DNA of 35,862 bases, taken from the NCBI RefSeq assembly GCF_017447225.1, contig NZ_JAFSNZ010000114.1, positions 1 to 35,862 on the forward strand, written 5' to 3'. Below, piece after piece: positions 1 through 35,862 of the stretch. A program made the translations under genes and the position numbers. The notes under the pieces were generated by a model that had not been told where the DNA came from, did not search any database, and saw only the letters and a program-made list of their open reading frames with translations. The stretch is from Methanobrevibacter sp. (GTDB lineage Archaea > Methanobacteriota > Methanobacteria > Methanobacteriales > Methanobacteriaceae). The first letter of the stretch is position 1. The number at the start of each line of letters is the position of its first letter.

Positions 1-238
1 CTTCCTCTTCTTCTTCAGCTTCAGCTGCTGCTGGTGCAGCTGCTGCAGGAGCTGCTGCTGCCATAGCAGTAGTTTCCATAGCTTCGTCGATGTCAACATC
101 TTCTAAAGCTGCGATTAAAGCTTTGATTCTAGCATCGTCAGCTTCAATTCCTGCTGCTTCAATAATACTTTTAACATTTTCTTCGTTAATATCTTTTTCT
201 GCACTGTGCAAAATCATTGCCGCATATATATATTCCAT
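1..238 (-). CDS. rpl12: Ribosomal protein L12 (archaeal P1 type), partial, cut by left edge
   Basis: Acidic stalk protein that binds the C-terminus of P0/L10 and recruits translation GTPases. The visible 79 residues begin [13 protein letters not shown], the typical helical dimerisation domain of archaeal P1/L12. An Ala-rich hinge follows and then the start of a Glu run at the window edge; the terminal conserved tail lies outside. The ATG at 238 has a GGTGAT Shine-Dalgarno three bases upstream. It is the last gene of rpl1-rplP0-rpl12, 60 nt after rplP0, the order expected in archaea. Family identification is firm; the end is missing only because of the window. Confidence 0.93.
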
Positions 239-298
239 GTTATCACCATTAGTTTATTTAAATAATTGTTTGTATCTTAAAAAATTTTAAATTAAATT

Positions 299-1312
299 TT
301 AACCAAAGAGAGCTCCTAATCCAGCCATTGCTGTTTCTTCGGATGCTTCTTCCTCTTCTTCCTCTTCTTCTACTTCCTCTTCTTCAGCTTCTTCTGCTAC
401 TGGAGCTGCTGCTACAGCAACACTAGATAATTTTTCAGCCAATTCGTCATCGATTGCACCTTCTTTATCAGCGACAGCTGATGCAATAGCTAACATTTTA
501 GCTTGTGCGAGTCCGATAATTGGTTCTGAAGTTTCTGAAGTTAATATTGCTGCTTCTACACCAACATTAATTGCTCTGGTGTATGCGAGAGTAATGATTG
601 TGGAAATAGTTTCATCAGTAGGTATAGCTGCATTAACAGATAAATTAAACGCTTTAGCGAAAGCACTTTGAACATCTGCTAAAGTTTGTTCCTCATCGAT
701 TGCAAGTACTTCTGAAGTATAAATTGCTTCATCTTCGTATACTGCTTTTAAATCAATTCCTACTTCCATTGGATTAATATCCATTCTTGATAAGGTAGCT
801 GCAACACTTTTAGATACTTCTTCGCCTGCTTCGACAACAACAGTATCTTTTTGAACTACAATTTTACCTTTTTCGATTTTTGCAGGAATTCCAACTTGCT
901 GTAATTCACCTAAGAAAGGACCTGGTTCAAATCCTGTATCACCAGCCGGTACAACAATATCTTCAGGAGCAATGGTTCCCGGTTTAGCAGGAGCAGAAGT
1001 TTTGCTGTCTTCCAATATTTTGTACAATTTGAAAGGATTCATTTCAGTAGCAATAAGTGCAATTTGACCATCCATATGTCCAGACAAATCAACAATGTTG
1101 TTTTTACTAGCATTACAATCTTCAAGAGCTAAATCAATAAGGTTTTTCTTAGACATTCTGATAACAGCTTTACCTTTGAGGTTTTTTCTCATTTCTTGGA
1201 GCTGTTTTGCTGGAATGTTTAATAAATCGACAATACCAACAACATCATATTGGTCTATGATACCTTTGAGCTCAATAACTTCTTCTTTTTTCCATTCAGC
1301 AACATGAGCCAT
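299..1312 (-). CDS. rplP0: Ribosomal protein P0 (L10), stalk base
   Basis: Stalk base of the large subunit; binds 23S rRNA together with L11 and carries several L12 dimers. The 337-residue length fits archaeal P0. The N-terminal rRNA-binding domain starts [13 protein letters not shown] central insertion domain (about residues 110-180) contains [14 protein letters not shown]. The C-terminal helical region holds the L12-binding spine, followed by a long Glu run and the P-protein tail GLGALFG. The ATG has GGTGATCTA directly upstream, and its A is also the last base of the rpl1 stop (TAATG), so translation is probably coupled. Confidence 0.97.
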
Positions 1313-1950
1313 TAGATCACCCTCACAGTTGGACCCATAGTTGTTTTAATAAACATGGATTTTATTTGACTTCTTCCTTTTTCTAAATTGCGGTCTAAGA
1401 CTGTAAGAACAGTTTCCACATTTTCAGCTATGTCTTCCTCGGACATGTCTTGGCTTCCGACAACAATTTGAATACTTGGTTGTTGTTTTACACCAACTTT
1501 GACAGTACTTTGTAATCTTTCTAAAAGAGGGTCAAGTTTGATACTAGCTGGCACAGGTTTTGGCATTTTGTTACGAGGACCAAGAATTGGACCTAGGAAC
1601 CTACCAACAAGTGGCATCATATCAGCTTGAGCTATGAAGAAATCGACAGAGTTTGCTGCTTTTTTAGCTGCTTTCCTATCTTTTCCTAACTCTTCTAAAT
1701 CTGTTTTGTTGATTACAAGATCGAGGCCTGCATCTTTAGCTTGAACAATGAGTTCCCCATCAGCTATGACTCCGATTTTTACCTCTTTGCCACGGCCGTT
1801 AGGAAGAGTAACTTCCTCATTAAACCTATTTTCTGGCCTTTTGACATCTAAGTCACGGATATTAATAATAATATCTACTGACTCTGTGAAGTTTCTCGGC
1901 TTTGATTGTTCTTTTGCCTCCTTCACCGCATTAACTATATCTTGTGTCAT
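1312..1950 (-). CDS. rpl1: Ribosomal protein L1
   Basis: Large-subunit protein of the mobile L1 stalk; in several bacteria and methanogens L1 is also a translational repressor of its own operon. The chosen start ([15 protein letters not shown], 212 residues) is ATG 1950, because a GGGGGA Shine-Dalgarno lies seven bases upstream. The in-frame ATG at 1980 would add ten residues but sits inside a hairpin arm and has no ribosome binding site. Family motifs include [17 protein letters not shown] in the middle of the protein. The stop overlaps the rplP0 start by one base. A leader hairpin (separate entry) abuts the Shine-Dalgarno. Confidence 0.96.
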
Positions 1951-1956
1951 ATTCGT

Positions 1957-1983
1957 CCCCCATGAACATTTTCTGTTCATTGG
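1957..1983 (-). promoter_or_regulatory. Leader hairpin abutting the rpl1 Shine-Dalgarno
   Basis: On the minus strand ATGAACA (1980-1974), loop GAAAA, TGTTCAT (1968-1962) form a perfect 7-bp stem. Two more pairs, CC (1983-1982) with GG (1961-1960), are possible if A1981 bulges out, and would pull part of the GGGGG Shine-Dalgarno (1961-1957) into the stem. The structure is seen in the sequence; a role in L1 autoregulation is inference from L1-operon control known in methanococci. Confidence 0.55.
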
Positions 1984-2043
1984 CTATTTTGGTTTCATGA
2001 GAATCGATTACAAGAAAAAATTCTTCACGATTGCATGAATTAA

Positions 2044-2094
2044 AAACAGTATATCAATTATAATTCGTAAATCATAACATCATATACACTGTTT
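2044..2094 (-). promoter_or_regulatory. Imperfect inverted repeat between rpl11 and rpl1
   Basis: AAACAG-TATAT (2044-2054) can pair with ATATA-CA-CTGTTT (2082-2094), giving 11 bp with a two-base bulge and a 27-nt AT-rich loop. It lies in the unusually long 175-nt gap between rpl11 and rpl1, where the other junctions in this block are overlaps. It may be part of the rpl1 leader or an internal promoter; TATA-like stretches are present, but AT richness makes them weak evidence. Confidence 0.3.
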
Positions 2095-2125
2095 ACATAT
2101 TAACTTAAATTTTATTAACTGATAT

Positions 2126-2608
2126 CTATTCTAATAAGATATCATCATATTTACCAGCATCTACATCTTTTTGTGCTTCTCTTGGGTCTTTACCATCTAC
2201 AGATAATCCCATACTTACACAGGTTCCCATAACTTCTTTCACACCTGCTTTGTAATCGTTAGAGAGTAATGAATCGAATTTCATTCTAGCGATTTTTAAA
2301 GCGGTTTCAATTGGTAAGTCATTGATAATATCTAAACCTGGTTCGTGAGAAGCTTTTTCGATGCCTAATTCTTGCATGATTAAAGCTGTAGTTGGTGGAG
2401 TACCGATTTCAATTTCGAAATCTTTTGTATCCCTATCAATGGTAACTTTAATAGGTACTTTCATACCTGCAAAGTCAGCACTTTTTTTATTAATTTCGTC
2501 AACTACTTGCATCATGTTAATACCGAAAGGTCCTAAAGCTGGGCCTAATGGAGGTCCAGGAGTAGCGCTTCCACCTTCGATAAGAACTTCGACTGTATCT
2601 TTAGCCAT
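2126..2608 (-). CDS. rpl11: Ribosomal protein L11
   Basis: Binds the GTPase-associated centre of 23S rRNA at the base of the stalk. The 160-residue length is usual for archaea. The N-terminal domain has the hallmark [20 protein letters not shown] (about residues 12-31), and the C-terminal rRNA-binding domain includes [15 protein letters not shown] near the end. The ATG at 2608 overlaps the spt5 stop by one base, implying coupled translation. Confidence 0.97.
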
Positions 2609-3075
2609 CAGTCAGCCTCCTTTTGAATTATTCTTATTTGATCAGCTTTAACAGTTACCGGAATCGGAACTGCTGCTTCTATTAACTCAAGAACAACTTC
2701 TTCACGTGATTCATCAATACGAACCACTTTAGCTCTTTCACCTTTAAATGGACCAGAAATAAGTTCGACAATACTTCCTTTTTGAATTGAGGAAATAATA
2801 GGTTCTGGTTTCAAGAATCTTTTTGCTTCTTCAAAGGTAATTCCACCCTTACCTTCAACAACACCTCTTAAATGTTGTACTTTTAAGTTAGGATTTCTTA
2901 AATCTATTTTTGTATCAGATTCAACTAAAATATACCCTTTTAAAGATTCCGGGACAAGAATTGAAGAAATACCTACACCAGGCATTTTAGCTTTACGTGC
3001 TAAAAGTCTAGCAACATTTCTTTCCTGACCTACAGAGGTTTTTAGAGCATATATGGAACTATTAGTATCTTCCAT
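2608..3075 (-). CDS. spt5: Transcription elongation factor Spt5 (NusG homologue)
   Basis: Binds the RNA polymerase clamp with Spt4, closes the DNA channel and promotes processivity. The 155 residues hold an NGN domain (about 8-90; starts [16 protein letters not shown], with GYILVESD) and a KOW domain (about 98-150, with [18 protein letters not shown]). It is the usual neighbour of secE and rpl11. It overlaps rpl11 by one base and is preceded by a 235-nt gap that probably contains the promoter of the spt5-ribosomal block. Confidence 0.95.
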
Positions 3076-3199
3076 GAAAAATTCACCTATTTCAATATTC
3101 TTATTGTTAATAAAATCATATATTAAGTTAAAAGTTATTATAAAAACAATGTAACAAGATAAAATAATCTTGTAAAATAGATTTCTATAATATGAATAT

Positions 3200-3222
3200 A
3201 TCTATATATTATAGTATATATA
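3200..3222 (-). promoter_or_regulatory. Probable TATA region of the spt5-rpl operon
   Basis: The minus strand reads a near-uninterrupted TATA tract (CTATATATACTATAATATATAG) about 125-147 nt upstream of the spt5 start. It is the best archaeal promoter candidate in the secE-spt5 gap, but the whole gap is AT-rich, so the exact box is uncertain. Confidence 0.4.
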
Positions 3223-3223
3223 G

Positions 3224-3249
3224 TTTTCAAAAAAACGATATTTTGAAAA
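3224..3249. promoter_or_regulatory. Perfect 9-bp inverted repeat upstream of the spt5 TATA tract
   Basis: TTTTCAAAA (3224-3232), spacer AAACGATA, TTTTGAAAA (3241-3249). It immediately precedes the putative TATA box in the direction of spt5 transcription, where archaeal regulators often bind. It could instead be part of the secE transcript 3' end, but the T-run right after secE (3290-3308) is the more likely terminator. Function unknown. Confidence 0.4.
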
Positions 3250-3310
3250 TAAAATTAAAATTTTATCATAATTAATTTGGGATCAAGATTGAAAAAAATA
3301 AAAAAAGGTT

Positions 3311-3490
3311 TTATAAACCAATCAATTGACCAACTAAAACTATAACAAAACCAATAACACCGATGATTAAAACACCTAATGCGGTAATTTTAGCTAAATC
3401 AAAGTATTCATTTCTATCTGGTTTTCTTGAAACTTTTAATACCCTTTTACTGTCTTTAACAAATCTATCAAAACGTTCTTGTACATTCAT
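3311..3490 (-). CDS. secE: Preprotein translocase subunit SecE (Sec61 gamma)
   Basis: Small tail-anchored clamp subunit of the SecYEG channel. The 59 residues begin MNVQERFDRFVKDSKRVLKV, an amphipathic N-terminal helix. The motif SRKPDRNEYFDLAK follows, then a single membrane helix (about 37-58, ALGVLIIGVIGFVIVLVGQL). Length, topology and the KPDR-EY-AK signature fit archaeal SecE. It sits between ftsZ and spt5, the standard archaeal position. GGGT lies 8-11 nt upstream of the ATG. The gene is easily missed because it is so short. Confidence 0.93.
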   Translation of the reverse strand: MNVQERFDRFVKDSKRVLKVSRKPDRNEYFDLAKITALGVLIIGVIGFVIVLVGQLIGL

Positions 3491-3612
3491 TTAAATACCC
3501 AAAATAAAAAATTTAGTAAATTATAACAAAATAATAATGTAATTATTTTGAATTTATTAATTAATAAAGTTTTCTATAAATCCAAAAAATATAAAAAATT
3601 TATATGATGGAT

Positions 3613-4749
3613 TTAGAAAATACCATCAATAAAATCATCTAACTGATCAGTAGTGCTTTGAGCTTCGCCAGCAGATTCATCATCAGCATCGTCGAAATCA
3701 GCATTAGATACTCCATCACCGGATTCAATGCCTGAAACAACAATGGTTGTTCTGACAGTGCTTTGTAATGAAGGATCAAGTTGAGCACCCCAAATAATAT
3801 TAGCTTCAGGATCTAATTTGTCAGCAACAACTTGCACGATTTTTTCAGATTCATGTAATGTTAAATCTTCACCACTGGAAATGTTAATTAAAGCACCAGT
3901 AGCATTTGAAATATCAATATCAAGTAAAGGACTGCTTAAAGCTTCATGTACAGATTCCAATGCTCTGTCTCCAGAGTCGGATTCACCCATACCAATCATT
4001 GCCATACCAGAGCATTCCATGATACTTTTAATATCTGCGAAGTCCAAACTTACAATACCTGGTTTTGTAATTAATTCAGTGATTCCTTTGACAGCTCTTC
4101 CTAAAATTTCATCAGAAACTAAAAATGCTTTAGTCAATGGGAGATTTGGAGCAACTTCCAATAATTTGTCATTAGGAATAATAATCACGGTATCAGCTGC
4201 TTCTTTGAGTTTTTCTAAACCTTCATCAGCATTATTTCTTCTTCTAATGCCTTCAGCTGAGAATGGCATTGTAACAACAGCCACAGTCAATGCACCTAAT
4301 TTTTTAGCGATTTTTGCTACAATAGGGGCAGAACCAGTACCGGTTCCTCCACCAAGACCGCAGGTAACAAATACCATATCTGCGCCTTCAAGAGATTCTC
4401 TTATTTCATCTTCGGTTTCTTCAGCACATTCTTCACCAATGCTTGGATCTCCTCCTGCACCTAAACCGCCGGAAGTTTTTCTACCTAAGAGAATTTTTTT
4501 ATCGGATTGACTGTAATATAAGTCTTGAGCATCAGTATTGACTGTGATTGTGTCTGCACCTTCAATACCAATTTCAGATAATCTTGAAATTGTGTTGTTT
4601 CCGGCACCACCGGCACCAACAACAAAAATATTAGTTTTTTGGATAAACCCGATTAAATCATCGTCAATATCGGATGTAATAGTTTTTTTGGAATCTACTT
4701 TTTCCATTCTTTCTTCAGATTCTTTGATTGCATCATCTATAAATTTCAC
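3613..4749 (-). CDS. ftsZ: Cell division protein FtsZ
   Basis: Tubulin-like GTPase that forms the division ring. The 378 residues contain the N-terminal GTP-binding fold with [10 protein letters not shown] (about 44-53), the tubulin signature [10 protein letters not shown] (about 131-140), [13 protein letters not shown], and a C-terminal domain with the conserved [11 protein letters not shown] variable acidic linker leads to the short C-terminal peptide LDDFIDGIF, the binding tail for SepF-type anchors. The start is GTG (4749) with GGGG upstream. It lies 122 nt upstream of secE and probably has its own promoter in the 126-nt gap beyond 4749. Confidence 0.97.
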
Positions 4750-4875
4750 GAACTAACCCCACATACGTTCTTAAAAATAATTGTTAAATATTTCTGTTTA
4801 AACTAATATTTAAATGCAACTATATTATTGAAAAAAATTAAAAAATAGTGTTAAAAAAATGAAATATTTGAGAAT

Positions 4876-5439
4876 TTAATCTCTTGGCATTGCAATTATT
4901 TCATGTATTTTTAAATCGAACAGGTCTTTTGCATTGACTGGCGTTAATATTACTGCAGTATCCACTCCAGAACCTCTGCCACCAATAGCTATGATTTCTT
5001 CACCTACAGGTATTAACCCTGCATCAGCAGCCATTATTGATATTTCACATGCAACCTTAACACCATGGGAAATCATACGAAGCGTATCTGCAACAATGTC
5101 CAGTGGAGCATACCCCCCATATTTATTTGTTACGCCACGGTTTGCACCGCTGAACGCATGGGAACCAATAAATGTGGAAATGCCTTTTTCCTCAAGAGCA
5201 TCCAGCATTTCATCGCTGATGTCTAATGTATTTTCTTCCTTGAATCCTGAATGATGGGTTACATTAACTATTTCTGCATCCCCGTTGACTGCATCATATA
5301 ATTTCAATGCGGATTTACCGGTTGAAGAAGCAATGACAATAGTATCAATATCATCAGATTCATCCAGCCTTTCTTTTACGGCAGCTATCAATTCGTCTGT
5401 GTAATCTTCGCCCTGTTTTTCAAAGTATGTTATTTTCAT
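4876..5439 (-). CDS. Pyruvate kinase alpha/beta (C-terminal)-domain-like protein
   Basis: The 187 residues resemble the stand-alone archaeal proteins related to the C-terminal domain of pyruvate kinase (PF02887-like, COG1751). Visible features are IDTIVIASSTGKSALKL near the N-terminus, NVTHHSGF, the glycine-rich middle GANRGVTNKYGGYAP, and EIIAIGGRGSGVDTAVIL near the end. There is no pyruvate kinase catalytic barrel, so it is not itself a kinase; the natural ligand is unknown. It has a strong GGTGA ribosome binding site and is transcribed divergently from the F420-ligase-like gene across only 50 nt. Confidence 0.7.
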   Translation of the reverse strand: MKITYFEKQGEDYTDELIAAVKERLDESDDIDTIVIASSTGKSALKLYDAVNGDAEIVNVTHHSGFKEENTLDISDEMLDALEEKGISTFIGSHAFSGANRGVTNKYGGYAPLDIVADTLRMISHGVKVACEISIMAADAGLIPVGEEIIAIGGRGSGVDTAVILTPVNAKDLFDLKIHEIIAMPRD

Positions 5440-5489
5440 TCAACTCACCTTTTAAATAACATTATGCAATATATAATATTTAAGATAGC

Positions 5490-6344
5490 ATGATTGATGA
5501 AAATATAAAACATGTAATCAATGGAGATTACATTGTAATTCCAATTGAAACAGGATACATAAAACCGAATGAAGATTTAAGCTCCATAATAAATCCTGCA
5601 CGTGAACTGATGGAAAATGGAGATTATCTGGTGATAGCGGAAACTCCAATATCCGTTTCACAGGGAAGACTGGTTGATGAGGCAGAATACACCCCATCAC
5701 TTACAGCCAAATTCCTGACAACCGTTTGGAGCAAATACCTTTGGGGATACATATTGGGACCTTTACTTAAAATCAAAAAAAGAACCATAAAAAATTTAAG
5801 AAGATTACCCGAAGAAACTAAAGCGCATAAAGAAGTGGTTCTGCAGTTATATGGTCTAAAACATGCACTTAAACCTGCATCAGAAGCAGGAATTGATTTA
5901 AGTAATGCTCCAGGAACATGCGTTTCACTTTTGCCTGAAGACCCTGAAAAGGTTGCATGTGAAATTAAAGAAGATATCGGAAAGGATGTCTGTGTCATGA
6001 TAATTGATACCGATGCGACATATATGAAAAACGGAAAATATTTCACAGGACTTCCAATAGCCATTGACGGAATCAAGGCGGACATGGGATTTTTCGGTTA
6101 TGTTAAAGGCCAGTTGAGCGAAAATATGGGATCAACACCGCTCGGATGCAGCGAAAAGATAAGTGTTGAGGAAGGCCTGAAAATAGCAAACATTGCAGAA
6201 GATTATCAGAAGTCCCTGTCAACTGAAATGAAAACCATTCACAGTGTGAAAAAGGTTTTAGGAACTTCTGAAAGCGAAGTGACAATTGAGGCTCTCGACA
6301 GCATAACCCATACCCCTGCAGTAATCATCAGAAAAATCAACTAA
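5490..6344 (+). CDS. Coenzyme F420-0:L-glutamate ligase-like protein
   Basis: The 284 residues show the CofE-type fold (PF01996-like): GDYLVIAETPISVSQGRLVD near residues 42-61, GTCVSLLPEDPEKVACEI, and VMIIDTDATYM followed by IAIDGIKADMGFFGYVKGQ. CofE adds glutamates to F420-0 with GTP. This protein is longer and looks divergent from the canonical enzyme, with a basic insert around residues 93-106 (KIKKRTIKNLRRLP). It may therefore be a paralogue acting on another substrate. Divergent from the pyruvate-kinase-C-like gene; no clear Shine-Dalgarno before the ATG. Confidence 0.55.
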   Translation: MIDENIKHVINGDYIVIPIETGYIKPNEDLSSIINPARELMENGDYLVIAETPISVSQGRLVDEAEYTPSLTAKFLTTVWSKYLWGYILGPLLKIKKRTIKNLRRLPEETKAHKEVVLQLYGLKHALKPASEAGIDLSNAPGTCVSLLPEDPEKVACEIKEDIGKDVCVMIIDTDATYMKNGKYFTGLPIAIDGIKADMGFFGYVKGQLSENMGSTPLGCSEKISVEEGLKIANIAEDYQKSLSTEMKTIHSVKKVLGTSESEVTIEALDSITHTPAVIIRKIN

Positions 6345-6398
6345 CTTTTTATAATAGAAAAAACAAATTACTTATATTATAGTTTTAGGGGTAATTAG

Positions 6399-6938
6399 AT
6401 GATAAATAATCCAATTGTTAACGATTTTTTAGAAGGAATTGTAGATACGGATGATTTAAAAAATGTTAAAGCAATCATCCAAGCATTAATTGATGGAATT
6501 GAAACTGATGAAGCAATTCATGAAAAAACAGACATTAAACTAAATACTGTCAGAAAATTATTATACAAATTGCATGATGCTTCAATAGCTACCTACAAAA
6601 GAAATAAAGACCCTGAAACTCAATGGTTCACATATACCTGGAAATTTGACAAAGAAGAATATGTCGAAAAGATTACTGATTTTTATACAAACAGATTAAA
6701 CGAAAGACAGGAAGCATTAAATAATTTAGAAAATAATCTTTACTTTGTTTGCTGTATGGACCAGGAACACTTCAAAGGAGATTATACTGAGTCTTCCGAA
6801 TATGAATTCTACTGTCCGGTATGTGATTATGAGTTGGAACCATATGATGCTAAAAAAGAGAAAAGCCTATTGAAAAGAAGAATAACCATCGACAAAAAGA
6901 ATTTCAAGAAATTTGAAGATGCAATCAACAAGCAATGA
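6399..6938 (+). CDS. tfe: Transcription initiation factor TFE (TFIIE alpha)
   Basis: Basal factor that binds the RNA polymerase clamp and helps promoter opening. The 179 residues contain an N-terminal extended winged helix (about 1-95, with DIKLNTVRKLLYKLHDA and the wing TYKRNKDPETQWFTYTW), a helical linker, and a C-terminal zinc ribbon (about 115-145). The second zinc knuckle CPVC is intact. The first reads FVCCMDQEH instead of the usual CPxC, so the metal site may be altered. GGGGTAATTAG is a good ribosome binding site. First gene of a probable operon; the stop overlaps the next start (ATGA). Confidence 0.9.
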   Translation: MINNPIVNDFLEGIVDTDDLKNVKAIIQALIDGIETDEAIHEKTDIKLNTVRKLLYKLHDASIATYKRNKDPETQWFTYTWKFDKEEYVEKITDFYTNRLNERQEALNNLENNLYFVCCMDQEHFKGDYTESSEYEFYCPVCDYELEPYDAKKEKSLLKRRITIDKKNFKKFEDAINKQ

Positions 6939-7441
6939 TACAGATGGAAGAAATTGAAATTCTTAAAAAAGAAAAAACACCACAAAATGTTATTGACCAC
7001 TCAATAGCAGTTTGCAAAAAGGCATCAAAAATAGCTGAAAATTTCCCTAAAGCTGACAAAGAGCTGATTAAGACTGGTGCTTTATTGCATGATATCGGAA
7101 GATCAAAAACGCATGATATCACACATGCAGTTGTTGGGTGTGAGATTGCACGTGATTATGGCTATTCCCAGGATGTTTTAAATATCATTGAAAGACATAT
7201 CGGTGCGGGAATTACCAAAGAGGAATCTCGTGCATTAGGTCTTTTTGAAAAATCTTATGTTCCACAAAGTCTGGAAGAGAAAATTGTTGCTCATGCAGAT
7301 AATCTGATTAGCGGAACAAAAGAAGTTGATGTTGATTATGTTATAAAAAAATGGGAATCCCGAATGGAAAACCCTCAAGATAATATTAAACGTTTAATTA
7401 AACTTGATGAAGAATTGATACAAGCTTTTAAGGATGATTAG
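6935..7441 (+). CDS. HD-domain phosphohydrolase (archaeal TIGR00295-like)
   Basis: Metal-dependent HD hydrolase with the expected ligands: H in VIDHSIAVC, the HD pair in GALLHDIGRSK, then H residues in DITHAVVGCEIA and IERHIGAG, and D in VAHADNLISG. The 168-residue length fits the small archaeal family of uncertain substrate. The ATG at 6935 overlaps the tfe stop (ATGA), suggesting translational coupling. A second ATG at 6944 would remove three residues and cannot be excluded. Confidence 0.8.
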   Translation: MIQMEEIEILKKEKTPQNVIDHSIAVCKKASKIAENFPKADKELIKTGALLHDIGRSKTHDITHAVVGCEIARDYGYSQDVLNIIERHIGAGITKEESRALGLFEKSYVPQSLEEKIVAHADNLISGTKEVDVDYVIKKWESRMENPQDNIKRLIKLDEELIQAFKDD

Positions 7442-7443
7442 TT

Positions 7444-8352
7444 ATGAAAGTAATATGTTCAAGTGAAGAGTCTTTGTATAGGCCTGAAGCGGTTAGATGG
7501 AGACAGAGAATGGAGTGGATGAAACCTGTTGGAGACAGTGTTGTTCTGCTTCCGTGCAGTATGAAAAAACCTTATTCAAATTCCAAATCCCACCAGGCAT
7601 TCAGAAAAGTTACCAGATCATTTCAGGAACTTATTGTGACTTCACCATTCGGAATCTGTCCAAGAGAACTTGAAAATACTTTCCCGATACAATCTTACGA
7701 TGTCAGCACAACAGGAACATGGTCACAGGATGAAATTAGGGAAACCGGCAGGCTAATCGAAAAGTATTGTGAAGGCAAAAATGTTATTGCACATCTTGCC
7801 GGAGGATATTTGGAATCATGTGAAGCATTTTTGGATGATTTTACATTAACCTGCAAAAACGGTAAACCCACTTCACCGGATTCAATCTATAACTTACGAA
7901 TGGAACTTAAAAACCATAAAAAAATAAACAGACGGGATAAGGTTTTAAATGAACTTAGATCAATTGCCATTTATCAGTTTGGTCCGAAAGCAAAAGACTT
8001 CATTCCGGATAATGTGAAAACAAAAGGAAGATACCATAAACAGATTATTGTTGATGGAACCCAAATTGCTCTTTTAAATAAAGATTATGGACTTTACCGT
8101 TTGAATCTTGCTGGTGGAGAAATATTGAAGGATTTGGGTATTAATGTGGTGAATATCGATTTCAATCTGGAAACCAATACTGTTTTCGCACCAGGCATTA
8201 ACAAAGCTAGCCACAATATCATCCCTAACGACGAGGTTGTTGTTGTAAAGGACGATGAGGTTGTTGGAGTTGGAAAAGCTATTTTAACTGGTCGTGAAAT
8301 GGAAGAATGTTCAAATGGAATTGGTGTTAAAATCAAGCACCGTGTAAAATAA
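7444..8352 (+). CDS. arcS: Archaeosine synthase ArcS, short form (DUF5591 + PUA)
   Basis: ArcS acts on preQ0-modified G15 of archaeal tRNA during archaeosine formation. The diagnostic motif PCSMKKPYSNSKSH (about residues 37-50) matches the ArcS signature PCx3KPYx2Sx2H. The C-terminal 100 residues look like a PUA RNA-binding domain (from KQIIVDGTQIALL to GIGVKIKHRVK). At 302 residues it lacks the TGT-like N-terminal half found in full-length ArcS. It lies 2 nt after the HD gene, third in the tfe operon. Confidence 0.82.
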   Translation: MKVICSSEESLYRPEAVRWRQRMEWMKPVGDSVVLLPCSMKKPYSNSKSHQAFRKVTRSFQELIVTSPFGICPRELENTFPIQSYDVSTTGTWSQDEIRETGRLIEKYCEGKNVIAHLAGGYLESCEAFLDDFTLTCKNGKPTSPDSIYNLRMELKNHKKINRRDKVLNELRSIAIYQFGPKAKDFIPDNVKTKGRYHKQIIVDGTQIALLNKDYGLYRLNLAGGEILKDLGINVVNIDFNLETNTVFAPGINKASHNIIPNDEVVVVKDDEVVGVGKAILTGREMEECSNGIGVKIKHRVK

Positions 8353-8439
8353 TTTTTGAAAAACAATAATCTTTAAATATGTTATAGAAATATAATAAGT
8401 GTTATACAAATTTATAATGATTTATGAGGTGACTATTAA

Positions 8440-8724
8440 ATGTCAGAAGAATTAGTTAATTCAATAAGAGATGCAGTTTCTGTAATTAATGACCCTCACA
8501 TGGGCGTAAGTATCGTTGAAATGGGAATTGTCCAAGATATTAGTGTTGACGGTGATGAAGCAAAAATTATTATTAAACCAACCAACCCAGGTTGTATGAG
8601 TGTTGCTCGTATCGCTGCAGATGCTAAAACTCAAGCTGAAAAAGTTGAAGGAGTATCTAAAGCAATCATTGTCGTTGAAGGACATGCTATGGCAGAATCC
8701 ATCAATGAAATGATTAACAGATAA
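8440..8724 (+). CDS. MIP18-family (DUF59) Fe-S assembly protein
   Basis: The 94 residues form a single PF01883-type domain: INDPHMGVSIVEMGIVQDI near the N-terminus, TNPGCMSVARIAADAK in the middle (the conserved Cys is present), and a VVVEGHAMAESI tail. Relatives (SufT/PaaD/Cia2) help mature Fe-S proteins. A clear AGGTGA ribosome binding site lies nine bases upstream. It probably has its own promoter in the 87-nt gap after arcS and ends at a strong hairpin terminator. Confidence 0.85.
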   Translation: MSEELVNSIRDAVSVINDPHMGVSIVEMGIVQDISVDGDEAKIIIKPTNPGCMSVARIAADAKTQAEKVEGVSKAIIVVEGHAMAESINEMINR

Positions 8725-8763
8725 ATCCAATTCATAACACCACACCCAATACCATTACTAATT

Positions 8764-8803
8764 AAGTTAATTAAAACAATTAACTTTTAATTTTTAATTT
8801 TTC
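8764..8803 (+). terminator. Hairpin plus T-run after the MIP18 gene
   Basis: AAGTTAATT (8764-8772), loop AAAAC, AATTAACTT (8778-8786) is a perfect 9-bp stem followed by TTTAATTTTTAATTTTT. It has the layout of a Rho-independent terminator, though archaeal termination mainly needs the T-tract. Confidence 0.65.
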
Positions 8804-8831
8804 AGGCAAAAATGCCTTAAAACCAAAACAC

Positions 8832-8838
8832 TTATATA
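8832..8838 (+). promoter_or_regulatory. TATA box of tRNA-Ile
   Basis: TTATATA preceded by A-rich sequence, 34 nt before the mature tRNA 5' end. This is a normal archaeal tRNA promoter position allowing a short leader. Confidence 0.65.
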
Positions 8839-8871
8839 GTGATGATAACTAAAAATATATTTGTTGTATAT

Positions 8872-8946
8872 AGGCTAGTGGCACAGCTTGGTTAGCGCGC
8901 TCGGCTGATAACCGGGAGGTCATGGGTTCGAATCCCATCTAGCCTA
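8872..8946 (+). tRNA. tRNA-Ile (anticodon GAT)
   Basis: A 75-nt cloverleaf. The acceptor AGGCTAG (8872-8878) pairs perfectly with CTAGCCT (8939-8945), with discriminator A8946. The anticodon arm is CTCGG-CTGATAA-CCGGG, giving GAT. The T arm is ATGGG-TTCGAAT-CCCAT. CCA is not encoded, as is common in archaea. No intron. T-rich tracts downstream (8947-8988) would terminate transcription. Confidence 0.96.
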
Positions 8947-9101
8947 CTTTTACTAAACTCTTTTTTAATGATTTTTTCTTACATGATTATTTTATCAAAA
9001 TTTTATTAGGTTCAATTTTGAACAGTCATTTTCCAAATTTTTAAATACTATATTCAACATAACATAACTTAAATGTACAAAAAAGTGTAATGAGGGATAA
9101 A

Positions 9102-9605
9102 ATGTGGGAAAAAATTCATGAAAAATTTAAAAAATATCCTGCTAGAATACGCGTTGCAGAGAAAATGATTGAACTAGGCTTATCTTTACATGAAGATGGA
9201 AAAATATACTGCGGTAATTTAAAAATAAGTGATAAAGCACTTGCTACAGCTGCAGATGTTGACAGAAGAGCCATAAAATCAACGATTGAAGTAATTCAAA
9301 ATGATCCCGAATTATTTGACTTATTCAGCAACATTATCCCTGCGGGAACATTACTTAAAAATATTGCAAAAAAAATCAATCTTGGAGTTATTGAAATAGA
9401 GGTAAACTCCGAAAACGAAGGAATGCTTGCTACAATAACACATATTATTTCAAAAAAAGGAATAAACATAAGACAAGCTTATGCAGAAGACAGCACTATG
9501 CAGGAATATCCTCTTCTTACATTAATAACTGAAAATCCTATTGATGGTGAACTGATTAATGAGCTTATGAAAATAGAAGGAATAAATAGAGTATCAATAT
9601 ACTAA
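9102..9605 (+). CDS. ACT-domain regulatory protein (COG2150-like)
   Basis: The 167 residues start MWEKIHEKFKKYP. The first half is helical (ALATAADVDRRAIKSTIEVI, reminiscent of a small DNA-binding or dimerisation module). The second half (about 92-167) is an ACT domain with EVNSENEGMLATITHIISKKGINI. Relatives are annotated as predicted regulators of amino-acid metabolism; the ligand is unknown. The start at 9102 is preferred over ATG 9090 because the GAGGG ribosome binding site lies between the two. Its last four bases overlap the end of hypC on the other strand. Confidence 0.75.
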   Translation: MWEKIHEKFKKYPARIRVAEKMIELGLSLHEDGKIYCGNLKISDKALATAADVDRRAIKSTIEVIQNDPELFDLFSNIIPAGTLLKNIAKKINLGVIEIEVNSENEGMLATITHIISKKGINIRQAYAEDSTMQEYPLLTLITENPIDGELINELMKIEGINRVSIY

Positions 9606-9877
9606 TCTAATCCTGCTTCCATTCTAGCTTTTTCCATTTCTCTATCTTCTTCTTCAAGAACTTCCAATAATTCTTCCCAAGCTTCTAAAGATTCTTTAGC
9701 AGCTTCTTCACTTAATTTTTCAATAGCATAACCTGCATGGATTAAAACATATTCACCAATTTCAACATCAGGAAGCAAATCCATTTTAGCCTGTTGTCTT
9801 GCTCCACCAAAATCAGCGTATAGTACATTAGCTTCTCTGTCAATTTTAACAATTTGTGCTGGTGCTGCAATACACAT
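9602..9877 (-). CDS. hypC: Hydrogenase maturation chaperone HypC
   Basis: Small chaperone that, with HypD, carries the Fe(CN)2CO group to [NiFe] hydrogenase large subunits. The mature N-terminus MCIAAPAQIVKI carries the essential Cys after Met; core motifs ADFGGARQQAKMDLLPDVEIGEYVLIHAGYAIEKL follow in the usual order. The acidic helical C-terminus is family-like. Length 91 residues. The start at 9877 is preferred over ATG 9892 because GGAGATGA precedes it and HypC requires Met-Cys at its N-terminus. No other hyp gene is nearby. Confidence 0.95.
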   Translation of the reverse strand: MCIAAPAQIVKIDREANVLYADFGGARQQAKMDLLPDVEIGEYVLIHAGYAIEKLSEEAAKESLEAWEELLEVLEEEDREMEKARMEAGLD

Positions 9878-9961
9878 ATTTTTCATCTCCAATAATTAAA
9901 TTAATTAATACTTAAAATATATTATTAATCATTATATAAAATTATCTAAAATGGTGATGAG

Positions 9962-11257
9962 ATGACAAATATTGTAATAGGATCCGGCCCGGCAGGCAGA
10001 TTAGGCTCTTATGAACTTGGAAAACTAGGGCAAGACGTAATTTTAATTGAAAAGAACCATATTGCAGGAACTTGTTTAAACGAAGGCTGTATGGTCATTT
10101 GCGCATTAAGCGACATTTCAAAATTTATCGATTCAAACAAAAGATTTAACAGCTACGGTTTCATTAAAAGCCAAATTGATATCAGTTACGAAAAGATAAC
10201 TGAAAAAATAATAGAAACTCAGGAAAAACTTCGTAAATTGAATCAGATAGAAAATGAAAGTGTTGGAAATAATGTTATCTATGGAGAAGCTGAAATTAAT
10301 GACAACATTGTAAAAGTTAACGGCGAAAGCTTCGAATACGATAATCTGTTAATAGCTACAGGCGCAAGACCACATATTCCTGATGTGAAAGGAAGCGAAT
10401 ACGGCCTGACAAATAAGGACATCCTAAAGCTTGATGAAATACCGGATAAATTAAATATTATCGGAGGAGGAATCATTGCCTGTGAAATAGCTAATATCTT
10501 CTCAACATTAGGCAGTGAAGTTAACGTTATTGTCAGAAGCAAATTTTTAAAAGAAATAGACAGCGACACGAAAGAGTATGTGTTGAAACATATCATGCCT
10601 GATGTTAACATTCTAGAAAATACAGGCATTGAAGAATGCGGAAAAAACAGAATCATTACCTCTGATGGTGATGAACTTGAAGGAATTCCATTTTTCGCAA
10701 CAGGAAGAGTTCCGAATTCTGAAATTGCTGAAGGATTTGTTGACCTTAATGCCGACAACACAATAAAAGTCAATGAATTTATGAAAACTTCACGCGATAA
10801 TGTATATGCTGCAGGAGATGTGACAGGGGGTTGGCAGCTGACTCCAGTAGCAAGAATGGAGGGCATTTGTGCTGCAAGAAATATGGCCGGCTACTTGAAT
10901 AAGGTAAGCTATGACTGCGTTCCTCAAACCATAAGCTTAAACACCGAAGTCAGTTTCGTGGAAAATGAAAAAATTGGCGATGTGGAAACTGAAACAATTT
11001 CCATTCCGGGAATTGCAGGACCTGGTGCATTCTGGAAAATACTGACCGGAGATACAGGATATGCAAAAATCGAATTTGACAGTGAAAACAACAGAATAAA
11101 AAAGATTAACACAATATCACCATCATCAACAAGTGATGTAGCGTATTTATCTTATCTGATGAGAATAGACTCTCCGTTAGATGAATATTCAAATTTCCTT
11201 GAAGTGCATCCGTCTACAGATACAAACTATAAAATCATTAAAAATTTGTGGTTATAA
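9962..11257 (+). CDS. Dihydrolipoamide dehydrogenase-like flavin disulfide reductase
   Basis: Class I pyridine nucleotide-disulfide oxidoreductase of 431 residues. It has an N-terminal FAD site (IVIGSGPAGRLGSYELG), the redox pair CLNEGC (about residues 38-43), an NAD(P)H-binding Rossmann segment IIGGGIIACEIANIFSTLG (about 167-185), and the FAD motif VYAAGDVTG. It ends in a dimerisation domain with VHPSTD where true Lpd has HPTxSE. After the second Cys, MVICAL replaces the usual IPSKAL, so the substrate may differ. No 2-oxoacid dehydrogenase subunits are adjacent. GGTGATGAG precedes the ATG. Confidence 0.78.
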   Translation: MTNIVIGSGPAGRLGSYELGKLGQDVILIEKNHIAGTCLNEGCMVICALSDISKFIDSNKRFNSYGFIKSQIDISYEKITEKIIETQEKLRKLNQIENESVGNNVIYGEAEINDNIVKVNGESFEYDNLLIATGARPHIPDVKGSEYGLTNKDILKLDEIPDKLNIIGGGIIACEIANIFSTLGSEVNVIVRSKFLKEIDSDTKEYVLKHIMPDVNILENTGIEECGKNRIITSDGDELEGIPFFATGRVPNSEIAEGFVDLNADNTIKVNEFMKTSRDNVYAAGDVTGGWQLTPVARMEGICAARNMAGYLNKVSYDCVPQTISLNTEVSFVENEKIGDVETETISIPGIAGPGAFWKILTGDTGYAKIEFDSENNRIKKINTISPSSTSDVAYLSYLMRIDSPLDEYSNFLEVHPSTDTNYKIIKNLWL

Positions 11258-11258
11258 T

Positions 11259-12311
11259 CTATTTACCACAAATATCTATTATTTTTTCAGCCAATTCATC
11301 CCTGGTGGCTAAAAGTTCTTTTGAATATTTATTAGAATTAGATTTAAGTGAATCATAATTTTCAAATGCTTTTAAAATAGTTTCATTTGCATCTTCAATG
11401 CTTGATTCCAGAATAGCTCCTTCAAAAATGCCTGCAATATTGTGATATCTTCCCCATTTAATCTTGGTTACGGTTACAATAGGGATTTCACATGCAGTAA
11501 CCTCTTCAACCATAACTCCATCATCAGTAAGAACTGCCAAGTCAATAAAGTCATAAAGATGTTTTAGCCAATCAATAAAGCCCAGATAAATTATTTTATT
11601 TTGATCAATCAAATCCATATATTCATCATGCATAGGATGGCCAACCAAAAGCAGATTATAATCGTCTGTGAAATTGGAGAAATTTGTTGCCGTTTCAATC
11701 ATACCTTTAAAAAGAGATGAACCTGAAGAAAAGAGAATTGTCTTTTTATTTTCATCGAATAATGAGATTTTTTTAAGATTTTCAAGAGCAATAGCCCCAT
11801 TTCCAGAATTAACATCATCACTTAATGGATAATATGCCTTAGATAAATTGTCCGGAAGATTATTCTCTCTGAATAAATAGTATTCGGGCAGAATGATACA
11901 GTGATTTAGTCTAGGAGACACTTTCATATCCAATGGAGTGCAGCATAAGCAGGCACATGGCTTTCTTGATAGTTTAGCTCCAACACTAGCTACAATAGCT
12001 CCCCCACCAATTATTCCGACGACAAAATCAACATCGAGTTTATTGATTAATTTTCTGACTTTAAAAGTAGCTGTCAGCATTCTAAAAGCGGCTTTAATGG
12101 AAGTCAGTTTTGTTGCCGCATGACCTCCCGCCTGAGGTATTGAAATTTTGTGCCAGGAATATCCTTTCTTTTTAAACAGAATTCCAGGTGCGGATTCATC
12201 CAGAGCCAGTTCACATTGAATTCCTTTTTCTTCCAGAGCAGAAATGACATTATATGCTATAACTGCATCACCACCCAATCCTCTTCCTGTGATGACGACC
12301 AATGCTTTCAT
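11259..12311 (-). CDS. MurG-like GT28 glycosyltransferase (pseudomurein candidate)
   Basis: The 350 residues follow the MurG plan. The N-terminal domain has ITGRGLGGDAVIAYNVISAL (the MurG GGT-G-H loop position) and VDFVVGIIGGGAIVASVGA, equivalent to the PDVV-G-GGY segment. The C-terminal domain has ILFSSGSSLFKG and DDGVMVEEVTACEIPIVTV, equivalent to the donor-binding SGA-T-EE-AA-G-P motif. MurG transfers GlcNAc onto a lipid-linked sugar on the inner membrane face. The gene begins at the base after the MraY-like stop, with GGTGATTAG as ribosome binding site inside that gene. Role in pseudomurein lipid intermediates is inferred. Confidence 0.72.
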   Translation of the reverse strand: MKALVVITGRGLGGDAVIAYNVISALEEKGIQCELALDESAPGILFKKKGYSWHKISIPQAGGHAATKLTSIKAAFRMLTATFKVRKLINKLDVDFVVGIIGGGAIVASVGAKLSRKPCACLCCTPLDMKVSPRLNHCIILPEYYLFRENNLPDNLSKAYYPLSDDVNSGNGAIALENLKKISLFDENKKTILFSSGSSLFKGMIETATNFSNFTDDYNLLLVGHPMHDEYMDLIDQNKIIYLGFIDWLKHLYDFIDLAVLTDDGVMVEEVTACEIPIVTVTKIKWGRYHNIAGIFEGAILESSIEDANETILKAFENYDSLKSNSNKYSKELLATRDELAEKIIDICGK

Positions 12312-13271
12312 CTAATCACCACGACGAAGGGATGAAGGTTCTTTAGGAATAATAGCATCAGTGTGAATTGCATGAGGATTAAAAAGCAATCTTCTAAAAC
12401 CTAATGCTATTAAAAGTTCATTTTTAACTTCATATTGTTTGTCTTTAAGAATCCATTTACGCAGCAAGTCACCTAATCCTCCACCGGTTAAAACGTCCAT
12501 AATGAAGTCTCCGAATGTTGGGTCAAGTAATCTTAGGCGTTGTCTGAAAAAGACTTTTAGTGTGCTTCTTCTGACAAATGCTGTGAAACAAACTGTGAAA
12601 ATAGTAAGTAGTATTGTCCACCAGAATCCGCCGGTCAGATAGAATGCAATTCCCAAAGCTACTGCAAAAGTATGGTTTCCAACTTCCCCTAACATGATTT
12701 TTCCTGCGAAATCCAATGGGCAGTATGCCAAACATACTACAAATATCAATAAAGGAGTGTAAACTGCAGGAAGCTCTTCAACTGGGAGTGTTCCAACCAA
12801 TAACATACATATTACAGTGACAATTGACATTACCATAGTTACCATTGCGCATGATCCCGGCTGCATATCTGAAATATTCAATGGCTGTATTAAGAAAGCT
12901 ATGACAATTGATGACAGCCCGAATCCATGAATAAATCCTACAAGCATGACCAGAAGCATTCCAATTCCTCTGGAGAATTGGCCGATTTCAATATTCATAA
13001 AGCTGAATTTTCTTCTACCGAATATGTCATCAATGAATGCGAAAATACCGATGATTAAAACCAGATCATTATATCCCGGGAGCATATAAAAAGATAAGAT
13101 GATAAACGGAATAATTCCAACACCACGAGGAATGCCTCCCCTTACATTGGGAAACAAGTTACCTAACAATCCTCTTTTACCCAAGAATCTAAATAATGCA
13201 TCTACAACTGCTGTTCCCAAAAGACAAATGATGAAAACATAGATAAATGCAAAAACCATCGACATGTACAT
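12312..13271 (-). CDS. MraY-like phosphoglycosyltransferase (GT4 family, pseudomurein candidate)
   Basis: Multi-pass membrane protein of 319 residues with about nine hydrophobic helices. Family signs are RGGIPRGVG near residue 44 (the GG-P-GG-G loop), FAFIDDIFGRR (about 77-87, the catalytic DD motif on the cytoplasmic face), the LGEVGNHTFAVALG loop that replaces MGDTGSLALG of bacterial MraY, and a basic C-terminal tail. Such enzymes move a sugar-1-phosphate from UDP-sugar to a polyprenyl phosphate. Juxtaposed with the MurG-like gene, it likely starts a lipid-linked glycan. The first of three in-frame ATGs is used, with AGGTTAGT upstream. Confidence 0.72.
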   Translation of the reverse strand: MYMSMVFAFIYVFIICLLGTAVVDALFRFLGKRGLLGNLFPNVRGGIPRGVGIIPFIILSFYMLPGYNDLVLIIGIFAFIDDIFGRRKFSFMNIEIGQFSRGIGMLLVMLVGFIHGFGLSSIVIAFLIQPLNISDMQPGSCAMVTMVMSIVTVICMLLVGTLPVEELPAVYTPLLIFVVCLAYCPLDFAGKIMLGEVGNHTFAVALGIAFYLTGGFWWTILLTIFTVCFTAFVRRSTLKVFFRQRLRLLDPTFGDFIMDVLTGGGLGDLLRKWILKDKQYEVKNELLIALGFRRLLFNPHAIHTDAIIPKEPSSLRRGD

Positions 13272-13328
13272 AATACTAACCTATTTTATTTATCACTTAT
13301 AAGTTATAATAATAATCCTATATAAAAT

Positions 13329-14390
13329 CTATGATATGGCATATCTTAAAATAGCTGCAATGCCACCTAAACTTTCCAATTGTTTTCCTCCATCATGTTC
13401 ACAACTAATAACCATCACATCACCTTTCATATTCTCAACCATGTCCATTTGTTGACCTAAATTATTTGTTGCTACCATCTTATCCAATATCAGGAGTTTA
13501 TCAACAGCACCTAAATTAATGGCTTCGGTTGTTTCTTTTATACCATAAGCAACTTTTGAAGAGTTCTTAGCAATCTCTTCCAAAAGGTTTTCAACAGCAA
13601 CCATTTCACTGGCAACCCTATTTTCTACCGTTAATTTTTCAACTGTGCCTTTTTTTAGAACTTCATGAATTCCAACTCTTCCTCCGGTTCCGGTGTTTTC
13701 AATGATGGATTTTGAAGCCAAATCCTTATGTTTATCCTTAAGGTAATCATAGAAATCATTTTTATAGAATCCAGGTCCTGCAACTATAATATTCTGAATT
13801 GAATCGAATTTATTTAGGGATTCAACGATTGTTTCATAGAACTTGACGATATTTTTGTTTCTATTTTTATCAAGAATACGTTTTCCAGAAATATTTCCTT
13901 TAATAGGACCATAATATTCAATGCCGAATTGTCTCATCAAGCCTAATGTAGCAGTGTCATCCTCAATGACAACAATGATTGCGGATAATTTTTTAGAAGC
14001 ATCAATGGCCTGTTTCAGTCTTTTCAATGCCCATTTTGGCCATTTAACTTTTTTAATCGTTAACGGAGTATTCAGCTTGACTTCAAGAGTGTGATGAGAC
14101 CCTAGGGGAATCAGATCTTCAGGACTTCTTGTAATGACGCCAGTTAATCTTAATTTGCCGGTGAATAAATGAAAACTGATGCTTTCAACATCAATTCCCA
14201 AGTAAAATGTCTTTTTAACTCCCCTGTCACTTCTTAATTTATCTCCAGTATTGTCTTGAATACGACGGGTCGTTTTGGATGAAACATTGTCTCCCACTTC
14301 TGCAATATGTGACAGATGCCACAAATCATCCAATGTTTCAGGAATGACTTCGACAATTCCTTCTTTTGTATCTTGTTTAATGACTTTCAT
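13329..14390 (-). CDS. pelA: Pelota/Dom34 mRNA surveillance protein
   Basis: eRF1-like ribosome rescue factor acting with aEF1A and ABCE1 on stalled ribosomes. The 353 residues show the Sm-like N-domain (starts MKVIKQDTKEGIVEVIPET, with DDLWHLSHIAEVGD and TRRIQ), the central domain with IVVIEDDTATLGLMRQFGIE, and a C-terminal eRF1-3-like domain with AVDKLLILDKMV. The release-factor GGQ loop is absent, as expected for Pelota. No Shine-Dalgarno is seen; it diverges from tyrA over 44 bp. Confidence 0.94.
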   Translation of the reverse strand: MKVIKQDTKEGIVEVIPETLDDLWHLSHIAEVGDNVSSKTTRRIQDNTGDKLRSDRGVKKTFYLGIDVESISFHLFTGKLRLTGVITRSPEDLIPLGSHHTLEVKLNTPLTIKKVKWPKWALKRLKQAIDASKKLSAIIVVIEDDTATLGLMRQFGIEYYGPIKGNISGKRILDKNRNKNIVKFYETIVESLNKFDSIQNIIVAGPGFYKNDFYDYLKDKHKDLASKSIIENTGTGGRVGIHEVLKKGTVEKLTVENRVASEMVAVENLLEEIAKNSSKVAYGIKETTEAINLGAVDKLLILDKMVATNNLGQQMDMVENMKGDVMVISCEHDGGKQLESLGGIAAILRYAIS

Positions 14391-14401
14391 TGTATTAATT
14401 A

Positions 14402-14410
14402 TTTTTATAT
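14402..14410 (+). promoter_or_regulatory. TATA box positioned for a leaderless tyrA transcript
   Basis: TTTTTATAT is centred about 29 nt before ATG 14435, the distance at which archaeal transcription starts. No Shine-Dalgarno is present, so the tyrA mRNA may begin at its start codon. Confidence 0.45.
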
Positions 14411-14434
14411 GTAATGTTTATTAAAGTTATTAAT

Positions 14435-15727
14435 ATGAAAATTGGAATAATCGGTGGAACTGACGGATTGGGAAAAACCCTGGTCTATTATTTTAGGGAC
14501 GAATTTGATGTGAGCATTAGTGCAAGAGACCATGAAAAAGGATATAAAGTTGCAGAAGAATTGAATGTAAATTATATAGAATCAAACAAACAGTTAGCAG
14601 CAATAAGCAATATTTTGATAATTTCAGTTCCTATCCATCACACCCAGTCAGTTATTCGTGAAGTTGCACCGTTTATGAAAAAAGGTTCCGTGATGATTGA
14701 TGTCACATCAGTAAAAGAAGAGCCTCTAAAAACAATGGAGGAATGTCTGCCGGACAATGTCGAATACATTCCGACCCATCCGGTTTTCGGTCCGAGAACA
14801 ACGGAACTTGACAATCAGGTTATTGTACTGACCGCCCCTAAAAAAGGCAAATGGTATAAAAAGGTTTATGATTATCTATCTGGAAAGAATATGCGGATAA
14901 TTGAAACTACAGCGCAGCATCATGATTATATGATGAGTGTAGTGCAGGTTCTAACCCATTTCTCATTTATTTCAACTGCTTCAGCAATGGAGAAACTTAA
15001 AGTTGACATTACAGAAACCGAAGATTATGAAAGTCCTATTTACAATCTGATGATTGATATGATTGCACGTATTGTTTCACAAACCCCGTATCTGACATAC
15101 TACATCCAGTCAATGAACAATAACGGGTCAAAAATCAGAAACGCTTTTACTGATGCGGTCATTGAACTTAGGGATGCCATTGAAGCTGAAGATGACGAGA
15201 AGTTCGTTGAACTGGCCATTGAAGCTACGAAAAATATGGGTGATATTCAGAATGCTTTGGGTAGAAGTGACAAGGCAATCAATGCATTGAACCATGAATT
15301 CAATTTATTGACGGAATCGATCGGCCATGAAATAGCTCTTGAACATATTTATTCCGGTAAAGTTCATATAGGCGTTTTGGAAAAAGTCGATGGTAAATAT
15401 GCTGTTTTGGATAATGGAACCCGATTAAGAATAGCCAATATTAAAGTTTTAAACGAAGAAGAGCTTTATCAATGGAAATTGGATAACATCAAGCAGAAAC
15501 ATGAATCAATCAGTTGCCTCTTTCCGGATACTGTGACGCCAAATATCATTGTTGAAACCATCGAGAATATGGCCGACATTACTGAAGTAATATTAACAGA
15601 CATTTACAAAGGCCCACAAATTAGCGAAGGATACGAAAGCTTAACTTTTGACGTTAAAGGATTGTCAAAAGAGGCCATTAATAATGTTAAAAAGGTTTTG
15701 ACCGGATTTGGTGGAGTCATAAGATAA
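14435..15727 (+). CDS. tyrA: Prephenate dehydrogenase (archaeal long form)
   Basis: Makes 4-hydroxyphenylpyruvate for tyrosine synthesis, using NAD(P)+. The chosen N-terminus MKIGIIGGTDGLGKTL begins directly with the Rossmann GxGxxG-type loop. PTHPVFGPR (about 110) is the conserved substrate-binding loop, and the helical dehydrogenase domain extends to about residue 290. The last 110 or so residues (from KVHIGVLEKVDGKYAVLD) form an extra domain shared with other archaeal long TyrA proteins; I cannot assign it. Length 430. An upstream in-frame ATG (14414) would add seven residues without a ribosome binding site. Confidence 0.85.
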   Translation: MKIGIIGGTDGLGKTLVYYFRDEFDVSISARDHEKGYKVAEELNVNYIESNKQLAAISNILIISVPIHHTQSVIREVAPFMKKGSVMIDVTSVKEEPLKTMEECLPDNVEYIPTHPVFGPRTTELDNQVIVLTAPKKGKWYKKVYDYLSGKNMRIIETTAQHHDYMMSVVQVLTHFSFISTASAMEKLKVDITETEDYESPIYNLMIDMIARIVSQTPYLTYYIQSMNNNGSKIRNAFTDAVIELRDAIEAEDDEKFVELAIEATKNMGDIQNALGRSDKAINALNHEFNLLTESIGHEIALEHIYSGKVHIGVLEKVDGKYAVLDNGTRLRIANIKVLNEEELYQWKLDNIKQKHESISCLFPDTVTPNIIVETIENMADITEVILTDIYKGPQISEGYESLTFDVKGLSKEAINNVKKVLTGFGGVIR

Positions 15728-15956
15728 TCAATCCGATTTCTTATTTTTTTATTAATCCTAAAATAATGTTCGTTTTTAATCGAACAAATATTAAAGTAAT
15801 CAAAAGTAATTAAAATTTAAAATCTAATATAACAAAGTATAAATTAATTATTTAAATATTAAAGAAATAAAAAAAATTTATATTATTAAAACATTATTTT
15901 AATTAAAAATTAACAAAATTAAAGTAATTATAAATTGTTTTAAAAAATTTTTTTAA

Positions 15957-15972
15957 CCGAAACCTTTATATA
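15957..15972 (+). promoter_or_regulatory. cdc48 promoter (BRE + TATA box)
   Basis: TTTATATA (15965-15972) is directly preceded by CCGAAACC, a purine-containing BRE-like element. It is one of the clearest promoters in the window. Transcription is expected to start near 15995, giving an 80-nt leader. Confidence 0.7.
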
Positions 15973-15992
15973 GTAAGACTTATACAGTATAT

Positions 15993-16033
15993 TTGTCAAA
16001 CTTAAAATGACAAGGTTACAGAAAAATGTAACC
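15993..16033 (+). promoter_or_regulatory. Two adjacent inverted repeats at the cdc48 start site/leader
   Basis: IR1 is TTGTCA (15993-15998), 9-nt spacer, TGACAA (16008-16013). IR2 begins at the very next base: GGTTACA (16014-16020), GAAAAA, TGTAACC (16027-16033). Both are perfect. IR1 overlaps the predicted transcription start, so the pair may be repressor operators or two stacked 5' leader hairpins. Confidence 0.6.
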
Positions 16034-16077
16034 CAAATTTCTTATCATACTAATCAAATTATACGGAGATGATATCT

Positions 16078-18270
16078 ATGACTCAAAATGAAAAAACTTT
16101 AAAAGTTGCAGAAGCCCTCTCACAAAGGGAAATTGGTCAAGGTATTGCAAGAGTTGATCCAAACGTAATGGCCGAATTAGGATTAAACGAAAGAGACATT
16201 ATTGAAATTAACGGCGCTAAAAAAACTGCCGCAATCGTGCTTCCTTCACAAACCGACATAGGTCTTGGAGTTATAAGAATTGACGGATTAGTCCGTAAGA
16301 ATTCAGGAGCTACCATCGGCGGTGAAGTAATAATTAAAAAAGCGAAAGCTGTTGAAGCTAAAAAAGTGGTTTTAGCACCTACTGAAGATAACATCCGGGT
16401 ACAGGGAGATGTGCGCGGTTTATTCATGGGTAAAGTAATGATGAAAGGAGATATTATTGGATCTCAAATCAGAGCTCCAAGACCAAATATGGGATTTAAC
16501 AGCATATTTGAAGATTTAATGGACTTTACCCCTGCAATGAAAGAAATAAGATTTGCAGTATTATCCACCCAACCTGGAGGAATCACTGTAGTCGGACAGA
16601 ACACCGAAGTGGAACTCCATGAATCCCCGGTTGACGTAAGCAAACTCGAAGGTGTAACCAATCTCGTAGATGTAAGCTATGAGGATATTGGCGGTCTTAA
16701 AGAAGAAGTTAAAAAAGTAAGAGAAATGATTGAAATTCCTCTTAAAAGACCAGAATTATTCGAAAAATTAGGAATTGCTCCACCTAAAGGAGTATTAATG
16801 CACGGTCCACCAGGAACCGGTAAAACATTACTGGCTAAAGCTGTAGCCAGTGAAAGTGATGCCCACTTCATATTAATCAATGGGCCTGAAATCATGAGCA
16901 AATATGTTGGAGGATCCGAAGAAAACCTAAGAGAATACTTCGAAGAAGCTGAAGCAAACTCCCCATCAATCATATTTATTGATGAGCTAGATGCGATTGC
17001 TCCTAAAAGAGAAGAAACCAATGGTGAAACTGAAAGAAGAACCGTAGCACAATTGTTGACTTTAATGGATGGTCTTAAATCAAGAGGCCAAGTCGTTGTA
17101 ATCGGTGCTACAAACAGACCGGATTCACTTGATCCTGCTCTTAGAAGACCTGGAAGGTTTGACCGTGAAATAGAAATCGGCGTTCCTGATGCTGACGAAA
17201 GACAGGAAGTTCTTGAAATCCACACAAGGAACATGCCGATAGAAGATGACGTTGATTTGAAAAAATTAGCCAGCACAACCCACGGGTTTGTAGGAGCTGA
17301 TTTAGAATCATTATGTAAAGAAGCAGCAATGAGAGTAGTTAGAAGGATATTGCCTGAAATAAAAAGTGATGAAGAAATCCCAGAAGAAGTCCTCAAAAAA
17401 ATCATTGTAACAAAAGATGACTTCAAATCCGCCTTAAAAGAAATTCAACCTTCAGCACTTAGGGAAGTTCTTGTGCAGGTGCCTGATATCAAATGGGATG
17501 ATGTCGGAGGACTTGATGAAGCAAAACAAGAATTAAAAGAAGCTGTTGAATGGCCTTTAAAATATCCTGAAAACTTCCAAAAATTAGGCGTGAAACCTCC
17601 AAAAGGAATCTTGCTCTACGGAATTCCGGGTACCGGTAAAACATTACTTGCAAAAGCAGTGGCAAGTGAAAGTGAAGCAAACTTCATTTCCATCAAAGGA
17701 CCTGAACTACTATCAAAATGGGTAGGTGAATCCGAAAAAGGAGTAAGGGAAGTATTTAGAAAAGCAAAACAAACCGCCCCAACTGTAATCTTTTTCGATG
17801 AAATCGACTCCATTGCAAGTACAAGAAGCGGAAACGATACAGACAGTGGTGTGACAAAAAGAGTTGTTAATCAGCTATTAACCGAAATGGACGGTTTGGA
17901 AGAACTTGAAGATGTAGCAATCATTGCGGCAACAAACAGACCAGACATTATTGATCCTGGTTTAATGAGGCCTGGAAGATTCGACAGACACATTAAAGTC
18001 GACACTCCATCAGAAGAAGCAAGAATTGCAATCTTTGAAGTTCATACTAAAAATATGCCATTAGCTAAAGATGTAAACCTCAAAAAATTAGCTAAAAGTA
18101 CCGACGGATACGTCGGAGCAGATATCGAAGCCGTATGTCGTGAAGCAGCAATGCTCACATTAAGAAACAACATGGAAGCTTCTGAAATTCCAAACAAATA
18201 TTTCAAAGAAGCTATTGAAAAAGTAAAACCTGCGAATAACGCAGAAGAACAGTTAGTCCAATATATGTAA
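16078..18270 (+). CDS. cdc48: Cdc48/p97-type AAA+ ATPase
   Basis: Hexameric unfoldase that feeds substrates to the proteasome and remodels complexes. The 730 residues contain an N-domain (about 1-185, double-psi barrel plus four-stranded barrel), then D1 with Walker A GPPGTGKT and Walker [11 protein letters not shown], and D2 with Walker A GIPGTGKT and Walker [11 protein letters not shown]. Both rings keep the Walker B Glu and RPGRFDR second-region motif. The C-terminus LVQYM resembles, but does not strictly match, the HbYX proteasome-docking tail. ATG 16078 is preferred over 16069 because GGAGATGAT occupies 16065-16073. Ends at a hairpin terminator. Confidence 0.96.
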
Positions 18271-18300
18271 GGAAGAACTCACCATTCTTCCTTCCCTCCT
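18271..18300 (+). terminator. Hairpin terminator of cdc48
   Basis: GGAAGAA (18271-18277), loop CTCACCA, TTCTTCC (18285-18291) is a perfect 7-bp stem starting right after the stop codon and followed by a pyrimidine-rich tract. It separates two convergent genes. Confidence 0.6.
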
Positions 18301-18301
18301 C

Positions 18302-18958
18302 TTATTTTCTAGGCAAAATATCATCACTAGGCCTTAAATAATTAGAATAATACTGTGCCTTATACTCGATGAATGAAAATTTCATGCCATTGACACCATA
18401 TTTCGGATTATAGCCAAATATATTAATGTATTCTGATAAATCATCACGTTCACTTTTCAATGCCTTGGTAACTTCATATAATGCCTTTGTATCATCAATT
18501 GCCCTGTGGAAATTAACCTCCTCAATACCATAATGATGAACAGCATCAATTAACTTGTGAGGATAGCCTTTGCGGTCCTTAAAAACAGTGACAGTGTCTA
18601 ACCAGTTAAGATTTGATACGATTTCATCGGCTTCGCCGGGAAAATGCCTTTTTAACAAGTAGTAAATGAATGACAAATCAAAATGAGTATTATGGGCAAT
18701 CATCAATGTGTCCTTGGTTAACCGTTCTTTTAAATCTTGAGCGATAATGTCTTCAGAAACTCCCTCATCGTTAAGCATATCATCAGTGATACCTGTAATT
18801 TGAGTTATTTTAGGTGGAAGAGCTTCGTTGATTTTAATGAATTTATCGTATTCTTCTGTAATTACACCATCTTCCAAAGTAAACATTGCAAGTTCAATAA
18901 TCCTTTCATTTTTACAATCAAGCCCGGTAGTTTCCGTGTCGAAAAATATAATTTTAAT
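18302..18958 (-). CDS. DnaQ-like DEDDh 3'-5' exonuclease with probable AUU start
   Basis: The 218 residues contain ExoI FFDTETTGLD (residues 5-14), ExoII AHNTHFDLSF, and ExoIII with the His and Asp of HRAIDDTKALY, so all DEDDh catalytic residues are present. They are the hallmark of polymerase III epsilon-like nucleases. No ATG, GTG or TTG occurs in frame between the GGAGG ribosome binding site (18970-18966) and the ExoI motif; the first in-frame ATG (18886) would delete ExoI. The codon at ideal spacing is ATT at 18958, giving (M)KIIFFDTETTGLD. Convergent with cdc48. It could act in repair or RNA trimming; the substrate is not determinable. Confidence 0.85.
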   Translation of the reverse strand: MKIIFFDTETTGLDCKNERIIELAMFTLEDGVITEEYDKFIKINEALPPKITQITGITDDMLNDEGVSEDIIAQDLKERLTKDTLMIAHNTHFDLSFIYYLLKRHFPGEADEIVSNLNWLDTVTVFKDRKGYPHKLIDAVHHYGIEEVNFHRAIDDTKALYEVTKALKSERDDLSEYINIFGYNPKYGVNGMKFSFIEYKAQYYSNYLRPSDDILPRK

Positions 18959-19082
18959 TTGAATGCCTCCGAAAAATATTACTAATATTATATTTGGATT
19001 GATATAATTTAAAATGAACTAATTTTTCATCAATGCCAATTTCACATACAATACTATAAAGCCATGAAATATTTTGTATTAA

Positions 19083-19091
19083 TTTATATAA
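19083..19091 (+). promoter_or_regulatory. TATA box of the pdxS operon
   Basis: TTTATATAA lies 52-60 nt before the pdxS ATG, allowing a leader of roughly 25-30 nt that holds the GGAG ribosome binding site. Confidence 0.55.
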
Positions 19092-19142
19092 AGAATAAAA
19101 ACTAATAATAACAATTGTTATAATTTTGATGGAGAACAGTTC

Positions 19143-20027
19143 ATGGTAAAAAGAGGAACAAATGTATTAAAAGAAGGATTCGCCAAAATGACAAAAGGCG
19201 GAGTCATTATGGATGTAGTTAATGCTGAGCAGGCAAGAATCGCAGAAGATGCTGGTGCAGTAGCTGTAATGGCTCTTGAAAAAGTGCCTGCAGACATTCG
19301 TGCAGCAGGAGGAGTAGCCAGAATGGCTGATCCAACAATTGTTGAAGAAGTGGTTGATGCAGTATCCATTCCGGTAATGGCAAAAGCAAGAATAGGCCAC
19401 ATTGCAGAAGCACAGATACTGGAAACACTCGGTGTTGACATGATTGATGAAAGTGAAGTGCTAACACCAGCAGATGAAGAGTATCACATTAACAAGAAAG
19501 AATTCACAATACCATTCGTATGCGGAGCACGTAATCTCGGAGAAGCATTGAGAAGAATTGATGAAGGAGCGGCAATGATACGTACCAAAGGAGAACCAGG
19601 AACAGGAAATATTGTGGAAGCTGTCCGCCATATGAGAATGGTGATGGGCGAAATCAGAACCATCCAAGGACTTGAAGAAGAGGAACTTTGGAAATATGCA
19701 AGAAATATTGAAGCACCGATTGAACTTGTAAAACAAACTGCTGAGCTTGGAAAATTACCTGTTGTAAACTTTGCAGCAGGAGGTATTGCAACACCAGCTG
19801 ACGCTTCATTAATGATGCAATTAGGTTCTGACGGTATTTTTGTAGGATCAGGAATATTCAAATCAAACAATCCCGAAGCCTTTGCAAAAGCAATAGTTGA
19901 AGCAACAGCTAACTATAACAAGCCAGAAGTATTGGCTGAAGTATCAAAAGGACTTGGAGAAGCAATGAAAGGTCTGGAAATGTCAACATTGACGGAAGCA
20001 GACAGGATGCAGGATAGAGGAATCTGA
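19143..20027 (+). CDS. pdxS: Pyridoxal 5'-phosphate synthase, PdxS subunit
   Basis: TIM-barrel lyase that makes PLP from ribose 5-phosphate, glyceraldehyde 3-phosphate and ammonia supplied by PdxT. The 294 residues fit the family. Visible are the active-site Lys in [10 protein letters not shown] (about residue 80), a second key Lys in [10 protein letters not shown], and the phosphate-binding [18 protein letters not shown] lies eight bases before the ATG. First gene of a plus-strand run; pdxT follows after 31 nt. Confidence 0.98.
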
Positions 20028-20058
20028 ATCCTTTTATCTTTTTTAAAAAAGTGTTAAA

Positions 20059-20646
20059 ATGCTAAAAATAGGTATACTAAATTTACAGGGTGCCGTTTCA
20101 GAGCATTATGATATGGCAAAAAAAGCCGTTGAAAACTTAAAAGCTGATATTAAAGTAGAATCCGTGAGATATGCAAAAGATGTTGCGACATGTGACGGCG
20201 TGATAATTTCCGGCGGGGAAAGTACAGTTATCGGCAAACTTCTCCATGAAAGAGGAATAGATAAAGTAATCAAAGAAAATGAAATTCCAGTATTCGGAAC
20301 ATGTGCAGGAATGGTACTCTTAAGTAAAAAAACAGACTTTGACCAGCCATTAATGGGATTGATGGATATTGAAGTTAAACGAAATACCTATGGAAGACAA
20401 AAAGATTCATTTGAAGCACAGATAGAAATATTGGGTCAGAAATATTTGGGAGTGTTCATAAGGGCACCGGCAATTAAGTCCTATTACAAAAGCAAAGCAG
20501 ACATTGAAGTTCTATCAGAATATGATGGGGAAATAATAGCTATCAAGCAAGGACACAATATAGCCACATCATTTCATCCGGAATTGACACAGGACACATT
20601 AATCCATGAATATTTCATCAAGGAAGTTATGAAAACTAAAAATTAA
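20059..20646 (+). CDS. pdxT: Pyridoxal 5'-phosphate synthase, PdxT glutaminase subunit
   Basis: Class I glutamine amidotransferase of 195 residues that delivers ammonia to PdxS. Motifs are GVIISGGESTVIG (about 49-61), the nucleophile Cys in FGTCAGMVLL (about 79-88), and the catalytic His-Glu in ATSFHPELTQD near the C-terminus. It follows pdxS as in most archaea and low-GC bacteria. No strong ribosome binding site is seen, so translation may be coupled to pdxS. Confidence 0.96.
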   Translation: MLKIGILNLQGAVSEHYDMAKKAVENLKADIKVESVRYAKDVATCDGVIISGGESTVIGKLLHERGIDKVIKENEIPVFGTCAGMVLLSKKTDFDQPLMGLMDIEVKRNTYGRQKDSFEAQIEILGQKYLGVFIRAPAIKSYYKSKADIEVLSEYDGEIIAIKQGHNIATSFHPELTQDTLIHEYFIKEVMKTKN

Positions 20647-20672
20647 TTAGAAACTAAAACAAATTAAGAGTA

Positions 20673-21557
20673 ATGAAAAAACTTTATTTGATTTTACCTA
20701 TATTATCCGGAATATTATTTGGATCAAGCGGAATATTTGTAAGGACATTAACCCAAAACGGGATTGATGCCACCACATTGCTGTTTCTCAGATTCTCTAT
20801 TGCAATCATAATATTATTGATAGCAATTTTAGCAACGAACAGAAATCTGATTAGAATCAAAATAAATGACCTGAAACTTTTTATAATAACCGCATTATGC
20901 ATTGTCGGACTAAATCTCTTTTACAATACATCAATGAATACTGTTCCATTATCTTTGGCAGCAGTATTGTTAAGTTCAGCGCCAGTATTTGTAATCATAT
21001 TTGCATATATCCTCTTTAGAGAAAAAATTACATTAACAAAAGTAATTTCAATAATCTTAGTGATTATCGGATGCATTCTGACAACAGGACTGCTTGAAGG
21101 AAACTATGCCAACGTTTCAGCAATAGGAATATTTGGAGGTGTTGTAGCGGCAATATTTTGGGCAATGTATACAGTTGCATCCAAAAAGGCTCTTGAAGAG
21201 GAAATACATACATATACAATATTATTCTATTCATTAATCATTTTAACGTTAATCTTGTTGCCGTTTACCAATTTTGGCCAGATTACATCATTCGTCAATT
21301 CAAACATTGCATTCAACATACTATTCCTAATACTGCATTCAACATTCTCATTCGCCCTGCCATATATACTGCTGACAGTTTCCCTGAATCATATTGATTC
21401 GGGAAGTGCCTCAATATTCACTTCAGGAGCCGAACCTTTGGCGGCACTGTGCTTTGGAATGATAATCTACAGTGAGATTCCGACAGCTCTAACATTCATT
21501 GGTGTTGTTCTGACGATTTTAGCATTAATTATATTATCAAAAAATGAAAAAGAATAG
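20673..21557 (+). CDS. EamA/DMT-superfamily transporter
   Basis: The 294 residues contain about ten hydrophobic helices arranged as two EamA repeats. The first opens LPILSGILFGSSGIFVRTL. The second opens AIGIFGGVVAAIFWAMYTVASKKAL at about residue 150. A short charged tail ends in KNEKE. Family members export or import small metabolites. The 26-nt and 13-nt gaps to pdxT and the marker 8 gene suggest co-transcription. A link to vitamin B6 or its precursors is possible from context only. Confidence 0.85.
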   Translation: MKKLYLILPILSGILFGSSGIFVRTLTQNGIDATTLLFLRFSIAIIILLIAILATNRNLIRIKINDLKLFIITALCIVGLNLFYNTSMNTVPLSLAAVLLSSAPVFVIIFAYILFREKITLTKVISIILVIIGCILTTGLLEGNYANVSAIGIFGGVVAAIFWAMYTVASKKALEEEIHTYTILFYSLIILTLILLPFTNFGQITSFVNSNIAFNILFLILHSTFSFALPYILLTVSLNHIDSGSASIFTSGAEPLAALCFGMIIYSEIPTALTFIGVVLTILALIILSKNEKE

Positions 21558-21570
21558 ATAAGGTGAGAGT

Positions 21571-22419
21571 ATGGTAAAAGATCATCATGTTATAGAAGCA
21601 CTTGGAAAAACAGAAGTAGTGATAGAAAATGGAGAAGTAATCTCTGTTGGAGACCCGTTGATTGATTACTGTCCAATTTTCGATAAAATTGATGATGCGA
21701 AGCATCTTGATAAAGAGTTTATTAAATGGAATATGGAAAAAAGAATCCGTGAGTTTGGAATGTGTACACCCCACAGAGTTGTTAAAATGCCTGACATGAT
21801 GTCATTCGGCATTTCTGAAATCCTAAAAACCAACAGGGAATTAGGTCTCATTGACTGTGTTGTCGGCGTTTGTGAAGGTGTTGGAACATTACTTATTACA
21901 GACCCTGAAATCATCCAGGGCGTCGGAGGAAGAGTTTCTGCATTGGTCAGCACAACACCAATACCTGAGGTCATTGAAAAGGTTGGCATTGAAAATGTAG
22001 TGAATCCGGAAACTGCTGATTTAGATCCTGTTAAAGGATTGGAAATGGCTATTGAAAAAGGTTATAAGAATATTGCAATTACAATATTGCCTTCAAAAAC
22101 AATAGTTGAACTTCGCCAATATCCTCTTCCCGAAGATGTTAACATCTACATTTTTGTGGCGCATACAACAAATGCCAGTGATGAAGAAGCAAAAATAGTA
22201 TTTGAATACGGGGATGTTGTAACCGCTTGTGCCAGCGAAAAAATCAGAGATTATGCTGAAAAAGAAGAAGTTTATTACTCCGGTTCAAAAGTTCCAATTT
22301 TTGCAGTCACTGAAAAAGGCCGTGAATTCTTAGATAACAGGCTTGAAAAAATAGGTAAAGCATTAACAGTTAAAGATTATCCTTTGAATAGAGAAACTCA
22401 CCCAAATCCTTTAGTTTAA
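21571..22419 (+). CDS. Methanogenesis marker protein 8 (DUF2099)
   Basis: The 282 residues match my recollection of the DUF2099/methanogenesis marker 8 family, found in methanogens and of unresolved function. Conserved-looking segments are CPIFDKIDDAKHLD, FGMCTPHRVVKMPDMMSFG, VVGVCEGVGTLLITDPEIIQGVGGR, and VTACASEKIRDYA; several Cys residues (in CPIF, GMCTP, GVCEG, TACAS) could bind metal. GGTGAG precedes the ATG. It sits between the EamA gene and thiC rather than with mcr or mtr genes. Confidence 0.8.
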   Translation: MVKDHHVIEALGKTEVVIENGEVISVGDPLIDYCPIFDKIDDAKHLDKEFIKWNMEKRIREFGMCTPHRVVKMPDMMSFGISEILKTNRELGLIDCVVGVCEGVGTLLITDPEIIQGVGGRVSALVSTTPIPEVIEKVGIENVVNPETADLDPVKGLEMAIEKGYKNIAITILPSKTIVELRQYPLPEDVNIYIFVAHTTNASDEEAKIVFEYGDVVTACASEKIRDYAEKEEVYYSGSKVPIFAVTEKGREFLDNRLEKIGKALTVKDYPLNRETHPNPLV

Positions 22420-22496
22420 AAAATATGCAATAAAATAATAAATACTTTAATAAACAAAATTATCTATATTAAATTTACTATTAATGAGGGAAAATA

Positions 22497-23771
22497 TTGA
22501 CTCAAAAAAGCGAAGCTATAAAAGGCAATGTCACACCAGAAATGAAAGATGTTGCAAAAAACGAAAATATTGAAGTTGATAAACTGGCTAGACTGATAGC
22601 TGATGGAAAAGTCGTCATTCCAAAAAATGTCAATAGCCATGCAAAAGCCTGTGGTATTGGTGAGGAGCTTTCAACTAAAATCAATGCTAACATTGGTTCT
22701 TCTTCAAAAATTGACGACTTGGACCTTGAAATAAACAAAGCCAAATTGGCTGTTGAATATGGTGCAGACGCAATAATGGACTTATCAACAGGCTCTGATT
22801 TGAAACTGTTCAGGCAAAAGATAATGGATGCTGTTGATGTTATCATTGGAACTGTGCCTATTTATGAAGCGGGAGTTGTAACTCTTGCAAAAGGAAGGGA
22901 AATTGTCGATATGGATCCTGACGATATTTTCAAGGCCATTGAAAATCAGGCTCGTGAAGGAGTTGATTTCATGACACTTCACTGCGGAATTACAAAGGAT
23001 TTGGTCTCAAAATTGGAAAAACAAAAACGTATGATGGGTATTGTAAGCCGTGGAGGTACATTTATGGCTTCATGGATTAAGCACAATGAAATGGAAAACC
23101 CGTTATATGAAAACTACGATTACCTTTTAGAGCTATCTTATGAATATGACATTACATTATCCCTAGGCGACGGACTTAGACCGGGCTGTTTAGCTGATGC
23201 GAGCGATATCCCTCAAATCCAGGAATTAGTAAACTTAGGCGGTCTTGTTAAAAGAGCACAGGATGCGAATGTCCAAGTCATGGTTGAAGGACCCGGACAC
23301 ATGCCATTAAACCAGATTAAAGCGAATATGGAAATTCAAAAGACAATATGTCATGGAGCACCGTTTTATGTGCTCGGACCTTTAGTTACTGATTTGGCTC
23401 CAGGTTATGACCATATTACTTCAGCAATCGGCGGAGCAATAGCTGCAAGCAGCGGAGCAAACTTTTTATGTTATGTAACGCCTGCAGAGCACCTGTCACT
23501 TCCTTCACTGGAAGACGTTAAAGAAGGAGTTATTGCATCAAAAATAGCTGCAGAAGCTGCTGATGTTGCAAGAGGACTTCCACAATCATGGATCAGAGAG
23601 CGCCAAATGGCAAAGGCAAGAAAGGAATTTGATTGGGAAAGACAATTCGACTTGGCATTCGACAAATCAAAACCTAGACAATATCGCGATAAATGTGAAC
23701 TCGATGATGATGAAATGTGCGCAATGTGCGGAGAATATTGTGCAGTAAAAATAGCAAAAGGCGATTTCTAA
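22497..23771 (+). CDS. thiC: Phosphomethylpyrimidine synthase ThiC
   Basis: Radical SAM enzyme that converts aminoimidazole ribotide to hydroxymethylpyrimidine phosphate for thiamin. The 424 residues are the short ThiC type without the N-terminal domain of plant and enterobacterial enzymes. Motifs are GADAIMDLSTGSDL, HCGITKDL, SLGDGLRPGC, VEGPGHMPLNQI and LGPLVTDLAPGYDH. The C-terminal cluster site reads CAMCGEYC, spacing CX2CX3C instead of the textbook CX2CX4C. The start is TTG (22497), six bases after GAGGG. No TPP riboswitch is recognisable in the 77-nt leader. The stop overlaps the lig start by one base. Confidence 0.94.
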   Translation: MTQKSEAIKGNVTPEMKDVAKNENIEVDKLARLIADGKVVIPKNVNSHAKACGIGEELSTKINANIGSSSKIDDLDLEINKAKLAVEYGADAIMDLSTGSDLKLFRQKIMDAVDVIIGTVPIYEAGVVTLAKGREIVDMDPDDIFKAIENQAREGVDFMTLHCGITKDLVSKLEKQKRMMGIVSRGGTFMASWIKHNEMENPLYENYDYLLELSYEYDITLSLGDGLRPGCLADASDIPQIQELVNLGGLVKRAQDANVQVMVEGPGHMPLNQIKANMEIQKTICHGAPFYVLGPLVTDLAPGYDHITSAIGGAIAASSGANFLCYVTPAEHLSLPSLEDVKEGVIASKIAAEAADVARGLPQSWIRERQMAKARKEFDWERQFDLAFDKSKPRQYRDKCELDDDEMCAMCGEYCAVKIAKGDF

Positions 23772-25426
23772 TGAAATATCAGGAATTAGTAGACGTTTAT
23801 TCCGCTTTGGAAGCAACAACCAAACGTCTGGAAAAAACAGATATCATTGCAGAATACCTAAAAAAATTAGATGCGGACACCATCGGTAAAGTTGGATTAC
23901 TGCTTTTGGGAGGAGTTTTCCCTGCATGGAGTTCAGAAGAAATAGGTATTGGTGCAAAACTGGTTGAAAGAGCAGTTGCAGAAGCTGTAGGTACCACACA
24001 GGCAAAAGTTGAAGATGCTGTTCGTGACGAAGGGGACATTGGTCTTGCATGTATTGATTTATACTCTAAAAAGTCACAGATGACATTTTTCTCACAGCCA
24101 TTGACTATTAACTTTGTATTTGACAGCCTGCAGAAACTATCAAAGATAAGTGGCTCCAGGTCTACTAATCGTAAGATTTCAATTATTCTAGAATTATTAT
24201 CACAGGCTTCAGCTACAGAGGCCAAATACTTAACCAGAACAATCACGGAAGAACTGAGAATCGGTGTTGGCGACGGCATAGTTCGCGATGCAATAGCACA
24301 GGCATTTGACATCGACAAAAAAATAGTGGAAAGAGCACAGATGCTTACAAATGACTTTTCAGTTGTTGCAACCACCGCACTTCTTGAAGGAGCTGAAGGA
24401 TTGAGCAAACTTAACTTGACTCCCGGAACTCCTGTAAAACCAATGCTTGCACAGCTCTCACCGCCAGTTGCAGAAATCATCCCCGAAATGGGAACGGCAA
24501 TCTGTGAGACCAAATATGACGGTATCCGACTGCAGGTTCACAGAAACGGCGATGAAATCAAGATATTCACCAGAAGACTGGAAAACATTACCCATGCACT
24601 CCCGGAAATCGTTGAACTCTTTGACGAACACCTGCCACATGACGATTACATTGTTGAGGGTGAAGTAATAGCTACAAGAGACGGTAAACCTCTGCCTTTC
24701 CAGAACATTTTGCACAGAGTAAGGCGCAAATACAATGTTGAAGAAGCTATGGAAAATGTTCCTTTGAAATTATACCTCTTTGATGTTTTGTATTATAAAG
24801 AACCGATGATTGATGAACCTCTGATGAAAAGAAGAGAAACTCTGGAAAGCATTGTGGATACAACAGTTGATGCAATGAACTTAAGTACAATGATTGTCGG
24901 AACTCCAGATAATATCGATGAAATTGAAGAGCTTTTCAACTCATCCATTGCAGCTCACCATGAAGGAATCATGATTAAAGACGCATCAGAACCATACATT
25001 CCGGGAATCAGAGGCAAAAAAATGCTTAAATACAAAGCAGAACCTGAAACCTTGGATATGATTATTGTTGGCGGGACTTATGGTATCGGTAAAAGAGGAG
25101 ATTTCGTCGGATCATACCTTGTAGCCCTAAGAGATGAAAATGACGAGTTCAAAACAGTTGCATATGCTGCAACAGGACTTGACGATGCCACATTAGAATA
25201 TCTGACCGGTAAAATGAAAGAACTGGAAATCTCAACAAAAGGCCGTGAAATTGTTGTTGAACCTAAAATCGTTTTGGAGATTGCATTTTCAGAAATTGTA
25301 GAATCTCCGGAATACGAAACAGGCTATTCACTGAGATTCCCTGTTGTTAAAAACATCAGAAAGGATAAGGGACCAATGGACGTCGATACTGTCGAAAGAC
25401 TGCTTTCAATGTATGATGCACAATGA
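23771..25426 (+). CDS. lig: ATP-dependent DNA ligase
   Basis: Seals nicks in replication and repair. The 551 residues contain an N-terminal helical DNA-binding domain (about 1-210), the adenylation domain with the nucleophile Lys248 in CETKYDGIRLQ, motif III YLFDVLYYKE, and motif IV HHEGIMIKD. The motif V region is KMLKYKAEPETLDMIIVGG, and the OB domain ends with SLRFPVVKNIRKDKGP. ATG 23771 overlaps the thiC stop (TAATG). An upstream in-frame extension to 23717 lies wholly within thiC and is rejected. Confidence 0.96.
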   Translation: MKYQELVDVYSALEATTKRLEKTDIIAEYLKKLDADTIGKVGLLLLGGVFPAWSSEEIGIGAKLVERAVAEAVGTTQAKVEDAVRDEGDIGLACIDLYSKKSQMTFFSQPLTINFVFDSLQKLSKISGSRSTNRKISIILELLSQASATEAKYLTRTITEELRIGVGDGIVRDAIAQAFDIDKKIVERAQMLTNDFSVVATTALLEGAEGLSKLNLTPGTPVKPMLAQLSPPVAEIIPEMGTAICETKYDGIRLQVHRNGDEIKIFTRRLENITHALPEIVELFDEHLPHDDYIVEGEVIATRDGKPLPFQNILHRVRRKYNVEEAMENVPLKLYLFDVLYYKEPMIDEPLMKRRETLESIVDTTVDAMNLSTMIVGTPDNIDEIEELFNSSIAAHHEGIMIKDASEPYIPGIRGKKMLKYKAEPETLDMIIVGGTYGIGKRGDFVGSYLVALRDENDEFKTVAYAATGLDDATLEYLTGKMKELEISTKGREIVVEPKIVLEIAFSEIVESPEYETGYSLRFPVVKNIRKDKGPMDVDTVERLLSMYDAQ

Positions 25427-25552
25427 TGAAAAAAATATGTGGTCTTATCACAAACAATTAAAAATTCCAAGTTCAGACAATATAACCTCACCATACAATA
25501 TTACCCGATTAAATCCTATCTAACTTATTAACCCCTAAATTAAACTAAATTC

Positions 25553-25951
25553 ATGGATATTACAGATGACAAATTACTAAAAATAGCTTTGGTAACTTCT
25601 TTAATAGGTTTGATTGGGCTGATTTTATTCACTCCATCAATTGAAGTTAAGGAAGTGAAAATTGAAGATGTGACACGTTCCATGATTGATGAGGAAGTCA
25701 GCATTGACTGTGTAGTCAGCGAAGTCAAATCGTCACGAAGCGGAAGCAGCTACTTTTTAACGATAAATGACGGAACAGGACAGATAACGCTGATTATATT
25801 TGAAAGTCAGGTTGCACAGATGCAGACGAACAATCTTGAAATTGAAGACTTCAAGGACAAAAAAGTAAATGTTGTTGGAACAGTTACGGAGTATAACGGT
25901 GAAATGGAAATAGTTTTATCGAGCGGAGATAGTTTGAAAATAATAGAATAA
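25553..25951 (+). CDS. Membrane-anchored OB-fold protein
   Basis: The 132 residues have one N-terminal membrane segment (about 9-26, IALVTSLIGLIGLILFTP) followed by an OB-fold domain (about 40-132; SIDCVVSEVKSSRSGSSYFLTINDGTG and ITLIIFESQVAQM, like tRNA_anti-type folds). With a short charged N-terminus, the OB domain would likely face outside, which is unusual for a nucleic-acid-binding fold. No ribosome binding site is apparent. It stands alone 126 nt after lig. Function unknown; ligand could be nucleic acid, sugar or peptide. Confidence 0.7.
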   Translation: MDITDDKLLKIALVTSLIGLIGLILFTPSIEVKEVKIEDVTRSMIDEEVSIDCVVSEVKSSRSGSSYFLTINDGTGQITLIIFESQVAQMQTNNLEIEDFKDKKVNVVGTVTEYNGEMEIVLSSGDSLKIIE

Positions 25952-26015
25952 TAAATAGCTATTTATTTATTAAAAATCAAAAATTAGTATAATTAATTTT
26001 ATAGGAATTATTAAA

Positions 26016-27380
26016 ATGGCAAATGAAAAAAGATTATTTGGAACATTTGGAGTTAGAAGAACTGCAAATGATGTGTTGACTCCGGAATTTGCTACAAGAC
26101 TTGCAGCTTGTTACGGAACTCAAATACAAGGAACTGTTGCAGTTGGTGGAGATACAAGAACTTCAAGTCCAATGTTAATAGAAGCTGTAAAGGCAGGCCT
26201 CTTATCATCCGGCTGTGACGTTGTGGATTTGGGAATCCTACCTACACCGGGTGTTCAGTATGCAGTTCGCAAGTATTACGATGGCGGAGTTATGATTACT
26301 GCTTCACACAATCCTCCAAAATACAATGGAATTAAGTTTTTAGATGAATACGGTATTGGAATTCCTGACGATATGGAATTGGCTATTGAAGAGTTATATT
26401 TTGACAGTGAACCTAAAAGAGCAGAATGGCATGAAATCGGCCAAATTTATCATAATGACAAAATCATAGACGAATATGTTGATGAGGCAATCTCAAAAGT
26501 TGATGCCGAAGCTATTCGCGAAGCTAATCTGAAAGTGGTTGTTGACTGCGGTTCAGGTGCAGGAGCTTACACCGCCCCTTACTTAATCCGTAAATTAGGC
26601 TGTGACGTGACTACACTTAACTGTCAGGCTGACGGATTTTTCCCTGGACGTGACCCGGAACCTATTGAAGAGAACCTGCAGGAATTAATTAGTGTCGTGA
26701 AAGAATTGGGTGCTGATATCGGCCTTGCACATGACGGGGACGCAGATAGAACAATCTGTATTGATGAGAAAGGAAACTTTGTTTTAGGAGACAAAACATT
26801 CACTCTTGTCGAAAGGCAAATGCTTAAAGAAAACGACGGAGGAATCATCGTAACGACCGTTGCAACTTCCCAGGCAATATATGACATTGCAGAAGAGTAC
26901 AATGGTGAAGTAATAGCTACTGCAGTTGGAGACTTGCTTGTTGCACGTAAATTACATGAAAAGGACGGTTTATTCGGTGGAGAAGAAAACGGAGGTTTGA
27001 TTTTCCCAGATTTCGTTTACGGAAGAGATGCTGTAATGACTGTTGCTAAAATTTTGGAAATTTTGGCTTTGGAGAAAAAATCATTATCTGAGTTAGTTGG
27101 CGAACTTCCAGTATACTATGCAAGCAAAACCAAAATCGAGTGTCCGGACGATCAAAAACAGAATGTGATGTCCAGCATCGCTGAAGAAATCAAAACCACA
27201 ACCGATTTTGAATTGGATTTAACAGACGGCGTTAAAATCCTAAAAGAAGATGGTTGGGTAATTATAAGACCATCAGGAACTGAACCAATATTCAGATGTT
27301 TCGCTGAAAGTGATTCACAGGACAAAGCAGATGAAATGACTGAATGGGGTCTCAGCTTAATTAAAAAATACAAAAAATAA
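26016..27380 (+). CDS. glmM: Phosphoglucosamine mutase
   Basis: Alpha-D-phosphohexomutase of 454 residues converting glucosamine 6-phosphate to the 1-phosphate ahead of GlmU. Motifs in order are the active-site Ser in ITASHNPPKYNGIKF, the metal loop AHDGDADRTICI, the sugar-binding FGGEENGGLIF, and the phosphate-binding RPSGTEPIFR near the C-terminus. The GGEENGG and RPSGTEP forms fit archaeal GlmM. Convergent with the glmU operon 1 gene cluster away, and ended by a 9-bp hairpin. Confidence 0.92.
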   Translation: MANEKRLFGTFGVRRTANDVLTPEFATRLAACYGTQIQGTVAVGGDTRTSSPMLIEAVKAGLLSSGCDVVDLGILPTPGVQYAVRKYYDGGVMITASHNPPKYNGIKFLDEYGIGIPDDMELAIEELYFDSEPKRAEWHEIGQIYHNDKIIDEYVDEAISKVDAEAIREANLKVVVDCGSGAGAYTAPYLIRKLGCDVTTLNCQADGFFPGRDPEPIEENLQELISVVKELGADIGLAHDGDADRTICIDEKGNFVLGDKTFTLVERQMLKENDGGIIVTTVATSQAIYDIAEEYNGEVIATAVGDLLVARKLHEKDGLFGGEENGGLIFPDFVYGRDAVMTVAKILEILALEKKSLSELVGELPVYYASKTKIECPDDQKQNVMSSIAEEIKTTTDFELDLTDGVKILKEDGWVIIRPSGTEPIFRCFAESDSQDKADEMTEWGLSLIKKYKK

Positions 27381-27418
27381 ATTGAAGTAATTACTACTTC
27401 AATATTCTTAATTTTTCA
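27381..27418 (+). terminator. Hairpin terminator of glmM
   Basis: ATTGAAGTA (27381-27389), loop ATTAC, TACTTCAAT (27395-27403) is a perfect 9-bp stem beginning at the base after the stop codon, followed by ATTCTTAATTTTTC. It lies between convergent genes. Confidence 0.65.
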
Positions 27419-27525
27419 ACTGATTAAAATATAAATTAATTAATTAACCATAAAATAATAAACTCTTTTTTTAAGATAAAAGAACCAATAATATAAAAAT
27501 AGCTAATCCAACACCAATATGTAGA

Positions 27526-28662
27526 TTATAAGTTATCAAGACACTCTTCTTTTAGGAAAAATGCATCTTCATTATCAGGATTTCTAAGCAGAACCATATT
27601 GAAACTGTCAACAGCCTCTTCAAATTTACCAAGTTCCATTAAAACTACGCCTTTATTTAACAAAAAGTCAATATTATACTTTTCTAAGGAAATAGCCCTA
27701 TTAAAACATTCCAAGGCCTCATCAAGTTTACCTAAATCAATATAGGCATTTCCCATCCTGTTGATAGCATCGGCATCCATTTCAGAATCATCCAGACAGA
27801 CTTCCACAGCCTTATCAAAGGATTCTATAGCTTCTTCCAGCCTGCCCATATCAGTCAGCAGGTTTCCGCGTGAGTTCCATACTTCCGGATTTTCACTATC
27901 TATGACTATAAGCTTATCATAAACTCTTAAAGCCTTATCATATTCACCTAAAACCTCTAGAATGAAACCTCTCCAATATAATACGATAGGACTGCTTGGA
28001 GAATAGTTATAGGCAATAGTGCTTGCTTTTAGGGCACCTTCCAAATCACCGGCATTTAAAAGAGCAATTGCCTTATTGTTTAAGATATATTCATTATCCG
28101 GTTCAACTGACAACGCCTTATCATAACATTCGATAGCTTCATCGAATTGGCCAAGCCTTGAAAGATTATCACCCTGCTTGTTTAAAAGATAAACATCATG
28201 AGGGTCAATTCTTAAAGCCGCATCATAGCACATTGTGGATTTATCGAACTTACCGCTGTCAAAAAGAATGTCTGCACGTTTGGTAATCATTGACTTCTCA
28301 TCAATCTTATCCCCTTTCCAATCGTCAATATCAAGTTTTTCGAAATAGATTATTTGGAACTTATCTGATGGGTCGACACGACCACCATACATCTTTTTGA
28401 ATTCTCTTAACATATCCTTGGAATCTTTAAAACCCTCTTCCCGAGCAATTTCATCATTGTCTATGATATCTTCAAAAGCTATATCTTCAACACCCGTGAC
28501 AATAGCTTCGAAAATCTTCATTTTTTCTTTTGAAACCAGGTTCCAATAACAGTATAATCTGTCACCTTCTTTTAAAGGATTTTTCCAAAGCTTACGGATA
28601 GTCCTTCTTTTTTTACCTGTGATGACATCAATGTCGTTACTGGAAAATGATAAAATTGGCAT
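27526..28662 (-). CDS. ASCH-domain/TPR fusion protein
   Basis: The 378 residues combine two modules. Residues 1 to about 115 look like an ASCH (PUA-like) domain: MPILSFSSNDIDVITGKKRRTIRK at the N-terminus, KEGDRLYCYWN, FEAIVTGVEDI, IAREEGFKDSKDML and KFQIIYFEKL. Residues from about 122 to the end are seven TPR units with the usual W/G/Y-A-P spacing, such as LGQFDEAIECYDKALSVEPDN. ASCH domains bind RNA or nucleotides; TPRs bind proteins. The start at 28662 is chosen because AAGGAA lies eight bases upstream. Last gene of the glmU-hisC cluster, 19 nt after the radical SAM gene. Confidence 0.78.
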   Translation of the reverse strand: MPILSFSSNDIDVITGKKRRTIRKLWKNPLKEGDRLYCYWNLVSKEKMKIFEAIVTGVEDIAFEDIIDNDEIAREEGFKDSKDMLREFKKMYGGRVDPSDKFQIIYFEKLDIDDWKGDKIDEKSMITKRADILFDSGKFDKSTMCYDAALRIDPHDVYLLNKQGDNLSRLGQFDEAIECYDKALSVEPDNEYILNNKAIALLNAGDLEGALKASTIAYNYSPSSPIVLYWRGFILEVLGEYDKALRVYDKLIVIDSENPEVWNSRGNLLTDMGRLEEAIESFDKAVEVCLDDSEMDADAINRMGNAYIDLGKLDEALECFNRAISLEKYNIDFLLNKGVVLMELGKFEEAVDSFNMVLLRNPDNEDAFFLKEECLDNL

Positions 28663-28681
28663 TTTAAACATTCCTTAAATT

Positions 28682-29392
28682 CTATTCGATAATCTGTTCT
28701 CCAAATTCTGCGGTTTTTACTTTAACAACACCTTCAAATACTGGTTTTACATATTCAGCCAGTTTACGCAAATCATGTGGATTCGGCACATCAACTTTTT
28801 CCAATGCAGGATCAAGAACATTTTTGTTTCTGAATTGCTGAAGTGTATAGATATCCCCTTCAATATCGTTTACCAAATTAAATATGTCCTTTTTAGTGTG
28901 TAATGTAGGAACATAAGTTGTTCTAATCTCCAAATGAACATTAGAATCATTATTTATAAGTTTCATTGATTTTTTCACATTGGCACCCACATTTGCGCCT
29001 GTGACTTTCCTATATTTTTCAAATGGCGCCTTAACATCCAAAGATACGAAATCCAATAGCCCCATTTCCAATAACTTTTCAATTTTATCCGGATAAATTC
29101 CGCTCGTATCCAGCTTTGTTTTAAGACCTATACTTTTGATATAAGTGAACAACTCTATTAACGCATCCAATTGCATCAGAGGTTCACCTCCAGACAGAAC
29201 TACTGCATCTATAAAGTCTGCGGCATTATCTATTTCTGATTTGACTTCTTCAAAGCTTTTTTGAGTTTTATCTTCCAGCAATTCCACATTATGACAGTAT
29301 CTGCATGCCAAAGGACATTGTGACATGAAAATAACCAAGGACATGTTTCCATGGAATTCGACAGATGATATTAAAGTTCCGCCCACATACAT
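28682..29392 (-). CDS. NrdG-like radical SAM activating enzyme
   Basis: The 236 residues begin [20 protein letters not shown] and carry the [4Fe-4S] motif CPLACRYC (CX3CX2C, about residues 26-33), then VVLSGGEPLMQ (about 64-74) for SAM binding and LDTSGIYPDKI. This is the layout of anaerobic ribonucleotide reductase activators (NrdG2/TIGR02495-like). No nrdD is in the window, so the target is inferred only. The start overlaps the hisC stop by one base. Confidence 0.8.
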   Translation of the reverse strand: MYVGGTLISSVEFHGNMSLVIFMSQCPLACRYCHNVELLEDKTQKSFEEVKSEIDNAADFIDAVVLSGGEPLMQLDALIELFTYIKSIGLKTKLDTSGIYPDKIEKLLEMGLLDFVSLDVKAPFEKYRKVTGANVGANVKKSMKLINNDSNVHLEIRTTYVPTLHTKKDIFNLVNDIEGDIYTLQQFRNKNVLDPALEKVDVPNPHDLRKLAEYVKPVFEGVVKVKTAEFGEQIIE

Positions 29393-30492
29393 TAATCCAC
29401 TACCTCATGAACAATTTCAATGAACTTTTTGTTTTCTTCCATTGTACAAATACTAATTCTTATCCAATATTCATCCAGTCCCTTAAATGAAGTACAGTCA
29501 CGTACGATGATACCTCTTTTCATGAATTCACGAGTAATTTCAGCTGCAGTATATCCAGTATCTTTAACTCCAATCAGAATAAAATTGGATTTGGATGGAA
29601 AAACATTGAGACATTCTATTTTAGACAATTCATCGATTAAAAAGTCCCTGCTTTCGATTCCGTCTTTTATAGATCTTTCAATATATTCTGTATCTTTGAA
29701 AGTGTTTACAGCAGCAGCATAAGAAAGTCTCGTTAGGGAAAATACAGGTTTGATTCTGTGCATGAATTCTATAATCTCTTCACATGCAAGACCATAACCA
29801 ATCCTCATTCCCGCAAGACCTAAAACTTTGGACATCGTTCGGATAATGAAAATGTTATCATATTCCTCGATTAAGTCCTTGTTTGTGACTTCGGAATATT
29901 CGAAATAAGCCTCATCAATAACAATTAATATTTCCGGATTTTCGCCTGCAATTTTTATCAAATCTTTTCTGTCTATTAAAGTTCCGGTCGGGTTGTTAGG
30001 ACTGCATAGGAATATCATTTTTGTTTTGGGAGTAATTTTATCAAAAATTGAGTCCACATCCAAAACATTATTATCCAGATTCCATCTGGCATAAACAGGA
30101 TGAGCACCATACTGCTTCAACAGGTATTCATAATACATATAAGAGGGTAAAGGCACAATGAATTCATCATCGGGTTCTATGAATGTTTTAGCTAAAACAT
30201 CAATGATTTCATCTGCTCCATCCCCACCAATAATCACTTGAGAATCTTTAACATCAGAATATTGTGCTGCGAGATGAACCAATTCCTTAAGTTGGGATTC
30301 AGGATATCTGTTGATTGATTTGGATTCCTCTGCAATGGCTTCAATTGCTTTTGGAGAAGGACCCCAGGGATTTTCATTTGAACCTAACTTAATAATATCC
30401 TCTTTTTTTAATCCGAATTCAGCAGCAATTTCATCTTGTGATCTTCCAGGGACATATGAGTCCATATCACTAACAATTTGTCTTGGTTTCAT
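29392..30492 (-). CDS. hisC: Histidinol-phosphate aminotransferase
   Basis: Fold-type I PLP enzyme of 366 residues, step 7 of histidine synthesis, often also accepting aromatic substrates. Motifs are [14 protein letters not shown] (about 36-49), [12 protein letters not shown] (about 163-174), VIDEAYFEY, the PLP Lys in [17 protein letters not shown] (about 218-234), and the C-terminal Arg in YWIRISICT. The other his genes are not near. It is 3 nt after the carbonic-anhydrase-like gene. Confidence 0.92.
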
Positions 30493-30495
30493 AAT

Positions 30496-30978
30496 CTAAT
30501 CTTCCTTATACTGTTTAGAAAGTTTTACATAGTTATCAGCATTATCCTGTATATGTTGAATCTGTTCAGGCGTGACTTGCTTAACCAGTTTGGCGGGAAC
30601 TCCTAAAAGTAGACTGTTTTCAGGAAATTCCTTTCCTTCACTTACAACAGCTCCGGCACCTACAATTGAATTCTTACCGATTTTAGCACCATTTAAAACT
30701 GTCGCATTCATTCCAATGAGCACATTATCATCAAGTGTGCATCCGTGGATGACTGCCCCATGACCGACAGAAACATTGTCTTTAATTACAACCGGAAAGT
30801 CTTTGGAACAGTGTACGACACAGTTATCCTGAACATTGGAATTATTTCCTATTTTTATTGAGGATACGTCTCCCCTCAGGACGGCACCGTGCCATATGGA
30901 CACGTTTTCACCGAGTTCAACATCACCAATTACTTGAGCACCAGGGCATATTACAATAGAGTCTTTATTATTTTCCAT
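30496..30978 (-). CDS. Gamma-carbonic anhydrase-like hexapeptide protein
   Basis: The 160 residues form a left-handed beta-helix: repeats ICPGAQVIGDVELGENVSIW, GNNSNVQDNCVVHC and VSVGHGAVIHGCTLDDNVLI. Three His (in VVHC, VGHGA, VIHGC) occupy the metal positions of gamma carbonic anhydrases and YrdA-like proteins. Catalytic activity cannot be judged. It lies between glmU and hisC with tiny gaps, in an operon where another beta-helix protein (GlmU) is encoded. Confidence 0.85.
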   Translation of the reverse strand: MENNKDSIVICPGAQVIGDVELGENVSIWHGAVLRGDVSSIKIGNNSNVQDNCVVHCSKDFPVVIKDNVSVGHGAVIHGCTLDDNVLIGMNATVLNGAKIGKNSIVGAGAVVSEGKEFPENSLLLGVPAKLVKQVTPEQIQHIQDNADNYVKLSKQYKED

Positions 30979-30999
30979 AATATCACTAGTTTTTATAAT

Positions 31000-32283
31000 T
31001 TATTTTTTCTCTTTATTTTTATCTTGAAGAATATGATTCTGTTTTAATAACACTCTTGTATCGGAAGGCAAATCTTCATATAATAAAACATTGGAACCGA
31101 TTGTGGAGTTGGAACCCACTTTAACACCAGGTGAGAAACTTGAATTGATACCTGTTTTTACGGAGTCTCCGATGATAGCTCCGAGCTTGCGCCTTCCGCT
31201 GTCTTCCATTGAGTCTTTAATTTTTGTTTTAATATTCGCATTGTCAAAACGTAAGTTAGCAATGTTAGTTCCTGCTGCAATATTACAGTTAGAACCTATT
31301 ACAGAGTCCCCAACGTAACTTAAATGGCTAACGTTGGTGTTTTCCATAATAATTGAGTTTTTAATTTCAACAGCATTACCAACATGAACATTATCACCAA
31401 AGTATGTATTGCCACGGATATAACAGTTAGGACCTACATCGCAGTTCTTACCAATGTACACATTACCTTCGATGTAAACTCCTGCCTTAATTACACTTCC
31501 TTCACCCAAATAAACTTCCCCATGAATATGGGCTCCGTTTTCAACTTTACCTTTGATTTGGGTTTTCAGGTTACCGATCAACTCTTCATTAACTTCAATA
31601 AGTTCCCATGGCCTACCGACATCAATCCAATCCTTGTCCGTTTTATGGCCGATGACCTTTTTGCCCTCTTCTATTTGCATGCTTACTGAATCTGTAATTT
31701 CGTATTCTCCCCTTTCGGATATTTCAGTTTTTTCGATTTTGCTGAAAATGTCCTTGTTGAATACGTAAATTCCTGTGTTGACCAGGTTGCTTGGAGCCTC
31801 TTCTTTTTTAGGCTTTTCAACAATGCTTTTAATATTTCCGTCTTCAATTTCGACAACACCAAAAGCTGACGGATCAGCCACTTCAGTTAAAACCATCAAT
31901 GTATCCGGCTTCATGTAATTGTATTTTTTGATGATTTCATGAATTATCTCATCATCAAGAATAATGTCTCCATTCAAAACAATCAAGCTATCCTCGATGA
32001 AGTCTTCACCATAGGAAATCGCATTAGCTGTTCCAAGGAAGTCCTTTTGGGTTTTGTAAGTAATGTTTACTCCAAATTCGGAACCGTCACCGAAATAGTC
32101 CCTTACGATTTCTTCTTTATATCTGACAATTAGCAAAATATCCTTAATGCCATTATCTTTTAAAGCTTCGATATTATATTGAATAATTGGTTTGCCTGCG
32201 ACTGGCAACATGGTCTTAGGCTTAGTAAGTGTTAATGGCCTCATTCTTGACCCTTCACCAGCGCTTAAAATTATTGCTTTCAA
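31000..32283 (-). CDS. glmU: Bifunctional GlmU-type UDP-GlcNAc pyrophosphorylase/acetyltransferase
   Basis: The 427 residues carry an N-terminal nucleotidyltransferase (LSAGEGSRMRPLTLTKPKTM, GKPIIQYN, LVLNGDIILDD-type Mg site, residues 1 to about 230) and a C-terminal left-handed beta-helix of hexapeptide repeats (about 250-405) ending in SSFSPGVKVGSNSTIGSNV. Such archaeal proteins convert glucosamine 1-phosphate to UDP-GlcNAc. A closely related glucose-1-phosphate thymidylyltransferase activity is possible. The start is TTG (32283), seven bases after GGGGT. First gene of a five-gene minus-strand run. Confidence 0.87.
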   Translation of the reverse strand: MKAIILSAGEGSRMRPLTLTKPKTMLPVAGKPIIQYNIEALKDNGIKDILLIVRYKEEIVRDYFGDGSEFGVNITYKTQKDFLGTANAISYGEDFIEDSLIVLNGDIILDDEIIHEIIKKYNYMKPDTLMVLTEVADPSAFGVVEIEDGNIKSIVEKPKKEEAPSNLVNTGIYVFNKDIFSKIEKTEISERGEYEITDSVSMQIEEGKKVIGHKTDKDWIDVGRPWELIEVNEELIGNLKTQIKGKVENGAHIHGEVYLGEGSVIKAGVYIEGNVYIGKNCDVGPNCYIRGNTYFGDNVHVGNAVEIKNSIIMENTNVSHLSYVGDSVIGSNCNIAAGTNIANLRFDNANIKTKIKDSMEDSGRRKLGAIIGDSVKTGINSSFSPGVKVGSNSTIGSNVLLYEDLPSDTRVLLKQNHILQDKNKEKK

Positions 32284-32619
32284 TTTAATTACCCCATATC
32301 TATTAAAAATTATTGTAAAATATTATGTTTTTTCTAATTTATATATTAATTCTATATTTCATATCGTACAATTTATTGAATAGAATTAACTATACTTTAA
32401 ATTGAATTGGTGATTAATTATATTGAAATAAAAAATTATACTATTTGAATTAAACAAGGAACTGTTAATTTAAAACTACAATAGATTCAAATTATTAAAA
32501 AAAATGTGTGGCATCTACATCTTGTGGTGAATTTTGAAAAAAGTTCTTTAATCAACTTGATATTAGAAAAAAATAAGAAAAAAGAGGGGATGAAAAACCC
32601 TCTTATTGAGTGTTAAATT
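32284..32619. other. Intergenic region between glmU and the adhesin-like gene
   Basis: A 336-nt stretch without a gene. It holds the glmU promoter candidate (TATA-like AATATATAAA on the minus strand, 32347-32338, about 55-64 nt before the TTG start), AT-rich sequence to about 32560, and the terminator of the adhesin-like gene. No RNA gene or small open frame with a ribosome binding site is apparent. Confidence 0.5.
32565..32604 (-). terminator. Hairpin terminator of the adhesin-like gene
   Basis: On the minus strand AAGAGGG (32604-32598), 9-nt loop, CCCTCTT (32588-32582) is a perfect 7-bp GC-containing stem, followed by TTTTCTTATTTTTTTC. It starts 16 nt after the stop codon and is the most bacterial-looking terminator in the window. 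Confidence 0.75.
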
Positions 32620-35600
32620 TTATTCTTTACGTCTTCTTAATGGTATTAATGCAAATATAATCAATAATAACATGATTATAGGGTTACCGGTAGCTTTGCT
32701 ATCCATTGGAACATAAACCGGTTTTTCATCCTCTGGAGTTACTGGAGTAGGAGTTGGAGTTAGAACAATGCTAACATCCACGTCAGCACTCACATTACCA
32801 GTCATGTTTGATCCAGCAATAGCAACGTTTGTAACATTAGCAACTTTAGTGGCATTACATACAATTGTGAAGCTTATACTGTTATTTGGAGCTAAAATAC
32901 CGGAGTAAGTGTATTTATCACCTACTTTAGTCCAATCAGCGCCGTTGAAACTGACAAATTCTAATCCATCTGGGATTTCATCAATGACAAATACATCACC
33001 AAGTGTGCAATCGCCAGTGTTTCTTACAGTAATAGTAAATGTGACTAATTCACCTACTTTTACTGAAGTTTTATCAGAAACTTTGATTACGGCAATTCCC
33101 GGAGTTACAACAACAGTAGTGTTGTTGGAGTAAGCTTTATTGGTAGCGTTGCTAGTTAAGTTAGAACCAGCAATAACTTCCGGCACAAATTCTCCAGCTT
33201 TAGTCGTATTGAAGTACAATATGTAACTGATTGATTCTCCAGGGTTTAAAACACCGTCGTAAACAAATCTGTTACCTACTTTACTCCAGTTAGGACCTGT
33301 AAATCCAGCGTATATCAATTCATCTGGGAATTCGTTTGAAACATAAACTGAACCGAGTACGCAATCACCATCATTTGTAACGATTACTGTGAAGCTCACA
33401 GGTTCGCCAACGATGACTCTCGGATTATTGGATATTTCACGAACGATCAAGTCCGGAGTATAAACTTTGACTGAAGCGTTAGCAGTGCGATTGTCAGTAT
33501 TATCAGAACCAGCAATTACTTCATTTGTGAAATTGCCTGATACGGTAGTGTTTACAACAACGAATAATTCAACATCCTCACCAACAGCTAAAGAACCGTT
33601 ATAATAGAACATGGTTCCATCATTAGTCCAATTAGTGCCGATAAAGTGGTCGTAAACTAATCCTTCAGGAATAACTTCATCAAGGAACAATCCTGTAAGT
33701 TCAATATCTCCAGTATTGGTAATAACTATTCTGAAAGTAGTCTGATTACCTGAGTATACAACCTCTTCGAGTGCAACTTTGATTACGGAGATATCCGGAT
33801 GATATACACGAACATCAACATCACTATGCTTGACAGTACCTTCTTCACTACAGTTAACTGTAGCTGTATTTACAAAAGTACCATTAGTTAAAGCTTTTAC
33901 AACAATCCAAACTGTGTAAGTTCCGTTCATAGTTAAACGGTCAACAGTCCATACTAAAGTGTTTCCATCTGCAGTGTAGTCTTCGCTAGATTCCACTACT
34001 TCAAATGCGGTAGTATCCAAAATATCCTTAATCACAACGCCTGTAGCATCCGCTACTCCATGGTTGTTAACTTCAATTGTGAAGTTAATAAGATTACCTA
34101 CGGTAGTAGAAGTTACATTAGTTGATTTAACGATTTTTAAATCTACCCTATAAACCGGAATTGTAGCGTTATCCATAACTTCAGTTGTATTTTCGTTACA
34201 GTATACAGATACGACATTAGTGTAGTTACCAACATCTGTGGTTCTTGCTTTAACAGTGAAGTTATAAGACTCACCAGCAGCCAAGAATGGAATAACCTGG
34301 TCCAATTGACCATCAACTAAAGTCAAACCGTCAGGTAAAACATCCCTAACAGTAACATTAGTAGCATTGGAAGGACCGTTATTGATTACAGTAATAGTGA
34401 AAGTAACAATATCACCAATTCCGTAGTCATCTGAATCTGCAACTTTAATAACATCTAAATTAACTATGTAATATGCTTCTACAGTGTCATTTGCTGTTTT
34501 TTCTGTAGTATTTTCATAACAGTAAACTGAAACGACATTTGTGAAATTGCCTTCAACTGCGGTTCTTGCTTTAACAGTGAAGTTATATGACTCACCAGCA
34601 GCCAAGAATGGAATAACCTGATCCAATTGACCGTCGACTAAAGTCAAACCGTCAGGTAAAACATCCCTAACAGTAACATTAGTAGCATTGGATTTACCAT
34701 TATTGGTCACAGTAATAGTGAAAACAACCTCATCACCTGCAAGAACTCTATTGATATCAGCGACTTTGCTTACATCCAGGATAACATCATATTTAGCTTC
34801 GACGGCGTCATTATCGTCTTGAGTAGTTGGCTCTTCAGTACAATTGACCAAAGCAACATTAGTGAAAGTACCATTAGTTAAAACTTTAACAAGCACCCAA
34901 ACAGAATAACTTTGCTCACTGGCCAAATTACCAACATTCCAAACAATATTCTGACCGTTTCTAGTAAAAGTACCATTAGCATCAACGAAATCAAGACCAT
35001 CATCCAAGACATCACTAATATTCACATTAGTAGCTCTAGCAGAACCGTGGTTCCTAATGACAATAGTAAAGTTAACCAAATCATTAACTAAAACTGAATG
35101 AACATCAGCAGTCTTATTAATCTTAATATCAGTCACAAATACTCTAACAGTAGCATTATCCTCTTTGACAGTACTGTTTTCAATGCATGAAACGCTTACT
35201 TCGTTTGTGAAATTACCCACTTTAGTTGTTTTAGCAACGATAGTGAAGTTGTAAGATTCTCCAGCAGCCAAGAATGGTACAACATGATCCAAATCACCGC
35301 TGATAATAGTTAAACCATCAGTAGGGAAAGCATCCTTGATTGTAACATTAGTAGCATTAGAAGGACCGTTATTAGTCACAACAATAGTAAATGTAACCTC
35401 ATCACCAACAATAGCATCATCAAAGTCAACAACTTTAGAAATATCTAAAACAACAATGATTTTAGCCTCAACACTTGCATTAGCCTCTTTAACAGTGTCA
35501 TTTTCATAACAGTAAACTGAAACATTATTGGTAAAGTTACCTTCTGCATCAGCTCTGGCCTTAACAGTGAAGTTGTATGACTCACCAGCAATTAATAATG

Positions 35601-35862
35601 GAATAACCTGATTTAAGTCACCATTAACTAAAGTTAAACCTTCAGGTAAAACATCCTTAATAGTAACATTAGTAGCATTAGATTTACCATTATTAGTCAC
35701 AGTAATAGTGAAAACAACCTCATCACCAACAATAACACTATCATTATCGACAACTTTTGTAATGTCTAATACAACATCGTATTTAGCTTCAACTGTGTCA
35801 TTATCGTCCTGAGTAGTTGGCTCTTCAGTACAATTGACCAAAGCAACATTAGTGAAAGTACC
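32620..35862 (-). CDS. Adhesin-like surface protein with DUF11 repeats, 5' part outside window
   Basis: The open frame reaches the right edge, so the 1080 visible residues are the C-terminal part. Nine complete DUF11 (PF01345-type, immunoglobulin-like) domains of about 107-117 residues follow the tail of another. Typical units contain GDEVVFTITVTNNGKSNATN and LAAGESYNFTVKA. Domain order is A-A-B, A-A-B, then three C-type (starting PDISVIKV, PDLIVREI, PGIAVIKV). The protein ends in a Pro/Thr stalk (TPTPTPVTPEDEKP), one membrane helix (NPIIMLLLIIFALIPL) and RRRKE. Many N-x-T/S sites suggest N-glycosylation. Role in host or cell attachment is inferred from related Methanobrevibacter proteins. 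Confidence 0.9.
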   Translation of the reverse strand, partial: GTFTNVALVNCTEEPTTQDDNDTVEAKYDVVLDITKVVDNDSVIVGDEVVFTITVTNNGKSNATNVTIKDVLPEGLTLVNGDLNQVIPLLIAGESYNFTVKARADAEGNFTNNVSVYCYENDTVKEANASVEAKIIVVLDISKVVDFDDAIVGDEVTFTIVVTNNGPSNATNVTIKDAFPTDGLTIISGDLDHVVPFLAAGESYNFTIVAKTTKVGNFTNEVSVSCIENSTVKEDNATVRVFVTDIKINKTADVHSVLVNDLVNFTIVIRNHGSARATNVNISDVLDDGLDFVDANGTFTRNGQNIVWNVGNLASEQSYSVWVLVKVLTNGTFTNVALVNCTEEPTTQDDNDAVEAKYDVILDVSKVADINRVLAGDEVVFTITVTNNGKSNATNVTVRDVLPDGLTLVDGQLDQVIPFLAAGESYNFTVKARTAVEGNFTNVVSVYCYENTTEKTANDTVEAYYIVNLDVIKVADSDDYGIGDIVTFTITVINNGPSNATNVTVRDVLPDGLTLVDGQLDQVIPFLAAGESYNFTVKARTTDVGNYTNVVSVYCNENTTEVMDNATIPVYRVDLKIVKSTNVTSTTVGNLINFTIEVNNHGVADATGVVIKDILDTTAFEVVESSEDYTADGNTLVWTVDRLTMNGTYTVWIVVKALTNGTFVNTATVNCSEEGTVKHSDVDVRVYHPDISVIKVALEEVVYSGNQTTFRIVITNTGDIELTGLFLDEVIPEGLVYDHFIGTNWTNDGTMFYYNGSLAVGEDVELFVVVNTTVSGNFTNEVIAGSDNTDNRTANASVKVYTPDLIVREISNNPRVIVGEPVSFTVIVTNDGDCVLGSVYVSNEFPDELIYAGFTGPNWSKVGNRFVYDGVLNPGESISYILYFNTTKAGEFVPEVIAGSNLTSNATNKAYSNNTTVVVTPGIAVIKVSDKTSVKVGELVTFTITVRNTGDCTLGDVFVIDEIPDGLEFVSFNGADWTKVGDKYTYSGILAPNNSISFTIVCNATKVANVTNVAIAGSNMTGNVSADVDVSIVLTPTPTPVTPEDEKPVYVPMDSKATGNPIIMLLLIIFALIPLRRRKE
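33841..35862 (-). repeat. 990-nt higher-order tandem repeat (three DUF11 domains per unit)
   Basis: Equivalent sequence in the NCTEE/NCSEE segment recurs at 33841, 34831 and 35821, exactly 990 nt (330 codons) apart. Each unit holds two short A-type and one longer B-type DUF11 domain. The copies starting at 34831 and 35821 are nearly identical over the last 80 bases of the window; the 33841 copy is more diverged. More units probably lie beyond the edge. Confidence 0.85.

Follow-up and report, generated by a model that had tools for sequence, protein, structure and literature searches.

An archaeal exonuclease gene predicted to start at AUU behind a strong Shine-Dalgarno sequence, with AUU and AUG exchanged among Methanobrevibacter relatives

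We analysed the start site of an exonuclease gene in a 35,862-nucleotide stretch of DNA from Methanobrevibacter sp. (the window). In this methanogen, an inhabitant of the gut, and in many relatives, comparison of the reading frames indicates that the gene almost certainly begins at AUU and not at AUG. Initiation at AUU, as proposed in an earlier note on this DNA, is supported by a conserved codon, by its spacing from the Shine-Dalgarno (SD) sequence, by stop codons directly upstream in six orthologues, and by AUG or AUA at the equivalent codon in others. We consider it probable, with good confidence, that the ATT at 18958 is a genuine start, that the SD compensates for its weakness, and that it has been swapped with AUG at least 10 times. 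The features around the start are collected in Table 1.

Table 1 Features at and around the predicted AUU start (positions in the window)
Feature	Position	Strand	Remarks
Shine-Dalgarno GGAGG	18966..18970	-	anti-SD pairing, duplex energy -9.5 kcal/mol
Spacer CATTCAA, 7 nt	18959..18965	-	between GGAGG and ATT
Predicted AUU start codon (ATT)	18956..18958	-	sole plausible start; ATT, ATG or ATA at the equivalent codon in 57 orthologues
DEDDh exonuclease CDS (RNase_T, PolC/DnaQ-type)	18302..18958	-	218 codons plus stop
Earliest in-frame canonical start, ATG = codon 25	18884..18886	-	rejected as start
In-frame stop, 20 codons 5' of AUU	19019..19021	-	without canonical start in between
pdxS	19143..20027	+	divergent upstream neighbour
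cdc48-type AAA ATPase	16078..18270	+	convergent downstream neighbour

The minus strand around the start reads ...aatatttttcGGAGGcattcaaATTaaaattatatttttcgacacg... The earlier note had described a GGAGG (18970-18966) at 7-nt spacing from ATT (18958), with no in-frame ATG, GTG or TTG ahead of the catalytic motif, and both observations hold on the minus strand. From the stop at 19021-19019 up to the DTET motif, the frame contains no ATG, GTG or TTG; after this stop it runs FILNYINPNIILVIFFGGIQ|IKIIFFDTETTGLD... Among 355 gene calls in a relative (G004), the SD-to-ATG distance peaks at 7-9 nt, and the exonuclease spacer fits this range. The AUU is the only plausible start at an SD-proper spacing, as would be expected of a gene of the S. 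aureus type, beginning at AUU or AUA behind a strong SD. The N-terminal peptide predicted from it is (M)KIIFFDTETTGLD..., beginning (M)KIIFFDTET. Alternatively, translation could begin at the ATG at 18886 and give a shortened protein; no canonical start precedes this ATG in frame, and many orthologues retain an ATG at codon 25. However, this ATG lies after D7 and E9, in agreement with the earlier note's statement that a start there deletes a catalytic motif, and we rejected it, since the protein would lack motif I (D7, E9). Its SD is also weak (-3.5 kcal/mol), and codons 2-13 are under protein-level constraint, which makes the shortened protein very unlikely.

Judged by its profile matches, the product is a PolC/DnaQ-type DEDDh exonuclease, a predicted DNA/RNA-trimming enzyme. 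The protein matches PF00929 with E=1.2e-30, profile positions 1-163 of 164 being aligned to residues 4-163, and D7 and E9 of motif I (DxE) are present near the N-terminus, as in members of the DEDDh/RNase_T family. It also matches the PolC exonuclease domain 2p1j (E=1.7e-16), and its closest family is that of the PolC/DnaQ-type proofreading domains. Family and motif I are thus shared with PolC/DnaQ-type DEDDh 3'-5' exonucleases (2p1j, 8h18); unlike these, the 218-aa archaeal protein stands alone. The name ExoI (SbcB), which the earlier note had given to the gene, proved wrong: PRK11779 reaches only 29.7 bits vs a cut-off of 260, and the protein has 218 aa vs the 477 residues of that model. The closest non-archaeal relative found is from Lacrimispora (Clostridia; L052), and its 47% identity hints at gene transfer.

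We compared the start codon among orthologues. The gene was found in 54 of the 67 genomes of the genus that were searched and was not found in 13, a family-level search contributed a few more loci from another genus, and 59 loci were compared after duplicate removal. The codon aligned to the window's ATT is ATT in 24 loci, ATG in 24 and ATA in nine (57 ATN loci); the other two of the 59 are a distant paralogue with GTG and a locus with a different N-terminus. The earlier note had suggested such an alignment as a check and had named ATG at the same codon as a sign against its reading. ATG does stand there in 24 loci, yet ATT stands there in 23 loci other than the window's, which argues for exchange and not for a base error. 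On a maximum-likelihood tree built with codon 1 left out, ATG and ATT/ATA have been exchanged at least 10 times, or changed 14 times when ATT and ATA are kept separate, and the window's own clade has ATT throughout (11 members, L001-L011). Relatives keep the strong SD together with a non-canonical start, resembling the conservation of the S. aureus cases, and the swaps lie outside the window's clade.

Two further explanations of the ATT bear on these alignments. One is a base-calling error or a decayed gene, which could be suspected from the 117 contigs of the window's assembly. However, ATT is present in 23 further loci and recurs in independent assemblies, including a genome in a single 2.54-Mb contig (G004), which excludes a sequencing error. 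The orthologues likewise reject a chance origin of the pattern. The frame is unbroken and conserved along its 218 codons, and we give the explanation by error or decay, already refuted by the orthologues, practically no weight. The other is in-frame initiation elsewhere, at the ATT at 18964 or at an upstream non-AUG codon, with 18958 being an ordinary isoleucine codon. The frame is indeed open for 20 codons upstream and includes the ATT at 18964, but this ATT is only 1 nt from GGAGG. In six loci (L002, L003, L004, L005, L020 and L026; for example, GGAGGAATT TAA ATT AAA), a stop codon lies immediately 5' of the codon equivalent to 18958, ruling out every upstream start there, and 24 loci have ATG at that very codon. 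Codons 2-13 are constrained at the protein level while the codons themselves vary (K/R, I/V/K, I, F, F, D, T, E and T are conserved from codon 2, with synonymous changes), whereas the codons before ATT are unconstrained and protein conservation is absent upstream. Initiation elsewhere is therefore quite improbable.

The start at 18958 and its equivalents is not equally constrained in all loci. A stop occupies codon -1 in 6 of the 33 ATT/ATA loci, and stops occur further upstream too. In 17 of the 24 ATT loci and three of the nine ATA loci, the stretch from the preceding stop to the start position holds no canonical codon in frame. An upstream in-frame GTG, TTG or ATG is present in 13 of the 33 ATT/ATA loci, often as a GTG that also resembles part of an SD, and in several ATA loci a GTG lies three codons upstream. 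In these 13 loci, AUU or AUA is thus the likely start but is not forced.

The genes next to the exonuclease were also examined. In all usable orthologues of the control genes pdxS and cdc48, ATG occupies the SD-proper position, and the convergent exonuclease/cdc48 arrangement recurs in many relatives. In many relatives, the exonuclease gene begins 7-14 nt after a DUF2099 gene (e.g. L013:595-1491). Many ATG loci are placed in this way, 7-12 nt past the DUF2099 stop, and reinitiation could substitute for the SD there. In other relatives, a thiC-like gene is the divergent neighbour; the cdc48 neighbour is often retained.

Using predicted anti-SD pairing, we found that the weaker start codons lie behind the stronger SDs. 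The median SD duplex energy is lowest for ATT (-9.3 kcal/mol), followed by ATA (-7.4) and ATG (-3.35) (Mann-Whitney, 3e-7 for ATT vs ATG and 6e-4 for ATA vs ATG, both uncorrected for relatedness). Behind the DUF2099 gene, GGAGG is present in 6 of 6 ATT/ATA genes vs 0 of 18 ATG genes (Fisher p=7e-6). Of eight independent pairs on supported branches, 6.3 agree on average and none oppose (median p 0.031 at -5.6 kcal/mol); this tree-based test is significant with the cut-off set at -5.0 or -5.6 kcal/mol and not at -7 or -9, where informative pairs are few, and genome context covaries partly with the start codon. The presence of a stronger SD beside weak start codons suggests that the start codon matters for output. 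Together, the aligned sequences show the start position, its conservation and the association of start codon with SD strength.

We propose that GGAGG would position the 30S subunit and that the initiator Met-tRNA would accept AUU with a third-position mismatch, the strong SD compensating for the weak codon. In the cell, initiation would then take place at AUU with insertion of methionine. Start codon and SD strength would drift jointly in Methanobrevibacter, AUU/AUA with a strong SD and AUG with a weak one, so that output would be roughly held as the codon changes, with selection on total protein output and not on the codon. A strong SD with AUU may equal the output of a weak SD with AUG.

The earlier note had instead pointed to the initiation-factor-sensitive switch of E. 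coli infC. The AUU would then be a regulatory sensor that is rejected when aIF1 is high, or in another stringent state, tuning the nuclease as IF3 tunes infC. Such a role is consistent with the retention of ATT by all 11 members of the window's clade, with the finding that, in Sulfolobus, aIF1 acts against non-canonical starts (PMC6237735), and with the growth-medium sensitivity that an AUA start gave to S. aureus ccpN (PMC13009471). Across the genus, however, AUU/AUA has been traded with AUG at least 10 times, and the leader shows no unusual RNA structure around the start (z=+0.81). In addition, aIF1 is present in a single copy that starts with ATG. This leaves no feedback loop of the infC kind, and we rejected both loss and duplication of aIF1 as the cause. 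A conserved switch of this kind is so far unsupported, and we regard the sensor as unlikely compared with an AUU start that is offset by its SD.

The genome-wide frequency of such starts was sampled in 400 kb of the relative G004, with 355 mechanical gene calls. ATT is the best start behind a well-placed SD in four genes (~1%), which encode the exonuclease, transcription factor B (TFB), TiaS and a HycI-type protease. In G004, codons at SD-proper spacing show no general excess of ATT (7 ATT among 257 in-frame codons, at or below the off-peak level), indicating that AUU is used rarely and does not serve as a start codon in general.

We followed these genes in other loci. TiaS, the enzyme enabling AUA decoding, begins with ATT in all 22 Methanobrevibacter loci compared (L175-L196), with the SD AGGTGAT, and TAA lies immediately 5' of the ATT in L187 and L190; elsewhere in the order, in other families, it starts at a nearby ATG or GTG. 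For the HycI-type hydrogenase maturation protease, members of the genus swap ATT, TTG, ATG and GTG at a single start position (L205-L227). Two more G004 genes are candidates for a near-cognate start: an amino-acid kinase family gene (L129:17549), with a cluster of ATA, ATC and ATT behind GGGTGTGATC, and a DUF3100 gene (L138:17357), with ATT behind a G-rich SD. Both have upstream GTG/ATG codons as possible alternative starts.

TFB was compared in loci L140, L146-L174, L235-L247 and L264-L283. In most Methanobrevibacter loci, an ACG lies 7-8 nt after a strong SD without an in-frame canonical start, and the G004 gene (L140:3792-4778) has ATT at the equivalent codon. ACG is also found at the equivalent position in nearly all other Methanobacteriaceae genera examined; in L276, no canonical codon occurs until 194 codons downstream, and in L272, L273 and L274 there is none in the N-terminal region. 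The ACG is only a candidate start in the sister families and some other genera, where an in-frame ATG follows it by a few codons. From these alignments, TFB appears to start with ACG across Methanobacteriaceae. The SD and ACG of Methanobrevibacter TFB overlap the 3' end of an upstream open frame (tail ..RRMKPRQKK-stop). A seemingly conserved mini-ORF that overlaps the TFB start, MKPRQKK-stop, was considered as a leader peptide and dropped, because in frame it is simply the end of this open frame upstream of tfb.

It is a tentative and rather doubtful idea that Methanobacteriaceae hold a small conserved set of near-cognate genes (TiaS and the exonuclease with AUU, TFB with ACG) set by aIF1-dependent stringency. 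If true, transcription, AUA decoding and the nuclease would all be retuned at once by a single shift in the fidelity of initiation. Should the findings on TiaS and TFB stand, near-cognate starts would be an old trait of Methanobacteriaceae, and the policing of such starts by aIF1 would be testable in vivo.

Even in well-studied bacteria, AUU/AUA starts number in ones and twos. We found no report of an archaeal AUU start, or of Methanobacteriaceae genes starting with AUU or ACG, in the open-access literature, subscription journals being mostly outside the search. Gene callers restricted to ATG, GTG and TTG would truncate the exonuclease past its catalytic motif. The swaps between AUU, AUA and AUG, with the SD in step, constitute a natural experiment on the trade-off between codon and SD.

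For E. coli, a passage in PMC9410913, citing Binns and Masters 2002, gives AUU starts for infC and pcnB only. These are natural chromosomal AUU starts, as in the exonuclease gene; infC, however, encodes the factor that rejects AUU, providing feedback, whereas the exonuclease gene does not, and autoregulation of the infC type does not extend to it. GUG and UUG starts are known to carry stronger SDs (Belinky et al. 2017, PMC5622118), and the exonuclease likewise combines a weaker start with a stronger SD. The same study found a single AUG-to-AUU switch among 61,358 ancestral AUG starts, while the exonuclease family shows at least 10 changes between AUG and AUU/AUA, which is unusual for a gene family against that background.

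The nearest parallel of the exonuclease start is found in S. aureus, where the extended-SD starts of cvfC1 (AUU), ccpN and citZ (AUA) have been demonstrated by ribosome profiling and reporters; these AUU/AUA starts lower yield and are conserved among staphylococci (PMC13009471). Common to both is an AUU or AUA start that is picked by a strong SD and kept in related species. The S. aureus genes are bacterial and depend on IF3-based initiation, whereas the exonuclease gene, with its start predicted from sequence, belongs to the archaeal aIF1/aIF2 system. Unlike in the S. aureus cases, its start codon is swapped with AUG inside one genus. The exonuclease start would thus work as the S. aureus starts do, in a different domain and with the exchange visible.
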